In this document: piece after piece, positions 1 to 64,000 of the stretch
Numbering within the stretch: position 1 is the stretch's first letter
Layout of the letters: the number at the start of each line of letters is the position of its first letter
Assembly (NCBI RefSeq): GCF_028764065.1
Contig: NZ_JACOFN010000007.1
Span: forward strand, 1 to 64,000
Direction: 5' to 3'
Source of the DNA: Fructobacillus sp. CRL 2054
GTDB taxonomy: Bacteria; Bacillota; Bacilli; Lactobacillales; Lactobacillaceae
Length of the DNA: 64,000 nt
The notes under the pieces: generated by a model
Told to the model about the DNA's origin: nothing
The model's database searches: none
Seen by the model: the letters and a program-made list of their open reading frames with translations, nothing else
Translations under genes and position numbers: made by a program

Positions 1-45
1 AATGGCATCTTTGAATTCCTGTGAGTAACGTGGCCTTTTAGTCAT
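1..45 (-). CDS. IS3-family transposase OrfA, N-terminal fragment (runs off the window)
   Basis: Fifteen codons are visible, reading MTKRPRYSQEFKDAI. This is the usual opening of OrfA proteins of IS3-family elements, which begin with a helix-turn-helix that binds the element ends. An AAGGAAAT ribosome binding site lies about 7-8 bases upstream of the ATG at position 45. OrfA normally acts with the DDE-domain OrfB through a programmed frameshift; OrfB would lie beyond the left edge. The match is by recognition of the N-terminal motif only, so the subgroup cannot be named. Confidence 0.62.
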   Translation of the reverse strand, partial: MTKRPRYSQEFKDAI

Positions 46-86
46 GTGCTGATTTCCTTTTTAGTCTTGGGATAATTATACAGTGG
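1..86 (-). mobile_element. left part of an IS3-family insertion sequence, cut by the window edge
   Basis: The minus strand carries the first codons of an IS3-type transposase, and the short stretch between that start codon and about position 86 would be its upstream terminal region. Just past it a restriction-like reading frame begins without its N-terminal half, so the element probably inserted into that gene. The exact IS end is not certain: the other end and the target duplication lie outside the window. The family call rests on 15 residues plus the context. Confidence 0.6.
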
Positions 87-89
87 ACG

Positions 90-914
90 ATGCATAAAAT
101 CTGTCCATTTTATCAGCATACGAGCAATCTTAGTGGTTTAGCAAAATTGAATGCGACTACGACTTATCCTTTTCTTTTGAATATGTTAGTCAATCGTGAA
201 AAATATGAGTTATCAGAAGAGCATATTCAAAACATGATTGCGATGATTATTAACTTATTCATTCGTCGTAATTTTGTTTTGATTCCTAAGTCTTCGAACT
301 TACGTAGTTACTTTAATGGGTGGCGTAAAGAAATTGAAGAAGAAAATCTGAAGGGCGATGAGTTATTAGCCTTTTTGGAGCGTAAGATTAATAAGGTTGC
401 TCCAGCTGATGAAGAGTTCATTCGAGCATTGAAGAATGGAATATATGATGTTAACAAACAGACAACCCGATTCATTTTGATTATGTTGCAGCGACAAAAT
501 GATAGCAAATTCTTTAACCGTGCTAACCGGGATACATTAGATGATTACGAGGGTAAGAAACTACTTTGGACTATTGAACATATTCTTCCTCAAGGTAATT
601 TACCACAAGCATGGGTAGATGATATTGCTGATGGAAATGCTGATTTAGCTAAGGAATTACAAGAAAAGAACGTGCATCGTTTAGGTAATTTGACATTGAC
701 TCCCTATAATTCTGGTCTGGGTCAAAGAACGTTTAAGGAAAAAGTTAATTACCAAGATGGTGAATCACCAGTTGGATTTAATTTGCCGATCTATCTTAAT
801 GATTCAATTGATACTAATGCAGATAAGTTTGATGTGGAATCTATTGACGAAAGAGAACAGATTTTGCAACAAAAGTTGATGGACATGGTTCAATTAACCC
901 ATAATTATTCATAA
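90..914 (+). pseudogene. C-terminal remnant of a DUF262/DUF1524 (GmrSD-like) restriction protein
   Basis: This is the C-terminal half of a DUF262/DUF1524 protein, the family that includes the type IV modified-DNA restriction enzyme GmrSD. Its HNH-like DUF1524 nuclease core is visible: EHILPQ at residues 163-168 and HRLGNLTLT at 196-204, followed by an asparagine at 207. Full-length members have several hundred more residues with an N-terminal DUF262 NTPase-like domain. Here that part is missing and the frame begins directly beside an IS3-type transposase fragment. No ribosome binding site precedes the first ATG. I infer that the insertion removed the N-terminus and that the gene is inactive, although a C-terminal nuclease fragment could still be made. 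The alternative is a small stand-alone DUF1524 protein, which I think less likely. Confidence 0.7.
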
Positions 915-934
915 TATTGAAATAGTATTTAATT

Positions 935-961
935 GCCGACACTTTGTGTCGGCTTTTTTTA
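935..961 (+). terminator. rho-independent terminator
   Basis: An 8-bp stem GCCGACAC/GTGTCGGC with a 3-base loop is followed by a run of eight T. It ends the restriction-gene remnant. Confidence 0.85.
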
Positions 962-1063
962 TTCCCACCCTTCATAACCCCATCTTCTTAACCATGCTAA
1001 TTTATGAATTAGAAGTGAGTTTTTAGTATAGTTTTCGTATGACTTTAGCGAAGGAGGAAATAA

Positions 1064-1627
1064 ATGAATAACAATAAAACGATTGCCCTTGTGGCACTGG
1101 CAGAAGAGGTTCGGCAAAAGATATTCTGCTTGGAAGACAATCGCGCACTGTTCGAAAAATTGGAAGGGATGGGGGTAGAGCTGTTAGGTTTCTTCGACGA
1201 GGAAATCTCAGCTTTACTGAAGTGGGACAACGTTTATCAACATCCGATAATTGCGGTGAATGACCGTGATTCGGAGAAGAAGCAAATCTTTTCACTGGCT
1301 CATGAAATCGGACACTTGTTCATCGATTATGGTTGGCTGCCAGAACCCTATAAGAACCAAAATGACTTTAACGACTTAGAAGGGGTTTTAAGCATCACTC
1401 ATTATCGTCGGCCAGATAACGCTCAGGATGAAAGCGTGCTAGAACAGGAAGCGATGATGGACGACTTTGCCAGAAACTTCTTGATGCCCTATGAAGACGT
1501 GAAGAAGCTACTTGCCGACAATGGCTTTCACGCGGAGAGGACGATTGGCCAGCTGGTGGAAAGGTATTACGTAACGGAGCTGACAGCGCGTAAGCAGTTG
1601 GCTTTTGTAAAGAATGGAGGTACTTGA
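1064..1627 (+). CDS. ImmA/IrrE-family metallopeptidase
   Basis: A 187-residue protein with a zinc-peptidase HEXXH motif, HEIGH at residues 80-84, inside SLAHEIGHLF, and a downstream FARNFLMP segment typical of ImmA/IrrE proteins. ImmA-type peptidases cleave or inactivate a partner repressor (ImmR) and so switch on mobile-element genes; others act in stress control. A strong AAGGAGG ribosome binding site sits 5-6 bases before the ATG. The next gene starts directly after its stop codon, so the two are probably co-transcribed. No Xre-type ImmR repressor lies next to it in the window. This is unusual for an ICE or phage module and suggests a remnant or a solo peptidase whose target is elsewhere. 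Confidence 0.78.
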   Translation: MNNNKTIALVALAEEVRQKIFCLEDNRALFEKLEGMGVELLGFFDEEISALLKWDNVYQHPIIAVNDRDSEKKQIFSLAHEIGHLFIDYGWLPEPYKNQNDFNDLEGVLSITHYRRPDNAQDESVLEQEAMMDDFARNFLMPYEDVKKLLADNGFHAERTIGQLVERYYVTELTARKQLAFVKNGGT

Positions 1628-2095
1628 GTGGCAGATTTTACTGATCCAGCTTTCAGAAAGCATTTGGAAAATTTGGTTGAGGATTTACGTGTTTTTGAGA
1701 AGAAGGACAAGCGTAGGCGGCAAGTGGATTATTCCAATAAGATGGATTTTCATGCTTTGCGTGATGAGCAGAGTATTTCATTTCGAGAGCAAATTATCCT
1801 GGCAATTAATGAAGACATTAAAAGTAAGGTAGCGATTCGGAAACGGTTTTCGACTTTTTATATTAGGTTTCTATCAGTCGTGATGACTCTCACCTTTTAT
1901 GTCATTCTTGATCCAATTAGTATGCTATTGGGTCGACCTAGCTTCTATTCGGATGCTTTGAAGATATTTCTTGTGGGGACGTTCTTTGGAACCTTGTTCA
2001 CTGCTTTTATGGTGATGCTTAAGTACGGTTTTACAGCTGAAAAGCAGATGCTTGAGTTGTTTGATTTGATTGGGAATGAGAGTGAGAGGGGATGA
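1628..2095 (+). CDS. hypothetical membrane protein with two TM segments
   Basis: A 155-residue protein that I cannot assign to a family. It begins at a GTG immediately after the stop codon of the ImmA-like gene, with AATGGAGG inside the upstream gene as ribosome binding site. The first 75 residues are hydrophilic and strongly charged (KKDKRRR). Two hydrophobic segments follow, roughly residues 80-103 and 110-134, and then a short charged tail. The layout suggests a membrane protein with a cytoplasmic N-terminal domain. The back-to-back arrangement with a peptidase gene suggests a functional pair, but the sequence gives no direct evidence of role. Confidence 0.55.
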   Translation: MADFTDPAFRKHLENLVEDLRVFEKKDKRRRQVDYSNKMDFHALRDEQSISFREQIILAINEDIKSKVAIRKRFSTFYIRFLSVVMTLTFYVILDPISMLLGRPSFYSDALKIFLVGTFFGTLFTAFMVMLKYGFTAEKQMLELFDLIGNESERG

Positions 2096-2199
2096 TGGGG
2101 TAGCTAATGGTTTCAATCGTTTGAAATTTATGTTGGATAGAAAAATAACCTATTTTGTTTCGGGTTAGGACAAAGAGAATAAGTGATTATCATTTCCAA

Positions 2200-2232
2200 T
2201 AAAATGATTTTGAGGCGTTGAAGTTAGACGCC
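2200..2232 (+). promoter_or_regulatory. possible promoter and 5' stem-loop of the Fst-like toxin mRNA
   Basis: A TAAAAT at 2200-2205 could be the -10 box; the -35 is weak. Transcription from about 2212 would start with a GGCGT/ACGCC stem-loop (2214-2218 with 2228-2232). In the Enterococcus par system the toxin RNA also starts with a helix that stabilises it and limits translation. Confidence 0.4.
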
Positions 2233-2251
2233 GGGAAAGGAGGTGATATGT

Positions 2252-2359
2252 ATGACTTTCTCAATTTTTGTAATGCAGCTGCTTATTGCCGTATTAGGGC
2301 AAGTAATTGCTACCCAAATATTAACTTGGCTGCTAAAGTATTTTGACCGAAAGAGATAA
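2252..2359 (+). CDS. Fst/Ldr-like type I toxin, 35-residue membrane peptide
   Basis: A 35-residue peptide: a short N-terminus, one hydrophobic helix (about residues 4-29) containing proline-free runs such as LLIAVLGQVIA, and a charged tail ending FDRKR. Its size and layout match Fst-family toxins of Gram-positive type I toxin-antitoxin loci, which insert into the membrane and disturb envelope and nucleoid. The start is the second of two closely spaced ATGs, 4-5 bases after a near-perfect AAAGGAGGTGAT ribosome binding site. The first ATG (2248) opens a different, polar frame and is rejected. Downstream lie a terminator hairpin and then a convergent minus-strand RNA with direct repeats of the toxin leader, which is the par-locus layout. 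The call rests on architecture rather than sequence identity. Confidence 0.72.
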   Translation: MTFSIFVMQLLIAVLGQVIATQILTWLLKYFDRKR

Positions 2360-2365
2360 ATACAT

Positions 2366-2397
2366 TAGCCTCGGCTGGCAGGCCGGGGCTTCCTTTT
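2366..2397 (+). terminator. terminator hairpin of the Fst-like toxin mRNA
   Basis: Stem AGCCTCGGC/GCCGGGGCT with a TGGCAG loop region, followed by a weak T-rich stretch. Its loop region repeats, in the same orientation, the CTGGCAGGC of the next hairpin, so the toxin RNA and the antitoxin RNA carry complementary loops. Confidence 0.6.
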
Positions 2398-2467
2398 GAA
2401 AATAAAAAGTCCATCGCTGGCAGGCGACGGACTAGAAAGAAGGTGATATGTCCTTCTCAATTTTTGT
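2398..2467 (-). ncRNA. RNAII-like antitoxin RNA of the Fst locus
   Basis: A minus-strand RNA of about 70 nt is predicted from the promoter at 2474-2502. It would contain a copy complementary to the toxin leader (the block at 2436-2469 repeats 2236-2275 with small gaps), including an anti-Shine-Dalgarno CACCTTCTTT. It would end in a hairpin AGTCCGTCGC/GCGATGGACT (2407-2432) with a T run. The length and the convergent layout with direct repeats match RNAII of the pAD1 par system. It would block toxin translation by pairing at the repeats and at the terminator loop. Confidence 0.68.
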
Positions 2468-2473
2468 ACCTTA

Positions 2474-2502
2474 ATTGTAACACCTCTTTTAGTAGGGAGC
2501 AA
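2474..2502 (-). promoter_or_regulatory. promoter of the Fst-locus antitoxin RNA
   Basis: On the minus strand: -35 TTGCTC (2502-2497), 17-base spacer, -10 TACAAT (2479-2474). The predicted start is near 2467, just before the repeat that matches the toxin leader. Confidence 0.7.
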
Positions 2503-2537
2503 AAGAGGAATACTTTAAAATACATAAGGAGAATAAC

Positions 2538-2735
2538 ATGAAGAACTTTAATTGGCGTTTTTACTGGTCCGGTTTGATTACGATTGTTTTATACTTAATA
2601 ATTAATGATTTTGTCTGGGACTTAAATCATCATTTGTTACTCGGTATTGCGGTTTACGTTGTGATTTATATTCCCGTAACGGTGATTTATGATTATTGCT
2701 TTCATCATTTTTACAAAAGAAAGCACCAAGGTTAA
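2538..2735 (+). CDS. small hypothetical membrane protein
   Basis: A 65-residue protein with two predicted membrane helices (about residues 10-27 and 33-52) and a short tail rich in His and Lys (HHFYKRKHQG). The ribosome binding site AAGGAGAAT lies 5-6 bases before the ATG. It stands alone between the Fst-like locus and the PemI-like gene, and its upstream region overlaps the minus-strand antitoxin promoter, so the two transcripts diverge from one short interval. I do not recognise a family. It could be a small immunity-like or stress membrane protein, but that is a guess. Confidence 0.5.
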   Translation: MKNFNWRFYWSGLITIVLYLIINDFVWDLNHHLLLGIAVYVVIYIPVTVIYDYCFHHFYKRKHQG

Positions 2736-2782
2736 TCCCTCAGTAGAAAAATGCTCGAGTAGAATATAAAAAAGGAAAATAA

Positions 2783-3034
2783 ATGACTGTTCATACTTAT
2801 AAGCAAGGAAATGACTTAGTAATTACAATCCCATCTGAATTTAAGGTAAAAGAAAATCGAGATTATCAAGCAGAAATTTTACCAGATGGAACAATTAAAT
2901 TTATTCCGAAAGATAGTTCGTTCCCAGATATTTGGAATGATGACCCAAAGGATATTGCTGCATTTAACCAAGAAATTGGTTCATTTGATGATGGGGTGAA
3001 CTATGGTCGAGAATTTAATCTATACGAAGAATAA
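2783..3034 (+). CDS. orphan PemI/MazE-like (SpoVT-AbrB) antitoxin
   Basis: An 83-residue protein. The first 45 residues look like an AbrB/MazE swapped-hairpin DNA-binding domain (GNDLVITIP, then DGTIKFIPK), and the rest is an acidic, Trp/Asp-rich tail of the kind that wraps around a PemK/MazF toxin. In lactic acid bacteria such PemI genes normally overlap a pemK toxin gene immediately downstream. Here only a terminator follows, so the antitoxin appears to be an orphan. It could neutralise a related toxin elsewhere or be a relic of a lost pair. The ribosome binding site AAAAGGAAAA precedes the ATG. Confidence 0.65.
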   Translation: MTVHTYKQGNDLVITIPSEFKVKENRDYQAEILPDGTIKFIPKDSSFPDIWNDDPKDIAAFNQEIGSFDDGVNYGREFNLYEE

Positions 3035-3052
3035 TTAGCGATACAAAAGCAA

Positions 3053-3105
3053 TAAAAAAGCACCTATAACGCTGCTATCATGCGTTTTATAGGTGTTTTT
3101 TTATT
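3053..3105. terminator. terminator, probably bidirectional
   Basis: AAAAAAGCACCTATAA pairs with TTATAGGTGTTTTTTT around a central loop, giving T runs on both strands. It ends the PemI-like gene. A similar GCACCTA hairpin recurs at 3878-3907. Confidence 0.75.
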
Positions 3106-3184
3106 TCTGTATTTTGTTATAATGGCGGCATAGTAGACAAGTGAAGATGGTGGCGGCCCTTTTTTTACAAAGGAGGTGGTGCAT

Positions 3185-3262
3185 ATGAACGTATACACTA
3201 ACTCTAGAAAAGGAGGAGACGCCGGTGGTTCCGATTGCGGAAGCACTACAGCTAGTGATTAG
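3185..3262 (+). CDS. leader peptide overlapping the holin-like toxin
   Basis: A 25-codon frame (MNVYTNSRKGG..., polar and Gly/Ser/Thr-rich) with a very strong AAAGGAGGTG ribosome binding site. It overlaps the first dozen codons of the toxin in another frame, and the toxin's own AAAAGGAGGAG site lies inside it. The broken duplicate at 3.98 kb also keeps a leader frame (13 codons). Translation of the leader could open or shield the toxin start, as upstream frames do in several type I toxin mRNAs. It may also be a by-product of a conserved ribosome stand-by site. Confidence 0.4.
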   Translation: MNVYTNSRKGGDAGGSDCGSTTASD

Positions 3263-3332
3263 CTTTGCGATTCTTATCGTAATGATCTTATCACTAGTTG
3301 TTGCGCTTATTAATTTAAGCAAAAGAAAATAA
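3225..3332 (+). CDS. holin-like small toxin (Hol_Tox type), 35 residues
   Basis: A 35-residue peptide starting at GTG: short N-terminus VVPIAEALQ, one long hydrophobic helix (about residues 8-29), an N-L-S linker and a basic end KRK. This is the form of the 'putative holin-like toxin' peptides common in lactobacilli, which are type I toxins acting at the membrane. The ribosome binding site AAAAGGAGGAGA lies 7 bases upstream. The mRNA continues into a hairpin AACCATC/GATGGTT right after the stop and a terminator at 3415-3450. An antisense RNA is expected to cover the 3' part, but I could not place its promoter with confidence. A 110-base near-copy lies at 4006-4115. Confidence 0.65.
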   Translation: MVPIAEALQLVISFAILIVMILSLVVALINLSKRK

Positions 3333-3414
3333 CCATCTCTGCTTTGACCGGCCTTGATGGTTATAATCATTAAACTATAAGGGTCGCTTATCACTTTCGT
3401 GAGTCTGCTTGGAA

Positions 3415-3450
3415 GGGCAATCTGTTGCAAGCGGATTGCTCTTTCTTTAT
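3415..3450 (+). terminator. terminator of the holin-like toxin transcript
   Basis: Stem GGGCAATC/GATTGCTC (one G-T pair) with an 11-base loop, followed by TTTCTTTAT. The minus strand could use the same hairpin less well. Confidence 0.55.
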
Positions 3451-3515
3451 GTCTTCATTTTAACTGTCTAAATAATGTTTGGCAAATAATATCACTATCA
3501 AGAATAAGGTATGTA

Positions 3516-3776
3516 TCAAGATGGCATGTGTGATATTCCAAAGTGTGGGTGATAATCGTTGCTCCGGTTCACCATTTTTTGTGCGCTTCCTGAATAGATT
3601 AGGTAGGCACATGAATTTACAAAGAATAGTGATAGAAACAGTAAAGTCAATACTAGGCGCTTTTTTCTCGTACTGAATCGCTTCCTAAAAATGATGGAAA
3701 GTATTAGACTAGTAACTATTCCAATAATTCCTGCTATTAGTAAAACCGATAGTAAGATGTTTAAAGAATGAATCAT
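3516..3776 (-). CDS. small hypothetical membrane protein
   Basis: An 86-residue minus-strand frame with two hydrophobic segments (about residues 5-29 and 40-60) separated by a basic loop RKRFSTRKKR, and a polar C-terminal tail. A TGAGGTAT ribosome binding site is about 7 bases before the ATG. The overlapping plus-strand frame at 3479-3676 lacks a good ribosome binding site and has a less protein-like composition, so I prefer the minus strand. It sits between the intact and broken holin-like toxin copies and points away from lepA. The function is unknown. Confidence 0.5.
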   Translation of the reverse strand: MIHSLNILLSVLLIAGIIGIVTSLILSIIFRKRFSTRKKRLVLTLLFLSLFFVNSCAYLIYSGSAQKMVNRSNDYHPHFGISHMPS

Positions 3777-3877
3777 TTATACCTCAAAAATTAACTTCCA
3801 CTCATGAATTTAATACTAATATTCTACCTAGTTATTTAGAAAAAAACTAGGGGGATGATGATATTAATGTAAAGGAA

Positions 3878-3907
3878 AAGCACCTACAAAATTTTGTAGG
3901 TGCTTTC
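3878..3907. terminator. bidirectional palindromic terminator
   Basis: AAAGCACCTACAAAA pairs with TTTTGTAGGTGCTTT, a long near-perfect palindrome. It lies between the membrane protein gene and the broken toxin copy. The interval 3777-3980 holds nothing else that I can support. Confidence 0.65.
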
Positions 3908-3980
3908 TTCTGCAAACTTGAGGAAGCTAGCAGGGACGTAAAGAAAGTTGTCCTCCTTTTTTAGAAAGAAGGTGGTGTTT

Positions 3981-4099
3981 ATGAATTTACACACTACTCT
4001 GGAAAGGAAGCACTACAGTTAATGATAAGTTTTGCGATTCTTATCGTAATGATCTTATTACTAGTTGTTGCGCTTATTAATTTAAGCAAAAGAAAATAA
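3981..4099 (+). pseudogene. decayed duplicate of the holin-like toxin locus
   Basis: The stretch 4006-4115 repeats 3239-3348 with only about seven base differences. Just upstream, about 28 bases present in the first copy are missing, and these held the ribosome binding site and the GTG start. The remaining frame can only begin at an internal ATG (4022), giving 25 residues of bare hydrophobic helix with KRK at the end and no ribosome binding site. A leader frame with a GAAGGTGGTG site (ATG 3981) persists but now ends after 13 codons. This looks like a tandem duplication followed by a disarming deletion. The RNA part downstream (AACCATC hairpin, GCTTATCACTTTC block) is still present, so the copy could serve as an RNA decoy or antitoxin source. 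Confidence 0.65.
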
Positions 4100-4251
4100 C
4101 CATCTCTGCTTTGAACGGTCTGAGATGATTATTTCATAATCCATTAGGGCCGCTTATCACTTTCTTTACACCCACAGTTTAACCAGGCCTGACTTTCAGC
4201 ACAAGCAAATACCACAATGGTTCATAAGCCTGTTGTAAAGCAATGCCGCTA

Positions 4252-4280
4252 TTGGTTTGACGGCCTTTTTCGTGTAAACT
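4252..4280 (+). promoter_or_regulatory. lepA promoter
   Basis: -35 TTGGTT (4252-4257), 17-base spacer, -10 TAAACT (4275-4280). It is placed 35 bases before the lepA start. The stretch 4100-4251 holds only the tail of the decayed toxin repeat. Confidence 0.55.
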
Positions 4281-4315
4281 AAGTACTAAGAAAAACTTTT
4301 AAAAAGCAGGTAAAC

Positions 4316-6169
4316 ATGGCTGATTTTACAATTGACCAATTGAAGGAACGACAGAAGCGGATTCGTAACTTTTCAATCGTGGCCCACATTGACCACGGGA
4401 AGTCCACGATTGCGGACCGTATTTTGGAACAAACGAAGACGGTTGCTGAACGTGATATGCAGAACCAGTTGTTGGACTCCATGGACTTGGAGCGTGAACG
4501 AGGCATTACGATTAAGTTGAACGCCGTTGAAGTTCATTACGAAGCCAACGATGGACAGACCTACATCTTCCACTTGATTGACACACCGGGACACGTCGAC
4601 TTCTCTTATGAAGTGTCACGTTCTTTGGCGGCTGCCGAAGGAGCCATCTTGGTTGTCGATGCGGCACAGGGTGTCGAAGCGCAGACTTTGGCAAACGTCT
4701 TCTTGGCCTTGGACAATGATTTGGAAATCTTGCCAGTCATTAACAAGATTGATTTGCCATCCGCTGACCCAGATAAGGTGAAGCAGGAAATCGAAGACGT
4801 GATTGGCTTGGATGCTGATGACGCCGTTTTGGTTTCAGCCAAGAAGGGAATCGGAATCCCAGAGTTGTTAGAGCGAATCGTTTCGGATTTCCCAGCACCT
4901 GATGGTGATTTGGAAGCGCCTTTGCAGGCCTTGATCTTCGATTCCCAGTACGATGCCTACCGTGGTGTTGTGGTCAACATTCGAGTTCGTCAGGGAGTTG
5001 TAAAGCCTGGTGACAAGATTCGAATCATGAACACTGGGGCTGAATACGAAGTCAACGAAGTTGGTGTGATGTCACCAAACGCTCAGAAGCGTGATTACTT
5101 GATGGCGGGGGATGTCGGTTATTTGACAGCCTCAATCAAGGACATTTCAACGACTCAGTCTGGTGATACGATTACGCTAGTCAACAACCCAGCGGACGAA
5201 CCATTACCTGGTTATAAGAAGATGACGCCAATGGTGTATTCAGGACTTTATCCTTCTGATAACGCCAAGTATGGTGATCTCCGTGACGCCTTGGAGAAGT
5301 TGCAACTAAATGATGCGGCTTTGACTTTTGAACCTGAAACATCACAGGCCTTGGGCTTTGGATTCCGTGTTGGATTCTTGGGCCTCTTGCACATGGATGT
5401 GATTCAGGAGCGTTTGGAACGTGAGTTCGACCTTGATTTGGTCACGACCGCGCCATCCGTTACCTACAAGGTCACGACAACCGATGGCGAAGTTTTGATG
5501 ATTGAAAACCCATCAGAATTGCCAGCTTCACAAGACATCAAGACCATTGAAGAGCCTTACGTGCACGCCCAAATCATGGTGCCAAACGACTACGTTGGAG
5601 CTGTTATGGAATTGGCCCAGCGCAAGCGTGGGGAATTCGACACGATGGAATACTTGGACGAGAGTCGTGTCAACGTGAAGTACTACATGCCGCTGTCTGA
5701 AATCATCTTTAACTTCTTTGATAAGTTGAAGTCTTCAACCCGTGGTTATGCTTCATTGGATTATGAGCTAGACGAGTACCGTCCATCCGACTTGGTTAAG
5801 ATTGATATCCTTTTGAATGGTGATAAAGTCGATGCCTTGTCATTCATCGTTCACCGCGACTTCGCGGTTGAACGTGGCCGTATCATTACGGCCAAGTTGA
5901 AGGAAATCATTCCTCGACAGAACTTTGAAATTCCAGTTCAGGCCGCCATCGGTAACAAGATTTTGGCCCGTACTAACATCAAGGCCTACCGTAAGGATGT
6001 TACGGCCAAGATTCACACGGGTGATCCGGACCGTCGTGCTAAGCTGTTGAACAAGCAGAAGCGTGGTAAGGCCCGTATGAAGGATGTGGGAACTGTTTCA
6101 GTGCCACAGGAAGCCTTCATGGCCGTTCTAAAGACCGAAGACGACGAACAGTACGCAAAAGGGAACTAA
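4316..6169 (+). CDS. lepA: elongation factor 4 (LepA)
   Basis: A 617-residue translational GTPase, close to the usual length of about 600-610. The G1 motif AHIDHGKST is at residues 23-31, followed by the DTPGHVDF G3 motif and NKIDLP G4 motif. The C-terminal LepA-specific domain ends in the conserved [11 protein letters not shown] stretch. LepA binds ribosomes and acts in initiation and elongation quality control, mostly under ionic stress. The gene is preceded by a recognisable promoter and an AGGTAAAC spacer before ATG. It marks the boundary between the toxin-rich region and the housekeeping genes. Confidence 0.96.
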
Positions 6170-6312
6170 TTTTTCTTGATTATAGACTGGTTTGACGCCC
6201 TTTGTATTTTTAGAGAATACTAATTTGTTTAGAATCATTGAAAATACCAGCACTCTGGGTTAGAATGAAACCAAACAGGGGTGATAGGCATCCCCCTCAA
6301 GGAGTGTAAATT

Positions 6313-7533
6313 ATGGCTTTTAAAACAGTGATTTCTTCTATTGCAGATCACTTCCGGCCAAAGATGGACGCGGTCGGAGTGACACATAACGGACCTTTGA
6401 CAGCGGACGACGCTTTCATCGAGCGTTCCGTTAACCAGCCTCAACCGGGAGACGATGAACTGTTAGTTCAGGTTCTGGCTTCTTCGGTTAACCCCGTCGA
6501 TGTTAAGATGCGCTCTGGTTATCAAGACAAGGGTGTCTTCCGTATTTTCGGACTCGATGTTGTTGGACGTGTTGCTGCTGTTGGTAAGGACGTTACGGAC
6601 TTCACCATCGGTGACCGTGTTTACTACGCGGGAAAGCAACACCACGATGGCGCCGATGCCGCTTACCAGGTAGTGGACGCTCCCATGGTTGCAAAAGCAC
6701 CAGAAAAACTAGACGATGTTTCGGCAGCGGCGATGCCACTGACATCGATTACGGCTTACGATATTCTCGTTCATGGCTTCCATTTACCATTGGAGAAGGA
6801 TGCTGGAAAGGGTCAGTCCCTCTTCATCATTAACGGTGCTGGTGGTGTTGGATCCATTTTGATTCAACTTGCGAAGTACCTCGGATTGACGGTGATTGCA
6901 ACCGCTGGCCGAGCCGACTCTAAGAAGTGGGTTGAAAAGATGGGGGCTGACCACGTGGTGGACTATCACTCTGGTTTGACCCGTCAATTAGCTGACTGGG
7001 GTTACCCCGAAGTTGATTACATTGCTAACTTGCAAGACACGACGGCATACTGGGACTTGATGGTAAAGGTCATTAAGCCTTACGGTCAGATTGCCTCAGT
7101 CGTCGACACGACTTTGCCAGTGGACTTAGGCGAATTGAAGTCTAAGTCAGCGTCATTTGCTTGGATTTTCATGCTAGCCCGTGGAAACTTCGGGGTTCGT
7201 TTGGCCGAGCAGGGTGAGATTTTGCAGAAGATGACCGAACTATTGGACGAAGGTGTCTTGCATTCAACGGTTACCAAGGTTTACCACGGATTATCTGCTT
7301 ACAGTATCCGTTCAGCCTTCCAGGATGTGGCCGGACACCGTGCCATCGGTAAAGTCGTTGTCGACTTTGCCCCTAACATTAAGGCCTCTGAAGGTGGTAT
7401 GCCACTGGAAGACGGTTCTGATAAAGATTCCAACTTCTCAGATGGCCCTGATGATATCAAGGAAGAGGACGGCCAGGCCAAGAAGACTGGTAAGTCCGAA
7501 CTCAATGATGAAGATGCACCAACACAATATTAA
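6313..7533 (+). CDS. zinc-independent quinone oxidoreductase-like dehydrogenase (MDR superfamily)
   Basis: A 406-residue medium-chain dehydrogenase/reductase. The N-terminal GroES-like domain carries SSVNPVDVKMRSGY. The Rossmann fold shows INGAGGVGSILIQLAKYLG near residues 174-192 for NADPH. The catalytic zinc-ligand pattern is absent, as in quinone reductases of the ZADH/QOR type that reduce quinones and enals. The last 45-50 residues are an acidic, low-complexity tail (GSDKDSNFSDGPDD...) that usual family members of about 340 residues lack. The gene is single, with its own terminator. The physiological substrate cannot be told from sequence. Confidence 0.82.
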   Translation: MAFKTVISSIADHFRPKMDAVGVTHNGPLTADDAFIERSVNQPQPGDDELLVQVLASSVNPVDVKMRSGYQDKGVFRIFGLDVVGRVAAVGKDVTDFTIGDRVYYAGKQHHDGADAAYQVVDAPMVAKAPEKLDDVSAAAMPLTSITAYDILVHGFHLPLEKDAGKGQSLFIINGAGGVGSILIQLAKYLGLTVIATAGRADSKKWVEKMGADHVVDYHSGLTRQLADWGYPEVDYIANLQDTTAYWDLMVKVIKPYGQIASVVDTTLPVDLGELKSKSASFAWIFMLARGNFGVRLAEQGEILQKMTELLDEGVLHSTVTKVYHGLSAYSIRSAFQDVAGHRAIGKVVVDFAPNIKASEGGMPLEDGSDKDSNFSDGPDDIKEEDGQAKKTGKSELNDEDAPTQY

Positions 7534-7540
7534 ATAGTAA

Positions 7541-7574
7541 AAGCCGGGGACCGGTTGGTTCCCGCTTTTTCTTT
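7541..7574 (+). terminator. rho-independent terminator
   Basis: AGCCGGGGACC... pairs imperfectly with GGTTCCCGCT, followed by TTTTTC. It separates the oxidoreductase gene from prmA. Confidence 0.7.
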
Positions 7575-7588
7575 GTAAAGGATAAAAG

Positions 7589-8479
7589 ATGACAACATAT
7601 CAAAAGGTAACTTGGACAGTGCCTGCGGATTTGCAGGATTTTGTTGTATCCGTTTTAATCGAACTTGGCGCCGATGGCGTTGAGCAGGGAACGGAAACCC
7701 TGACAATTTATGAAGACCAGGCAAAGGACGGCTGGCAGGACCGCTTGCAGGCCTATGAAGTTGGCTTGAACTTGCTAAAGGACCAGGGTTTGGATTTGAT
7801 GGTTGAACCAATCGCGAACGAGTCTTTGTCTTCTGATACTTTTGAAAACGAGTGGAAGAACTATTACCACGCTACCCGTGTTACCAACCGCTTTACGGTT
7901 GTGCCTGCCTGGGAAGATTACCAGAAGGAACAAGAAAGCGAAAAGTTGATTGTGATGGATCCGGACCAGGCCTTTGGAACGGGAACACATCCAACGACGT
8001 CTTTGATGCTGCAAGCATTGGAAACCGTTGTTCGAGGTGGTGAAAAGACCATTGACGTTGGGACTGGTTCTGGCGTCTTGGCTGTCGGTGCCAAGCACTT
8101 GGGCGTTGGTGAAGTCTTGGCGACTGATATTGATGAAGACGCCGTGAAGACAGCCGAAGAGAACCTTGCTTTGAATCCGGTCGCAAAGGACGTCAAAGTC
8201 ATTGCCTCGGATTTGATGAAGGATGTACCAGCGGACTTCGTGGACGGTGGTGTCGACTTGGTCTTGGCTAACATCTTGGCTGATGTCATTGAACCTTTGA
8301 TTCCACAGGTGCGCCCGGTTGTGAAGCCAGGGGGCTACTTCTTGGTATCAGGAATTTATGATGATGTGGCCGAGTCAATTGAAAAGGCCTTGGTCGCCCA
8401 TGAATTTGTTATCGAGCAGAAGATGCAGTCAGGGACTTGGCACGCCTTTATTTGCCGCTTGCCAGAGGATGTAGAATAG
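7589..8479 (+). CDS. prmA: ribosomal protein L11 methyltransferase
   Basis: A 296-residue protein. PrmA trimethylates lysines and the N-terminus of ribosomal protein L11 with S-adenosylmethionine. The family hallmark DPDQAFGTGTHPTT is at residues 124-137 and the SAM-binding motif DVGTGSGVLAVGA at 156-168. NILADVI holds the NxxA motif that replaces NPPY. It is followed after 9 bases by rsmE, the usual Firmicutes pair, with TAGGAGATTACC as the rsmE ribosome binding site. AAAGGATAAAAG precedes its own ATG. Confidence 0.95.
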   Translation: MTTYQKVTWTVPADLQDFVVSVLIELGADGVEQGTETLTIYEDQAKDGWQDRLQAYEVGLNLLKDQGLDLMVEPIANESLSSDTFENEWKNYYHATRVTNRFTVVPAWEDYQKEQESEKLIVMDPDQAFGTGTHPTTSLMLQALETVVRGGEKTIDVGTGSGVLAVGAKHLGVGEVLATDIDEDAVKTAEENLALNPVAKDVKVIASDLMKDVPADFVDGGVDLVLANILADVIEPLIPQVRPVVKPGGYFLVSGIYDDVAESIEKALVAHEFVIEQKMQSGTWHAFICRLPEDVE

Positions 8480-8488
8480 GAGATTACC

Positions 8489-9235
8489 ATGCACCGTTAT
8501 TTTTTGAATGAAAAAATTGGCGCAGTGATTGAATTGAATAAGGACCAGGACGTCTTCCACCACATGTTGCGTGTGCGTCGTGCAAAGCTGGGAACGAAGG
8601 CGGAATTCGTTGATGTTGACCAAAAGTTAGTCGTTGGGGAACTGGTGGAAGCTGGTTCGGATACGGCCACTGTGAAAGTCATTGAAGAATTGACGCAAAA
8701 AGTCGAGTTGCCGGTCAAGGTGACACTGATTGTTTCGCCGGTGAAGAACGACCGGACGGACTGGTTTGTTCAAAAGGCGACGGAGTTGGGCGTTGACCGC
8801 ATCATCTTGACGAAGATGGAGCGAACGGTTGTCGACTGGGGCAAGCAGCAAGAGAAAAAGCTGGCTCGTTTGGAAAAGATTGCTTTGAACGCTGCCGAGC
8901 AGTCCCACCGTTTGAAGGTGCCTGAGATTGATTTCATGAACTATCAGGATGCAATCAATGAGCCCAAGGACCATGGTTTGGTCGCCTGGGAAGAGTCTGC
9001 CAAGGAAGGCGAGAAGGCGACTTTGCTAAAAGTAGCTGAAGAAGCTGAAGCTGGCCAGCGCTTTGCGGTGCTCTTTGGACCGGAGGGCGGTTTGTCTACT
9101 GAAGAAGTGGACGGATTGCAGGCAGCAGGCTTTGCACCAGCTGGATTGGGACCCCGTATCTTACGGGCTGAAACAGCGCCGCTTTATGCTCTGTCTGCCT
9201 TATCAACGATTTGGGAATTGCAGGAAAAGTTATAA
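8489..9235 (+). CDS. rsmE: 16S rRNA (uracil1498-N3)-methyltransferase
   Basis: A 248-residue SPOUT-class methyltransferase. It has an N-terminal PUA-like domain with HHMLRVRR (residues 24-31), then the trefoil-knot domain with GPEGG at 197-201 and LGPRILRAETA at 220-230, the SAM-binding signature of RsmE. It methylates U1498 in helix 44 of 16S rRNA. The gene is the second of the prmA-rsmE operon, and a new promoter for the next gene begins just after it. Confidence 0.95.
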   Translation: MHRYFLNEKIGAVIELNKDQDVFHHMLRVRRAKLGTKAEFVDVDQKLVVGELVEAGSDTATVKVIEELTQKVELPVKVTLIVSPVKNDRTDWFVQKATELGVDRIILTKMERTVVDWGKQQEKKLARLEKIALNAAEQSHRLKVPEIDFMNYQDAINEPKDHGLVAWEESAKEGEKATLLKVAEEAEAGQRFAVLFGPEGGLSTEEVDGLQAAGFAPAGLGPRILRAETAPLYALSALSTIWELQEKL

Positions 9236-9262
9236 AATCTTAAACAGAATCTCACTTTCTAT

Positions 9263-9291
9263 GCTTGCCCCGGTAGTTGAAAATATTTATA
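9263..9291 (+). promoter_or_regulatory. sigma-A promoter for the following membrane protein gene
   Basis: TTGCCC, 17-base spacer, TATAAT, lying in the short gap after rsmE. The downstream gene starts about 45 bases further on. Confidence 0.6.
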
Positions 9292-9334
9292 ATAGAATGA
9301 GTATTAAAACAAGAAAAAAACGGGGAAAACCATC

Positions 9335-9727
9335 GTGTATTCAATGAAAGACGCATATAAAAGGGGCCTTGGAAGCTGGTTGATTGCTTTGTTTGTCGTG
9401 GCCATCGTTTTGCCATACATCGGGTCAGTTCGCGATTGGTCCACAATCTTTAAGGTTGTCTTCATGTACTTCATCGTGAACGGCGGCTTTGCTTTGGGCT
9501 TTGGGTACGCCATTCGCCGTCGGGGCTTCCGCTTCTACTGGATTTTTGCCCAGTTCTTGGTTTTCGCGCTTTTATCAAACTATCTCTTTAGTCTGGTAAA
9601 CGAATCTTATGGCTATTACTTAGCCTTCCTATACCTCATCTTGACTTGTTTCACTTTCTTTGCCAATACGGACGATGATCCGGATGAAAATGAATTTCCA
9701 GTCGATGGCGGTTATCAGGACCTATAA
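9335..9727 (+). CDS. hypothetical four-TM membrane protein
   Basis: A 130-residue protein with about four hydrophobic segments and short loops, ending in an acidic tail (NTDDDPDENEFPVDGG). The likely start is GTG 9335, preceded by ACGGGGAAAAC; an ATG three codons later is the alternative. It has its own promoter and a strong terminator, so it is a monocistronic gene. I do not recognise a characterised family; similar small membrane proteins are common next to rsmE in related bacteria, but I cannot verify that here. Confidence 0.6.
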   Translation: MYSMKDAYKRGLGSWLIALFVVAIVLPYIGSVRDWSTIFKVVFMYFIVNGGFALGFGYAIRRRGFRFYWIFAQFLVFALLSNYLFSLVNESYGYYLAFLYLILTCFTFFANTDDDPDENEFPVDGGYQDL

Positions 9728-9742
9728 TTAAATGATTTAAGG

Positions 9743-9770
9743 AAAAGCGCCCAAATAGGGGCGCTTTTCT
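9743..9770 (+). terminator. rho-independent terminator
   Basis: AAAAGCGCCC/GGGGCGCTTTT with an AAATA loop. It is usable on both strands. Confidence 0.8.
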
Positions 9771-9823
9771 GTTAGACTGTTATAAGGTAAATCTCGCATT
9801 TTATGAAAACGGAGGGAAACACC

Positions 9824-11449
9824 GTGATTACTGTTTCAGATATGACTTTTTCATTTTCTGGTAAGAAGCTTTATCAGGATGTTAACTTAAAACTGGTACC
9901 GGGACATACATATGGTATTATCGGGGCCAACGGAGCCGGAAAGTCTACTTTCTTGAAGCTCTTGCAAGGTAAGTTGGAACCAACGGAAGGTTCAATCAAC
10001 ATTACCGCCGGGGCACGTATGTCTTCATTGGAGCAGGACCACTTTGCTTACGATGAATTCACCGTTTTGGACACTGTTGTTCAGGGGCACAAGCGCTTGT
10101 ACGAAGTGAAGACGGAGATGGATGCCATTTACGCTAAGCCAGACTTCTCAGACGAAGACGGTGTGCGTGTTGGTGATTTGTCAGCTGAATTCGAAGAACT
10201 CGACGGATGGAACGCTGAAGCCGAAGCGGCACAGTTGCTAACGAAGTTGGGTATCAACGAATCCATGCACTACACGTTGATGGGTGAATTGACTGAAAAC
10301 GATAAGGTGAAGGTCCTTTTGGCCCAAGCTTTGTTCGGTAACCCTGATATCTTGGTTTTGGATGAGCCAACCAACGGTTTGGACGTTCAAACCATTTCAT
10401 GGTTGGAAAACTTCCTAGCTGATTTCGAAAACCTTGTCATTGTTGTTTCCCACGACCGTCACTTCTTGAACGTGGTCTCAACAAACATCTTGGATGTCGA
10501 CTACGGTAAGATTACACCATTCGTTGGTAACTACGACTTCTGGCGTGAATCAGCCGAATTGGCACAGCGTTTGGCTTCACAGCAAAACGCTAAGAAGGAA
10601 GAGCAGATTAAGCAGTTGCAAGAATTCGTTGCCCGCTTCTCTGCCAACGCTTCGAAGTCAAAGCAGGCCACTGCCCGTAAGAAGCAGTTGGACAAGATTA
10701 CTTTGGATGATATCAAGCCTTCATCACGTAAGTACCCTTACATCTCATTCCCAATTAACCGTGAAATGGGAAATGATTTGGTTAAGGTAGAAGGTATTTC
10801 CAAGTCTATCGATGGCGAAAAGGTCTTGGACAATATCACCTTCACTGGCCGTCCTGGTGACAAGATTGCCATCCTGTCTCGCTCTGATTTGGCGACAACG
10901 ACTTTGATGCAAATTTTGGCCGGAACGATGGAACCAGACACTGGTTCTGTTACCTGGGGTGTGACAACTTCACAGTCATACTTGGCGAAGGATTTGAACG
11001 ACAACTTCGACGACCAAGACAAGGTGATTTTGGACTGGTTGCGTGACTTTGCCGAAGAAGAGCAAAAGGATAACACGTCATTGCGTGGTATGCTTGGACA
11101 GATGCTCTTTAAGGGTGACGACGCTTTGAAGGAAATCAAGGTGTTGTCCGGTGGTGAAAAGGTCCGTATCGTCTTGGCAAAGATGATGCTTTTGAAGGCC
11201 AACGTCTTGCTTTTGGATGACCCAACTAACCACTTGGATTTGGAATCAATTCAATCACTAAACGAAGCCGTGACAGCCTTTAAGGGTTCTGTTATCATGA
11301 CTTCCCACGATCACGAGTTCTTGGAAACCACAGCTAACCACGTTGTTGAAGTTTCAAGCAAGGGTGTTGTGGACCGTTTGGATACGACCTACGATGAATT
11401 CATCTCTTCAGATGCAATTCAAGCCAAGGTTAAGGCACTTTACGACTAA
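9824..11449 (+). CDS. ABC-F ATPase, YkpA/YbiT type
   Basis: A soluble tandem-ATPase ABC-F protein of about 541 residues that acts at the ribosome rather than as a transporter; no membrane segments are present. I choose GTG 9824, which has ACGGAGGGAAA upstream, over ATG 9803, which has no ribosome binding site. The first ATPase domain has a normal Walker A (GANGAGKST, residues 34-42) and Walker B (LVLDEPTN), but its signature loop reads LTENDKVK instead of LSGGE. The second domain has an intact LSGGEKVR signature and LLLDDPTNHLD, but its Walker A position reads SRSDLATTT, without the lysine. Only one of the two composite ATP sites is therefore complete. I infer asymmetric ATP use, possibly general for this subfamily. 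It is monocistronic. Confidence 0.88.
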   Translation: MITVSDMTFSFSGKKLYQDVNLKLVPGHTYGIIGANGAGKSTFLKLLQGKLEPTEGSINITAGARMSSLEQDHFAYDEFTVLDTVVQGHKRLYEVKTEMDAIYAKPDFSDEDGVRVGDLSAEFEELDGWNAEAEAAQLLTKLGINESMHYTLMGELTENDKVKVLLAQALFGNPDILVLDEPTNGLDVQTISWLENFLADFENLVIVVSHDRHFLNVVSTNILDVDYGKITPFVGNYDFWRESAELAQRLASQQNAKKEEQIKQLQEFVARFSANASKSKQATARKKQLDKITLDDIKPSSRKYPYISFPINREMGNDLVKVEGISKSIDGEKVLDNITFTGRPGDKIAILSRSDLATTTLMQILAGTMEPDTGSVTWGVTTSQSYLAKDLNDNFDDQDKVILDWLRDFAEEEQKDNTSLRGMLGQMLFKGDDALKEIKVLSGGEKVRIVLAKMMLLKANVLLLDDPTNHLDLESIQSLNEAVTAFKGSVIMTSHDHEFLETTANHVVEVSSKGVVDRLDTTYDEFISSDAIQAKVKALYD

Positions 11450-11466
11450 ACATGAATTTTGGCAGG

Positions 11467-11488
11467 AGCGCTCTTGAGCGCTTTTTTT
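11467..11488 (+). terminator. rho-independent terminator
   Basis: AGCGCTC/GAGCGCT with TTTTTTT after it, between the ABC-F gene and mvaS. Confidence 0.8.
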
Positions 11489-11510
11489 GCTATCGATAAG
11501 GAGTTTGTAG

Positions 11511-12680
11511 ATGACAGTTGGAATTGAACAGATTGCTTTTTATACGCCGGACTTGTCCTTGGACATGATTGACCTGGCCAACGCCCGTGGTGAGGAGCCA
11601 GACAAGTATACGATTGGGATTGGCCAGAGCACGCAGTCGATTGTGCCCAACTACGAAGACGTGGTGACGATGGGCGTGAATGCCGCTCGTACATTCATTG
11701 ATAAAGTCGACCTGGAAGCCATTGACATGTTGCTCTTTGCAACGGAATCAGGTATCGACAATTCTAAGTCGGGGGCCATCTTCGCGAAGAACTTCTTGGG
11801 CTTGAAAGAGGGCATCCGTGCCATCGAAATGAAGCAGGCCTGCTATGCGGGAACCTTTGCTTTGATGCAAGCCAAGGACTTCGTCACGTTGCACCCAGAA
11901 AAGAAAGTCTTGGTCATTGCTTCTGACATCGCTCGTTACGGTTTGAAAACGCCGGGCGAAGTAACCCAGGGGGCGGGGGCTGTGGCCATGGTTATCTCGG
12001 CGGAGCCGAAGGTCGCTGTTATCAATGACGATACTGTCTACATGGTTCGGGATGAGCCAGACTTCTGGCGGCCCATTGATTCCGACATTGCTCTGGTGGA
12101 CGGCCATCAGTCAACGGACGTTTACAAGGAAATGTTCTTAGATTTGTGGGGCCGCTACAAGGCAGAAAACGGCCTTGAGCTCGGCGATTTGGCCGGCTGG
12201 GGCTTCCACATGCCTTATACGAAGATGGGTAAGAAGGCCTTGGAACAAATTTTGCCCGAGGTCGATGAGGCCAAGGCCGAGGTCTTGCGGGAGCGACTTT
12301 GTGACGCGCAGTTTTATAACCGGCATGTGGGAAATTTGTATACGGGGTCGTTGTACCTGTCCTTTATCTCACTCCTTGATCAGAGTAAGCAGTTGAAGGC
12401 GGGGGACCGAATCGGAATGTTCTCCTTTGGTTCGGGTGCTGAAGCCGAGCTCTTTTCACTGACGCTGGTGGACGGCTACAAGGATGTTTTGGCTGAAAAC
12501 CAAATTCAGCAAATGTTGGATAACCGTAAGCGCTTGTCCTTGGCTGAATACGAACAGGTCTTTACGAGTCAGCTCTTTGATTCAAGCAAGGATGTTGCCT
12601 CGGATGCGCCAGCGGGAACGGGACTCTGCCAGTTTACTGGTTGGAAGGAACGTTACCGTCAGTATCGAATTGCTAAATAA
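11511..12680 (+). CDS. mvaS: hydroxymethylglutaryl-CoA synthase
   Basis: A 389-residue thiolase-fold enzyme that condenses acetyl-CoA with acetoacetyl-CoA to HMG-CoA, the entry to the mevalonate route to isoprenoids used by lactic acid bacteria. The nucleophilic cysteine is C111 in MKQACYAGTFAL, and the general acid is E79 in FATESGIDNSK. A conserved His follows in WGFHMPYTKMG. The ribosome binding site AAGGAG lies 8-9 bases before ATG. It stands alone between two terminators; the other mevalonate genes are not in this window. Confidence 0.95.
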   Translation: MTVGIEQIAFYTPDLSLDMIDLANARGEEPDKYTIGIGQSTQSIVPNYEDVVTMGVNAARTFIDKVDLEAIDMLLFATESGIDNSKSGAIFAKNFLGLKEGIRAIEMKQACYAGTFALMQAKDFVTLHPEKKVLVIASDIARYGLKTPGEVTQGAGAVAMVISAEPKVAVINDDTVYMVRDEPDFWRPIDSDIALVDGHQSTDVYKEMFLDLWGRYKAENGLELGDLAGWGFHMPYTKMGKKALEQILPEVDEAKAEVLRERLCDAQFYNRHVGNLYTGSLYLSFISLLDQSKQLKAGDRIGMFSFGSGAEAELFSLTLVDGYKDVLAENQIQQMLDNRKRLSLAEYEQVFTSQLFDSSKDVASDAPAGTGLCQFTGWKERYRQYRIAK

Positions 12681-12686
12681 GAATAT

Positions 12687-12722
12687 GAACCGCTTGGGAA
12701 GAAATTTCTGGGCGGTTTTTTA
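12687..12722 (+). terminator. rho-independent terminator
   Basis: AACCGC...GCGGTT with an internal AGAAATTTCT part, followed by TTTTTTA, after mvaS. Confidence 0.75.
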
Positions 12723-12801
12723 CTATACAATTTCTAGAAAGTCATCTAATAGTCACAGAATTTTGATACACTAGTTTTAAGACAAAAAGAGGGAGTTTAC
12801 C

Positions 12802-13245
12802 ATGGCAAAACGAGTTTATCTAGCAGGTCCGTTTTTCTCAGAAACGCAGGTTGCACAGGTCGAACGGTTGGAAAAGGTTCTAGCTGACCATCCCCAAATC
12901 GGCGATGTTTTTTCACCACGCAAGCATCAGCACGAAGAGTACGAGTTATTCTCTCCTGAATGGCAGAAGGTGACTTATGCCTCTGACGTACAGGCAATTG
13001 ATGATTGTGACTTGATTGTGGCACTATCCGATTTTGACGGAGCAGATGCTGATTCAGGAACTGCTTGGGAACTTGGCTATGCCTTTGCAAAGCAAATTCC
13101 AGTGGTTATCGTCAAAGAAGATGAAATCACATTGAACTTGATGCTGGCCCAATCCTTAACGGCATACTTGCACAAGGTCGAAGATGTGGCGGATTACGAC
13201 TTTGAAAAAATGCCAAAAATCCCTTACGACGGTGCTGTCGTATAA
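12802..13245 (+). CDS. nucleoside 2-deoxyribosyltransferase
   Basis: A 147-residue enzyme of the NDT family, which moves deoxyribose between nucleobases in nucleoside salvage and is typical of lactobacilli. YLAGPFF at residues 6-12 forms the base pocket. The catalytic glutamate is E90 in GTAWELGYA. An Asp pair lies in DDCDLIVAL. The length fits type I/II enzymes (about 155-165) minus a short end. A good ribosome binding site (GAGGGAG) precedes the ATG. It is followed by a terminator, so it is monocistronic. Confidence 0.88.
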   Translation: MAKRVYLAGPFFSETQVAQVERLEKVLADHPQIGDVFSPRKHQHEEYELFSPEWQKVTYASDVQAIDDCDLIVALSDFDGADADSGTAWELGYAFAKQIPVVIVKEDEITLNLMLAQSLTAYLHKVEDVADYDFEKMPKIPYDGAVV

Positions 13246-13256
13246 AAAGTACAAAA

Positions 13257-13280
13257 AAGGACAGGCGAAAACCTGTCCTT
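13257..13280 (+). terminator. rho-independent terminator
   Basis: AGGACAGG/CCTGTCCT with a CGAAAA loop and a short T run. Confidence 0.65.
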
Positions 13281-13328
13281 TCGCGTATAATCAGTAGTAA
13301 TAAAAAACGCCGGAATGGCAAAGGAGTA

Positions 13329-13598
13329 ATGATGAAAGCAGTTGTAACCGTAGTAGGACAGGATAAGACAGGAATCGTGGCAGGAATTGCCAACGAATTA
13401 GCAGCCTATGGCGTCAACATTTTGGATTTGTCACAGACAATCATGTCGAAGACTTTCACCATGTCAATGCTTGTGGAATTGGGTGGAGAAGATTCATTCA
13501 ACGAATTGCACGCCGCTTTGAAGGAAAAGGGAACAAAGATGGGCGTTGCCGTTCACGTACAACGTGAAGAAATCTTTGAAGCTATGTCACGCATCTAA
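13329..13598 (+). CDS. ACT-domain protein (UPF0237)
   Basis: An 89-residue single ACT domain. It starts [19 protein letters not shown], the amino-acid-binding glycine loop. UPF0237 proteins are thought to sense an amino acid or similar ligand, but no exact role is established. The gene lies 26 bases before a UPF0210 gene, a pair conserved across many bacteria and archaea. This suggests that the ACT protein regulates the UPF0210 partner. AAAGGAG lies 5 bases before the ATG, with a TATAAT at about 13285 as a possible -10 box. Confidence 0.88.
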
Positions 13599-13624
13599 GC
13601 AAAAGCTCGATTAAGGATTTAAAC

Positions 13625-14968
13625 ATGGAAACTAGTCAGATTATTGAAACCATTAAGATGTTCGAAGAGGATAACTTCGATATCCGTACTGTGACAATGG
13701 GAATTTCCCTTTTGGACACAGTGGCAAGTACGCCTGAAGAGACTGCCAAGAACATCTACAAGAAGATTACCACTTACGCCAAGGATTTGGTGGCCGTTGC
13801 CGAACAAATCGAACGTGAATACGGTGTGCCTATCACCAACAAGCGTATTTCCGTAACGCCAATCTCATTGGTTGCTGGATCAGCCAACGAAGAAGAAATC
13901 TTGCTTTTGGCACATGCCATGGACGACGCTGCCAAGGAAGTTGGCGTGGACTTCATCGGTGGATACTCAGCCCTCGTGCAAAAGGGCTTCTCACACGGTG
14001 ACTTGGCCTTGATTCACTCATTGCCACGCGCCTTGACGGAGACGGACTTGGTTATGTCTTCTGTTAACATCGGTTCATCCAAGGCCGGCATGAACTTGGA
14101 TGCTGTTAAGTTGATGGGTGAAACCGTCAAGAAGATTACGGACTTGTCTGACACCGCTAACGCTAAGATGGTGATTTTTGCCAACGCGGTTGAAGACAAC
14201 CCATTCATGGCCGGTGCTTTCTACGGTGTAACAGAACCAGACGTTGTCATTAACGTTGGTGTTTCAGGACCTGGTGTGGTTAAGCGTGCCCTTGATAAAG
14301 TCAAAGGCGAATCCATCACGACGGTTGCAGAAACCATCAAGAAGACGGCCTTCAAGATCACCCGTGTTGGCCAGTTGGTTGGTTCATTGGCTGCCGAACG
14401 CTTGGGCGTTCAATTCGGAATCGTTGACCTTTCATTGGCACCAACACCTGCTCGTGGTGATTCAGTTGCGGAAGTTTTGGAAGCCATCGGTTTGGAACAA
14501 GTGGGTGCCCACGGGACGACTGCTTGCTTGATGATGCTAAACGATGCCGTTAAGAAGGGTGGCGTCATGGCCGCTGAAGGTGTCGGTGGTTTGTCTGGTG
14601 CCTTCATCCCCGTTTCGGAAGATGCTGGTATGATTGACGCTGTGAAGGCCGGGACTTTGTCATTGGCCAAGCTGGAAGCCATGACTTCTGTTTGTTCCGT
14701 TGGTTTGGACATGATCGCCATCCCTGGTGAAACACCAGCCACAACGATTTCTGGAATGATTGCTGATGAAGCGGCCATTGGAATCCAGAACAACAAGACG
14801 ACTGCCGTTCGTATCTTGCCTACGAACGGTGCCAAGGTCGGTGACATGATTGATTACGGTGGCCTTTTGGGTACTGCACCGGTTATGCCTGTTGTGGACA
14901 AGTCTTCAGCAGAATTCATTAACCGTGGTGGACATGTACCAGCACCAATTCACTCATTTAAGAACTAA
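13625..14968 (+). CDS. UPF0210 / DUF711 PFL-like family protein
   Basis: A 447-residue protein of the UPF0210 (DUF711) family, distantly related to the glycyl-radical (PFL-like) fold but without a radical glycine motif that I can see. The biochemical function is not established. The length matches the family (about 445-455). Conserved glycine-rich stretches are visible ([31 protein letters not shown]). It is co-transcribed with the upstream ACT-domain gene. The strong codon bias resembles that of lepA and glyA, so it is probably well expressed. Confidence 0.9.
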
Positions 14969-14990
14969 TTTAATTGATTTGTATAAGAAA

Positions 14991-15027
14991 AACGCTCCTT
15001 TGTCGATATGAGACAAAGGGGCGTTTT
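14991..15027 (+). terminator. rho-independent terminator
   Basis: AACGCTCCTTTGTC/GACAAAGGGGCGTT with a 7-base loop, then TTTTTT. It ends the ACT-UPF0210 operon. Confidence 0.85.
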
Positions 15028-15094
15028 TTGCTATATGCAGGGGGAGAAAAGCTTGTTATTCTGTGGATGAACTTTAGTAGAGAAAGGAGATGGA

Positions 15095-15376
15095 ATGATG
15101 ACGATTGAGTTAAAGCGGAATAATTTAAAAGATGATTTACGAGAGTACCTAAAAGCAATGGAAGAAAACGGAGGAAAGGATTTAGCCGTTGTAGATCCAA
15201 CAGAAAAAACGCCTTTTATCTATAGGGACACAATTGAATTGATTCAACTAGCATTGTTTTACGATGAAAAGTCGATTGAATTCTCAGTACTTATTTCGTT
15301 GTTGGAGCAACGGGGTATTTTACCTGGTAATGAGCCAGTCACTAGTTGGGAATCCTATTGGGAAATGATTCGATGA
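15095..15376 (+). CDS. antitoxin of a YafQ/RelE-type pair (family not recognised)
   Basis: A 93-residue acidic protein whose stop codon overlaps the start of a YafQ-like toxin gene as ATGA, the usual arrangement in which the antitoxin comes first. The N-terminus (TIELKRNNLKDDLREYLK) is charged and helical but does not look like the ribbon-helix-helix of RelB/DinJ. The C-terminal part (ESYWEMIR) could be the toxin-binding tail. I assign it by position. The ribosome binding site AAAGGAGATGG is strong. Composition is clearly more AT-rich than the flanking housekeeping genes, which fits acquisition by transfer. Confidence 0.6.
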   Translation: MMTIELKRNNLKDDLREYLKAMEENGGKDLAVVDPTEKTPFIYRDTIELIQLALFYDEKSIEFSVLISLLEQRGILPGNEPVTSWESYWEMIR

Positions 15377-15702
15377 AATGGATGGCGTCAAAACAATTCA
15401 ATCGTGATTTAAAATTTTTGCAACGGTTTGATAGGCACATTGTTAAAGAAGTTACTGAAGTGATTGAAATGATTGTTGAAGGAACGCCACTACCGAAAGA
15501 ATTTAGACAACATCGTTTAAGGGAGCAATTATCAGATTTTTATGAATGTCATATTCGTACACCACTGAAAGGTCAGAAAGCGAATGAAAGAAATGATGTT
15601 TTGTTAATTTATCAAATTCGTAAAAAGGATTTAGTTTGTGTTGCTATCCGGTTAGGGTCTCACAAGGAACTGTTTTCAGGTTCTGATCAAAAGGGTTTAT
15701 AA
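15373..15702 (+). CDS. YafQ/RelE-family mRNA-interferase-like toxin
   Basis: A 109-residue RelE/ParE-fold protein. It begins at ATG 15373 (KWMASKQF), overlapping the antitoxin stop; the longer frame from 15346 would run into the antitoxin gene. YafQ toxins cleave mRNA on the ribosome. The residues matching the catalytic histidines of E. coli YafQ are present: H47 (FRQHRL), H60 (FYECH), H97 (GSHKELF) with F101, and D75 aligns with YafQ D67. Compared with YafQ there is an insertion of about ten residues after H60 (TPLKGQKANER). The gene ends four bases before the first hairpin of the minus-strand RNA array, which may also serve as its terminator. Confidence 0.72.
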   Translation: MKWMASKQFNRDLKFLQRFDRHIVKEVTEVIEMIVEGTPLPKEFRQHRLREQLSDFYECHIRTPLKGQKANERNDVLLIYQIRKKDLVCVAIRLGSHKELFSGSDQKGL

Positions 15703-15766
15703 AAAAACCACCGCTGGCCGGCGGTGGTTTTGAAAGAAGAACAAGAGCTCTGTCTTTAAGTATTCT
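15698..15766 (-). ncRNA. orphan Fst-type antitoxin RNA, unit A
   Basis: A minus-strand RNA of about 68 nt is predicted from the promoter at 15773-15800. It contains a pyrimidine-rich TTCTTCTTTC tract (15731-15741) and ends in a 9-bp hairpin AACCACCGC/GCGGTGGTT (15706-15714 with 15721-15729) with seven T. Size, anti-Shine-Dalgarno-like tract and loop region (CGCTGGCCGGCG in plus orientation) match the antitoxin RNA of the Fst-like locus at 2.4 kb. No toxin frame is found opposite it. It overlaps the 3' end of the YafQ-like toxin gene by only a few bases. Confidence 0.6.
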
Positions 15767-15772
15767 ATCATG

Positions 15773-15800
15773 ATTATAGCACGATAAAATGGGTTGTAAA
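15773..15800 (-). promoter_or_regulatory. minus-strand promoter of RNA unit A
   Basis: -35 TTTACA (15800-15795), 16-base spacer, -10 TATAAT (15778-15773). The surrounding 30 bases are clearly homologous to those at 15893-15920. Confidence 0.7.
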
Positions 15801-15821
15801 CGATTCTGATCTGAGTATTTA

Positions 15822-15886
15822 TAATAAAACCACCGCTAGCCGGCGATGGTTTTGAGAGGAAATAAAAAATTGATTTCCGATACTGT
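15822..15886 (-). ncRNA. orphan Fst-type antitoxin RNA, unit B
   Basis: A second minus-strand RNA of about 64 nt is predicted. It runs from the promoter at 15893-15920 through a TTTCCTCTC tract (15853-15862) to a hairpin AACCATCGC/GCGGTGGTT in minus orientation (plus coordinates 15829-15852), followed by TTTATT. It is homologous to unit A over the promoter, the hairpin and the ATAATAAAA block that precedes the hairpin on the plus strand. No facing toxin gene is seen. Confidence 0.58.
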
Positions 15887-15892
15887 GCTTTG

Positions 15893-15920
15893 ATTATATC
15901 ACGGTCAAATTGGTTATTAA
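15893..15920 (-). promoter_or_regulatory. minus-strand promoter of RNA unit B
   Basis: -35 TTAATA (15920-15915), 16-base spacer, -10 TATAAT (15898-15893). Confidence 0.62.
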
Positions 15921-15940
15921 CTATCACAGTATGAATATTC

Positions 15941-16003
15941 ATAATAAAAATAGTTTCATCAATAATTTACTTTAATCTTATCACAGTGTAATAGGGCTCC
16001 CAA
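15941..16003 (-). other. decayed third unit (C) of the RNA array
   Basis: A promoter-like -35 TTGGGA (16003-15998), 17-base spacer, -10 TAAGAT (15980-15975) and a CATAATAAAA block at 15940-15949 are homologous to units A and B. The GC-rich hairpin is missing and the spacing is about 38 bases shorter, so the unit looks decayed. The rest of the gap up to 16075 holds nothing I can support. Confidence 0.5.
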
Positions 16004-16074
16004 TTGCACTTAAGAATATATTCTTTACTGGCATAAATATTAATGGCGAAGGGGGGGAATAAAAGTAAGAACAA

Positions 16075-16098
16075 AAAAAGACCCGAACGGGTCTTTTC
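16075..16098 (-). terminator. terminator of the minus-strand small gene
   Basis: AAAAGACCCG/CGGGTCTTTT with a short loop; the minus strand has a T run of seven. Confidence 0.8.
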
Positions 16099-16105
16099 GA
16101 CTTTA

Positions 16106-16354
16106 TTAATGACGGCGACTGGCGCGTGCACCATAGTCGTAACGATCATTTGCAGCAATGACGCGCTTCGTCAGTAGGTCGGAAGCTTGGTGATGTTGTT
16201 CTTCATAGTGGCGACCTTCTTCCAGGGCGACACGCTTATCACGATTGTTTAAAATGTTATCGCGGAATCGTAGGAAGAAGGCTGAGAACTTAACTCGCTT
16301 CATTTCCAAGTTGTGACGCAAGTAATCAGTATTTGAATTAATTGGTAAGTTCAT
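16106..16354 (-). CDS. small basic hypothetical protein
   Basis: An 82-residue protein starting at ATG 16354, which has TAGGAGGC 7 bases upstream; the longer frame from 16372 has no such site. It is rich in Arg and His, with HYEEQHHQASDLL in the middle and a tail YGARASRRH. There is no membrane segment. The gene is convergent with the YafQ-like toxin gene, runs toward the antitoxin-RNA array and is followed by its own terminator. No family is recognised. Composition is like that of neighbouring housekeeping genes, so it is probably a genus-level conserved small protein. Confidence 0.6.
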   Translation of the reverse strand: MNLPINSNTDYLRHNLEMKRVKFSAFFLRFRDNILNNRDKRVALEEGRHYEEQHHQASDLLTKRVIAANDRYDYGARASRRH

Positions 16355-16472
16355 TAAATTGCCTCCTAGCACTTGTTTAACTATGTCTACTATACTGCCT
16401 GAAGGCCCTTCGTGATATGGCTTTTGCCGAATCGTAAGGGTCTTTACTTTTTCTTAAGAACTGGCTTTAGCG

Positions 16473-16478
16473 TATAAT
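16473..16478 (+). promoter_or_regulatory. -10 box of xerC (leaderless start)
   Basis: TATAAT ends 6 bases before the xerC ATG. The -35 is weak. Transcription would start at or next to the A of the start codon. Confidence 0.5.
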
Positions 16479-16484
16479 GGGGGT

Positions 16485-17408
16485 ATGGAAAAGGAACTGG
16501 CACAATACCAATCATATTTGAATGCGGAGCGTGGCTACTCTGCGCTAACCGTTCAGGCTTACAGTAAGGATATTCAGGCCTTTGTGGACTATTTAAGGGA
16601 CAACGGTGGCTTTACGACTTTTCAGAGTGTTCAGCCCTTAGACGTCCGTGTCTACTTGGCTTCCTTATACGATGAGGTGCTGGCCCGAACGACCATCGCC
16701 CGCAAGGTGTCGAGCTTGAAGAACTTTTATGCTTATCTGGTCAAGGAAGGCTTGGCGGAAGATAATCCCTTTGAAGGGGTGGCCTTGCGAAAGCATCAGG
16801 CCCACTTGCCGGAGTTCTTGTATGATAACGAGCTGCAAGCTCTCTTTAAGGTGGCCTATGACAAAGTCGACCATCCACAGTACCGACGGGATGCCGCACT
16901 TTTGGAGTTTCTCTTCGCTACTGGGGTTCGTGTTTCCGAGTTATCGGGGATGCACCTTGATCAATTGGATTTGAATAACCAGTTGGTTCTCGTGCACGGA
17001 AAGGGAAATAAGGACCGTTACGTGCCATTCGGTTCCTATGCCAAGAAGGCCTTGCAGGATTATTTGGAAAATGATCGACCTGAGTTGTTGGCTAAGAATA
17101 AGAAGGTGGACAAGCCGGAAGAGGTCTTTTTGAACCAGCACGGTGGGGCGTTGACCTCGGCTGGTGTGACCTACATCTTGCAGCAGTTAATGAACAAAAC
17201 GTCTTTGACTGGTAAGATACATCCCCACATGCTTCGCCATACCTTTGCGACGGCTCTGTTAAACCGGGGTGCCGATATGCGAACAGTACAAGAGCTGCTG
17301 GGACATGCTAATCTATCGACAACTCAGATTTATACCCACGTTTCCAAAGCTATGCTACAGTCCTCTTATCAGAACTACTTTCCACGCGCTAAGCGTGAAA
17401 ATGAGTAA
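16485..17408 (+). CDS. xerC: tyrosine recombinase XerC
   Basis: A 307-residue tyrosine recombinase that with a partner resolves chromosome dimers at dif. The catalytic set is complete: R149 (GVRVSEL), K173 (HGKGNKDR), H248 and R251 (HPHMLRHTFAT), H274 (LLGHANLSTT) and the nucleophile Y283 (QIYTH). The N-terminal SAM-like core-binding domain covers about residues 1-90. It could also be called XerD; the family position of XerC in lactobacilli fits better. The TATAAT at 16473-16478 ends only 6 bases before the ATG and no Shine-Dalgarno is present, so the mRNA may be leaderless. It is not adjacent to hslVU here. Confidence 0.88.
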   Translation: MEKELAQYQSYLNAERGYSALTVQAYSKDIQAFVDYLRDNGGFTTFQSVQPLDVRVYLASLYDEVLARTTIARKVSSLKNFYAYLVKEGLAEDNPFEGVALRKHQAHLPEFLYDNELQALFKVAYDKVDHPQYRRDAALLEFLFATGVRVSELSGMHLDQLDLNNQLVLVHGKGNKDRYVPFGSYAKKALQDYLENDRPELLAKNKKVDKPEEVFLNQHGGALTSAGVTYILQQLMNKTSLTGKIHPHMLRHTFATALLNRGADMRTVQELLGHANLSTTQIYTHVSKAMLQSSYQNYFPRAKRENE

Positions 17409-17415
17409 CCGCTTT

Positions 17416-17440
17416 CAAATGCCTTATAAAGGCATTTTTA
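17416..17440 (+). terminator. rho-independent terminator
   Basis: AAATGCC/GGCATTT with a TTATAA loop and TTTTTA, after xerC. Confidence 0.7.
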
Positions 17441-17444
17441 CCTA

Positions 17445-17473
17445 TTGTCATAATAAAAAAGAGGTAGTAAAAT
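17445..17473 (+). promoter_or_regulatory. promoter of the aldose epimerase-like gene (leaderless start)
   Basis: TTGTCA (17445-17450), exactly 17 bases, TAAAAT (17468-17473), then only 6 bases to the ATG. The only Shine-Dalgarno-like GAGG lies inside the spacer, 15 bases before the start. Confidence 0.62.
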
Positions 17474-17479
17474 AAAAGC

Positions 17480-18355
17480 ATGATAACCCTAGAAAATGAC
17501 AAACTTACAGTAAAGATTAACGAGCACGGTGCAGAATTAACTTCTGTCTGGAATAAGGCAGACGGCTTGGAATACATTTGGTACGGTGATCCAATGTATT
17601 GGGGTCGTCATGCGCCAAACCTCTTCCCAATTGTTGGGCGTTTGCAAGGTGACCAATTTAACTTGGCCGGGCAGACTTACTACATGAACCAACACGGATT
17701 TGCGCGTAACATGGACTTTGCCGTCGTGGAACGTGATGCAGATTACGTGCGTTTTTCACTGTCTGATTCAGAGGCCACTTGGCGTATCTACCCATTTGCT
17801 TTCAAGTTTGATGTCATTTTCCGTTTGAAGGGTTCCGAACTCTTTGTGGATTATGAAGTGCATAATCCCGACAAGCAGAAGTCACTCTTCTTCTCAGTTG
17901 GTGGACACCCTGGCTTCAACCTGCCATTGGATGGTGGTAAGTTCTCAGATTACTATTTGTCAGTAAAGCCTGAAAAAGTTTACGACCGCATTCGCTTGGT
18001 TGGGCCATACTCGAATCCCAACATGTCAACGCCATTTAACGCGGACATTCCTTTGCGTTTGCGCCAAGAAGATTACCATGACGATGCCATCATCTTGAAG
18101 TTGGACCGCCAAAAGGCAACCTTCCTCTTGGCTCGTTTGGCCAACCAGCACGGAATGGAAATGACCGTTGATAACGCCCAATACCTTGGTATCTGGACGC
18201 CAGCCGGTAAGGATGCACCATTCATCTGTATCGAACCATGGTGGGGAATTGCCGACACAGTTGATGCTACTGGAAACTTCAAAGAGAAGTTTGGCTGCAA
18301 CGTTTTGGCAGCGGGTGATACCTTCAACGGTACTTACTCAATGAACTTCTTCTAA
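17480..18355 (+). CDS. aldose 1-epimerase-like protein (LacX/GalM family)
   Basis: A 291-residue protein of the galactose-mutarotase-like fold. Conserved elements are HAPNLFPIVGRL, the acid/base His in NQHGFARN (around residue 73) and GGHPGFNLP. This subgroup (LacX-like) is found in many lactic acid bacteria; the enzyme would interconvert anomers of a hexose or hexose phosphate, but the substrate is not predicted. It is monocistronic, with a probable leaderless mRNA from a good sigma-A promoter. A terminator follows at 18371. Confidence 0.85.
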   Translation: MITLENDKLTVKINEHGAELTSVWNKADGLEYIWYGDPMYWGRHAPNLFPIVGRLQGDQFNLAGQTYYMNQHGFARNMDFAVVERDADYVRFSLSDSEATWRIYPFAFKFDVIFRLKGSELFVDYEVHNPDKQKSLFFSVGGHPGFNLPLDGGKFSDYYLSVKPEKVYDRIRLVGPYSNPNMSTPFNADIPLRLRQEDYHDDAIILKLDRQKATFLLARLANQHGMEMTVDNAQYLGIWTPAGKDAPFICIEPWWGIADTVDATGNFKEKFGCNVLAAGDTFNGTYSMNFF

Positions 18356-18370
18356 GATTAATAAAAAGGA

Positions 18371-18401
18371 AAAGCCAGGCGCAAAGCACCTGGCTTTTGT
18401 G
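18371..18401 (+). terminator. rho-independent terminator
   Basis: AAAAGCCAGG/CCTGGCTTTT with a CGCAAAGCA loop. Confidence 0.8.
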
Positions 18402-19306
18402 TGAATAATATGGATTTTTTGACACTAATTAAAGAAAAAAAGGCCATTAACCAGGCTGCGATTGCAGTACCAATGGCTTTGGGACCAAACGATAAGTTCA
18501 CGCCGTTTCGTGGCTTGCTCGATACGGAAAACCCCGATGCCGTGATTTGGCAGGCGGACGCCATCGCCGATGACTTCTCAAAGGAAGTGATTTGGGATCA
18601 GGTGAAGCAAGGGGGCGCACAGGCTGTTGATGAAGGTGACATGTCAGCTATGAAGAAGGCTGCCATGAAGGCTGAACTCGATAAGGCTCATGAAGAATTT
18701 CTATCAAACTGGCCAAGCATCCAGCAGCAGATCATCCAGGAACTACTACAAAATGCGAAACAGACGGCGAACGGCCGCTATCTCTTCTTGTCCTATGCAA
18801 CGAAGGCCGAAGGTGGTTCTGGTGAAATGGCTGCTGCTGACCAAGCCTTCTTCCTGGTATCGACTTTGAAGGCTGGTGGCTCTGACTTTGCCGGTGTCTA
18901 CATTCCAAGTCAATTGGATGAAAACTTGCAGGGAAAGGTCCGTGAAGCTGCCAAGACTGCTGGCGTTTTGACAATTCAGACGCAGGTATTAGCTGATTTG
19001 ACGGAGGCGACTTTGACAACGGCCTTTGAAAAAGCGGAAGCAGCAGGGGATGATTTCTTGAACTTGGAGATTTCGGCGGCAGCACTTGGCGAATATGATG
19101 TTTCAGATATTGAGGCGATTTTATCGGATTTGTCTAATAAGTACGCTGATAAGGTTCACTTAATTTTGACTCTGACAGGGCAGTTGAACAAGGAAACCTT
19201 GGAAGCTTGGTTGATTTTACCATCCGCGCTTGTCACGTTGGCCTTGTCTGGAAACTACCAAACACCACTCATTCAATCGACAATGAAAGAGTTGGGTTGG
19301 AACTAG
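18401..19306 (+). CDS. hypothetical protein
   Basis: A 298-301-residue soluble protein starting at GTG 18401 or, more probably, ATG 18410 (MDFLTLIKEKK). No Shine-Dalgarno precedes either start, and the terminator of the previous gene reaches almost to the start. The first 100 residues resemble a short domain seen in hypothetical proteins of lactic acid bacteria (AAIAVPMALGPNDKFTPFRG, DAVIWQADAIADDF). The second half alternates beta strands and helices (YLFLSYATKAEGG, FAGVYIPSQLDE) without a motif I can name. Strong codon bias suggests a real, well-expressed gene. The function is unknown. Confidence 0.6.
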   Translation: MNNMDFLTLIKEKKAINQAAIAVPMALGPNDKFTPFRGLLDTENPDAVIWQADAIADDFSKEVIWDQVKQGGAQAVDEGDMSAMKKAAMKAELDKAHEEFLSNWPSIQQQIIQELLQNAKQTANGRYLFLSYATKAEGGSGEMAAADQAFFLVSTLKAGGSDFAGVYIPSQLDENLQGKVREAAKTAGVLTIQTQVLADLTEATLTTAFEKAEAAGDDFLNLEISAAALGEYDVSDIEAILSDLSNKYADKVHLILTLTGQLNKETLEAWLILPSALVTLALSGNYQTPLIQSTMKELGWN

Positions 19307-19310
19307 TTCG

Positions 19311-19339
19311 TTTTCAATTTGAAGTAGACGTGGTATACT
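19311..19339 (+). promoter_or_regulatory. promoter of the small RNA upstream of kup
   Basis: TTTTCA (19311-19316), 17 bases, TATACT (19334-19339) with an extended TGG before the -10. Confidence 0.6.
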
Positions 19340-19345
19340 AGTTCT

Positions 19346-19405
19346 TGACCAACTGGGTAGTATCTATCTACCTACCCGGCACCCGTAAGGGTGTCGTTTT
19401 TTTTT
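19346..19405 (+). ncRNA. short structured RNA or attenuated leader before kup
   Basis: A transcript of about 60 nt is predicted: an 8-bp stem CTGGGTAG/CTACCCGG (19353-19360 with 19372-19379) with an 11-base loop, then a terminator GGCACCC/GGGTGTC (19378-19395) and nine T. The 3' arm CTACCTACCC allows two alternative pairings, and the first stem shares two bases with the terminator stem, so the structures can compete. It could be an independent small RNA or a leader that controls kup, which starts 140 bases downstream. I do not recognise an Rfam family; a c-di-AMP (ydaO) riboswitch is not seen. Confidence 0.55.
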
Positions 19406-19545
19406 ACAATAAATTCCTTCAAAATAACTTGTATTGATTGGAATTAAGCGTTACAGTCAAAATGTTTACAGGATATTTTTCCTCTGTTTATTCATTAATG
19501 GATGGGAGAGAAAACTGATTCTTCATCAGTAAAAAGATTGGAGAA

Positions 19546-21558
19546 ATGATGACGAATAAGAAAAAGTCGAAACTAAAATACGCGGCCTTTCTAATCACCC
19601 TAGGAATTGTCTACGGTGATATTGGAACTTCACCGCTTTATACGATGAACGCCATTATTGCTGGGAATACCAATACGGATAACCAGAAGCCCTTAGTGAT
19701 TGGATCCATTTCCCTTGTCTTTTGGACCTTGATGCTGATTACGACCATTAAGTACGTTTTAATTGCCTTGAAGGCCGATCATCACGGTGAGGGTGGTATC
19801 TTCTCCCTTTATAGTCGTGTGCGGACGAAGAAAACAAAGTGGTTGATTCTGCCGGCCATGATTGGTGGGGCGGCCCTCTTAGCCGACGGGGCGTTAACAC
19901 CGGCAGTGACGGTCACTTCAGCTGTTGAAGGATTAGCAGGCCAGGATTTTGGTCCGCTGACTTTTCCAACTGGAACAAAGTTTGTGGTACCAGTGGTACT
20001 AGCCATTCTCTTCTTTGTTTTCTCGCTTCAACGAAAGGGAACAACGAAGATTGGTCGGCTTTTTGGACCGTTGATGTTTATCTGGTTTACCTTTATCGGT
20101 CTGTTTGGCTTGCTACAAATTATTCAGTACCCAGCTGTCCTGGCGGCCTTTTCGCCCGTTTATGCGGTACAAACGCTCTTTTCTTCCTATAACAGTCAGG
20201 GAATCCTAATTCTGGGAAGCATCTTCTTGGCGACAACTGGTGCGGAAGCTTTGTATTCGGACATGGGGCACGTTGGAAAGCATAATATTTATTTGTCCTG
20301 GCCATTTGTCTATTCCATGCTCATTTTGAATTACATGGGGCAGGGCGCTTGGGTCATTATGAATCAGCCATCCGGTACGAATCTGAACCTCTTCTTTGAT
20401 ATTTTGCCTAATCAGTGGCGTATTGTCGGGGTTATCTTGAGTACGATTGCTGCCGTGATTGCTTCACAGGCCTTGATCACTGGGGCCTTTACCTTAGTTT
20501 CAGAGGCAATCTCACTGAAGATTATGCCCCGTTTACGGATCACCTACCCAACAACGGCTCGTGGACAGATGTACATTGCCTTTGTAAATTGGCTACTCTT
20601 TGCCGTCGGTATTTTCGTGGTGCTCTTCTTTAAGACCTCGCATCACATGGAATCAGCCTATGGCTTGGCCATTACGGTGACCATGCTGATGACCACACTT
20701 TTGCTCTTTGAGTTTATTCGCGGTATGTCAAAGTTGTCCTATGCTGTTATCTTTGCCGCGACTTTTGGTAGCTTAGAGACCTTATTCCTGGTTGCCAGTC
20801 TAGTAAAGTTTGTTCACGGTGGTTACTTTACGGTCATTTTGTTAATCTTGATTCTGTCTGTCATGGTCTTCTGGTACTACGGAAACAAGCGTCGAGAGGC
20901 TTTGTCTTTCAACAACGATTACCTATCACTGAAGGACTACCGTAATCAGTTGGTTAAGCTGTCACAGGACAGCGATGAACCGCTAATGGCCAATAATTTG
21001 GTCTACCTAGTCAACATTCACGATGACTATACATTGAAAAAGTCAGTCATCTATTCGCTGCTTGGCGCTCGTCCTAAGCGCGCGAAAGTTTACTGGTTTG
21101 TGACCATTCGCGAAGGCCGTAACCCCTATGAAAAGTCTTACTCCATCGATCAGATGGGCACGAAGAACATCGTTCGAGTGGTCTTGTACCTTGGCTTCAA
21201 GGTCAATCCAGAGTTGGAATACTTTATCCGACAGATTGCGAAGACCTTGGTTCGTGAAGGCTATTTGGAACCACAGAAGGTTCGTTACGGATTGGATATG
21301 AAACGTTCCATGGGGGACTTCAAGTACATTTTGACCAACAATTACTATACGGATTTGGAAGCTGTGACCCACATTTCTTCTTGGGACCGCTTCTTGATTG
21401 CCGGTCGTGTGCTGCTCCAGTCACACTCAGTTAACCTTCGCTCCTTCTACCGCCTGCGTTTCTCTGACACGGTGGAGGAAGTTGTGCCACTCTTTATGGA
21501 AAAGCCTCAGGCGTCAAAGCTTGAACGCATCGAAGTCATTAATGAACCGAGTGAATAA
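19546..21558 (+). CDS. kup: potassium uptake protein Kup
   Basis: A 670-residue KUP/HAK potassium transporter. About 12 membrane helices fill residues 12-440, starting with the signature GIVYGDIGTSPLYTMNA. A cytoplasmic C-terminal domain of about 220 residues follows. It imports K+ with protons. The length is normal for lactic acid bacteria. A Shine-Dalgarno TTGGAG precedes ATGATG. The 5' region from 19406 to 19545 is AT-rich and holds no recognised riboswitch; a structured RNA with terminator lies just before it. In Firmicutes Kup is often under c-di-AMP control at the protein level. Confidence 0.95.
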   Translation: MMTNKKKSKLKYAAFLITLGIVYGDIGTSPLYTMNAIIAGNTNTDNQKPLVIGSISLVFWTLMLITTIKYVLIALKADHHGEGGIFSLYSRVRTKKTKWLILPAMIGGAALLADGALTPAVTVTSAVEGLAGQDFGPLTFPTGTKFVVPVVLAILFFVFSLQRKGTTKIGRLFGPLMFIWFTFIGLFGLLQIIQYPAVLAAFSPVYAVQTLFSSYNSQGILILGSIFLATTGAEALYSDMGHVGKHNIYLSWPFVYSMLILNYMGQGAWVIMNQPSGTNLNLFFDILPNQWRIVGVILSTIAAVIASQALITGAFTLVSEAISLKIMPRLRITYPTTARGQMYIAFVNWLLFAVGIFVVLFFKTSHHMESAYGLAITVTMLMTTLLLFEFIRGMSKLSYAVIFAATFGSLETLFLVASLVKFVHGGYFTVILLILILSVMVFWYYGNKRREALSFNNDYLSLKDYRNQLVKLSQDSDEPLMANNLVYLVNIHDDYTLKKSVIYSLLGARPKRAKVYWFVTIREGRNPYEKSYSIDQMGTKNIVRVVLYLGFKVNPELEYFIRQIAKTLVREGYLEPQKVRYGLDMKRSMGDFKYILTNNYYTDLEAVTHISSWDRFLIAGRVLLQSHSVNLRSFYRLRFSDTVEEVVPLFMEKPQASKLERIEVINEPSE

Positions 21559-21560
21559 AG

Positions 21561-21596
21561 AAAAAACAGCAGGTATTGAACCTGCTGGTTTTTTTA
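21561..21596. terminator. bidirectional terminator between kup and the amidase gene
   Basis: AAAAAACAGCAGGT/ACCTGCTGGTTTTTT with a small loop serves both converging genes. Confidence 0.8.
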
Positions 21597-21604
21597 TGTG
21601 GTAA

Positions 21605-22453
21605 TTAATTTGTTTGAATGTAATTGTAAAGTCCGTTGGTAATGTCCTTTGCGATCTTCTCTTGATAAGATGTGGACTTAATATAGTTCAGGTCTTTATC
21701 AGAATCAATGAAGCCAAGTTCGAGAAGAACGGCTGGACGGGTGACGTCTTTTATAACTAGGTAAGGGATGGAATCATAACCGCGGTTTTGCAAAGGTAAA
21801 TTGTTCAAGGACTTGGAAAGTGATTGAACCAATCCGAGTGAATTACTGTTGTAGTAGTACTGGGAAATACCTGAAGCTGAGTTATGGGTTCCTGATGCAT
21901 CAAAGTGGAAGGAGATTTGTGCGTCTGCTTGGTACTTTTCCGCGGTGCGTGGAATATAGAGCAGGGGCACAATCACATCAGTGGAACGAGTCATCAAGAC
22001 ACGAGCACCGGTCTTTTCCAATTCCTTCCTTGTTGCAAGGGCTGTTTTCAAGGTGTAGGTCTTTTCGTAGTACTTATTGTTGTAAGACATGGCACCGGTA
22101 TCGGAACCACCGTGGCCAGGATCCAAGACGATGGTTGCTTCGGATAGTGCCGTTGGCTTCTTTAAGAAGGTGTTGTTGGCAACCCAGGAAGCGACCCAGC
22201 CCTCTTGGTCGTCCTTCGAGTCTTTTACGTACCACCAGCCGTTTTGTCGTTTCAAAACGGTCAACTTTGTACCGGACTTCAAAGCCAGAATCTTTTTAGA
22301 GGTTCGGCTGGGTCCCTTGCGCAAGGGAACATCATCTGGTCGGGTGGTTAGCTGGTTCTGCTGAGAAAGCGAGAGGACCAGTAGGAAGGTGGTCAGGGTA
22401 ATTAATCCGAGGACCGACAGGCCAATTTTATTATTTTTAATCCAATCAATCAT
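21605..22453 (-). CDS. N-acetylmuramoyl-L-alanine amidase with SH3 domain
   Basis: A 282-residue exported wall hydrolase. It has an N-terminal membrane anchor (about residues 11-28), a bacterial SH3 domain (DVPLRKGPSRTSKKIL to GWVASWVA, about 40-92), then the Amidase_3 catalytic domain. Zinc ligands are in LDPGHGGSDTGA and the His of QISFHFDASG, and the glutamate in LLELGFI. It cuts the bond between muramic acid and the stem peptide. It is close to the LytC/CwlM-like SH3 amidases of lactic acid bacteria. It is monocistronic and its 5' end faces the uup promoter. Confidence 0.92.
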   Translation of the reverse strand: MIDWIKNNKIGLSVLGLITLTTFLLVLSLSQQNQLTTRPDDVPLRKGPSRTSKKILALKSGTKLTVLKRQNGWWYVKDSKDDQEGWVASWVANNTFLKKPTALSEATIVLDPGHGGSDTGAMSYNNKYYEKTYTLKTALATRKELEKTGARVLMTRSTDVIVPLLYIPRTAEKYQADAQISFHFDASGTHNSASGISQYYYNSNSLGLVQSLSKSLNNLPLQNRGYDSIPYLVIKDVTRPAVLLELGFIDSDKDLNYIKSTSYQEKIAKDITNGLYNYIQTN

Positions 22454-22504
22454 AAAATGACTCTTTTTCTTTCACAAACTTTCTTAAATAGTTTACCACG
22501 ACGG

Positions 22505-22533
22505 CCGACAAAACCGGTTAAATTAAGTATAAT
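22505..22533 (+). promoter_or_regulatory. uup promoter (leaderless start)
   Basis: CCGACA (22505-22510), 17-base spacer, TATAAT (22528-22533), then 7 bases to the ATG at 22541. Confidence 0.6.
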
Positions 22534-22540
22534 AGAAAGC

Positions 22541-24451
22541 ATGAAACAATTCCGAGTAGAAAATTTAACTTCCGTATATGGCGAAAAAGTCCTTTTTGAG
22601 GACCTTTCCTTCTTAATCTCTTCTGGCGACCGTGTGGGTCTGGTTGGTGTGAACGGGTCGGGGAAGACAACCTTGTTGAACGCCCTCTCTGGTAAGCATC
22701 CAGCCGACAGTGGTACGATTACGACCCAGAACGACTTTCGCATTGGTTACCTGGAACAGGACCCTGATTTGGATGGGCACCTAACGGTCTTGGATGCCGT
22801 TTATGCTGGTGACCAGCCTGTTTTTAAGACGGTACGTGCCTATCAGGAAGCCTTAGAGGCCTTTTCTTTGAATCCCGAGGATACCAAAGCGGCCGACCGT
22901 TTCGAGAAGGCACAAGCTGCTATGGACCGCGATGATGCCTGGACCATTGAATCGCAAATCAAAACAATTTTAACCCAGCTACATTTAACGGACTTAAAAG
23001 CCGAGGTAAAGAATCTTTCCGGTGGTCAGAAGAAGCGTGTGGGGATGGCTCAGGTTTTGATTCAAGAGCCGGACTTGTTGATTCTTGACGAGCCAACCAA
23101 CCACTTGGATTTTGATTCCATCGCCTGGTTGGAGCAGTACCTGGCCAAGTACAAGGGTGCCTTGCTAACCGTTACCCACGACCGTTACTTCCTGGACCGT
23201 GTTACCAACCGTATTTTTGAACTTTCCTTTGGAAAGCTCTACGAATACGAGGGGAACTACCAAGATTACTTGGAAGGTAAGGCGCAACGTCAAGAGGATG
23301 AAGCGCTTGCTGAACACAAGCGTGAAAAGAAGTACGAGCAGGAAAAAATTTGGATGAATAAATCCGCCCGTGCTCGTACAACCAAGCAAAAGGGCCGTGA
23401 GAAGACCTTTGCCCAGTTGGAAGAGTCCATGGGACAGGTTAAGCAAGACGAAGACATCGAGTTGTCTTTGGGCCAGTCGCGCTTGGGTAAGAAAGTCATG
23501 AAGCTGGAACACGCGACTTTGGCATTTGGCGATAAGTTGATTTTCAAAGACTTGTCCATGTTGCTTGGACAGCGAGATCGAATTGGAATTACGGGCCCAA
23601 ACGGAGTTGGAAAGTCTTCACTACTAAACGTTTTGGCCGGTCGCTTGCCTTTAACTGACGGTATCTTTGAAGTGGGCCAGACGGTCAAGCTTGGTTACTA
23701 CACGCAGGTGACGGAAGAGATTCCTGACGATAAGCGTGTCATCGAGTACTTGACGGACGTGGCCTCCACTATCAAGGATGAGAACGGTCAGTCTTTGTCA
23801 GCCAAGGATTTGCTGGAACAGTTCCTCTTTCCACCATTTATGCACGGAACACTTGTCCGTAAGTTGTCTGGTGGGGAACGGCGTCGTCTCTACCTGTTGA
23901 AGATTCTGATGCAAGCACCAAACGTTTTGCTCTTAGATGAGCCAACCAATGATTTGGACATTGGCACTTTGACGGTTTTGGAGAATTTCTTAGCTCGTTT
24001 TGCCGGAACCATTGTGACGGTTTCCCACGATCGTTACTTCTTGGATTCGGTTGCCGATTACGGTTACTACCTATCAGGTGGTGGTGAAGTCGACCGTTAT
24101 AACGGTGCCTTCTCAGACTATTTGGATGAAGTTATCCTTCCACAGGAAAGCGGGAATGGTCAGGCTTCTGTTAAGGAAGAAAAGGCTGCTGAAGACAGTC
24201 CTAAACCAAAGAAGCAAGAGAAAAAACGTAAGCTAACTTATAAAGAAAAGCAAGAATGGGAAACGATTGAAGATGATATTGCTGCTTTGGAAGAGCAAGT
24301 TGATTCTTTGAATACTGATATTGCTGAATGTGGATCAGACTATGGTAAAATCGTGACAATTCAATCAGAATTAGATGAAAAGCAGGCCGCTTTGGATGAA
24401 AAGATGAGCCGCTGGGAATATCTTTCTGAAATTGTTGAAGGACAGGACTAA
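22541..24451 (+). CDS. uup: ABC-F ATPase of the Uup type
   Basis: A 636-residue cytosolic tandem ATPase. The start is ATG 22541 (MKQFRVENLTS); the open frame from 22457 would cover the promoter. Both ATPase domains are complete: GVNGSGKTT, LSGGQKKR, LILDEPTNHLD and GPNGVGKSS, LSGGERRR, LLLDEPTNDLD. The C-terminal 90 residues form a charged coiled coil (KKQEKKRKLTYKEKQEWE...), the DNA/ribosome-binding tail typical of Uup. Uup acts on stalled ribosomes and affects transposon excision in E. coli. The -10 box ends 7 bases before the start and there is no Shine-Dalgarno, so the mRNA is probably leaderless. Confidence 0.88.
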   Translation: MKQFRVENLTSVYGEKVLFEDLSFLISSGDRVGLVGVNGSGKTTLLNALSGKHPADSGTITTQNDFRIGYLEQDPDLDGHLTVLDAVYAGDQPVFKTVRAYQEALEAFSLNPEDTKAADRFEKAQAAMDRDDAWTIESQIKTILTQLHLTDLKAEVKNLSGGQKKRVGMAQVLIQEPDLLILDEPTNHLDFDSIAWLEQYLAKYKGALLTVTHDRYFLDRVTNRIFELSFGKLYEYEGNYQDYLEGKAQRQEDEALAEHKREKKYEQEKIWMNKSARARTTKQKGREKTFAQLEESMGQVKQDEDIELSLGQSRLGKKVMKLEHATLAFGDKLIFKDLSMLLGQRDRIGITGPNGVGKSSLLNVLAGRLPLTDGIFEVGQTVKLGYYTQVTEEIPDDKRVIEYLTDVASTIKDENGQSLSAKDLLEQFLFPPFMHGTLVRKLSGGERRRLYLLKILMQAPNVLLLDEPTNDLDIGTLTVLENFLARFAGTIVTVSHDRYFLDSVADYGYYLSGGGEVDRYNGAFSDYLDEVILPQESGNGQASVKEEKAAEDSPKPKKQEKKRKLTYKEKQEWETIEDDIAALEEQVDSLNTDIAECGSDYGKIVTIQSELDEKQAALDEKMSRWEYLSEIVEGQD

Positions 24452-24470
24452 GGTCCTGTTTTTTTATTGA
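24440..24470 (+). terminator. rho-independent terminator overlapping the uup stop
   Basis: AGGACAGGACTAAGGTCCTG, then TTTTTTT. Confidence 0.75.
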
Positions 24471-24516
24471 ATTTTTTTACCGTTCATTCGTATCAATCCT
24501 AAAAGGGGAAATACAG

Positions 24517-25458
24517 ATGAATCAGAAAGAGTTCTTGTTGGCCATTCATTTAACGAAAGGAATTGGCCTTGTTCGTAAGGAAAAAATTATTCGAGCAATT
24601 GAAGCAGAACAGGTGGAAACGAAATACCCCTGGTCCTTTGCGGAACTAATCGCTGTTTTAGAATTAAGAGGGCAAGAGCGATTGGTTAATCAGCTAGCGA
24701 CTGCTTATCAGGAGGGCCTTTTGCTGGCGAGGAATTACCCGGATGCCTACCTTTCGTACTTTGATGACGAGTATCCGCCATTGCTAAAGGAGAGTTATCA
24801 GACACCGCTGATTCTCTTTTATAAGGGGGACTTGCGGGCATTGCAGTTGCCTGCTTTGGCAGTGGTAGGGACCCGAACGGCAACGGCCTACGGCCAGGAA
24901 GTGTTGAGAGATTTGCTGCCACCCTTGCTTGAAAGGGGAATTGCCATTGTATCTGGTTTAGCGAAGGGGATTGATGTGATGGCGCATCAGGTGACTTTTG
25001 CACATGGGGGTGTTCCGATTGCGGTGATCGGATCAGGGATTGGACGGGCCTATCCGGTACAAAACAGACGTTTGCAGGAGCAGGTAGCGGAACAGGGACT
25101 CTTATTATCCGAGTATCCACGAAACGTCGGCCCCAGTCGGGGACACTTTCCAGAAAGGAATCGAATCATTGCGGGCTTAACCCGAGCAACCCTGGTTGTG
25201 GAAGCTAAGAAACGGTCAGGCTCTCTAATTACGGCTAATTTAGCCTTACAGAATAACCGGGAGGTTTTTGCAGTACCCGGTTCTATTTTTTCCGCAGAAT
25301 CCCGTGGTTGCCATGAAATTATTCAGGCGGGAGCAGTGCCTGTCCAATCAGTTGAAGATATTCTAAAAAAATGCAAATTTTACAAATTGATGTCATTTCC
25401 TTTAAAATTCATACCGAATCGGGAAGAACTGTGCTATGATTTATACAACTTTAAGTGA
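24517..25458 (+). CDS. dprA: DNA-processing protein DprA
   Basis: A 313-residue protein of the DprA/Smf family that loads RecA on incoming single-stranded DNA in transformation. The Rossmann-like core shows AVVGTRTATAYG, IVSGLAKGIDVMAHQ, GSGIGRAYPVQNR and EYPRNVGPSRGHFPERNRIIAGL. The C-terminus is odd: after the core (SVEDILKKC) comes a 24-residue hydrophobic/basic tail that does not resemble a DprA winged helix. The stop codon lies inside the attenuator that precedes codB. DprA is usually next to topA; here codB, codA and one further gene have come between them. Confidence 0.9.
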   Translation: MNQKEFLLAIHLTKGIGLVRKEKIIRAIEAEQVETKYPWSFAELIAVLELRGQERLVNQLATAYQEGLLLARNYPDAYLSYFDDEYPPLLKESYQTPLILFYKGDLRALQLPALAVVGTRTATAYGQEVLRDLLPPLLERGIAIVSGLAKGIDVMAHQVTFAHGGVPIAVIGSGIGRAYPVQNRRLQEQVAEQGLLLSEYPRNVGPSRGHFPERNRIIAGLTRATLVVEAKKRSGSLITANLALQNNREVFAVPGSIFSAESRGCHEIIQAGAVPVQSVEDILKKCKFYKLMSFPLKFIPNREELCYDLYNFK

Positions 25459-25557
25459 TTCAGAGAAATCAGAAGTTGCAAAATATTAAATTTTACCTGG
25501 GGTTTTTAGACCCTTTTTGCAGCGCTCTGAATCACCGATGGTTCGAAGCGCTTTTTT
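25455..25557 (+). promoter_or_regulatory. PyrR-type transcription attenuator before codBA
   Basis: A 5-bp hairpin TGATT/AATCA (25456-25471) presents the loop CAGAGA, which fits the CNGNGA loop of PyrR-binding RNA. Its 5' arm, GTGATTCAGAG (25455-25465), is also perfectly complementary over 11 bases to CTCTGAATCAC (25525-25535), forming an antiterminator. That second segment lies inside the terminator hairpin AGCGCT...AGCGCT (25521-25551) followed by TTTTTT. PyrR with UMP would hold the small hairpin and so allow the terminator to form. The stem departs from the usual PyrR consensus (UU/AA instead of UC/GG near the loop). Confidence 0.6.
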
Positions 25558-25581
25558 CTTTGCAATGAATGGGGGAGTCTG

Positions 25582-26952
25582 ATGGATAATCAAAAACACT
25601 ATCGTGTTCGGCCAATTCCGGCCGAAGAACGAAACCTAGGTAAGTGGGACATGTTTGCCACTTGGTTTGGGGCCAATGCGAACAACGGAACTTGGTACAT
25701 TGGTGGAATCATCGCGGCCTGTGGCATGATTGGTGGACTATGGGCATTGCTCATTGCCTCGATTTTGTCTTATATCTTCTTAAGTTTTATTTCCTTTATG
25801 GGTTACAAGACCGGTCTTTCGACTACCACGCTGAGCCGTGCAACCTTTGGAATTCGTGGCAGTATCATTCCATCCATGATTAACTTCATTATGTTTATGG
25901 GTTGGACGGCGGTGAACACATTCATTGCGGCCACATCGCTTTCTTTCATCTTTCACAGTTTCTTTGGTTGGCCTGTCTACGGTCAAGCTGGTGGAAACAA
26001 GGGCTTGATTGTCGGCATTCTGATTATGTCGGCCTTGCACATCATGAGTATTATTTCTGGACAAAAGTCGGTCCGAATTATTGAACGAATTGGGATTCTT
26101 TTGGTTATCTTCTTCGTTCTCTGGGAGGGCATCGTGGTTTTTCGTCACGTTTCCTTTAACGAATTGGTGAACTGGGTGGTACCCGCTAAGGACCGGATGC
26201 AGTTCGGAGCAGCCATCGATATCTTAGCGGCCTTTAACCTGGCCTGGGTCACTTCAGCAGCAGACTTCTCGCGTTTTGCAAAGACCAAGACGGTTTCAAC
26301 GGTATCTTCCTTCTGGGGTGCCTTGGTTGGTGTCGTTGCCTTTGCGGCCATGGGTTTGAGTACGGCCATTTCGATTGCTTTGACGACGGGCATTTACAAG
26401 CCTGACAACTCTGATCCATCAACGGTTGCTAATGAACTGGGATTGGGAACGATTGCCATGATTGTTATCGTTTTGACGAGTATGACGGCCAACGCGGTCA
26501 ACTTGCAGGCCGCGGGTTCTGCTTTGAATAACATCTTCAGCAAAATTTCTCTTCGAAACGCACTCTTGATTTCAACGATTATCGCCACTATCTTTACCTT
26601 TATTCCAGTTATTAACGGGGATTTCCTAGCGGACTTTACCGCCTTCCTGGACTACATCGGGATGTTCCTTGGCCCAATCATTGCCATCATGATTGTTGAT
26701 TACTTCTTACTCCACAAGGCTGATTACCAGCGCCAAAACTTTGAGAAAAGTCAGGGGCGTTTCTGGTTCAAAGGTGGCTATAACTTCATGGTGATTGCTC
26801 TCTGGGTTGTTGGGGTTTTGATGTATCTCTACCTCTCAAACGTAGAATTTTTGAAGGATACTACCGGGGCGACTTTCCTAGTCATGGTTGTGATTGGGGT
26901 TGTCTACTACGCCTTAGTAAAGTTGACGAATCGTTCAGGTGAAGCACAATGA
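25582..26952 (+). CDS. codB: cytosine permease, NCS1 family
   Basis: A 456-residue NCS1 nucleobase transporter with 12 predicted helices and the family opening (KWDMFATWFGANANNGTWYIGG within residues 21-42, where the substrate and cation sites start). Its stop codon overlaps the codA start (ATGA), so the substrate is most likely cytosine. The Shine-Dalgarno GGGGGAG lies 6 bases before ATG. Expression is probably limited by the attenuator just upstream, which would respond to pyrimidine nucleotides. An extended -10 (TGTGCTATGAT) near 25433 inside dprA may be its promoter. Confidence 0.88.
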   Translation: MDNQKHYRVRPIPAEERNLGKWDMFATWFGANANNGTWYIGGIIAACGMIGGLWALLIASILSYIFLSFISFMGYKTGLSTTTLSRATFGIRGSIIPSMINFIMFMGWTAVNTFIAATSLSFIFHSFFGWPVYGQAGGNKGLIVGILIMSALHIMSIISGQKSVRIIERIGILLVIFFVLWEGIVVFRHVSFNELVNWVVPAKDRMQFGAAIDILAAFNLAWVTSAADFSRFAKTKTVSTVSSFWGALVGVVAFAAMGLSTAISIALTTGIYKPDNSDPSTVANELGLGTIAMIVIVLTSMTANAVNLQAAGSALNNIFSKISLRNALLISTIIATIFTFIPVINGDFLADFTAFLDYIGMFLGPIIAIMIVDYFLLHKADYQRQNFEKSQGRFWFKGGYNFMVIALWVVGVLMYLYLSNVEFLKDTTGATFLVMVVIGVVYYALVKLTNRSGEAQ

Positions 26953-28193
26953 TTATTAAAAACGCACGGATTGAAAACGCAGCAGAAACAAGTGATATTC
27001 GGATTGAAAAGGGTGTGATTACTGAAATTGCACCATCGATTGAAGTGACTGCTGCCGAAGAGGTGTTGGACCTCAAAGGAAAGCTCGTCTTGCCACCCTT
27101 TGTCGATTCCCACGTTCATTTGGATTCAACGCTCACTGCCGGGCAGCCGGAGTGGAACGAAACGGGGACGCTTTTTGATGGCATAAGAATTTGGGCGGAA
27201 CGAAAGAAGACGTTGACTGAAGCCGATGTGAAGAAACGAGCCATTGCCACCTTGAAGAAGCAGGCCAGCCATGGTGTGCAGTATGTCCGTAGTCACGTTG
27301 ATGTGACAGACCCTAACTTAACGGCTCTGAAGGCTTTGTTAGAGGTCCGTGAAGAGGTGAAGCCCTTCATGGATTTGCAGCTGGTGGCCTTCCCACAAGA
27401 TGGCATTCTATCCTTTCCAAATGGAAAAGAGTTGATGGAAAAAGCGGTTCAGATGGGAGTGGATGCCGTTGGTGGTATTCCACATTATGAGTTCAATCAA
27501 TTCTATGGAAAGGACTCTTTGGAGTTCTTAGTTGATTTGGCAAAGCGTTATGACCGTTTGGTTGATGTTCACTGTGATGAAATCGATGATCCGAATTCAC
27601 GAAATCTCGAAGTCCTGGCGACTTTGGCTTATGAGAGTGGTTTGAAGAATAAGGTGACGGCCAGTCACACGGTTTCCTTTGCCTCCGTGCCCGATGCTTA
27701 CGCCTACAAGCTCATGCGTGTTTTGAACATGTCGGGTATTAACATGGTGGCCAACCCATTGGTTAACATGCATCTTGGTGGTCGCTTTGATACTTATCCT
27801 AAGCGTCGTGGCTTGACGCGGGTAAAAGAGTTGTTAGAAAATGATGTCAACGTTTCCTTTGGTGAAGACGACGTGAAGGACCCCTGGTACCCAATGGGGG
27901 ATGGCAACATGCTGGACTCTCTTTATGTCGGTATCTTAGCCTCTGGCTTGATGGGCTACACCCAGATTCAAAATGCTTACAAGTTGATTGGTGAGAACGG
28001 GGCCAAGACTTTGCATCGAGAAGAGGGATACGGTGTTAAAGTCGGCAAAGAAGCCAATTTCTTAGTCTTCGATGAGGACAACTTTTACGATGTTTTGAAT
28101 GAACGCCGGACCATGCTTTATTCCTTCCACAAAGGAGAAGCCATTATCCAAAATCATCCTGTACAGACCATCAGCCATCTGAAAATGAAGTAA
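26949..28193 (+). CDS. codA: cytosine deaminase
   Basis: A 414-residue amidohydrolase that converts cytosine to uracil and ammonia for pyrimidine salvage. Metal ligands are seen in DSHVHLDST (residues 53-61), the central VHCDEIDD and TASHTVSF, and the late Asp in SFGEDDVKDPW. The length matches E. coli CodA (427). It overlaps codB by four bases, so uptake and deamination are coupled. Uracil would enter UMP through the usual phosphoribosyltransferase, which is not in this window. Confidence 0.93.
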   Translation: MIIKNARIENAAETSDIRIEKGVITEIAPSIEVTAAEEVLDLKGKLVLPPFVDSHVHLDSTLTAGQPEWNETGTLFDGIRIWAERKKTLTEADVKKRAIATLKKQASHGVQYVRSHVDVTDPNLTALKALLEVREEVKPFMDLQLVAFPQDGILSFPNGKELMEKAVQMGVDAVGGIPHYEFNQFYGKDSLEFLVDLAKRYDRLVDVHCDEIDDPNSRNLEVLATLAYESGLKNKVTASHTVSFASVPDAYAYKLMRVLNMSGINMVANPLVNMHLGGRFDTYPKRRGLTRVKELLENDVNVSFGEDDVKDPWYPMGDGNMLDSLYVGILASGLMGYTQIQNAYKLIGENGAKTLHREEGYGVKVGKEANFLVFDEDNFYDVLNERRTMLYSFHKGEAIIQNHPVQTISHLKMK

Positions 28194-28271
28194 AGGTTTT
28201 TAGAGTCATTCTTGCCTAGTGTAAATCACCGTGCTATATTTAATTTAATGTGATGAATTAGGGAGAGTAGC

Positions 28272-28892
28272 ATGTATCCAAAACGCTTTATTCAATTATT
28301 TGTTATCTTTTTTGTAACGGTCATTATCGCTGAATTATTGGCCGATGTTTCGGGGATGGAAGCCCTCTGGCCACACATCTTCTTTGTCACGGTCATTGGT
28401 TACCTAGTATTGGTCACACCTTTGACAATCTTGACGATTATGAAGAACCGTAAGAAGTTTGGTAAGGTCGATGCAACGAGTAAAAATGCTGCATTGAACG
28501 AAGCCTATGCCGAATTACCAAACTTGATTGCTTTGGCAACAAAGGATGAAGGTTGCTTAGTTTCAAACACTTTGATTACGTTTAAGCCTTCAACACGCGA
28601 AGAAAACGTTTTGTACATGGTAACGGACAGGGACTCAACAAAGGCTTGTGATTTGCGTTGCCACCCTGAATGTGCCTTTACAACTTGGTACGCGAAGTCA
28701 GGTTTACGTTTGCACTCAAATCAAGCAACGGCCGTTGTGTTGGAAGATGAATTAGCTGAAAGTGAAATTGCTGAACATCCTGAAATTTTGAAGCTTTCTG
28801 AGAATGCAGCGAACCAAGCAGTCATTAAGTTGACTTTTTCTTCTATTGTAATTGAATCTTTCCAAAAGGCTGCCCAAGTGCTAACCTTTTAA
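28272..28892 (+). CDS. membrane-anchored pyridoxamine-phosphate-oxidase-like protein
   Basis: A 206-residue protein with two N-terminal membrane helices (about residues 7-24 and 34-57), then a domain of about 130 residues resembling the FMN-binding split barrel of PPOX-like proteins (LPNLIALATKDEGCLVSN, VLYMVTDRDSTKACDL, CAFTTWYAKSGLRL). Such proteins bind flavin or haem-like ligands and act as reductases, but the resemblance here is by eye and moderate. The ribosome binding site AGGGAGAG precedes ATG. It is separate from codA by about 80 bases and ends in its own terminator. Confidence 0.5.
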   Translation: MYPKRFIQLFVIFFVTVIIAELLADVSGMEALWPHIFFVTVIGYLVLVTPLTILTIMKNRKKFGKVDATSKNAALNEAYAELPNLIALATKDEGCLVSNTLITFKPSTREENVLYMVTDRDSTKACDLRCHPECAFTTWYAKSGLRLHSNQATAVVLEDELAESEIAEHPEILKLSENAANQAVIKLTFSSIVIESFQKAAQVLTF

Positions 28893-28896
28893 TAGA

Positions 28897-28926
28897 CAAA
28901 CGAGTATGAAATATACTCGTTTTTTA
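28897..28926 (+). terminator. rho-independent terminator
   Basis: AACGAGTAT/ATACTCGTT with a short loop and TTTTTTATT. Confidence 0.8.
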
Positions 28927-29018
28927 TTTGGTCATTTGAGATGACTTTTGAAAAAATATCTGTTTTAATATTCTGTATGCTATAATGCAGATAATTTGAA
29001 GAACTGAGAGGATCTGTC

Positions 29019-31115
29019 GTGGCAGAGAAGAAAACGAGCAAAACGACAACTCGTAAGAAAACAACTACTAAGAAGACGACACGCTCTTCTAAGAATAAAA
29101 AACTGGTGATTGTCGAGTCTCCTTCAAAGGCAAAGACAATCGAAAAGTACCTTGGCTCAACCTACCAAGTGGTGGCATCAATTGGTCACGTTCGTGATTT
29201 GCCAAAGTCTACCTTGGGCGTTGATGTTGAGGATAATTATCAACCAAAGTACATTAACATTCGTGGAAAGGGTCCTGTTATCAAGGACCTGAAGAAGGCT
29301 GCTAAAAACGCCAAGCAAGTTTATCTCGCATCCGATCCGGATCGCGAAGGGGAAGCCATTGCCTGGCACTTGCAGTATATTTTAGGGTTGGACCCCGAAA
29401 AATCCAACCGTGTTGTCTTTAATGAAATTACGAAAGACACCGTTAAGAACGCATTCAAAGAGCCTCGTACCATTAACCAAGATTTGGTTGATGCACAACA
29501 GGCACGCCGTATTATCGACCGACTCGTGGGATATTCCATTTCACCCGTCTTGTGGAAGACGGTTAAGCGTGGTTTGTCAGCCGGACGTGTGCAGTCTGTT
29601 GCTTTGGGCTTAATCATTGCCCGTGAAAAAGAGATTCAGGCCTTCCAGCCAGAAGAATACTGGACATTGGATTCTGAATTTAAGAAGGGCCGTTCCAAGT
29701 TCAAGGCGAACTTCTACGGCTTTGACGGAAAGAAGCAGCCACTGCCTGACAACGCAGCTGTTCAGGGTGTAATGGGGCAACTCGACACGAAGCAGCCATT
29801 TACGGTTTCTTCTGTGAAGGCTAAGGAACGTAAGCGTTCCCCACAGCCTCCATTTACAACCTCAACCATGCAGCAGGCAGCCAACACGCAGTTGAAGTTC
29901 CGTACTCGTAAGACGATGATGACAGCGCAGCAGCTGTATGAAGGAATTAACTTGGGACGTGGTCTCGGCCAGGTCGGGTTGATTACCTACATGCGTACCG
30001 ATTCAACCCGTTTGTCAGCCGTTGCTAAGAACGCAGCGGCCCAATACATTCATAACGAATGGGGTGAGGAATACTCCAGTCACAAGCCAGTGGCCGGTGT
30101 TCCTCAAGAAGGAGCACAAGACGCCCACGAAGCTATCCGTCCAACGGATGTCTTTAAGACGCCAGCTTCCATTAAGGATAAGTTGACACCTGATCAGTTC
30201 AAGCTTTACTCATTGATTTGGTCACGCTTTGTGGCTTCCTTGATGACGCCAGAAATCTTGGATACGATGGCTGTCACGGTGGAACAGAACGGTGTGCTCT
30301 TCCATGCTAACGGTTCAAAGACAAAGTTCCCTGGATTTACGAAGGCCTATCCTTCCGCCAAGGAAAGGGATAACCTCCTGCCTGATTTGGCGGAAGGGGA
30401 TACCGTTGATTTGGCAAAGACGAATCCAGAACAGCACTTCACAATGCCACCAGCCCGTTATTCTGAAGCGGCCTTGATTAAGGCCTTGGAAGAAAACGGT
30501 GTGGGACGTCCATCAACCTATGCGCCAACTTTGGATACAATCCAGCGTCGTAACTACGTTCGTGTGGATGCTCGTAAGTTTGTGCCAACCGAACTAGGTG
30601 AAGTGGTTCAAAACATCGTGGACGATAAGTTCCCCGATATTACCAACACCAAGTTCACTGCCAAAGTCGAGCATTCGCTGGATGAAATCGAAGTTGGTGA
30701 AAAGAAGTGGGTACCGGTTGTTGACGAGTTCTACAAGCCATTTGCTAAGGAAGTCGAATCCGCTGAAAAGACTTTGGAAAAGATTACCATGCACGACGAG
30801 CTGGCTGGTATGGACTGTGAAGTCTGTGGAGCACCAATGGTCGTGAAGATGGGACGCTATGGTAAGTTCTACGCCTGTTCTCGTTTCCCTGACTGCCGTA
30901 ATACGAAGGCAATCGTGCAAGAAATCGGTATTGAATGTCCAAAGTGTCATAAGGGTCAGGTTGTTGAGCGAAAGACCAAGCGCGGTCGAAAGTTCTACGG
31001 TTGTTCCCGTTATCCAGACTGTGACTTTGTTTCATGGGATAAGCCAAAGGCACCCGGTGAAGAACAGGCTGACGATAAGAAAGATACGAAAAAGAAGAAA
31101 ACTGGGGCTAAGTAA
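29019..31115 (+). CDS. topA: DNA topoisomerase I
   Basis: A 698-residue type IA topoisomerase that relaxes negative supercoils. It starts at GTG 29019 (AGAGGATC upstream, and an extended -10 TGCTATAAT about 35 bases earlier). The first 28 residues are an unusual Lys/Thr-rich tail ([16 protein letters not shown]) not found in most TopA proteins. The TOPRIM domain begins [12 protein letters not shown], with [13 protein letters not shown]. The catalytic Tyr is in [12 protein letters not shown]. Two C-terminal four-cysteine zinc ribbons (CEVCG... and CPKCHKG...) end with a lysine-rich tail. Confidence 0.96.
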
Positions 31116-31143
31116 TTTTGCTTAAGAAACTAGTTAAAGTAAA

Positions 31144-31170
31144 AGACGAGCCGCTTGGCTCGCCTTTTTT
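31144..31170 (+). terminator. rho-independent terminator
   Basis: CGAGCC/GGCTCG with a GCTT loop and CCTTTTTT. Confidence 0.75.
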
Positions 31171-31185
31171 AGAAAAGAGATGAAA

Positions 31186-31995
31186 ATGGTCAAAAAAGTA
31201 CTAACAATTGCAGGTTCTGACTCGCTTTCTGGCGGTGGACTGCAAGCTGACTTGGCGACCTTTTCCACAAAGGGGCTAGCAGCTTTTTCGGTAATCTCTT
31301 CGATTGCCATTATTCAAGGGGATGGGGTGCGCATTCAAGCCGTTGATGATCAGACTTTTGCGGCGCAATTTGAGTCGTTGGAGCAGGTTGATCACTTTGA
31401 TGCAATCAAGGTGGGTCTGCTCTGTTCGGTTGAACAAATTGACCAAACCTATCACTTCTTAAAGGGCTACCTTGGGCCAATTGTTGTAGATCCCGTTCTG
31501 TCCTTTAAAGAAGGAGAGCTTGCTGTTGAACCAGAAGTTTTAAAGGCCTATCTGGACCGACTTTTGCCATTGGCCACTGTGGCTACTCCAAATCTGAATG
31601 AAGCCATTGCTTTGGCTGAGCAGAATTATTTGCCACGGACTAAGTCAGCAGCTGTTGCTTTAGCTAAGCAATTAAGTGCTCGTGCTCGCTGTGCTATCTA
31701 TTTGAAGGCGGGGCAGCAGATTTTGGTTGACCATCAAATTGATGTATTGATTGATGAAGATGATCATCTATCAGTGATTCGTCATGAAACAATTCATTCC
31801 GATGGCAATAATGGGGCCGGTTGTACGCTAGCTGCAGCTTTAACAGCACGTCTTGCCTTTGGGGATGAGTTATATGAGGCAGCACAACGTGCGGCAGAAT
31901 TCACACGTCAGGGAATTCTGCATGCCTATACTTTATCGGATAAGCGTTCAGACGGAAACGTTTGGCCAAACTGGTACTTAGCAAAGAATAAATAA
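31186..31995 (+). CDS. phosphomethylpyrimidine / pyridoxine kinase (ThiD-PdxK type)
   Basis: A 269-residue ribokinase-fold kinase. I prefer ATG 31186 (MVKKVLTIAGSD) over 31180, which is too close to the AAAAGAG ribosome binding site. Substrate site: AGSDSLSGGGLQADLATF. Active-site loop: NNGAGCTLAAAL. It phosphorylates hydroxymethylpyrimidine (thiamine pathway) or pyridoxine/pyridoxal; lactic acid bacteria often use this form as the pyridoxal kinase. No thiamine genes lie next to it, so the choice stays open. Confidence 0.82.
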   Translation: MVKKVLTIAGSDSLSGGGLQADLATFSTKGLAAFSVISSIAIIQGDGVRIQAVDDQTFAAQFESLEQVDHFDAIKVGLLCSVEQIDQTYHFLKGYLGPIVVDPVLSFKEGELAVEPEVLKAYLDRLLPLATVATPNLNEAIALAEQNYLPRTKSAAVALAKQLSARARCAIYLKAGQQILVDHQIDVLIDEDDHLSVIRHETIHSDGNNGAGCTLAAALTARLAFGDELYEAAQRAAEFTRQGILHAYTLSDKRSDGNVWPNWYLAKNK

Positions 31996-32054
31996 AAAAA
32001 CGACTCGTTGGTTGAAGCTCCTGTAAGGGAAGCAAATCAATGAGTCGTTTTATT
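31996..32054. terminator. bidirectional terminator
   Basis: AAAACGACTC at one end pairs with GAGTCGTTTT at the other around a long inner region; it serves the two converging genes. Confidence 0.65.
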
Positions 32055-32601
32055 TTGCTTGTTTACGGTATTGGACCGCGGTCATGCCGACGTGTTGTTT
32101 GAAAACGGTGTTGAAGTAGGAAAGGTTCGGGATGCCGACTTTTAACCCAATGACCGCAACAGAATCGTTACTGTCGTGGAGCATCTTTTTGGCCTGGTAC
32201 ATTCGTAAGCGAACGAGGTAGGCCTGAGGGCTTTCATTGGTGGTGGTCATGAAGGCCCGGTGAATGACCCCGGTTGATACGTTAAATTCATCGGCCAGTG
32301 ATTCCAATGTTAGCCGCTTTTGATAGTTGTGGGCTAAGTAAGTTTTAATTTGATAGACAAGCTTTGCTTTATCTGAAAGAACGCCGAAGGGCTGACAGTC
32401 TGGACAGGGGACAAAGCCCTCGAAAAGCGCTTCATCACAGGTTTTGAAAATACGGATGTTCTTTTGAACGCAGTCATCTTCACGATGACAGGATGGACAG
32501 CAAACACGGTGGTCAGCCATCACGCCATAGATGAATTGGCCATCAAAGTTAGCGTCGTTATCATTAATGGCTTGCCAGCGTTTTTTTGTTAATGAATACA
32601 T
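32050..32601 (-). CDS. AdaA-like methyl-sensing AraC regulator
   Basis: A 183-residue protein. Residues about 15-75 are an Ada-type zinc domain that repairs methylphosphotriesters in DNA: FDGQFIYGV, then a ligand set C34, C38, C66, C69 (VCCPSC ... PCPDC). C35 replaces the usual Arg next to the reactive cysteine. An AraC helix-turn-helix follows (LTLESLADEFNVSTGVIHRAF). Methyl transfer to the first cysteine would switch it to an activator of alkylation-repair genes, as in B. subtilis AdaA. No AdaB-type methyltransferase gene is adjacent. It is transcribed toward the kinase gene, with its start near 32601. Confidence 0.8.
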   Translation of the reverse strand: MYSLTKKRWQAINDNDANFDGQFIYGVMADHRVCCPSCHREDDCVQKNIRIFKTCDEALFEGFVPCPDCQPFGVLSDKAKLVYQIKTYLAHNYQKRLTLESLADEFNVSTGVIHRAFMTTTNESPQAYLVRLRMYQAKKMLHDSNDSVAVIGLKVGIPNLSYFNTVFKQHVGMTAVQYRKQAK

Positions 32602-32853
32602 GACTGACTCCTTTCATAAAAGTGAATGTTGTTTTTTGAAAAAACATAATATTATTAATTTTAGCATGAAATCAGTCTTTGGGGTGTTGAACCTGAACTT
32701 TTAGGAGGGAGACTTGACCATTCTGTCTTTAAAAAAATAGATTCGAAAAATATTGAAAGCTTTTATTTTCTAAAACTCCTTCTTTATACTTAGAACTGAG
32801 CAGGATATAATAGTTTGTAGAGTTTTTTAACGATGAACAAAGGGGCGGTAATC

Positions 32854-34125
32854 ATGACAAATCACGCAGAAGAAATGATGAGTGCACTAAACTTAGGACA
32901 AGTGGCGGATGCACAGAAGGCATTTGACCTGTCTCTTAAGGAAGATAGCGATGATTTGGTTTTCTCACTAGCTGAAGACCTTTACGCCATGGGCTTTGTG
33001 GATGAATCTAAGCAGGCATATCTGCAGTTGCTAGCAAAACATCCAGATGAGGACCAGCTAAAATCTGCTTTGGCGGAGTTAGCCATTGAAGAGGACAACT
33101 TAGAAGAAGCCCAGGATTACTTGGCTCAGATTTCGCCTGAATCAGACGCTTACTTGCAGGCATTGCTAGTGAAGGCTGACCTCTACCAGCAAGAAGGACT
33201 GCAGGAGTCCGCTGAGTACGCTTTGAAGCAGGCTCGCCAAATTGCCCCAGATGAGCCGGTGGTCGCTTTTGCTCTCGCTGAGTTTTACTTTTCAACAGGG
33301 GAGTATAACAAAGCAATCGCCCTCTACCGTTCTTTGCTCTTAATGGGCCAGCGTCGGATTGCCAAAGTCGATATCGCTGCTCGAATTGGAACGGCCTATG
33401 CGGCTGTTGGTAATATCGATAATGCCATTGCTTACTTTGAGCAGATTAAGCCAATTGATATGTCTGTTGATAATAAGTTCCAACTTGGTTTTCTCTACTA
33501 CCAGAAGGGTGAAACGGCCGAAGCGGTGGAGCTCTTGGAAGAAGTGTTGGACCTAGACCCACACTATACGTCGGTTTATCCAATTCTTGGTCAGGCTCAG
33601 GAAAAGGCTAACGAAAAAGAGGCTGCCTTAAAGACTTATCAGGCTGGCTTGTCTTACGACCAAACGAACGTGGTGCTCTTCCGTTTGACGGCTAATTTGG
33701 CCTTCCAGATGGGAGATGATAAGTTGGCGGAGGATTCATATAAGAAGGCCTTGGCACTGGATGATGGGGATGTTGTCACGATTGCAGCCTTGGCTGACTT
33801 TTACTTGGCAAAGCATGATTATGACCAAACCATTGAAGTGATTACGGATGCGAACAAGCGTGACCTCTTTGATCCAAAATTCAAATGGGATTTGGCCCGG
33901 GCCTACCATGCCAAAGAAGAAGACGATAAAGCGGCTTCCTATTGGCAACAGGCCGCTTCAGACTACCCAGAGGATACGGACTTCTTGCATGATCTAGCAG
34001 ACTGGTACCATGAAACGGGACAGCGGGAAGAAGAGGCAGCAACTTTGAAGAAGGCGCTGGCAATTAATCCCGATAACTTTGAATTGGCTGAACGTTTGAC
34101 AGAATTAGAAGACACTTTTTTCTAA
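32854..34125 (+). CDS. TPR-repeat protein
   Basis: A 423-residue protein made of tetratricopeptide repeats, about ten, each with the A/G-x-x-Y/F-x-x-G spacing (for example GEYNKAIALYRSLL, GNIDNAIAYFEQI, GETAEAVELLEEVL). It has no signal peptide. TPR scaffolds bind other proteins. This position, before cca and folA, matches the YpiA-type protein of Firmicutes, whose role is not settled. The start is ATG 32854, with AAAGGGGCGG upstream, rather than 32833, which has none. It opens a run of co-directional genes. Confidence 0.82.
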   Translation: MTNHAEEMMSALNLGQVADAQKAFDLSLKEDSDDLVFSLAEDLYAMGFVDESKQAYLQLLAKHPDEDQLKSALAELAIEEDNLEEAQDYLAQISPESDAYLQALLVKADLYQQEGLQESAEYALKQARQIAPDEPVVAFALAEFYFSTGEYNKAIALYRSLLLMGQRRIAKVDIAARIGTAYAAVGNIDNAIAYFEQIKPIDMSVDNKFQLGFLYYQKGETAEAVELLEEVLDLDPHYTSVYPILGQAQEKANEKEAALKTYQAGLSYDQTNVVLFRLTANLAFQMGDDKLAEDSYKKALALDDGDVVTIAALADFYLAKHDYDQTIEVITDANKRDLFDPKFKWDLARAYHAKEEDDKAASYWQQAASDYPEDTDFLHDLADWYHETGQREEEAATLKKALAINPDNFELAERLTELEDTFF

Positions 34126-34211
34126 TTTAACTCCTTAAATACCCGCTGGTTCGTGCATTTATCTAGAATTATTGCTAAGATAAAACTATAAGGAATAGTT
34201 GAGGTGGCCCC

Positions 34212-35414
34212 ATGCAATTTAAAGAACTGCCCGCCCAGTTAGTGGCGGCCAAACCGATATTAGAAAAAATAAACGAAGCTGGCTTTGAAGCCTACTTTGT
34301 TGGTGGCTGTGTTCGCGATATGATTCTTGGAGAAGAGCTCCACGACGTCGATATTGCATCATCTGCTTACCCAGAAGAAATTAAAGAGATTTTTGAAAAA
34401 ACCGTTGATACCGGTATTCAACACGGAACGGTCATGGTCTTAGACCACGGGGAAGGGTATGAAATTACGACTTTCCGGACGGAGTCAACCTACACCGACT
34501 TCCGTCGCCCTGATTCAGTGACTTTTGTACGTTCGCTGTCAGAGGATTTGAAGCGTCGTGACTTCACGATTAACGCTTTTGCTCTGGATGCTGATGGCAC
34601 GGTTATTGATCTTTTTAATGGCTTAGACGACCTTGAGAAGAAGCAAATTCGAGCCGTTGGAAAAGCCAAGGAACGTTTTACAGAAGACGCTCTGCGAATG
34701 ATGCGGGCGCTGCGCTTTGCGGCTAAATTGGACTTCTCAATCGAAGAAGCAACTTTGGAAGCATTAGCAGAATTAGCTCCTAACCTTGAAAAAATTGCTG
34801 TTGAGCGAATTCAAGTTGAGTTTGAGAAAATGCTAATGGGGCAGGCGGCCGGTCGATCACTGATGACCATGGTTGAAGTTGGCTTGCTGCCATACTTCCC
34901 AGGTAAGACGGGCCGGATTAAGGCTAGCCATTTGTTGGCCTTAGCGAACTACCTAGAGAAAAAACAACCTCAAAATTTTGCTGAGGTTTGGACGCTTTAT
35001 CTAGCAACCGCTGGATTAGGTGCAGATGAATTGCAGCAAGAATTAAGGACTTGGAAGTTATCTCGTGAAATCATGTCGACGGTTAACCGTTTGGCACCGA
35101 CGATTGAGAAGGTCGATGATTTATCCGTTTGGGACCTTTATCAAATCAATGACTTATCTGAAACTTTCTTGTCAGTGCTTGCTATTATTGGTGTTGATGA
35201 ATCAGTTCGCTTATCCATTGCGGAACAGTTTAAGGCTTTACCAATTCATTCGACTAAAGAATTGGCTGTGAGTGGTGGTGCGTTGATTCAAGCGGGAATT
35301 GCTCAACCTGGTCCAGCACTTGGAAAGATTCTTTCAGACATTGAACATGCCGTTGTTAACGGTCAAGTAGAAAATGAAAAATCAGTGCTTTTCGACTTTG
35401 CAAAGGGGAAGTAA
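34212..35414 (+). CDS. cca: CCA tRNA nucleotidyltransferase
   Basis: A 400-residue class II CCA-adding enzyme that builds or repairs the 3' CCA of tRNA. The head domain holds FVGGCVRDMILGEELHDVDIA with the metal-binding DxD, and RRDFTINAFALD. The neck follows with ERFTEDALRMMRALRFAAKL. The Shine-Dalgarno GAGGTGG lies 6 bases before ATG. A TATAAG-like -10 is just upstream. folA starts immediately after its stop codon. Confidence 0.94.
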   Translation: MQFKELPAQLVAAKPILEKINEAGFEAYFVGGCVRDMILGEELHDVDIASSAYPEEIKEIFEKTVDTGIQHGTVMVLDHGEGYEITTFRTESTYTDFRRPDSVTFVRSLSEDLKRRDFTINAFALDADGTVIDLFNGLDDLEKKQIRAVGKAKERFTEDALRMMRALRFAAKLDFSIEEATLEALAELAPNLEKIAVERIQVEFEKMLMGQAAGRSLMTMVEVGLLPYFPGKTGRIKASHLLALANYLEKKQPQNFAEVWTLYLATAGLGADELQQELRTWKLSREIMSTVNRLAPTIEKVDDLSVWDLYQINDLSETFLSVLAIIGVDESVRLSIAEQFKALPIHSTKELAVSGGALIQAGIAQPGPALGKILSDIEHAVVNGQVENEKSVLFDFAKGK

Positions 35415-35415
35415 T

Positions 35416-35916
35416 ATGGCAGTATTAAGAATGGTTTGGGCCGAAGACGACCAACATGCCATTGGTAAAAATGGCACATTACCTTGGTCTTTACCAGCCG
35501 ATTTGGCACACTTTAAATCGGAAACAGTAAATAGTACGATGTTAATGGGACGTGCCACATGGGATTCCATTGGACGTCCTTTACCAAAGCGAAAGTCGGT
35601 CGTACTGACTAGGCAGCAGGATTTTAACCCTGGTTTTGATTCAGTTACTGTTGTTCATTCTTTAGATGAATTAAAGGAACTGATTAAAAACGAGTGGCAG
35701 CAAGATCAGCTAGTCACTGTTGCTGGTGGTGCCCAGCTTTATAAAGCCTTGATGCCAATGGCAACGGAGTTATCCGTGACAAAGGTGGCGGGTGACTTTG
35801 ACGGTGATACATTTGTAGAACCAATCGATACATCGATTTTTGAATTAACTAATAAAGAAGAATTGACTGATAATGGTCAAGCGATTCAATTTTTAACGTA
35901 TATGCGTAAGGCTTAG
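35416..35916 (+). CDS. folA: dihydrofolate reductase
   Basis: A 166-residue enzyme that reduces dihydrofolate with NADPH. The start is ATG 35416 with AAAGGGGAAG upstream, one base after the cca stop. Visible are MVWAEDDQHAIGKNGTLPW (substrate loop, with the acidic residue later in ADLAHFK), MGRATWDSIG (NADPH) and the VAGGAQLYKALM glycine pair. The length is normal. The cca-folA order seems a local arrangement; thyA is not adjacent. Confidence 0.93.
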   Translation: MAVLRMVWAEDDQHAIGKNGTLPWSLPADLAHFKSETVNSTMLMGRATWDSIGRPLPKRKSVVLTRQQDFNPGFDSVTVVHSLDELKELIKNEWQQDQLVTVAGGAQLYKALMPMATELSVTKVAGDFDGDTFVEPIDTSIFELTNKEELTDNGQAIQFLTYMRKA

Positions 35917-35925
35917 GAGGCAGTG

Positions 35926-36777
35926 ATGAGTAAGGTAAAGATTGTAACTGATTCAGGTGCACGTTTTTCAGAATCAGAATTGAAGGAATTTGATATGCAA
36001 ATCGTTCCTTTGTCAGTTGAGATTGATGGCACGATTTATCAAGACGGTGTCAGCATCACTTCTGAAAAGTTCTTGGACTTGATGAAAGAAAGTAAGGAAT
36101 TGCCTCATACCTCACAACCATCAATTGGTTCCTTTCAAGAAGCTTACGAGAAGGCAGCGGATGGTGATGAAGATGTTGAAATCCTTTCTTTGCACATTTC
36201 ATCAGGGTTGTCTGGTACTGTGAACGCTGCTAGCCAAGCATCTGCACTTGTCCGTAACAAGGTGGTCGCCTTTGACACACGTTCAGCCGACCGTTCGGAA
36301 GCCTTTGTTGTTTTGGCAGCGGCACGTGTTGCTGCAGCTGGCGGAAGTATGGAAGAAGTGCTCGCGGCAGCTGAAAAGGCTCGTGATGAAACTTATATTT
36401 ACTTGTCATTCCGTACACTAGACAACATGGTTGCTGGTGGTCGCCTTTCAAAGACACAGGGCTTGATTGGAAACTTGTTGAATATCAAGGTTGGGGCCTT
36501 TGTCGATAAGGAAGGAAAAGTCGATGTTGCGGTTAAGGGCCGTGGTATGAAGACTTTGAACAAATTTAACGACGATGTGATTGAAAAGATGAAGGGCTTC
36601 AAGACAATGAAGCACATTGGTGTGAGTCACGCCGGTATTCCTGAAGAAGCACAGGCTTTGGCTGACCGTTTGAATGAAATCTGGCCTGATATTGATATCT
36701 TGGTATCAACCACATCACCTTTGATTTCAACACACACTGGATTGGGCGCTTTGGCCATCTTGTTTGAAGCAGAGTAA
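35926..36777 (+). CDS. DegV-family fatty-acid-binding protein
   Basis: A 283-residue DegV (FakB-like) protein. It begins KVKIVTDSGARFSESE and contains PHTSQPSIGSFQEAYE and HISSGLSGTVNAA, the fatty-acid head-group contacts. FakB proteins hand fatty acids to FakA kinase for phospholipid synthesis. TAGGAGG is 6 bases before ATG 35926; a GTG one codon earlier is the alternative. It sits in the run of genes between folA and ypmS-like. Confidence 0.9.
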   Translation: MSKVKIVTDSGARFSESELKEFDMQIVPLSVEIDGTIYQDGVSITSEKFLDLMKESKELPHTSQPSIGSFQEAYEKAADGDEDVEILSLHISSGLSGTVNAASQASALVRNKVVAFDTRSADRSEAFVVLAAARVAAAGGSMEEVLAAAEKARDETYIYLSFRTLDNMVAGGRLSKTQGLIGNLLNIKVGAFVDKEGKVDVAVKGRGMKTLNKFNDDVIEKMKGFKTMKHIGVSHAGIPEEAQALADRLNEIWPDIDILVSTTSPLISTHTGLGALAILFEAE

Positions 36778-36799
36778 AGAGTAGTAAAAGGGGTTTGTC

Positions 36800-37375
36800 A
36801 TGAAGAAGCACCGTTCCGTTTGGTTTTGGTTCTTTTGGTTATTAATAATTGCAATTTTGTCCTTTGGGGCCTATACGGCTTACTTAGCGATGATGCCTAC
36901 CCGGACAAACTTTAGTACGACAACACCTAGTCAGAATACGAAGATTGATTTGACTTTAAATCGCGACCAATTGAACGCCTTGGCTAAGACCTACTTAACC
37001 GATGATTCAAATGGTAAGTACCAGGTTAAGGTGAACTCTGATAACGTGGTAGCGAACACAACGGTGACGATCTTTGGTCAGAAGTTGGATGCCCAATTAA
37101 CCATGGACCCAAAGACAACGGATGATGGAAACATCATTCTGGCCGTTCAAAAAGTCGAACTCGGCCGTTTGGATTTGCCTGTTAACGTTGCGATGGGCTA
37201 CATTAAGGCTATGTATTCAGGCCCTAAGGGTGTGTCAATTCAACCGGATCAGCAGCAAATCGCCCTCGATTTGTCTAAGTTGACGAACAAGAACGGTTGG
37301 ACAGTTCGCGCTGATCAATTTGATCTGAAAGAGAATCGTTTTGCCTTTACAGGAGTAATGCAGAATGCCCAGTAA
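36800..37375 (+). CDS. YpmS-like membrane-anchored protein (DUF2140)
   Basis: A 191-residue protein with one N-terminal membrane helix (residues 8-31) and an extracellular domain of about 160 residues that starts KIDLTLNRDQLNALAKTYL, as in DUF2140/YpmS proteins. Firmicutes place this gene next to degV and yozE. The function is unknown; an outside lipid- or wall-related role is possible. It overlaps the next gene by 11 bases. Confidence 0.78.
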   Translation: MKKHRSVWFWFFWLLIIAILSFGAYTAYLAMMPTRTNFSTTTPSQNTKIDLTLNRDQLNALAKTYLTDDSNGKYQVKVNSDNVVANTTVTIFGQKLDAQLTMDPKTTDDGNIILAVQKVELGRLDLPVNVAMGYIKAMYSGPKGVSIQPDQQQIALDLSKLTNKNGWTVRADQFDLKENRFAFTGVMQNAQ

Positions 37376-37592
37376 ATCGAGAAGCTTTTATGGTTGGCTA
37401 ATGACGAACCGTAACCCCGTAGCAGCAGATGAGATTCAACAGTTTGCGAATAATGCCTTTTTAGATGCTTCCTTTCCTAAGCAGTCAATGGATTTTGATG
37501 AAATTTCCGAATACTTAGAAACGAGCACCTCATATTTAATGTCGATGACGATTTTTGATGAAGCTTGGGCCGAGTACCAGGCTTCTCGTTAG
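37365..37592 (+). CDS. YozE-family protein (UPF0346)
   Basis: A 75-residue protein. SFYGWLMTNRNPVAADEIQQFANNAFLDASFPKQS is the conserved part, split here as SFYGWLMT and FPKQSMDFDEISEYLE. UPF0346 proteins have a small helical SAM-like fold of unknown function. It overlaps the YpmS-like gene and is followed after 13 bases by rbgA, as in related Firmicutes. Confidence 0.85.
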   Translation: MPSKSRSFYGWLMTNRNPVAADEIQQFANNAFLDASFPKQSMDFDEISEYLETSTSYLMSMTIFDEAWAEYQASR

Positions 37593-37605
37593 TTAGGAGG
37601 AAGTG

Positions 37606-38451
37606 ATGGGACAAAATATTCAATGGTATCCTGGCCACATGGCCAAGGCCTTCCGTTTGATGCGCGAGAATTTATCACTAGTTGATATTGTTTTTGAGCT
37701 GGTTGATGCTCGTATTCCAATGTCATCACGGAATCCTGAAGTCGATAAGTTAATTGAAAAGAAGCCCCGTTTATTGGTGATGACCAAGGCGGATTTGGCT
37801 GACCCAAAGGAAACGGCGGCCTGGAAGGCGCACTTCGAAAAGCAGGGCTTGGCTGTTGCTGTCTTGGATACGCGTGGTCCAAAGACTGCCCAGTATATAA
37901 CGAAGGCGGCAAAGGACGTTTTGGCTGATAAGCTGGAAGCGCAAGAAGCCAAGGGGATTAAGGACCGACCAATTCGCGTGATGTTGGCCGGTATTCCAAA
38001 CGTCGGGAAGTCGACTTTGCTCAACCATTTAGTTCAAAAGAACGTTGCCATTACAGCTAACAAACCCGGTGTGACCAAGAAAGTTGCCTGGTTAAAGACC
38101 TCAACTGGCTTGCAAATTTTGGATTCGCCCGGAGTTCTCTGGCCAAAGTTCGAAGACCAAAAGATTGGTCAGCGCCTGGCTTTGACTGGTGCCGTTAAGG
38201 ACACCATCTTTGCGAAGGATGATGCGGCATTGAACTTGCTGGCATTCTTCCGTGATTATAATCAAAAAGCCATTATTGACCGCTACCACTTGAACGATGA
38301 TGCTTTTGATCTATCAGACGTTGATTTGCTCTTGGCTATTACTGCTAAGCTTGGCTTTAAGGATGACTACGAAAAGGCAGCCATCCGTATGCTAAACGAC
38401 CTTCGTTCTGGCAAGTTGGGTCGATACACGTTGGACCGAGAATATGACTGA
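37606..38451 (+). CDS. rbgA: ribosome biogenesis GTPase RbgA (YlqF)
   Basis: A 281-residue circularly permuted GTPase that assembles the 50S subunit and needs 23S rRNA and L6. The permuted motifs appear in order TKADL (G4), then [12 protein letters not shown] (G1), KPGVTKK (G2) and DSPG (G3). The opening IQWYPGHMAKAFR is diagnostic. The start is ATG 37606 with TTAGGAGG upstream; a GTG just before is the alternative. It overlaps rnhB by 8 bases. Confidence 0.95.
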   Translation: MGQNIQWYPGHMAKAFRLMRENLSLVDIVFELVDARIPMSSRNPEVDKLIEKKPRLLVMTKADLADPKETAAWKAHFEKQGLAVAVLDTRGPKTAQYITKAAKDVLADKLEAQEAKGIKDRPIRVMLAGIPNVGKSTLLNHLVQKNVAITANKPGVTKKVAWLKTSTGLQILDSPGVLWPKFEDQKIGQRLALTGAVKDTIFAKDDAALNLLAFFRDYNQKAIIDRYHLNDDAFDLSDVDLLLAITAKLGFKDDYEKAAIRMLNDLRSGKLGRYTLDREYD

Positions 38452-39208
38452 GACGATTGCGATAATTAAAGCGGCCTTAAAAGAGGCGGCCTTTGACGAT
38501 GTCCGTTTAGCGGAATGGCGGACGGACGAACGGGCTGGTGTCAAAGCAGCCTTGAAGTCCTTTGACCGCCGGATTGAAAAGGAAGCGAAGCAGAAGGCGG
38601 ACTTCATGACCCGTTTTGCTTTTGAATCCGAACTCTGGGAACAGGGCTATCAAGCTATTGCTGGTATTGATGAAGTAGGACGTGGGCCTTTAGCTGGTCC
38701 GGTTGTCGCGGCTTCCGTGATTCTACCAGCTGACTTTGACGCCTATGGCGTTATTGATTCCAAACAGTTGTCAGAAAAGGTTCGTGATGAATTGGTTCAG
38801 TACATTAAGGATGAAGCCATTGCTTATGGTATCGGCATCGTTCCGGCTGAACGAATAGATGAAATTAACATCTATGAAGCCAGTCGTGAGGCCATGAAGG
38901 AAGCTGTTTTGGGCATGAAGATGCCAGCAGATTACCTCTTAATTGATGCGATGGTAGTTGATCTACCAGTTCCGCAAACGAAGTTGATTAAGGGCGATGC
39001 CCGGTCGAACTCGATTGGGGCGGCATCAATCCTGGCTAAGGTGACCCGTGATGCCATTATGGTAGCCTATGATAAGGAATACCCGGGTTATGACTTTGCG
39101 CATAACGATGGCTATGGAACGAAGGCGCATTTGGAAGGATTAGCTAAGCTTGGTCCTTGTCCAATTCACCGTCGGTCCTTTGCACCCGTTAAAAAGTTAC
39201 TTTCGTAA
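38444..39208 (+). CDS. rnhB: ribonuclease HII
   Basis: A 254-residue RNase HII that removes ribonucleotides from DNA and RNA primers. The active site is visible: the DE of GIDEVGRGPLAGPV, an Asp in LIDAM and the late IHRRSF. The first 70 residues are a helical N-terminal arm seen in Firmicutes RnhB. It is coupled to rbgA by overlap; the gene run ends at a terminator. Confidence 0.95.
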   Translation: MTETIAIIKAALKEAAFDDVRLAEWRTDERAGVKAALKSFDRRIEKEAKQKADFMTRFAFESELWEQGYQAIAGIDEVGRGPLAGPVVAASVILPADFDAYGVIDSKQLSEKVRDELVQYIKDEAIAYGIGIVPAERIDEINIYEASREAMKEAVLGMKMPADYLLIDAMVVDLPVPQTKLIKGDARSNSIGAASILAKVTRDAIMVAYDKEYPGYDFAHNDGYGTKAHLEGLAKLGPCPIHRRSFAPVKKLLS

Positions 39209-39210
39209 AT

Positions 39211-39234
39211 AAAACCGCTTAGGCGGTTTTTTAA
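39211..39234 (+). terminator. rho-independent terminator
   Basis: AAAACCGC/GCGGTTTT with TTAG loop and T run. Confidence 0.8.
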
Positions 39235-39321
39235 TTTGTTTCTAATTTAGTCTTGTTGTAAAAGATACTGAACAGTATAATAAAGAAAAGTTCAGTCAAA
39301 TGATTTTGAAGGAGAATCTTC

Positions 39322-40011
39322 ATGCCCCAAGTAAAATTGAGCCCCCGCTTAGAGGCGGTTGCGAATTTAGTGGATACAAAAGCCAAAGTCGCCGATATTG
39401 GCTCCGATCACGCCTACCTGGCTACCTACTTGGTTGAACAGGGGAAGGTTGCTGAAGCCATCGTTGGTGAAGTAGCAGTTGGACCGCTAGATAACGCCAA
39501 ACATACGGTCGCAACACAGGGACTGGGTAAAAAAATTGACTGTCGCTTAGCTGATGGCTTGGCCGCTGTTTCCAAGGAAGATAGTGTTGAGACCGTTGTC
39601 ATTGCCGGAATGGGTGGCTTGCTCATTAAGAAAATTCTGAATGATCAAAAGGATTTAGGGCCGTTTCAACAGTTGGTCTTGCAGCCAAATACCGATCAGG
39701 ACGCGGTGCGCGCCTGGTTAGTGGATAATGGTTACGCCATCGTCAAAGAGCAAATGGTCGAAGAGGGTGAGCACCGCTACGAAATCATTGTCGCCGAACC
39801 AGGTCAACAGACTTTGTCAGCTGATGACCTTACCTTCGGGCCTTTCTTACGTCAGGAACAGGGACCTGTTTTCCAGCAAAAATGGCAGCATGAACAAAGC
39901 CGCTTGCAGCTTGTTCTTGACCGCTTGAAGGAAGCGGGACAGGTAGACAATCCGAAATACCAAGAGGTATTGAAAAAGGTTGAAAAGATTCAGGAGGTGC
40001 TTTCAGCATGA
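39322..40011 (+). CDS. trmK: tRNA (adenine22-N1)-methyltransferase
   Basis: A 229-residue SAM-dependent enzyme that methylates A22 of tRNA (Ser, Leu and others). It has VADIGSDHAYLATYLVEQG as motif I, IAGMGGLLIKKIL and LQPNTDQDAVRAWL, the usual TrmK signature, with a C-terminal coiled coil. It overlaps nif3-like by 4 bases (ATGA), a conserved pair. GAAGGAGAATC precedes the ATG. Confidence 0.93.
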   Translation: MPQVKLSPRLEAVANLVDTKAKVADIGSDHAYLATYLVEQGKVAEAIVGEVAVGPLDNAKHTVATQGLGKKIDCRLADGLAAVSKEDSVETVVIAGMGGLLIKKILNDQKDLGPFQQLVLQPNTDQDAVRAWLVDNGYAIVKEQMVEEGEHRYEIIVAEPGQQTLSADDLTFGPFLRQEQGPVFQQKWQHEQSRLQLVLDRLKEAGQVDNPKYQEVLKKVEKIQEVLSA

Positions 40012-40799
40012 TTTTAGCTGCTGATTTAATTGAAAAAATCGAAGCTTTTGCACCAAAAGAGCTAGCCGAAAAGGGTGACCCGACCGGTTTGCAAATTGGC
40101 GACCCTAAACAGGAAACTCACCGTGTGATGACGACCTTGGATGTTCGTCCTGAAACAGTGGCAGAAGCTATTGAAAAGAAGGTGGACTTCATTTGGGCCC
40201 ACCACGAACCACTTTTCTTCCCAGCGAAGAATTTGGACTTATCCAATCCACAAAATAAGATGTATGCCGATTTGATTAAGCACAACATTGTCGTCTATTC
40301 ATCCCATACAAACTTGGATGCTGCCGAAGGTGGTTTGAACGACTGGCTTTGCCAAGCCTTTGATATTCAAGATGCCCACCCATTGGTTGCCGAAGAAGGC
40401 AATGGCAAAACCGGACTTGGGCGTGTTGGTTCACTGCCAAAGCCGGTTAAGATGTCGGACTATGCGAAGCAGGTAAAAGCAGCCTGTGGTGTTGCGGCAG
40501 TTCGGTTGATTGCGAATGACCCGGACCAAGAAATTCAAAAAGTCGCCGTTCTTGGTGGCGACGGCGGTAAGTTCTGGTCGATGGCGCAAGCCGCTGGCGC
40601 CGACCTGTACATCACGGCGGACTTGTATTACCACGTCGGTCACGATGTCTTAGCCGAAGACTTTGCCGTACTCGACCCAGACCACCACATGGAAGCCTTG
40701 GCTAAGGAGCCGATGGTCGGAAAAGTCCAGGAGTGGTTTGGTGCCGAGCTAGAATCATTTATTAGTGAAGTAAATACAGACCCATATTGTTATTTATAG
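40008..40799 (+). CDS. Nif3-like dinuclear metal-centre protein
   Basis: A 263-residue Nif3/DUF34 protein. Metal ligands appear as [21 protein letters not shown] and the late YYHVGHD and DHHMEAL. The family forms toroidal hexamers and is sometimes labelled GTP cyclohydrolase 1 type 2, but the role remains unsettled. The short form without the central PII-like insertion is seen here. It is translationally coupled to trmK and lies 10 bases before pepT. Confidence 0.9.
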
Positions 40800-40809
40800 G
40801 AGGTTTATC

Positions 40810-42045
40810 ATGTCAACGAAATACCCAGAATTAATTAACCGCTTTTTGCGTTTTGTAAAAGTCAACACACGTTCAAATGAAGAGTCCGAAACAACGCCAT
40901 CTGATCCAAAGGAAGTCGCTTTCTTGAAGGAACTTTCAGAGGAACTCCGTTCACTTGGTTTGTCCGATGTTCAAACAATGCCTGATGGTTACGTTTTTGC
41001 GAAGATGCCTGCTAACATTGATAATGCTGATGTGCCAACGATTGGCTTTATTTCACACGTTGATACAGCCGACTTCAACTCTGAAAACATTCAACCACAG
41101 GAAGTTCACAACTATGATGGTCAATCCGTTATCAAGTTGGGGGACTCTGGCTTCACTTTGGACCCAAAAGACTTTCCAAATTTGAAAAATTATAAGGGCC
41201 ATGATTTGATTACGACCGATGGTCGTACTTTGCTTGGTGCCGATGATAAGGCGGGGGTTGCTGAAATCTTTGCTTTGATTGACTACTTGAATGCACACCC
41301 TGAAGTCAAGCACGGCGCCTTGTCATTTGCCTTTGGACCTGATGAAGAAATCGGGCGTGGTGCTAACAACTTTGAAGTGAAGGCATTTGGTGCGGACTTC
41401 GCCTACACCGTTGATGGTGGACCACTTGGTGAATTGGAATGGGAAACTTTCAACGCCGCTGGTGCAAAAATTTCAATTACGGGACGTAATGTTCACCCTG
41501 GAACGGCCAAGGATACGATGGTCAACGCCTTGCAGTTGGCCATTGATTTGCACAACGCTTTGCCAGCAGATGAACGTCCAGAAAAGACGGAAGGCCGTGA
41601 AGGATTCTTCCACTTGTACGCTTTGAACGGAACACCAGACGAAGCATCAATGGGCTACATTATTCGTGACCACGATCGAGAAGCCTTTGAAGCGAAGAAG
41701 AACCTTCTGATTGTGGCAGCTGATGAATTGAATGCCCAATTCGAAAACCCACGAATCAAAGTGGACGTACAAGACCAGTACTACAACATGGGTGACGTTT
41801 TGAAGGACAAGCAGGAATCAGTTGTCTTAGCTGAATCTGCCATGAAGGCCTTGAATATCGAACCAAAGATTGAAGCCGTTCGTGGTGGAACGGATGGTTC
41901 AAAGATTACCTTCCTTGGATTGCCAACACCAAACCTCTTTGCCGGTGGTGAGAACATGCACGGTCGCTTTGAATATGTATCAAAGCAGGTCATGGAACAG
42001 GCGACGGATGTCTTGCTTGAAATTGTTCAAGAAGCAGCCAAGTAA
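40810..42045 (+). CDS. pepT: peptidase T
   Basis: A 411-residue M20B tripeptidase that removes the N-terminal residue of tripeptides. Zinc sites: [33 protein letters not shown], a late Asp in VDGGPLGE and HGRFEYV. The length equals the family norm (about 410). TAGGAGG lies 7-8 bases before ATG. It closes the trmK operon. Confidence 0.95.
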
Positions 42046-42055
42046 ATAAGAATAG

Positions 42056-42102
42056 AAAAAGGACTTTTTGAAGCGAGATGCCTCAAAAAGTCCTTTTTAA
42101 AT
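42056..42102. terminator. bidirectional terminator
   Basis: AAAAAGGACTTTTTGA/TCAAAAAGTCCTTTTT, between pepT and the convergent small gene. Confidence 0.85.
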
Positions 42103-42112
42103 CTTTTAAATT

Positions 42113-42295
42113 TTACTGAGCGGTCTGGCTGTCCTTTGAAAGGGCAGGGACAACGACAACAGCAAGTTCTCCGATAATAACAGTTACTAGTGCTGACATT
42201 GCAGGGTTAAAAGTGACACTCGTCATTTGACCAACGAGGTAGCCGAGGATTAATCCGAAGAATGCTGACCAGATTGCGGTAACGATATAGCGCAT
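42113..42295 (-). CDS. small membrane protein of the YjzD/DUF2929 type
   Basis: A 60-residue protein starting at ATG 42295 with AAAGGTGG upstream; the longer frame to 42352 is not needed. Two hydrophobic segments (residues 3-22 and 33-52) with a short loop and a charged tail match DUF2929 proteins, a small membrane family often next to dnaE in lactic acid bacteria. Its role is not known. It points away from dnaE. Confidence 0.68.
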   Translation of the reverse strand: MRYIVTAIWSAFFGLILGYLVGQMTSVTFNPAMSALVTVIIGELAVVVVPALSKDSQTAQ

Positions 42296-42489
42296 TTTTT
42301 CACCACCTTTTTTATTTAATGCCAATCTTACGCCTATTTTAGAATTGGTCAAGCAACAGAAATGAATTTTCGTCTAGGAAAAGTCGGGTGACCGGTTCGG
42401 ACAATAGGAAACTTCACGGTTTTTTAAAGATATGAGAACAAATTTTCGGTATAATAAAAGCAAGATTTGACACGCTTTGGGAGGTTGCC

Positions 42490-45400
42490 ATGTACGCACC
42501 ATTACAAGTGAAAAGTGCTTATTCACTCTTGCAGAGTCCAAGCAGCATCCAACAGATTGTGGATACAGCAAAGGCCCGCGGCTACCAAGCGGTCTCAATA
42601 GCGGAACAAAACGTGATGTACTCCTTCGTTGACTTTTACAAGGAAGCACAGGAAAAGAACTTAAAGCCGGTCTTCTCACTGCAATTGATGGTGAATGGCT
42701 TAGTGAACCTGGCAACGACTTTCCCAATTTTGCTGACGGCCTACAACCAGCAGGGCTATCAGAACCTGATTGAGCTTTCTTCTAAGAAGATGACCTTAGA
42801 GGATGACGAGCCGATGACGCTTGCCATGTTAGCGGAGCATTTGGACGGACTGGCAGTCACTTTAACGCCTGAATCTGAGTTGGGTCAGTTGATTTCGATG
42901 AGTGATCCATCCACCAAGAACTACCTGGAGAACTTACTCAAGTTAACTGGGCAACCAGGTAGGCTTTACCTTGGAATTTCTCCTAGCCTGTCCTTTGTAC
43001 AGCAAAAGTCGCTGACGGCCTATGCCAGTGAAAACAATCTTGCGTTGATTGCCTGGGACCGGGTTGACTACCTAAATCCAGAGGACACCTTTACGACTCA
43101 GGTTCTGCGTGCGGTGAACGCTGGAACGGTCTTAGAAAACCTAGGACCTCTTTCCCATGAAAAGGGTGCTTTCTACTTGAAGGAGCAGGCGGAACTCGCT
43201 CAATCTTACCAGCAAACCCTTGAATTGAAGAAGGCTTATGAAAATAACGAAGCTCTGATTGACGCCGTTGATGTGTCGTTGACTTTTAAAAAGCCGGCAT
43301 TACCCGTTTATCAGCAAGATACTGGCCTATCTTCAGCGGACTTCTTAAAGCAGTTAGCCCAGGCAGGCTTAAAACGCCGCTTAACTTTGGCTGGTGTTCA
43401 AAACGTGCAGCCCTATGTTGAACGTTTAGAGGGTGAATTGTCCGTTATTATCGACTTAGGCTTTGCTGATTATTTCTTAATTGTTTGGGATATCTTGAAA
43501 TTTGCCCGTGACCATCAAGTGCAAACAGGGGCTGGTCGTGGCTCCGCTGCCGGCTCTTTGGTCGCTTACTGCCTAGGCATTACAAATGTTGATCCATTAC
43601 AGGCTGGTTTGCTCTTTGAGCGTTTCTTGAATCCTGAACGTGCGCAGATGCCCGATATCGATATCGATTGGCCCGATGACCGACGGGATGAACTGCTGGC
43701 TTACTTGCATGACAAATATGGCCACGCCGACTTTGCCCAGATTATTACCTTTGGTACGTTAGCGGCGAAGCAGGTTCTTCGCGATGTCGGCCGTGTCTTT
43801 GGCTTGGATGCTAAGGAACAAAAGAAGCTGACAGATACTATTCCAGCCGGGAAGAACGGCCGCAAGGTTAGTTTGGATGAAACCCTGGCTGACCCTAAGA
43901 ATCGCTTAGAACCAGCTGTGTCAAAGCATGAGTTTGGGAAGCTACTGCTTCAAACCGCGCGCAAAATGGAGAACTTGCCTCGTAATTATTCAACCCACGC
44001 GGCAGGAGTTGTTTTGTCTGACAGCCCACTAACGGAGACGCTACCCGTTCAGCGTGGAAACGATGGTTATTTGATGACGCAACTTCCAAAGGGACCGGTT
44101 GAAGAACTGGGACTGTTGAAGATTGATGTCTTGGGTCTAACGACCTTGAAGATTCTGGCAAAGGGGATTGATTTAGCTCGTCCGGTTCTGGGCGACGACT
44201 TTGACATCAAGAAAATTTCCTTTGAGGATAAAGACACCCTAGCGCTCTTTGCGGCTGGGCAAACCAACGGCGTTTTCCAGTTTGAATCAGCCGGTATGCA
44301 GCGGATGTTACGACGGTTAAAGATTGACCGCTTTGCTTTGATTACAGCCTCGACGGCTTTGTACCGTCCAGGACCCAGTCAGCACATTGAAACCTTTATT
44401 AAGCGTCGATTGGGACAGGAGAAGGTGCCGGTAACGGACCCAGTTGTCGACCGAATTCTAGCTGAAACCTATGGCATCCTGGTTTATCAGGAACAGGTGA
44501 TGCAGGTGGCGGAAGTTTACGCTGGCTTTACACTAGCTCAAGCGGACTATCTGCGCTCAGCCATGTCGAAGAAAAAAGTCCAGCAGATGAAGCAGGCAAA
44601 AGAGGCCTTTTTAAAAGGGGCTCTTGAAAAGGGTCATAGTCAACAGGAAGCGGAGCAGCTCTTTGATTACATTGATCAATTTGCCAATTACGGTTTCAAT
44701 AAGTCACACGCAGTGGCCTATTCAGAACTGTCGTTTTCCTTGGCCTACTTGAAGGCCCACGCACCTTTGGCCTTTTACACAGCTTTGTTGAATGCTCACC
44801 AAGGTGGGGCAGCGAAAGCACAGGGCTATTTGCAGGAAGCTAAGCGTCGCGGCGTCAAAGTCTTAGGACCCGACGTCAATCAATCAGAAGCCGATTGGTC
44901 AATTGAAGGCGGTGCCTTACGGATGGGACTCGGCAATATTTCAGGATTGCCAACGCCATTCATCCAAGATTTGCTGGCTATTCGTGAGCAGGTCGGTGAA
45001 TTCAAGACCATTCAATCCTTTGTTTTGGCTTTGCCGGATAAGTGGCGGAAGCAAAAGGTTCTGTCCTTACTGACTTTTGCAGGGGCACTGGACCGATTTG
45101 GCTACAACCGTGCCGAATTGATTGAGAACATGGATGACTTGCTGACGGCGGCAGCCTTTGGTGAACAGGTGCTGAAAGAAACGAAGATGCGCCAGGTGCC
45201 AGACTTTGGGCTGGTCGAACGCTTGCAAAAGGAAAAGGAAGTGCTTGGCTTTAATTTGTCGGGTCATCCGACAGAAGCTTTCCAAGAAGTTTACGATGCT
45301 GGTAAAGTCAAAAGCATTGCGGAGCTGTCTGAAAACCAGCAGGTGTCGATTTATGGTTTGATTAAGCAAGTCAAAGTCATTAAGACCAAGAAGGGGGACC

Positions 45401-45882
45401 AGATGGCCTTCCTTTCGGTATCCGATATGACAGGCTCTGTCGATGTTACTGTTTTTCCAAAGACCTATGAGCGACTGGCTGATCAATTAAAGATTGGCCG
45501 TGTCTTCCAGATTTCTGGTAAGACCGAAGTGCGACAGGGACTGTCCTTAATCGCAAACCGTTTGGTAGAAGTAAACTCAAACGACGGCAACGACCAAAGG
45601 CAGCAGGAACAGTTAACACAAGCAAAGGCTGATCAAGAGCCTTCAGAGGGAACTTGGTTCCTTCGTTTGACCGATGAAAAGTCCGAGGTTGAGCAGAAGG
45701 CGGCCATTTGGGAGCTGATGAAAAAACATCCCGGTCCGAACCTAGTGACCCTTTATTGGTCGGCTACGAAAAAAAGGCAAAATTTGCCAATCCAATTTGG
45801 ATTAGCTGGTAAAAGTACTGTTATGGCGGCTTTGAAAGCGCTTTTGGGCGAAAAAAATGTCGTTTTTAAACAAAAAGCTTAG
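42490..45882 (+). CDS. dnaE: DNA polymerase III alpha subunit DnaE
   Basis: An 1130-residue C-family polymerase. In Firmicutes DnaE extends primers before PolC takes over and does lesion bypass. The N-terminal PHP domain has lost most metal ligands (LQVKSAYSLLQS instead of H-x-H). The polymerase core has PDIDIDWPDDRR and GAGRGSAAGSLVAY. Next come the tandem helix-hairpin-helix region and an OB fold near residue 955 (VSIYGLIKQVKVIKTKKG). The PHP decay agrees with no proofreading. A TATAAT-like -10 and a GGGAGG site precede ATG. Confidence 0.96.
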   Translation: MYAPLQVKSAYSLLQSPSSIQQIVDTAKARGYQAVSIAEQNVMYSFVDFYKEAQEKNLKPVFSLQLMVNGLVNLATTFPILLTAYNQQGYQNLIELSSKKMTLEDDEPMTLAMLAEHLDGLAVTLTPESELGQLISMSDPSTKNYLENLLKLTGQPGRLYLGISPSLSFVQQKSLTAYASENNLALIAWDRVDYLNPEDTFTTQVLRAVNAGTVLENLGPLSHEKGAFYLKEQAELAQSYQQTLELKKAYENNEALIDAVDVSLTFKKPALPVYQQDTGLSSADFLKQLAQAGLKRRLTLAGVQNVQPYVERLEGELSVIIDLGFADYFLIVWDILKFARDHQVQTGAGRGSAAGSLVAYCLGITNVDPLQAGLLFERFLNPERAQMPDIDIDWPDDRRDELLAYLHDKYGHADFAQIITFGTLAAKQVLRDVGRVFGLDAKEQKKLTDTIPAGKNGRKVSLDETLADPKNRLEPAVSKHEFGKLLLQTARKMENLPRNYSTHAAGVVLSDSPLTETLPVQRGNDGYLMTQLPKGPVEELGLLKIDVLGLTTLKILAKGIDLARPVLGDDFDIKKISFEDKDTLALFAAGQTNGVFQFESAGMQRMLRRLKIDRFALITASTALYRPGPSQHIETFIKRRLGQEKVPVTDPVVDRILAETYGILVYQEQVMQVAEVYAGFTLAQADYLRSAMSKKKVQQMKQAKEAFLKGALEKGHSQQEAEQLFDYIDQFANYGFNKSHAVAYSELSFSLAYLKAHAPLAFYTALLNAHQGGAAKAQGYLQEAKRRGVKVLGPDVNQSEADWSIEGGALRMGLGNISGLPTPFIQDLLAIREQVGEFKTIQSFVLALPDKWRKQKVLSLLTFAGALDRFGYNRAELIENMDDLLTAAAFGEQVLKETKMRQVPDFGLVERLQKEKEVLGFNLSGHPTEAFQEVYDAGKVKSIAELSENQQVSIYGLIKQVKVIKTKKGDQMAFLSVSDMTGSVDVTVFPKTYERLADQLKIGRVFQISGKTEVRQGLSLIANRLVEVNSNDGNDQRQQEQLTQAKADQEPSEGTWFLRLTDEKSEVEQKAAIWELMKKHPGPNLVTLYWSATKKRQNLPIQFGLAGKSTVMAALKALLGEKNVVFKQKA

Positions 45883-45890
45883 ATTCTAGC

Positions 45891-45920
45891 TTGTGAATTT
45901 GCTGCCTTGTGTATTACAAT
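45891..45920 (+). promoter_or_regulatory. pyk promoter
   Basis: TTGTGA (45891-45896), 18-base spacer, TACAAT (45915-45920), giving a 5' UTR of about 50 bases. I found no clear cre site. Confidence 0.55.
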
Positions 45921-45977
45921 GTCTTTAGGAAGTTGTTTGAAGCAACTCACCAAGATATCAAAGGAGCAGATTTACCC

Positions 45978-47384
45978 ATGAAAAAGACGAAAATCGTCTC
46001 AACACTTGGTCCCTCATCAAACGATGTAGATACCATTGTGAAGTTAATTGAAGCTGGTGCTAACGTATTCCGTTTCAACTTCTCCCACGGTGATCACGAA
46101 GAACACTTGGGCCGTATGCAAAAGGTTGCAGAAGCTGAAAAGATTACTGGCAAGACAGTTGGACTTTTGCTTGACACTAAGGGTGCCGAAATCCGTACAA
46201 CTAAGCAAGCTGATGGTAAGATTCAATTCACCACTGGTGACGTATTCCGTATCTCTATGGATGCTAACTTGGAAGGTACACACGACAAGATTGCTGTTAC
46301 ATACCCAGGTTTGTATGATGACGTTAAGGTTGGCGGAAAGGTTCTCTTTGATGATGGTTTGCTTGGAACAACTATCATGGAAAAGGATGACGCAAACCGT
46401 GAATTGGTCGTAAAGGCTGACAACCACGGATTGCTTGGATCACGTAAGGGTGTTAACGCACCTGGTGTTTCAATCAACTTGCCAGGTATTACTGAAAAGG
46501 ATGCCGATGACATCCGCTTCGGTTTGGATCACGAAATCAACTACATCGCGGCTTCATTCGTTCGTAAGCCTGAAGATGTTTTGGATATCCGTGCCTTGTT
46601 GAAGGAAAAGAACATGGAACATGTTCAAATCATTCCTAAGATTGAATCACAAGAAGGTATCGATAACTTGGATGCTGTCTTGGACGTATCTGATGGTTTG
46701 ATGATTCCTCGTGGTGACATGGGTGTTGAAATTCCTGCAGAAGATGTTCCTCTTGTGCAAAACGAAATGACAGCAAACATGAACAAGCGTGGATTGCCAG
46801 TTATTACTGCCACTCAAATGCTTGACTCAATGGAAGATAACCCACGTCCTACACGTGCCGAAGCAACTGACGTTGCCAACGCCGTATGGAACGGAACTGA
46901 TGCTACTATGTTGTCAGGTGAATCAGCTAACGGTGAATACCCAGTTGAAGCCGTTACAATGATGGCTAAGTTGGACGAAAAGGCAGAAACTGTTTTGCCT
47001 AAGTACAACCGTCACAAGGATACTTTCTATCCAAACGACGACATCGAAGCTGCTGCTTACTCAGCTGCACGTTTGGCTGACTCTGTTGATGCCAAGGCCG
47101 TTGTTGTCTTGACTGAATCAGGTTACGAAGCACGTATGCTTTCAAAGCACCGCCCAATGGCACCTATCTTCGCTTTGACTAACGAAGAACGTGTACAACG
47201 TGGTTTGACTTTGAACAACGGCGTATTCCCAATCTTGGAAAAGAACGCTATCAAGTCAGCTGACGAATTGGTTGCTGAATCTAAGAACGTTGCTAAGGAA
47301 CAAGGCGTTGCCGTTTCAGGTGACAAGATTGTTGTTATGTCTGTTGCTAAGTCAGCAAACAACGTTTCAGTTGAAACTCTTTAA
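45978..47384 (+). CDS. pyk: pyruvate kinase
   Basis: A 468-residue glycolytic enzyme that makes pyruvate and ATP from phosphoenolpyruvate. The start is ATG 45978 (MKKTKIVSTLGPSS) with AAAGGAGCAG upstream; the frame upstream is untranslated leader. Motifs: FRFNFSHGDHEEH, IIPKIES, PRGDMGVEIP and TATQMLDSM. The C-terminal regulatory domain is complete, without the extra PEP-utilising domain of some Bacillus forms. Codon use is extreme (AAC, GGT, TTG), indicating very high expression. No pfkA precedes it, as expected for heterofermentative bacteria. Confidence 0.97.
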   Translation: MKKTKIVSTLGPSSNDVDTIVKLIEAGANVFRFNFSHGDHEEHLGRMQKVAEAEKITGKTVGLLLDTKGAEIRTTKQADGKIQFTTGDVFRISMDANLEGTHDKIAVTYPGLYDDVKVGGKVLFDDGLLGTTIMEKDDANRELVVKADNHGLLGSRKGVNAPGVSINLPGITEKDADDIRFGLDHEINYIAASFVRKPEDVLDIRALLKEKNMEHVQIIPKIESQEGIDNLDAVLDVSDGLMIPRGDMGVEIPAEDVPLVQNEMTANMNKRGLPVITATQMLDSMEDNPRPTRAEATDVANAVWNGTDATMLSGESANGEYPVEAVTMMAKLDEKAETVLPKYNRHKDTFYPNDDIEAAAYSAARLADSVDAKAVVVLTESGYEARMLSKHRPMAPIFALTNEERVQRGLTLNNGVFPILEKNAIKSADELVAESKNVAKEQGVAVSGDKIVVMSVAKSANNVSVETL

Positions 47385-47406
47385 TTTTTAAAGCTGTTTC
47401 ACTCAA

Positions 47407-47432
47407 AAGTCCGACTCTGTCGGGCTTTTTTT
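47407..47432 (+). terminator. rho-independent terminator
   Basis: AGTCCGAC/GTCGGGCT with a TCT loop, then TTTTTTT. Confidence 0.8.
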
Positions 47433-47476
47433 GTGTTAAAATTAAGAAAGTTCCAAGCAAATGAGGGATATGATTT

Positions 47477-48478
47477 TTGACAAAACAGAGTGAAAAGATT
47501 TTTACCTTTCAGAATATTGAGCAGCAAAGCGTTTTAACCGGCGCTAACGATCAGCTGCTCGTCTTAATTGAAGAAGCACTGAACGTTTCTCTCCATGTTC
47601 GTGGTTCACAGGTAGTCATTGCCGGAGAAGAGGCCGACCTAACGAAGGCCTATGCCGTTTTGGATGTCTTGTCTAAGCTTGTTAAGAAGCAGGTTTCGAT
47701 TAGTCCAGCTGACGTGGTTTCAGCGACAACCATGGCTAAGAAGGGAACTTTGGAGTACTTCTTAGATTTCTACCAGGAATCGATTATTCGAGATAATAAG
47801 GGCCGTGCGGTTCGTGTTAAAAATTACGGACAACGTCAGTATGTTTCGGCGATTAAGCATAATGATTTAACCTTTGGAATTGGTGCTGCCGGTACTGGTA
47901 AGACCTTCTTAGCAGTGGCCATGGCCGTAGCTGCTTTGAAAAAGGGTGAGGTTGAACGGATTATTATTGCCCGTCCAGCCGTTGAAGCGGGGGAGTCACT
48001 TGGTTTCTTGCCTGGTGATTTGAAAGAAAAAGTCGACCCCTACATGCGACCTATTTACGATGCCATGAACACCTTAATCGGTGCGGATCACGTGGAGCGT
48101 TTAATTGAACGTGGCGTATTGGAAATTGCGCCTTTAGCCTACATGCGTGGGCGTACACTAGATGATGCCTTTATTATCGTCGATGAAGCGCAGAACACGA
48201 CGAACTCGCAGATGAAAATGGTGCTAACCCGTTTGGGCTTCCAGTCGAAGATGGTCGTCAACGGCGACCCATCTCAAATTGATTTACCAAAGGGTGTGAA
48301 GTCCGGCTTATTAGCCGCGAAAAAGATTCTCAAGGGATTGAACCGAGTTGAATTTGTTTACTTCGACAGCCAAGACGTTGTTCGTCACCCAGTGGTCGGT
48401 CAAATCGTGACGGCCTACGAAGAAGCAGACGAAAAATTAAAAGCATTGAAAAAAGCACGTGAAGAAGGAAAATCATAA
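47477..48478 (+). CDS. phoH: PhoH-family ATPase
   Basis: A 333-residue PhoH-like protein. It starts at TTG 47477, 6 bases after GAGGGAT. An N-terminal KH-like domain precedes the ATPase core with GAAGTGKTFLAVAMA (Walker A), IIARPAVEAGESLGFLPGD and VDEAQNTT (Walker B). PhoH proteins bind RNA and partner with the endonuclease YbeY. The stop codon overlaps the next start (ATAATG), so phoH and ybeY are coupled, as in other Firmicutes. Confidence 0.94.
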   Translation: MTKQSEKIFTFQNIEQQSVLTGANDQLLVLIEEALNVSLHVRGSQVVIAGEEADLTKAYAVLDVLSKLVKKQVSISPADVVSATTMAKKGTLEYFLDFYQESIIRDNKGRAVRVKNYGQRQYVSAIKHNDLTFGIGAAGTGKTFLAVAMAVAALKKGEVERIIIARPAVEAGESLGFLPGDLKEKVDPYMRPIYDAMNTLIGADHVERLIERGVLEIAPLAYMRGRTLDDAFIIVDEAQNTTNSQMKMVLTRLGFQSKMVVNGDPSQIDLPKGVKSGLLAAKKILKGLNRVEFVYFDSQDVVRHPVVGQIVTAYEEADEKLKALKKAREEGKS

Positions 48479-48960
48479 TGGATTTAGCGATTATTGATCA
48501 AACCAAGGACGGGGTGACACAGTTCCACAAGGACCTGGTTACCTACGTTTTAGATTATGCTGGTAAGTATCTAGAACTGCCAGACAACACGGAAATGTCT
48601 GTGACTTTTATGAATAACGATGCCATTCAGACCTATAACCGTGACTACCGTGGTTTAGATAAGCCAACGGATGTTATCTCATTTGCCATCGAAGAAGACG
48701 GTGATGATAGTCCTGTCTTAGCTGATGAAGAAATGGATGCTGAGATTGCGAAGAACATTGGTGATATCTTGGTTTCAGTTGATATTATTCAGAGCCAAGC
48801 AGAGTACCTTGGACACTCCTTTGAACGTGAACTAGGTTTTTTGGTTGTTCATGGCTTCTTGCATCTGAATGGCTACGACCACATGCTTGGCGAAAAAGAA
48901 GAAAAAGAAATGTTTGATTTGCAGAGGAATATTTTAGATGACTATGGACTCCGACGCTAA
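48478..48960 (+). CDS. ybeY: endoribonuclease YbeY
   Basis: A 160-residue zinc metalloprotein needed for 16S rRNA 3' maturation and ribosome quality control. The zinc motif HGFLHLNGYDH is complete. NRDYRGLDKPTDVISF is the second signature. An acidic insertion (EEDGDDSPVLADEEMDAE) lies between. It overlaps dgkA by 23 bases, so the block is co-transcribed. Confidence 0.95.
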   Translation: MDLAIIDQTKDGVTQFHKDLVTYVLDYAGKYLELPDNTEMSVTFMNNDAIQTYNRDYRGLDKPTDVISFAIEEDGDDSPVLADEEMDAEIAKNIGDILVSVDIIQSQAEYLGHSFERELGFLVVHGFLHLNGYDHMLGEKEEKEMFDLQRNILDDYGLRR

Positions 48961-49492
48961 ACGCAGCGAAAACCTACAACGTGACGAACTGGCTCGCTTT
49001 CAAGATGAGTTAGATCAATCGGAGAAGGTTCAACAGCAAAGTCAGCAGAAAGAAATTTCTGATGAACACGGACGGGAAACGGGACGAAACCGAAACTTCT
49101 TTAAATCGCTCTTTAACGCGATTAAGGGGATTTTATTAGTCCTTGTCCGTGAACGAAACATGCGTTTCCACGTTGGCTTTGCCTTGATTGTGCTAGCCGG
49201 TGGGCTCTACTTGGGGTTGAACCGTTCGGAATGGCTCTGGGTCGTGATTGGCGTGTTCTTAGCCATTTATGGCGAATTTGTTAACACCGTTGTCGAAGCG
49301 GTGATTGATTTGATGGTGGATAAACGCTACCACCCCTTGGCAGGTCTTGTTAAAGATGTGTCAGCCGGTATGGTGCTAGTTTCTGTGGCTGCTGAAATGG
49401 TTATTTTATTCTTAATCTTCCAGCCACACCTCTGGCACTTCTTCGGTATCGAAACAGATTTCTCACGCTTCATTCACCGTTTGAAAGGATAA
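48938..49492 (+). CDS. dgkA: undecaprenol/diacylglycerol kinase with N-terminal extension
   Basis: A 184-residue protein. Residues about 55-175 form the DgkA/UdpK kinase: AIKGILLVLVRERNMRFH, GEFVNTVVEAVIDLMVD (the ExxN metal site) and KDVSAGMVLVS, with three membrane helices. In Gram-positives it phosphorylates undecaprenol for wall synthesis. The first 50 residues are a polar, Gln/Glu-rich extension (QQSQQKEISDEHGRE) absent from most members of about 125-140 residues. Either that segment is real or the start is within it; no better start with a ribosome binding site is seen nearby. It follows the phoH-ybeY-dgkA-era order. Confidence 0.88.
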   Translation: MTMDSDAKRSENLQRDELARFQDELDQSEKVQQQSQQKEISDEHGRETGRNRNFFKSLFNAIKGILLVLVRERNMRFHVGFALIVLAGGLYLGLNRSEWLWVVIGVFLAIYGEFVNTVVEAVIDLMVDKRYHPLAGLVKDVSAGMVLVSVAAEMVILFLIFQPHLWHFFGIETDFSRFIHRLKG

Positions 49493-49495
49493 TTC

Positions 49496-50407
49496 ATGAC
49501 TAAAGAAGGATTTAAATCAGGTTTCGTTGCTATTATTGGACGACCAAACGTCGGGAAGTCGACTTTGTTAAACCGTATTGTTGGTGAAAAGATTGCCATC
49601 ATGTCGAACAAGGCCCAGACAACTCGTAACAAGATTCAGGGAATTTATACGACCGATGACGCACAGGTGGTCTTCATTGATACACCGGGTGTTCACAAGC
49701 CCCAGAACTCATTGGGTGACTACATGGTTAAGTCAGCTTTCTCTGCCTTGCACGAAGCCGATGCTATCTGGTTTGTGGTGGATGCTTCTAAGAAACGTGG
49801 CGCTGGTGACAACTTCATCATTAACCGTTTGAAGGATGTTACGAATACGCCCATCTTCTTGTTGATTAACAAAGTGGACTTACTTAAAAAGGAAGAACTC
49901 TTTGAAGTTATCAAGACTTATCAGGAAGATGCGCCCGAATGGACGGAAATTTTCCCAATTTCTGCGACAGAAGGTGACAACGTGCCTGAATTGTTGGACA
50001 CGGTTATCGCGGACTTGGACGAAGGGCCTCAGTACTTCGATGCTGACCAGTTAACGGATCACCCTGAGCGTTTCGTTATTTCAGAATTGATTCGTGAAAA
50101 AGTCTTGCAGTTAACACAGCAGGAAGTGCCTCATTCGGTGGCTGTCGTTATTGATAAGATTGAAACGGCCGACGATGGCATTGTTCATATTCAAGCTTCC
50201 ATCATCGTTGAACGTCCAACACAGAAGAACATCGTGATTGGAAAGCAAGGAAAGATGATCAAGCAAATCGGAACTCGTGCCCGTAAGGACATCGAGCGTT
50301 TGCTTGGTTCACGTGTTTTCTTGGAGACCTGGGTCAAGGTTGAAGAGCGCTGGCGTGACCGCCCTCAAGCTTTGCAATCATTGGGTTACCGTAAGGACGA
50401 CTTTTAA
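49496..50407 (+). CDS. era: GTPase Era
   Basis: A 303-residue GTPase that binds the 3' end of 16S rRNA and checks 30S assembly. G domain: [12 protein letters not shown] (G1), DTPGVHKP (G3), NKVDLL (G4). KH domain: [20 protein letters not shown]. It lies three bases after dgkA; a small terminator follows and then recO. Confidence 0.96.
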
Positions 50408-50421
50408 AAGATATAAGATTT

Positions 50422-50453
50422 TGCGGCTGGTCGCACAACTGGCCGCTTTTTCG
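50422..50453 (+). terminator. terminator between era and recO
   Basis: GCGGCTGGTCG.../...CTGGCCGC, then TTTTTC. It may be only partial, as recO usually continues the operon. Confidence 0.6.
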
Positions 50454-50487
50454 TACATAAACATGCTAAAAGGAAGAAGAGAGGGTC

Positions 50488-51279
50488 ATGGCACTGATTG
50501 AAGGCTTAATATTACATACAACCGCCTACCGGGACAATGATTTACTGGTCAAAGTCTTTACCAAAGACGCCGGCATTATCACGGCCATGGCCCGGGGTGC
50601 TAAGAAGCAAAAGTCCAAGTTAGCACCTGTTGGACAGGCCTTCACCTGGGTGGTGTTTGACGGTATCTATCCGAAGAACCAGCAGGGGCTGGGCTTTATC
50701 AATTCCATTCAAGAGAGTCGAATTTATAAGAACGTGGTGACGGACTTAACGGCTGCGGCTTACGCGGCACTGATTGCCAAGGATTTAACCGTGGCATTTG
50801 ACGAGAACGTTCCCCAGCCTGAATGGTATGAGAAGACCCTGGCAGCCTTTAAGCAGTTAAATGCGAAAAAGGACCCACAGGTGGTGGCTAACATTATGGA
50901 ATTGCAGTTACTACCGGTTTTTGGGGTTTCACCGAACTGGGTTCGTGACCCCTTATCCGGTGCCGAGACAGGGGACTTTGATTACTCCGATAAGTACAAC
51001 GGGATTATCGAGAAATCCCACTTTGATATGGATGACCACCGGCTGCACTTGGACCAGAAGACGGTCTACTATTTACGACTCTTTTCGACCATTGATATTA
51101 GCAAGTTAGGTTCGGTGACGCTATCGCCGATGACCAAACGAGGTATTCAGCGCGTTGTCGATTATTTATACGACCAGCAGGTCGGCTTTCAACCAAAAGA
51201 AAAACGTTTTATTCAAAAAATGGCAGCCTTTGAGGGACAATTACAGATTAAGCCACGTAAGAAGGAGAGTGACTCATGA
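50488..51279 (+). CDS. recO: DNA repair protein RecO
   Basis: A 263-residue RecO that helps load RecA at gaps. It has the N-terminal OB fold (ILHTTAYRDNDLLVKVFTKDAGII) with the basic AMARGAKKQKSKLAP stretch. The helical middle lacks the zinc-binding cysteines, as in other lactic acid bacteria. AGAGAGG is upstream. The stop overlaps the ansA start (ATGA), so the two genes are coupled. Confidence 0.92.
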   Translation: MALIEGLILHTTAYRDNDLLVKVFTKDAGIITAMARGAKKQKSKLAPVGQAFTWVVFDGIYPKNQQGLGFINSIQESRIYKNVVTDLTAAAYAALIAKDLTVAFDENVPQPEWYEKTLAAFKQLNAKKDPQVVANIMELQLLPVFGVSPNWVRDPLSGAETGDFDYSDKYNGIIEKSHFDMDDHRLHLDQKTVYYLRLFSTIDISKLGSVTLSPMTKRGIQRVVDYLYDQQVGFQPKEKRFIQKMAAFEGQLQIKPRKKESDS

Positions 51280-52241
51280 AGAAAATTTTAGTTTTACATA
51301 CCGGTGGAACCATCGCCATGCATGCTGCAGAAGATGGTGACGTAGAGGTTGGCTCAATCAATCCACTGAATCAAGCACAGTTTGATTTTCCTGCCGTTGA
51401 TTTAGAGATTGAGAACCCCTTTAACATCCCCTCTGAGCACATTACACCAGAACACATGCTCACACTCTACAATCGTTTAAAAGACGCTGAGAAGGACTAT
51501 GACGGCGTTGTGATTACGCATGGAACGGACACACTCGAAGAAACATCCTTTTTCTTGGATAAGACCCTTGATTTGACCATTCCAGTTGTCATGACCGGGG
51601 CCATGCGTTCTTCTAACGAACTGGGTTCTGACGGTCTCTATAACTTCCAGTCAGCCTTGCGCGTGGCCATGGATGAAGAGGCGGATAATCGTGGGGTGAT
51701 GGTCGTTCTAAACGATGAAATTCACGCTGCTCGCTTTGTCACCAAGACCCACGCCACGAACGTGGCGACTTTTGCATCCCCAATCTCTGGACCAATGGGT
51801 ATGATCACCAAGCGGCAGATTATCTTCTTCTACGATTTGCCAAAGACCATGACCTACCCAATTGCCTCGGTTACTAAGAAGATTCCCGTTATGAAGGCCT
51901 ACGCTGGAATGGACGGACAGATTCTTTCGCTCTTTGCTGAAACCGAGCACATCGACGGGATTATCATTGAAGCGCTGGGAGCCGGAAACTTGGGTGAAGA
52001 CGCCGCCCGTGGGGTACAGGAACTCTTGGACGCCGACATCCCCGTTGTTATTGTTTCCCGTTCCTTTAACGGATTGGCTGAACCTGTTTATGATTACCTC
52101 GGCGGGGGAATTCAATTGGAACGCGAAGGGGCAATTTTTGCCCGGGCAGTAAATGGGCAAAAGGCCCGTTTGAAGCTGTTAATTGGACTCGAAAACGGCC
52201 TTTCAAAGAAGGCCTTGAAAGACTTTTTGAACGAATTCTAA
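51276..52241 (+). CDS. ansA: L-asparaginase, type I
   Basis: A 321-residue asparaginase that converts asparagine to aspartate and ammonia in the cytosol. The two catalytic blocks are HTGGTIAMH (nucleophilic Thr) and THGTDTLEETS (Thr-Asp pair), with MTGAMRSS. There is no signal peptide, which fits the cytosolic type I form. It is coupled to recO by a four-base overlap, an unusual neighbour that is likely shared within the genus. Confidence 0.92.
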   Translation: MKKILVLHTGGTIAMHAAEDGDVEVGSINPLNQAQFDFPAVDLEIENPFNIPSEHITPEHMLTLYNRLKDAEKDYDGVVITHGTDTLEETSFFLDKTLDLTIPVVMTGAMRSSNELGSDGLYNFQSALRVAMDEEADNRGVMVVLNDEIHAARFVTKTHATNVATFASPISGPMGMITKRQIIFFYDLPKTMTYPIASVTKKIPVMKAYAGMDGQILSLFAETEHIDGIIIEALGAGNLGEDAARGVQELLDADIPVVIVSRSFNGLAEPVYDYLGGGIQLEREGAIFARAVNGQKARLKLLIGLENGLSKKALKDFLNEF

Positions 52242-52338
52242 GGAAGCGCGCTATAATAGTTTGGTAAAGCTTTTTACATAACTATGGCAATTGTGCGTAG
52301 TTAATAGTCCGGATCACATACACGTAGGAGAAAAGCAC

Positions 52339-53571
52339 ATGACATTTATGCAACAAGACCCATTGGTCTTCTCAGGAATCGAACAGGAAGCGGCTCGTCA
52401 GAACCGCACCATTGAATTGATTGCCTCTGAAAACTTTGCCTCACCAGCCGTTCGCGCGGCCCAGGGCTCAGTTTTGACGAACAAGTACGCCGAGGGTTAC
52501 CCATACAAGCGTTACTACGGTGGAACTGAATACGTCGATATCATTGAACAAGCGGCCATTGACCGTTTGAAGGCACTTTTCGGTGCTGAATATGCCAATG
52601 TGCAGCCACACTCAGGTTCACAGGCCAACGCGGCTGCCTACATGGCCTTCTTAAAGCCAGGCGACACGATTTTGGGGATGGACTTGGAAGCCGGGGGCCA
52701 CTTGACTCACGGTGCCAAGGTTTCCTTCTCTGGTAAGGTTTACCATTCTGAATCTTACGGCTTGGACCCAGAAACAGAAGAATTGGACTACGATGCCATC
52801 TTGGAAAAGGCGAAGGCCGTTCAACCACAGATGATTGTCGCTGGTGCCTCTGCTTACTCACGTTTCATTGACTTTAAGAAGTTCCGTGAAATCGCTGACG
52901 AAGTTGGCGCCTTCTTGATGGTCGACATGGCTCACATCGCTGGATTGGTTGCCGCTGGCTTGCACCAGAACCCAGTGGGTATCGCCGACGTTGTAACGTC
53001 AACGACGCACAAGACTTTGCGTGGCCCACGTGGTGGGGTTATCTTGTCGCAAGAGAAGTATGCCAAGAAGATTAACTCAGCCATCTTCCCTGGATCACAG
53101 GGTGGTCCTTTGGAGCACGTGATTGCTGCCAAGGCCGTGGCCTTTGGAGAAGCTTTGCAGCCAGCTTTTAAGGACTATGCTAAGCAGATTATCGCCAACG
53201 CCAAGGCGATGGTCGAAGTCTTCAACGAAGCGGACACCATTCGCGTCGTTGCCGGTGGTACTGACAACCATCTCTTCAACTTGGACTTAACAGCCACTGG
53301 TTTGACTGGTAAGGAAGCCCAGGAACTTTTGGATGCTGTATCCATTACAACGAATAAGGAAGCACTTCCTAACGAACAGCGTTCACCATTCGTGACATCG
53401 GGTATCCGAATTGGAACACCATCTATCACAACCCGTGGCTTTGACGAAGCCGCCAGCCGTAAGGTGGCCCGTTTGATCGTTGGCGCCCTTGAAAATCCAA
53501 ATGACGAGAAAGTTTTGAAGCAAATTAAGCGTGATGCTGAACATCTTGCTATGCAGCACCCAATGCCATAA
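52339..53571 (+). CDS. glyA: serine hydroxymethyltransferase
   Basis: A 410-residue PLP enzyme that makes glycine and methylene-THF from serine. The start is ATG 52339 with TAGGAGAAA upstream. The PLP lysine is in [14 protein letters not shown]; the opening [13 protein letters not shown] and the AGLVAAGLH block are typical. A TATAAT at about 52252 gives a leader of about 80 bases with a hairpin AACTA...TAGTT; no known riboswitch is recognised. The 5-formyl-THF cyclo-ligase gene follows, and both act on folate one-carbon units. Confidence 0.96.
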
Positions 53572-53595
53572 GTCAACTTATGTTTTTATACTAAA

Positions 53596-54153
53596 ATGAC
53601 TGAATTGTTTAGTAAAAAAGACTGTCGAGTGCAGCAAAAGGCTTGCTTGAAAGAGTTAGCGGATCATCATCCAGCTGATAAAGTCGTCCAGGAAGCAAAG
53701 CTTTATCGTAAGCTCTTTTCTTCGGCCGGTTGGCGGTCGGCTGATGTAGTAGCCGTGACTAAATCGCTCCCATACGAGTTGAATACGGCAGTGATTATTG
53801 AACAGGCCTGGCGGGAAAACAAGACGGTGGCGGTGGCGCGAGTGGCTGAAGCGGGGCAGTTGGACTTTGTCCAAATTAGTCCAGAAACGACTTGGTCGAA
53901 ACCTAATCGAATGGGTTTGACTGAACCGCTAGACGGCCAGGTACTGTCACTCGAGATAATCAATTTAATGCTCGTACCTGGTCTGGCCTTTGACTGTGCA
54001 AGCGGTCAACGTTTGGGCTTTGGTGGGGGCTATTATGACCGAATCTTAAAGGTTTTTACAGGACATAGCGTCGCCTTATGTCTAGCTGAACAGGCCCGCG
54101 CTGACTGGATGATAGACGATTTCGATCAACCTGTCCAAGAAATAATCAATTAA
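53596..54153 (+). CDS. 5-formyltetrahydrofolate cyclo-ligase
   Basis: A 185-residue enzyme that returns 5-formyl-THF to 5,10-methenyl-THF with ATP, relieving SHMT inhibition. The C-terminal signature LGFGGGYYDRIL is intact, and the N-terminal basic stretch is present. TATACT at 53587-53592 lies only three bases before the ATG with no Shine-Dalgarno, so translation may be leaderless or coupled to glyA, whose stop is 25 bases upstream. A terminator follows. Confidence 0.9.
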   Translation: MTELFSKKDCRVQQKACLKELADHHPADKVVQEAKLYRKLFSSAGWRSADVVAVTKSLPYELNTAVIIEQAWRENKTVAVARVAEAGQLDFVQISPETTWSKPNRMGLTEPLDGQVLSLEIINLMLVPGLAFDCASGQRLGFGGGYYDRILKVFTGHSVALCLAEQARADWMIDDFDQPVQEIIN

Positions 54154-54161
54154 AACTTTTC

Positions 54162-54194
54162 AAAGAAGATGGTGAAAATCCATCTTCTTTTTTT
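54162..54194 (+). terminator. rho-independent terminator
   Basis: AAAGAAGATGG/CCATCTTCTTT with a TGAAAAT loop and T run, after the cyclo-ligase gene. Confidence 0.85.
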
Positions 54195-54195
54195 C

Positions 54196-54224
54196 TTGCT
54201 AAAGCGAACATCTGTTCGTATAAT
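54196..54224 (+). promoter_or_regulatory. SOS-controlled promoter with LexA box
   Basis: TTGCTA (54196-54201), 17 bases, TATAAT (54219-54224). The spacer contains CGAACATCTGTTCG (54205-54218), a match to the Gram-positive LexA operator GAAC-N4-GTTC. LexA bound here would cover the promoter. Confidence 0.85.
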
Positions 54225-54258
54225 AAAAAAGCACGGTATTTTGTATGAGGTAAGAACG

Positions 54259-55593
54259 ATGGCAAGAACAATTCAAGATATTTATGCGAATGAAAAGCGG
54301 CGGGTTGTCTTTTTAATTGACTCAAAAAGCTTCTATGCCAGCGTGGAATGCGTGGAGCGGGGGTTGAATCCTTTAAAAGCGATGCTGGTGGTGATGTCCC
54401 ACCAGGAGAACCTCAAGGGTGGCTTGGTCTTAGCTTCCTCACCGATGGCAAAGAAACGCCTGGGCATTTCGAACGTGACCCGGCAAAAGGACGTACCGGA
54501 CATACCGAACCTGGTTAAAGCCGAACCACGCATGAACTTATACATACAAAAGAACCTTGAAATTAACAGTATCTACCAGCGCTACGTTGATGAAAAGCAC
54601 TTGCTGGCATATTCCATTGATGAATCAATATTGGACGTCACCGACTTTTGGAAACTTTTCGGAAAGAGCCCCAAGGAAGTGGCTCAACGCATTCAAAAAG
54701 AGGTCCTAAAAGAAACGGGGATTTACCTGTCGGTCGGGATTGGTGATAGTCCAGTGATGGCAAAATTAGCCTTGGATTTAGCTGCTAAGTCCGACCCCCA
54801 TTTATTAGCCGAATGGCACTATGAGAATCTGCCTCAAGTGCTATGGCCGGTTAGTGACTTCGGAAAAGTCTGGTCGATTGGTCGTAAGACTGCTAAGAAG
54901 TTGCAGGCATGGGGAATTAATACGGTTGGGGACTTGGCCCACTACAATCCCTATGTCTTGAAGAAGAAACTGGGCCTCATGGGGGAGCAACTCTTTGCCT
55001 TGGCCTGGGGAATTGACCGGTCCGACCTAGCAGAAGAAGTTCAAACGAAGAATAAGTCCTACGGTAACTCCCAGGTGCTGCCTTATAATTACCGCGACCG
55101 GGAATCAATCCGGGTCGTGATATTAGAAATGGCCGACCAAGTGGCCTCCCGTTTGCGTTCACATGGGGTCCGGGCCAGCCTGGTTAGCCTGTATCTCGGT
55201 TACGCTGAGGAGAAGATTGACTTTGACGAGCGGCATAGTCGTCGAACGGGCCTCCATCAGACCGTTCGAATTGAGCCTAGTAATCGAAGTGCTACCATGA
55301 TGGCGGTCTTAGAAAAGCTCTTTAACCAGTACTGGAACGGGGAGCCGGTTCGTCACGTGGGGGTGACGATGGCAGACTTAGGGACAGATAAGGTACAGAC
55401 CCTTTCGCTTTTTGAACCAGCACCAGAAGCAGCAGAGGAAAAACAGGACCCGGTTGACCAAGTGGTCGATCAACTGCGAAAGCGTTTTGGTTCTGCTGCC
55501 ATTGTTCGTTCCCACTCCTTGGAGCACGGTGCCCGGGCGATTGAACGCGCCGGCTTAGTTGGCGGGCACAACGGAGGGAACACCTATGAGTAA
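54259..55593 (+). CDS. Y-family DNA polymerase, UmuC/UvrX type
   Basis: A 444-residue translesion polymerase starting at ATG 54259 (TGAGGTAAG upstream). The frame before it runs through the LexA box and promoter. Palm: FLIDSKSFYASVE with the metal Asp, SIDESILDVT with the second acidic pair. Then a thumb helix-hairpin-helix (VWSIGRKTAKKLQAWGI) and the little-finger domain. It resembles the UvrX/YqjW-type UmuC of Firmicutes, not the short DinB. The LexA box implies damage-inducible error-prone synthesis. Two small genes follow in the same operon. Confidence 0.92.
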   Translation: MARTIQDIYANEKRRVVFLIDSKSFYASVECVERGLNPLKAMLVVMSHQENLKGGLVLASSPMAKKRLGISNVTRQKDVPDIPNLVKAEPRMNLYIQKNLEINSIYQRYVDEKHLLAYSIDESILDVTDFWKLFGKSPKEVAQRIQKEVLKETGIYLSVGIGDSPVMAKLALDLAAKSDPHLLAEWHYENLPQVLWPVSDFGKVWSIGRKTAKKLQAWGINTVGDLAHYNPYVLKKKLGLMGEQLFALAWGIDRSDLAEEVQTKNKSYGNSQVLPYNYRDRESIRVVILEMADQVASRLRSHGVRASLVSLYLGYAEEKIDFDERHSRRTGLHQTVRIEPSNRSATMMAVLEKLFNQYWNGEPVRHVGVTMADLGTDKVQTLSLFEPAPEAAEEKQDPVDQVVDQLRKRFGSAAIVRSHSLEHGARAIERAGLVGGHNGGNTYE

Positions 55594-55996
55594 GGATTTC
55601 TTAGAAGGGGAAGACTGGTTGGCCATGGTCCAGCAGTACTTTGAAAAGGACTATCGGGAGCGAGGTAAGGTAAAGTGGAACGGCTTCTTTTTGTCTGATC
55701 ATACAGCCAAGCTAAAGGGGAAGAATCAAAAGGAGCAAGCGGCTAACCAGGCGGTTTGGTTAGAAGCCAGCTCGCTGGAGCATATCCAGCAGCAGGTTTA
55801 TTCGGCTTACGAGCACTCACTTGTGCTCACGGTCCAAAAGAACCAGGTCGATTGTGATAACCGAATTCCTTTACCGCTTTTAGGAAAGGTTTCGGACTTT
55901 TATGCGGATGGCTTTTACTTAGAGGGTGAAGCCATTGATTGGGGCGAAGTACGGTATGCGGAGGTAAAAAATGGAAAATCAAGAATTAATTACTGA
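55586..55996 (+). CDS. YolD-like protein
   Basis: A 136-residue protein starting at ATG 55586, eight bases before the polymerase stop, with ACGGAGGGAA upstream. KWNGFFLSDHTAKL and the later VSDFYADGFYLEGEAIDWGEVRYAEV resemble YolD-like proteins (an 'WxGFxLSEHT' opening and a small beta domain). YolD-like genes regularly accompany UvrX-type polymerases and may assist them as UmuD-like partners, which is not proven. The next gene overlaps its end. Confidence 0.68.
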   Translation: MSKDFLEGEDWLAMVQQYFEKDYRERGKVKWNGFFLSDHTAKLKGKNQKEQAANQAVWLEASSLEHIQQQVYSAYEHSLVLTVQKNQVDCDNRIPLPLLGKVSDFYADGFYLEGEAIDWGEVRYAEVKNGKSRINY

Positions 55997-56231
55997 AGTA
56001 ATCAAAAGTATTGAACCGCTCTTTAAAAAGAAGGCCAATGTCATTTACGAAATTCACATCGTTAACCAGCCCTTTGCGGATCAAATGAATATTTTCTTTG
56101 AGTGGGGAAGAATTGGTCATGCCACTATATCCCGGCAGATTAAGGCGGTTCATCACGTTGGGTTGGCCCAGGTCATGACTTTTCAAAGGGAATTAGAAAA
56201 GCGCCTGCCAATCACCATCCGTGTTGACTAA
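55971..56231 (+). CDS. hypothetical third protein of the SOS operon
   Basis: An 86-residue protein whose start lies inside the end of the YolD-like gene (26-base overlap), preceded by GCGGAGG. It has an amphipathic helix (ENQELITEVIKSIEPLFKKK), then beta-like segments (NVIYEIHIVN, NIFFEWGRIGHATI) and a basic C-terminus. No family is recognised. Its tight overlap suggests it works with the polymerase or its YolD-like partner. Confidence 0.58.
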   Translation: MENQELITEVIKSIEPLFKKKANVIYEIHIVNQPFADQMNIFFEWGRIGHATISRQIKAVHHVGLAQVMTFQRELEKRLPITIRVD

Positions 56232-56270
56232 GGAACAAAATCTGACATCTGTTGAACTTTTTCTAAATAG

Positions 56271-56300
56271 TTTACATATATGAAATAATAAGACTATACT
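56271..56300 (+). promoter_or_regulatory. promoter of the pyruvate oxidase gene
   Basis: TTTACA (56271-56276), 18-base spacer, TATACT (56295-56300), about 30 bases before ATG. Confidence 0.6.
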
Positions 56301-56329
56301 GGGGGTAAGCAAAGAACAGGAGATGTCTT

Positions 56330-58147
56330 ATGTCAGAGAATACTGTAGCAGCAAGCGTCGCAATGTTAAAGGTTATTGAAGGATGGGGTGTTGACCACGT
56401 ATATGGTTATCCCGGTGGATCATTCAACTCCACTTTGTCCGCTCTAACCGAGGAAAAAGATCGATTGAAGTACATTCAGATTCGTCACGAGCAGGTCGGT
56501 GCCTTTGCGGCAGCCGCCGATGCGAAATTGACGGGTAAGATTGGTGTGGCCTTTGCCTCAGCTGGCCCAGGTGCTACCAACTTATTGACTGGTTTGTACG
56601 ATGCCCGTGAGGACCACGCGCCAGTTTTGGCCTTGGTTGGGCAGGCCGGTACCTCGGTAATGAATACGAACTTCTTCCAAGAGTTCAATGAAGATCCAAT
56701 TTTTGAAGATGTGTCTGTCTACTGCCGTACCATCATGACGGCAGAGAGTTTGCCACACGTTGTGGACCAGGCTATTCGCCAGGCCTATAAGAATAAGGGC
56801 GTGGCCGTTGTTATTATCCCAAATGACTTAGGTTTCGAACAAATTCCAGACCTTCCATACGGTTCACACAGTGCCAGTGACGATAAAGTCGCCCCTAAGG
56901 TGCAGCCAACGGACCAAGAGGTCAAAGAGTTCTTACGCCTTGTCTCTCAGGCAAAGCGTCCTGTCCTACACGTTGGACGTGGTATTAAGGATGGTGGGGA
57001 TGCCATCATCGACCTCTCTAAGAAATTACAAATTCCAATTGTTATGACTGGATTGGCCAAGGGTTATGTCGATGAGAGTTACGAAGGTAACCTCGGCATG
57101 TCGAACCGTGCCGCCCATAAGGCAGCCGATGAAATCATGGCTTCAGCGGATTTGTTGATTGCCGTCGGTGCGGACTTCCCATTCGCTGACGTCATTTATC
57201 AAACGCACCCAATGAAGTTTATTCAGATTGATAACGACCGTGTTGAATTAGGCCGTCACCACAATCTTGACTTGGGTATTTGGTCGGATGCAACCGAGTT
57301 TGTAAAGGCTGTCTTGACCAAAGCGGATCAAGTCGAAGAGCGTCCATTCATGAAAGCAGCGATTGCCGATAATTTGAACTGGCGTGACTACATGAAGAAG
57401 CAGGAAGATGGGGCTGTGAACCCAATCAAGCCCGCCTTCGTCTACCAGCAGGTCAACCGAATCGCTGAAGACGATGCCATCTTCTCAATTGATGTCGGGG
57501 ATAATATCATTAACGCCTTCCGACACTTGCATGTTGGTAAGCGCCAAAAGATGGTTATTTCAGCACTCTTTGCTTCTATGGGAACCGGATTGCCTGGTGC
57601 TCTAGCTGCTAAGCTGTCCTTCCCAAACCGTCAAGCTATCCAAGTGGCGGGGGATGGTGCCTTCTCCATGATTATGCAAGATTTGATTACGGAACGTAAA
57701 TACCACTTGCCAATTATTAACGTTATTACCTCAAACAAGGTGCTTGAATTCATTAAGTCTGAGCAAGATGACTTGCCAATGCACCGTTCAGGTATTGATT
57801 TGGAAGACCAGAACTTCGCAAAGATTGCTGAAGGAATGGGCGTAGAAGCCGTTCAAGTAACGGAAGCAGCTGACTTGCCACGTGCCTTCGACCAGGCCCT
57901 TCAAGTAACTAGGGAAGGCCGTCCATTCTTAATCGATGTGAAGGTGACACCTGCTCGTGCCTTGCCTGTCGAAGCCTTGCAGCTTCACCAAGAAAACGGT
58001 AAGTTCGTTGAAACAGTCAGTCCTAAGTACAACGCAAACTTCGATGTTGAGCAACCAAAGTCCGTTCGTGATTTCTTGGACTCATACGATGGTCAATCAC
58101 TCAAGACTTTGCCAGAGTTCTTTGATGAATATGGTGTGACATTGTAA
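56330..58147 (+). CDS. pyruvate oxidase
   Basis: A 605-residue thiamine-diphosphate/FAD enzyme. It turns pyruvate, phosphate and O2 into acetyl phosphate, CO2 and hydrogen peroxide. The TPP glutamate is in IRHEQVGAFAAAADAKLTGK; the phosphate/FAD regions follow (FQEFNEDPIFEDV). The TPP motif is GDGAFSMIMQ ... LPIINVITSN. Similarity to L. plantarum Pox5 is clear by eye in these blocks; an acetolactate synthase would differ in the FNEDPIF region. Expected to act under aerobic growth. It is monocistronic. Confidence 0.87.
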   Translation: MSENTVAASVAMLKVIEGWGVDHVYGYPGGSFNSTLSALTEEKDRLKYIQIRHEQVGAFAAAADAKLTGKIGVAFASAGPGATNLLTGLYDAREDHAPVLALVGQAGTSVMNTNFFQEFNEDPIFEDVSVYCRTIMTAESLPHVVDQAIRQAYKNKGVAVVIIPNDLGFEQIPDLPYGSHSASDDKVAPKVQPTDQEVKEFLRLVSQAKRPVLHVGRGIKDGGDAIIDLSKKLQIPIVMTGLAKGYVDESYEGNLGMSNRAAHKAADEIMASADLLIAVGADFPFADVIYQTHPMKFIQIDNDRVELGRHHNLDLGIWSDATEFVKAVLTKADQVEERPFMKAAIADNLNWRDYMKKQEDGAVNPIKPAFVYQQVNRIAEDDAIFSIDVGDNIINAFRHLHVGKRQKMVISALFASMGTGLPGALAAKLSFPNRQAIQVAGDGAFSMIMQDLITERKYHLPIINVITSNKVLEFIKSEQDDLPMHRSGIDLEDQNFAKIAEGMGVEAVQVTEAADLPRAFDQALQVTREGRPFLIDVKVTPARALPVEALQLHQENGKFVETVSPKYNANFDVEQPKSVRDFLDSYDGQSLKTLPEFFDEYGVTL

Positions 58148-58159
58148 AAATCGATTATA

Positions 58160-58188
58160 AAAAAAGACGCTTCGGCGCCTTTTTTATT
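58160..58188 (+). terminator. rho-independent terminator
   Basis: A GACGC/GCGCC stem closed by a TTCG tetraloop, then TTTTTTA; one mismatch. Confidence 0.6.
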
Positions 58189-58263
58189 TTGAAAAGTCAT
58201 TAGTCCTTGATTATGCTATAGCAGAAAGTGTAAAATAGGTCACAATCAAAAAAGGAGTTACAT

Positions 58264-58977
58264 ATGCCAACACTTGTCTTAATACGTCACGGTCAAAGTG
58301 AATGGAATCAAGCAAACCGCTTTAACGGTTGGATTGATACGCAACTTTCAAAAACTGGAAAAGAGCAGGCACGCGAAGCGGGACGCCTGCTGCAAGATCA
58401 GGAATTGCACTTTGCAAGGGCCTATTCTTCTGTTTTGTCGCGTACGATTATGACGGTAAACCGGGTGTTGGAAGAACTTGGACAGGCTTATGTTCCTCAG
58501 GTGAAAAGCTGGCGCTTGAACGAACGTCACTACGGCATTTTGCAGGGGGAAAACAAGGATGTGATGCGCGCTAAGTACGGTAAAGAACAAGTGCAAACTT
58601 GGCGCCGTTCTTACTCAGTTTTGCCACCGGCAGCACCTTTCTTGTCAAAAAAAGTGACCATTGATGGTCAAGTTTACCCATCCTTTGACCACCGTTACGC
58701 CGAAGTGCCATATGGTTTGTTACCAAAGAGTGAAAATATTCAGACGACGGAAGCGAGGGTAAAGCCTATTTTTGAAAGGGGCATCCTTGCTGACTTAAAG
58801 CGGGGAAAGGACGTCTTAGTGGTGGCCCATGGTACTTCTATTCGTGCTTTAACCAAGTTGATTGAAGGGTTGACGCCAGAAGAAGTGACTAAGATTGAAA
58901 TTCCAAATGGTCAGCCAATTCTATATGACTTTTCAAACGATTTAACCATTAAGCAGAAGACAGTTTTATCTAAATAA
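58264..58977 (+). CDS. gpmA: 2,3-bisphosphoglycerate-dependent phosphoglycerate mutase
   Basis: A 237-residue dPGM that interconverts 3- and 2-phosphoglycerate. The phosphorylated His is in LIRHGQSEWN; other active-site blocks are NRFNGWIDTQLS, RLNERHYGILQG and VVAHGTSIRAL. The length is standard (about 230-250). AAAGGAG is 6 bases before ATG. It could also be a paralogue, as lactic acid bacteria often hold several; the RHYGxLQG block supports a true mutase. Confidence 0.9.
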   Translation: MPTLVLIRHGQSEWNQANRFNGWIDTQLSKTGKEQAREAGRLLQDQELHFARAYSSVLSRTIMTVNRVLEELGQAYVPQVKSWRLNERHYGILQGENKDVMRAKYGKEQVQTWRRSYSVLPPAAPFLSKKVTIDGQVYPSFDHRYAEVPYGLLPKSENIQTTEARVKPIFERGILADLKRGKDVLVVAHGTSIRALTKLIEGLTPEEVTKIEIPNGQPILYDFSNDLTIKQKTVLSK

Positions 58978-58983
58978 AGAACA

Positions 58984-59008
58984 AAGGACGTGAAAACGTC
59001 CTTTTTAT
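58984..59008 (+). terminator. rho-independent terminator
   Basis: AAAGGACGT/ACGTCCTTT with GAAA loop, TTT run. Confidence 0.75.
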
Positions 59009-59103
59009 GTGGGGCGAAGTGAGACTTTGCAAAAGAAAGTGTCTTCTTTTATAATAGAAAACCTAACGGTAATTTTATAAAGTACAAGTAAACGGAGGTT
59101 CAC

Positions 59104-59757
59104 ATGGTAAATGTATTAGTGATTGGTGCGCACGGAAAAGTCGGACAGCTAGCAGTACAGGGCCTCGTATCAACAGGTGACCATGTTTACGCTGGATACC
59201 GAGAAGAAAAGCAGTTTGACACACTAGCTGTGCAAGACGGCTTAACGCCCATCTTATTTGATCTCAACATGTCGTCTACTGAAATGGCTGCGGTTATGAG
59301 AAAATATGATATTCAACAAGTTGTCTTTAGCGCGGGTGCTGGTGGTAAAGGTGGTGCCGAGCGAACGGCAGCCATTGATTTGGACGGAGCAGTCAAAGCC
59401 ATGGAAGCCTCGAAGCGTGTTGGTATCGAGAAGTTCATCATGGTTTCAGCAGCCGGTGCCGATAACCGTGTTATTTGGGAGAAGTCCGGTATCTATACCT
59501 ACTTTATGATGAAGCACTACGCGGATATGATTTTGCAGGGTTCCGGGTTGAACTACACCATTCTGCGACCAACAACGCTTTCTGATGAACCAGCTAGCGG
59601 TAAATTCAAGTTGTTAGATGACCAGGAGATGCCAACAAAATCGGTATCAAGAGCGGACGTTGCACAGATGATTGTGGAAGCGGTCCATAACCAGCGTATG
59701 AATCAGCAGGTTATTGCCTTTGAAAAGGGCGAGTCAGCGATTCAAAAACTATACTAA
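59104..59757 (+). CDS. NAD(P)-binding atypical SDR (NmrA/YwnB-like)
   Basis: A 217-residue Rossmann protein beginning VLVIGAHGKVGQLAVQGL (the GxxGxxG dinucleotide loop), followed by AGYREEKQFD and RPTTLSDEPASGKF. It lacks the YxxxK catalytic pair and fits the atypical SDRs that bind NAD(P)H and bases or flavins. The substrate is unknown. AACGGAGG is 5-6 bases before ATG. It is convergent with the HAD gene and shares a terminator with it. Confidence 0.85.
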   Translation: MVNVLVIGAHGKVGQLAVQGLVSTGDHVYAGYREEKQFDTLAVQDGLTPILFDLNMSSTEMAAVMRKYDIQQVVFSAGAGGKGGAERTAAIDLDGAVKAMEASKRVGIEKFIMVSAAGADNRVIWEKSGIYTYFMMKHYADMILQGSGLNYTILRPTTLSDEPASGKFKLLDDQEMPTKSVSRADVAQMIVEAVHNQRMNQQVIAFEKGESAIQKLY

Positions 59758-59760
59758 AAA

Positions 59761-59795
59761 ATAACCCCCTAGCCAAAAGTGGCTAAGGGGCTTTT
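59761..59795. terminator. bidirectional terminator
   Basis: CCCCCTAGCCA/TGGCTAAGGGG with a loop of about 5, T runs on both strands. Confidence 0.8.
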
Positions 59796-59798
59796 TCA

Positions 59799-60488
59799 TT
59801 AAAACATTTCTGATAGTTCTTGGAGCGAGTGGGCAATTCGGTTGGGGTGAATGCTTTCTGGGAGTTCTTTTTGCGTTAAGTTTAGCCAGATTGTTTCAAT
59901 TCCAGCGTTTTGACCACCGAGCATGTCGGAGTAGAGCCCATCCCCAATCATAATCGTATTTTCCTTATCGACGTCAGGACGACTAGCAAAGATCTTTTCA
60001 AAGAAGAGAGCGTCGGGCTTGGCCACGCCTAGCCCTTCGGATGTAAAGATTTGGTCGAAGTAGGGCATGAGCCCGGTTTCCTTTAAACGACGTAGCTGTG
60101 TTTCTTCCTGGCCGTTAGTACCGGCAAGAATACGATAACGACCGTGCAGATTTTGTAATAATTCTTTTGCGCCATCCAACATGCGATAGTTGTGATCACG
60201 AAGGTAGGCGTAGTCTGCTTCCATTTGCTTCGCATCCACTTGGTCTGCTAGCTTTAGTTCTGCCAAAGTCTTTGGGAAACGTTCCTTAAAAATGGTATCG
60301 CGTTCAATGGTTTTCATCTCGTATTGGTACCAGAGATTGCTGTTGATGGCTTGGTAGGTGCTAAGCGCCTCTTCGAGCGCATCCCCTGAAAGCTGTGCAT
60401 GTTTTTGAACGAGTTCTTTAATATCAGCTACTTCGCCACCTTTAAAATCGAGTAGCGTATCGTCTAAGTCAAAAATTAGGGTTTGCAT
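59799..60488 (-). CDS. HAD-family phosphatase, YjjG-like
   Basis: A 229-residue haloacid-dehalogenase phosphatase starting at ATG 60488 with TTGGAGGAC 11 bases upstream; the TTG at 60506 is a less likely start. Motif I FDLDDTLLDF gives the nucleophilic Asp, motif II AGTNGQ, motif III around KPDALFFEK, motif IV MIGDGLYSDMLG. The YjjG group dephosphorylates nucleotides such as dUMP and non-canonical pyrimidines, so it could be a house-cleaning 5'-nucleotidase; the exact substrate is not shown. Confidence 0.87.
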   Translation of the reverse strand: MQTLIFDLDDTLLDFKGGEVADIKELVQKHAQLSGDALEEALSTYQAINSNLWYQYEMKTIERDTIFKERFPKTLAELKLADQVDAKQMEADYAYLRDHNYRMLDGAKELLQNLHGRYRILAGTNGQEETQLRRLKETGLMPYFDQIFTSEGLGVAKPDALFFEKIFASRPDVDKENTIMIGDGLYSDMLGGQNAGIETIWLNLTQKELPESIHPNRIAHSLQELSEMF

Positions 60489-60664
60489 GAAATAAAAGTC
60501 CTCCAAAAGATATCACGAATGCTTATATTATAGCAGCTGGTAATCAGGAGAAAGTTGGTGCCACATAAACTTAGTAAATTATTAAATTCACTTGAAATCA
60601 TTCTGACTTAGGTGTTTAATGAAATCCGTTGCTTTTATCAAAAAATTGTAAGGAAGAGAAGACT

Positions 60665-61666
60665 ATGAAAATCAAAAAAGAACAGGTGAGAGGAATTATT
60701 CTCGTACTGATTCTTTCCGCTTTGTCCCAGTTCTTTGCCCGCTTTTTACCGCAGCTCGGTGCAGAAGGAATTGCCATGATTTTGGGAATCATCCTCGGTA
60801 ATACTTTGTTAACATCGGCAAGCTATGCTTCTGGTGTGAAGTGGTCCGAAAAGTACCCAATTGAAATTGGAATTGCACTTCTTGGGTCGACTTTGACCTT
60901 CGAAACAATTGCCAAGTTGGGCTACCAGGGTGTTTTGTTCATTATCGTGAACATGGCCTTGGTGATTGGAACGGTTTTCTTGTTGGGACGCTATGTCTTC
61001 AAGGTATCACTATCAGAAACAATGCTGATGGCTGCTGGGAACGCCGTCTGTGGTTCATCCGCCATTGCCGGTGTCGCCCCAGCGATAAACGCCAAGGATG
61101 ATGATCGTCGTACGGCGGTTGCCACGGTGTCTTTGACGGGAATGCTTTTGCTTTTGACTTTACCAGCCTTAAGCCACGTCCTATTTGGTAGCCATGATTT
61201 CTTAACTGGTGCCTTGGTTGGTGGAACGGTTCAATCAGTTGGACAAGTTGTTGGAACGGCTTCTTTGATTAACCCAAAGGTTGTCACTTACGCGACACTC
61301 TTCAAGTTGCTCCGTGTCATGATGCTAGTGGTTGTTGTCATCTCTTTTGCCACCATTGCGAAGAAGGCTTCAGCAGAAGAAGTGGTAGAAGACGAAAAGA
61401 AGGCCAAGAACAAGTTACTTCCTTGGTACATCATCGCCTTTATCATCTTGCTTGTTATCAACTCACTGGCTACGCTACCAAGCGCTATTCACAACGTAGC
61501 GCACGGAATTTCTTCCTTCTTTGGCGTGGTCAACTTGGCCGCCATCGGATTGAATTTAAAGTGGACAGTCATTAAGAAGTCTGGGGCAAAGTTCTTGTCC
61601 TTCGGCTTCGTCGTTGGGCTCTGCCAAGTTATTCTTGCCATTGTCTTGATTAGGTTATTCTTTTAA
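60665..61666 (+). CDS. YeiH-type putative anion exporter (UPF0324)
   Basis: A 333-residue membrane protein with about ten helices, starting at ATG 60665 (AAGGAAGAGAAG upstream). The signature GNAVCGSSAIAGVAPAI sits between helices; early IGIALLGSTLTFETI and ALVGGTVQSVGQVVG follow the family. UPF0324/YeiH proteins are annotated as sulfate or sulfonate exporters, without firm proof. No LysR regulator is adjacent, unlike E. coli yeiE-yeiH. It is monocistronic. Confidence 0.85.
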   Translation: MKIKKEQVRGIILVLILSALSQFFARFLPQLGAEGIAMILGIILGNTLLTSASYASGVKWSEKYPIEIGIALLGSTLTFETIAKLGYQGVLFIIVNMALVIGTVFLLGRYVFKVSLSETMLMAAGNAVCGSSAIAGVAPAINAKDDDRRTAVATVSLTGMLLLLTLPALSHVLFGSHDFLTGALVGGTVQSVGQVVGTASLINPKVVTYATLFKLLRVMMLVVVVISFATIAKKASAEEVVEDEKKAKNKLLPWYIIAFIILLVINSLATLPSAIHNVAHGISSFFGVVNLAAIGLNLKWTVIKKSGAKFLSFGFVVGLCQVILAIVLIRLFF

Positions 61667-61675
61667 AACACTTTG

Positions 61676-61702
61676 AGGTAGCGCTTGGGCGCTGCCTTTT
61701 TT
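61676..61702 (+). terminator. rho-independent terminator
   Basis: GGTAGCGC/GCGCTGCC with TTGG loop, then TTTTTT. Confidence 0.8.
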
Positions 61703-61748
61703 GATATAATAAAAACAAATCAAGACAGGGTGTAGGGGAGAAAAATTC

Positions 61749-62315
61749 ATGAAGTTGTTAGTAATTCAGGGTCATCCGGATAGCGAATCCTTTACGCATG
61801 TAAATGCGATGAACTATATCGAAAGCGCGAAGGCAGCAGGACACGAAGTGACAGTGATTGATCTATCAGATACTGACTTTAACCCTAATCTGGCCTTTGG
61901 ATATCGCCAGCACATGGCAGACGAGTCAGTTTCAAATCGTTTCCAAAAGCTAATTAAGGAATCTGACCACTTGGCCTTCTTCTTTCCAGTTTGGTGGGGA
62001 GCAGAACCTGCTCTTTTAAAGGGCTTTCTAGACCGGACTTTGACACCCGGTTTCGCCTATCACTACCAGTCACCAACTAAGATTGACCAGCTATTAAAGG
62101 GGAAGACGGCGGATTTGTTTATCACGAGCCGTGGACCCGCTTGGTTTACGAAATCATTATTCGGTTCAGTAGTCTACCGTTGGAAGCGCCTTGTCCTTGG
62201 TTTTACCGGTATTAAAGTTAAAAAAGTACTGGTAATGGGGAATATGAATACCAAAAAGAGTAGTGAAAGAAAGCGGAAAGACTTTATTAACCGATGTGCT
62301 GATACTGTTAAATAA
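61749..62315 (+). CDS. flavodoxin-fold NAD(P)H-dependent quinone reductase
   Basis: A 188-residue protein. The FMN loop is VIQGHPDSESFTHVNA, and the second binding block is LAFFFPVWWGAEPALLKGFLDRTLTPGFAY, typical of the NQO1/YwrO-type family (Flavodoxin_2). It reduces quinones by two electrons using NAD(P)H. It is short compared with mammalian NQO1 but normal for bacteria. A GGGGAG-like site lies before ATG. Confidence 0.88.
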   Translation: MKLLVIQGHPDSESFTHVNAMNYIESAKAAGHEVTVIDLSDTDFNPNLAFGYRQHMADESVSNRFQKLIKESDHLAFFFPVWWGAEPALLKGFLDRTLTPGFAYHYQSPTKIDQLLKGKTADLFITSRGPAWFTKSLFGSVVYRWKRLVLGFTGIKVKKVLVMGNMNTKKSSERKRKDFINRCADTVK

Positions 62316-62316
62316 A

Positions 62317-62349
62317 AAAGAGCTAACCTAAATTGGTTAGCTCTTTTTA
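62317..62349. terminator. bidirectional terminator
   Basis: AAAAAGAGCTAACC/GGTTAGCTCTTTTT with a TAAATT loop, between the reductase gene and amtB. Confidence 0.85.
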
Positions 62350-62363
62350 AATATACTTATTGA

Positions 62364-63539
62364 TTAGTTTAATCCTTTTTCTTCAGTTGCTTCATCCACA
62401 CGAAGTGTTCCACTAAAGAAGAAGGCCAATACTTTGGCAATGATGTATGAAACGAGGGCGGTAAAGATAATTGTAATTAGGACAGCCATTGCCTGTTCGC
62501 CAAGCAAAGACCAACTACCTTGAATTAATCCAGCAGCAGTTGATCCGAATTCTTTACTAGCAAATACCCCGGTAAGAAGAGCGCCGAGAATTCCACCGAC
62601 ACCGTGGATACCGAATGCATCCAATGTGTCATCGTATCCGCACTTTGCTTTCAAAGTGGTGAGTGACCAGTGAATAACAGGGGCAACAAGAATTCCAAAG
62701 ATTAGAGAAGCCCATGGGGCTACGAATCCGGCAGCTGGGGTGATAACAACGAGTCCGGCTAGAGAACCGTTAAAGAGGTCTGATACTGTGACGACTTTGT
62801 TCTTACGGTAGGCGATGTAAGCGTAAACCAGCATGGCTGTTGCAGAAGCAACACCTGTGTTAATGATGGCTGAAATGGCTTGCCCGTTGGCTGACAAGGC
62901 AGAACCACCGTTAAATCCGAACCAACCGAGCCAGAGAAGAAGACCACCGACAAAAGTGAAGGAATCTTTACTCTTTGGTGTCACCATCTTGTGGCGGGCA
63001 CCGAGTACGAGAGCTAGTGTCAATCCTGTTACACCAGAAGAAATGTGAACGACCGTACCACCGGCAAAGTCAATCGCACCAAGTTGGGCAATGAATCCGT
63101 TATCCCAAACCATGTGAGCAAGTGGCGCGTAGACAAGCACCAACCAGAAGCTTAAGAATGCTAGGAGGGCAGTTGTTTTCATACGTCCAACAATCGATCC
63201 GGTAATAATCATCACCGTGATGATGGCAAAGGTTCCTTGGAAGAAGGCGAAGCCTGCATCCGGAATCGTTAAAGCACGAGTTGTATGATCTAACGAAACA
63301 CCGTTTAAGAAGAGATGCTTGAAAATATCGTTTAAGTTGTTTGTACCTGGGAAGGCAAACGAGTATCCGAGGGCCAACCAGAGAACACTGACTAGACCAA
63401 TTACAATTAATCCAAGGCGCAATGTGTAGAAACGATTTTTCTCTTCTGCAACACCTGCGTAGAACAGTGCTAAGCCTGGGGTCATTAACCAGACTAAGAG
63501 TGATGAAACTAGGACGAAAGCTATATCTCCTGAACTCAT
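62364..63539 (-). CDS. amtB: ammonium transporter AmtB
   Basis: A 391-residue Amt/MEP/Rh channel with 11 helices. It starts at ATG 63539 with AAAGGAAAT 8 bases upstream. Signature DFAGGTVVHISSGVTGL holds the first pore His region, and IHGVGGILGALLTGVF the second. It passes ammonia. No glnK gene lies downstream (only a terminator and a convergent gene), although GlnK normally gates AmtB and is usually encoded next to it. Confidence 0.94.
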   Translation of the reverse strand: MSSGDIAFVLVSSLLVWLMTPGLALFYAGVAEEKNRFYTLRLGLIVIGLVSVLWLALGYSFAFPGTNNLNDIFKHLFLNGVSLDHTTRALTIPDAGFAFFQGTFAIITVMIITGSIVGRMKTTALLAFLSFWLVLVYAPLAHMVWDNGFIAQLGAIDFAGGTVVHISSGVTGLTLALVLGARHKMVTPKSKDSFTFVGGLLLWLGWFGFNGGSALSANGQAISAIINTGVASATAMLVYAYIAYRKNKVVTVSDLFNGSLAGLVVITPAAGFVAPWASLIFGILVAPVIHWSLTTLKAKCGYDDTLDAFGIHGVGGILGALLTGVFASKEFGSTAAGLIQGSWSLLGEQAMAVLITIIFTALVSYIIAKVLAFFFSGTLRVDEATEEKGLN

Positions 63540-63644
63540 TGTAGTATTTCCTTTCAAATGACGATTTCTAATATAAATAGTACTTTACGACATTTTTAGC
63601 TATACCAATTAAATTTCGGGAACTTTTCTGACATTAGGGTATAA

Positions 63645-63670
63645 AAAAAGCACTCCATGAGTGCTTTTGT
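63645..63670 (-). terminator. purA terminator
   Basis: AAAAGCACTC/GAGTGCTTTT with a small loop; read on the minus strand it ends in TTTTTTT. Confidence 0.8.
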
Positions 63671-64000
63671 TTACCAAATTTTAGTTAGGATATGCGTTGC
63701 TTCACGTTCTGGACCAACCGCAAAGGTGTGGAGAGGAATACCAACAAGTTCGGAAACCTTCTCAAGGTAGTGACGAGCGTTTTCTGGTAACTCGTCAATT
63801 GATTGAACCTTGGTAATGTCTTCCGTCCAACCGGGCATCTCTTCGTAGATTGGCTCGCAGCGGGCAACATCGCGGTTGTTAGCTGGATAGTGATCAATAA
63901 CTTTGCCATCTAAACGATAGGCAGTAGCGATTTTAATCGTATCGATTCCAGTTAGGACGTCCAGACAGTTCAATGAAAGCTGTGTCATACCGGAAATACG
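63671..64000 (-). CDS. purA: adenylosuccinate synthase, C-terminal part (cut by window edge)
   Basis: The last 109 codons of PurA, which forms adenylosuccinate from IMP, GTP and aspartate on the path to AMP. The visible stretch starts [28 protein letters not shown] and ends with the [10 protein letters not shown] block near the C-terminus that contacts the base. The frame continues past the right edge in the same phase. The lack of the N-terminus is due only to the window limit. Confidence 0.95.

Follow-up and report, generated by a model that had tools for sequence, protein, structure and literature searches.

Hairpins bound by PyrR follow a consensus in which a CNGNGA loop, an upper stem, a purine-containing 5′ bulge and a lower stem succeed one another. 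Fields and Switzer are said to have described, in 2007, PyrR-dependent translational repression in Mycobacterium smegmatis. In the available portions of two publications (PMC6296669 and PMC4347634), regulation by UMP and PRPP is treated as established and UMP-bound PyrR disrupts the antiterminator; the first of them also places a PyrR element before the uracil transporter gene SP_1286 of Streptococcus pneumoniae. Like the attenuators of pyr operons in Bacillus subtilis and S. pneumoniae (Rfam family RF00515), the codBA leader analyzed here has a CNGNGA loop and a 5′ bulge, contains a mutually exclusive antiterminator and terminator, belongs to a genome with pyrR and precedes a target in pyrimidine metabolism. 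It differs from them in that the target is codBA and in that its AT-rich stem is missed by Rfam. A possible further difference is that here the hexaloop itself lies within the antiterminator arm. As in the case of SP_1286, the putative PyrR element stands before the gene of a pyrimidine-base transporter, although the base is uracil there and is taken as cytosine here, with a deaminase gene in the same operon. The resemblance to the M. smegmatis case lies in an action of PyrR on the mRNA of pyrimidine genes, whereas the switch described here looks transcriptional, and one of its relatives (L037, see below) may be translational.

A search of the main texts of the open-licence literature brought up no description of codBA being controlled by PyrR, and none appears in the portions consulted of PMC12802215, PMC10672894, PMC3933689, PMC13328217, PMC3766115, PMC2965389 and PMC10886434. 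The portion of PMC3766115 analyzes PyrR motif regulons, including a class for pyrimidine transporters, and an earlier prediction of codB as a PyrR target is possible in its supplements or in RegPrecise. Measured against these portions, the mechanism and a PyrR element before a uracil transporter are already known, and the codBA target appears to be new.

The window, i.e., the whole stretch of 64,000 nucleotides that was analyzed, comes from a Fructobacillus genome of 1.33 Mb (G000), and its codBA leader occupies about 125 nt between dprA and codB (Table 1). The nearest named CodB found is that of F. durionis, with 95% identity in the best segment. No NCBIfam model was over its own cut-off for the CodB of the window (TIGR00800 scored 182.8 bits, under the cut-off of 353.1), and the protein is taken as a cytosine permease, its substrate being deduced from codA, the start of which overlaps the codB stop. 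On the basis of the evidence presented below, we give a probability of roughly 90% to the reading of this leader as a PyrR-dependent transcription attenuator for codBA.

Table 1. Features of the codBA leader and adjacent genes (positions in the window)
Feature	Position	Strand	Description	Basis
dprA	24517-25458			
codB	25582-26952	+	NCS1-family permease, 456 aa	PF02133, 188.2 bits (cut-off 23.5)
codA	26949-28193	+	Cytosine deaminase, 414 aa	NF006685, 571.9 bits (cut-off 483)
Possible extended −10 promoter element TGC-TATGAT	25432-25440	+	5 nt 5′ of hairpin	By eye
PyrR-type binding hairpin (anti-antiterminator), putative	25446-25478	+		Minimum-energy fold of own stretch
Hairpin lower stem	25446-25451/25473-25478			
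Hairpin upper stem	25456-25460/25467-25471			
Hexaloop CAGAGA	25461-25466			
Antiterminator 5′ arm GUGAUUCAGAG	25455-25465	+	Holds five of the six loop bases	
Antiterminator 3′ arm CUCUGAAUCAC	25525-25535	+	Also in terminator 5′ arm and loop	
Second antiterminator helix, 5′ arm GUUGCAAAA	25475-25483	+		Minimum-energy fold
Second antiterminator helix, 3′ arm UUUUGCAGC	25515-25523	+		Fold
Small central hairpin GGGGUU-UUUA-GACCCU	25499-25514	+	Caps antiterminator	Fold
Intrinsic terminator	25521-25557	+	Stem 25521-25552 with one 1×1 mismatch; U run 25552-25557	
codB ribosome-binding site GGGGGAG	25571-25577	+		By eye

The putative binding hairpin, CAACUU(UAAG)UGAUU-CAGAGA-AAUCA(G)AAGUUG, fits the PyrR consensus in its UUUAA and CAGAGA motifs, its two stems and its covarying upper stem, with UAAG as the 5′ bulge; the minimum-energy fold draws one extra U-G pair (25452/25472). 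The hairpin is kept in F. durionis and at loci L058 and L059. Downstream, the 11 bases GTGATTCAGAG (25455-25465) are the exact reverse complement of CTCTGAATCAC (25525-25535), and since both segments are shared with other structures, the antiterminator that they form excludes both the binding hairpin and the terminator. A preliminary description of this DNA had noted a hairpin with a CAGAGA loop, an exact 11-base pairing and a terminator before codBA, and we found all of them in their places; the interval that it gave (25455-25557) contains these elements and leaves out the 5′ arm of the hairpin, which in full starts at 25446. The 5′ arm of the second antiterminator helix shares bases with the 3′ arm of the hairpin lower stem. 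In L058 and L059 this second helix has other bases and retains its pairing, while the arms of the central hairpin differ yet are pairable in F. durionis and L058 (both by eye and uncounted, the former in alignment A2). The terminator was the best one found downstream of the loop by the pairing-test script; a simple terminator scan listed none in 25300-25700, and the stem contains a 1×1 mismatch.

The whole leader folds preferentially as the antiterminator, with 25455-25465 paired to 25525-25535 and 25475-25483 to 25515-25523 (−31.5 kcal/mol, z = −2.85, 3 of 200 shuffles as good). The antiterminator stretch (25455-25545) reached −29.6 kcal/mol (z = −4.21, 0/200), the hairpin stretch (25440-25488) −7.7 kcal/mol (z = −2.06, 5/200) and the terminator −15.8 kcal/mol (z = −3.12, 2/200). 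Six 11-base inverted repeats with gaps of 20 to 120 were counted in the window, whereas 20 first-order Markov simulations averaged 1.85, and only in the codBA leader does such a repeat have CNGNGA at its first arm together with a T run following its second arm. Taken alone, the repeat is weak evidence, and the comparative evidence is stronger.

Two candidate promoters were found upstream. The TGC-TATGAT element was not listed by the consensus promoter scan, which gave TTTACA-18-TAAAAT at 25379-25408 on the plus strand; a TGN followed by a −10-like hexamer is seen by eye at an equal distance in F. durionis, L058 and L059. Either candidate would yield an RNA with the complete hairpin. Within 25354-25458, the dprA ORF has seven consecutive A, one more than F. 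durionis (L033), and the extra A carries the frame about 30 residues further, into the codBA leader; the difference may be genuine or due to a sequencing error. The first bases of the hairpin overlap the final codons of dprA, which would suit a terminator that just ends the dprA transcript, with the complementary arms as a by-product of that terminator and an upstream repeat and with codBA constitutive, all the more as a lone 11-base inverted repeat is expected about twice in the window. However, dprA ends 5′ of the hairpin in F. durionis and L058 (and by eye in L059), the UUUAA and CAGAGA motifs are invariant in the codB leaders of four Fructobacillus, the sequence farther downstream being divergent, and the hairpin with its loop and pairing is found again at pyrB and pyrF, which do not follow dprA in the loci examined, making a mere end of the dprA transcript very improbable.

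From the anatomy of the leader, which the sequence shows, we infer the binding of PyrR, its ligand and the direction of the response. At high UMP (or UTP), nucleotide-bound PyrR would hold the hairpin closed, the loop CAGAG could not pair with the CUCUG of the terminator, the terminator would form and transcription would stop before codB. At low UMP, or with PRPP displacing UMP, the antiterminator would form and codBA would be made; CodB would then import cytosine, CodA would convert it to uracil and the product of upp would turn uracil into UMP, closing the loop. As CAGAG is itself an antiterminator strand in Fructobacillus, PyrR would act by masking the strand that invades the terminator.

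The genome of the window encodes the proteins that such a switch would use. Its pyrR (G000:C4:40276-40797) scored 225.7 bits versus a cut-off of 138, and the product resembles solved PyrR proteins (1a3c, from B. subtilis, E = 2.2e-57); upp, for uracil phosphoribosyltransferase, is also over its model cut-off. Among 13 Fructobacillus genomes searched, pyrR was found in all 13 and codB in 6 (E ≤ 1e-30). A second leader of like anatomy precedes pyrB in the genome of the window (L068, hairpin at G000:C23:57724-57752), so that its strong sites are two, codB and pyrB, and a like architecture was found before pyrB or pyrF in other Fructobacillus. Counting against the PyrR reading, no attenuator was seen by eye before pyrR-carA in the genome of the window, nor did models R1 and R3 (see below) match there, and PyrR would therefore seem to be without direct control of its own operon. 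The pyrR gene (L026) sits between a gene for an RluA-family pseudouridine synthase and carA, with spacings of 30 and 35 nt.

To search for similar hairpins, three models were used: R1, built only from 16 codB hairpins (Fructobacillus, Weissella, Companilactobacillus and one metagenome-assembled genome); R2, from four Fructobacillus codB hairpins only; and R3, from 15 hairpins, 10 of them from Fructobacillus. An alignment of 20 hairpins (A4) has gaps in the stem and was unused for models. The window leader was part of the R1 and R3 training sets, so its own scores with them prove nothing. At E ≤ 1, R2 gave six matches beyond codB in the 13 Fructobacillus genomes, five of them before pyrF (E = 0.019 to 0.059), and R1 gave five, four of them before pyrB, including one remnant (E = 0.26 to 0.66). 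These E-values are weak singly, and their weight comes from the agreement on pyrimidine genes (9/11). R3 produced 16 matches at E ≤ 2.6e-4, spread over 12 of the 13 genomes (codB, 4; pyrB, 7; pyrF, 5), the next match (E = 0.017) falling within an ORF; 10 of the 16 were training members, and the 6 nonmembers, some of them near-identical to training hairpins, were all before pyrB or pyrF. The PyrR-type attenuator suggested by the preliminary description is thus supported by the pyrR gene, the like leader before pyrB, the reach of codB-trained models to pyr leaders (E = 0.02 to 0.7) and the covariation described below.

Two of the six codB-bearing Fructobacillus genomes (G007 and G009) lack the hairpin before codB, against the PyrR reading, and G009 has no strong site anywhere. 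Terminator-like sequences were seen by eye before codB in G009 (L034/L060) and G007 (L061), and another control of codB in these two genomes is possible. In G007 (L067, 923-1336, minus strand), a PyrR-type leader precedes only the start of pyrB, which is fused in frame with the terminal part of a dihydroorotate dehydrogenase gene and followed by pyrF; a deletion within this pyr operon seems to have kept the leader.

The Rfam PyrR model (RF00515) did not match the window leader at E ≤ 10, which counts against the PyrR reading, and the leader was not among the 25 weak RF00515 places in its genome. Nor did RF00515 find anything at its gathering score in 20 other codB loci, 16 of which have a hairpin of this type by reading, and we take this as a low sensitivity of the model rather than exclusion; an RF00515 match is a convenience of annotation and no part of the mechanism. 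At gathering score, the only Rfam match in the whole window was to rli28 (RF01492, a Listeria sRNA family) at 3108-3296 on the plus strand (64.3 bits versus 45). The blank Rfam PyrR result would also be expected if the leader were a riboswitch that binds a metabolite (cytosine, hydroxymethylpyrimidine or some other base) instead of a protein site, and the NCS1 permease does resemble hydroxymethylpyrimidine transporters as well (TIGR02358, 170.9 bits, under the cut-off of 309.85). We regard a riboswitch as extremely improbable, since the conserved core is limited to one hexaloop hairpin about 33 nt long, the same hairpin type is common to pyrB, pyrF, pyrR and uracil-permease-type genes, and neither the window nor 20 related loci gave a match to a known riboswitch family at gathering score.

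Covariation, set as a test by the preliminary description, is present both in the binding hairpin and in the antiterminator. In alignment A5 (15 hairpins, 14 distinct), both partners have changed at every one of the five upper-stem pairs, and 97.1% of the cells are paired compared to 15.7 to 48.6% when the partners are displaced by one to three columns. The antiterminator comparison, with 16 leaders from Fructobacillus (13 distinct), gave 142 paired cells of 182 and 18 double changes, and neither count was reached in 1,000 column shuffles. Because terminator segments were picked via CTCTG or two variants of it, this choice accounts in part for the pairing of the loop columns, and the shuffles test the columns other than the loop; as they preserve columns and not relatedness, these numbers are guides and not probabilities. 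The full CAGAG/CUCUG loop match was found in 14 of the 16 codB, pyrB and pyrF leaders, departing, against the PyrR reading, in L059 (CACUG) and in the pyrB leader L104 (CUCAA). In the duplex test, at most 7 of 200 shuffles were as good in 12 of 13 Fructobacillus leaders, with 62/200 in L059, so that the pairing is kept in the genus and is weak in this one leader. In L069, the terminator picked by the script was another hairpin, and the pairing was seen by eye in the L068-type terminator. Also against the PyrR reading, shuffled sequences fold as well as the hairpin of the pyrB leader in the genome of the window and as that of C. kimchiensis. A decayed site, a relic in which the hairpin persists and PyrR binds poorly, would agree with the AT-rich stem and with the two codB-bearing Fructobacillus genomes devoid of hairpin, but the loop is identical and the arms are strongly conserved in four species and the changes in the antiterminator compensate, which makes decay quite improbable. 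A PyrR-dependent attenuator is the reading that we retain.

To place the locus within its family, 151 Lactobacillaceae genomes, including that of the window, were surveyed. A CodB match (E ≤ 1e-80) was found in 70, and R1 gave 59 matches in 54 genomes (E ≤ 0.05, with filters that lose weak matches). An R1 match lay 74 to 124 nt before CodB on the same strand in 16 genomes and 621 to 1,295 nt before it in 5 more, and these 21 genomes span 11 of the 22 genera in which codB occurs. R1 matched nothing near codB in the remaining 49 genomes with this gene, which stands against the PyrR reading, although the filters lose weak matches. The preliminary description had called control of codBA less usual than that of de novo pyrimidine genes and uracil permease, a statement that needs qualifying for Lactobacillaceae, with the hairpin at codB or one gene upstream in 21/70. 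Besides the window, 29 of the 59 R1 matches were examined and all 29 were before pyrimidine genes (by position or eye; six representatives were checked), namely codB itself, pyrB, pyrF, pyrR, a uracil-permease-type gene or, with codB next in line, a deoxyribosyltransferase-type gene. Its training on codB leaders biases upward the proportion of codB among R1 matches. NCBIfam naming of eight loci (five from the family and three from Fructobacillus) gave PyrB (L068, L104 and L133), PyrF (L075 and L134), PyrR (L144) and an NCS2-family protein near uracil permease (L143), and nothing for L129. In the four loci examined of genus g15 (L129, L136, L142 and L148), one gene lies between hairpin and codB; a nucleoside deoxyribosyltransferase domain (PF05014) was identified in that of L129, and the other three were assigned by eye.

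The arrangement around the hairpin varied among genera. In Companilactobacillus, an antiterminator using the 5′ arm was found in six of seven leaders, with 3 to 45 of 200 shuffles as good, a modest support; the leader of C. mindensis (L048) has a degenerate hairpin and no pairing. Eight Weissella leaders, including L046, showed no convincing pairing of the 5′ arm with the terminator (34 to 195 of 200 shuffles as good), and a candidate pairing of the 3′ arm is visible by eye. The loop of Weissella codB leaders (L038 to L045 and L054) is CGAGA or ACGAGAG and not a clean CNGNGA hexaloop, and that of W. cibaria (L046) is CAGAGA. In a Lactobacillaceae metagenome-assembled genome (L037, 2960-2998), a PyrR-type hairpin with the loop CCGTGA lies over the codB ribosome-binding site AAGGAGG. 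This genome encodes PyrR, there is no terminator between hairpin and codB, and the leader before its pyrB (L153) looks by eye like the usual arrangement with a terminator, which suggests a translational control of codB by PyrR; the different minimum-energy fold and the single genome speak against it. The hairpin would thus be wired to cytosine salvage in several ways across Lactobacillaceae, by a loop-based antiterminator in Fructobacillus, a 5′-arm antiterminator in Companilactobacillus, another arrangement in Weissella and a covering of the ribosome-binding site in L037. We hold this variety, together with a masking of the loop strand by PyrR in Fructobacillus, to be an even bet.

Leaders from several genera escape the public PyrR RNA model, and PyrR regulons of Lactobacillaceae may consequently be underannotated. 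The candidate translational version in L037 would let transcriptional and translational wiring of one protein-RNA contact be compared. If the proposed attenuator is true, a textbook feedback switch would be extended from pyrimidine synthesis and uracil uptake to the salvage of cytosine, and the survey suggests that this link between PyrR and cytosine salvage is recurrent in lactic acid bacteria and absent in some species.
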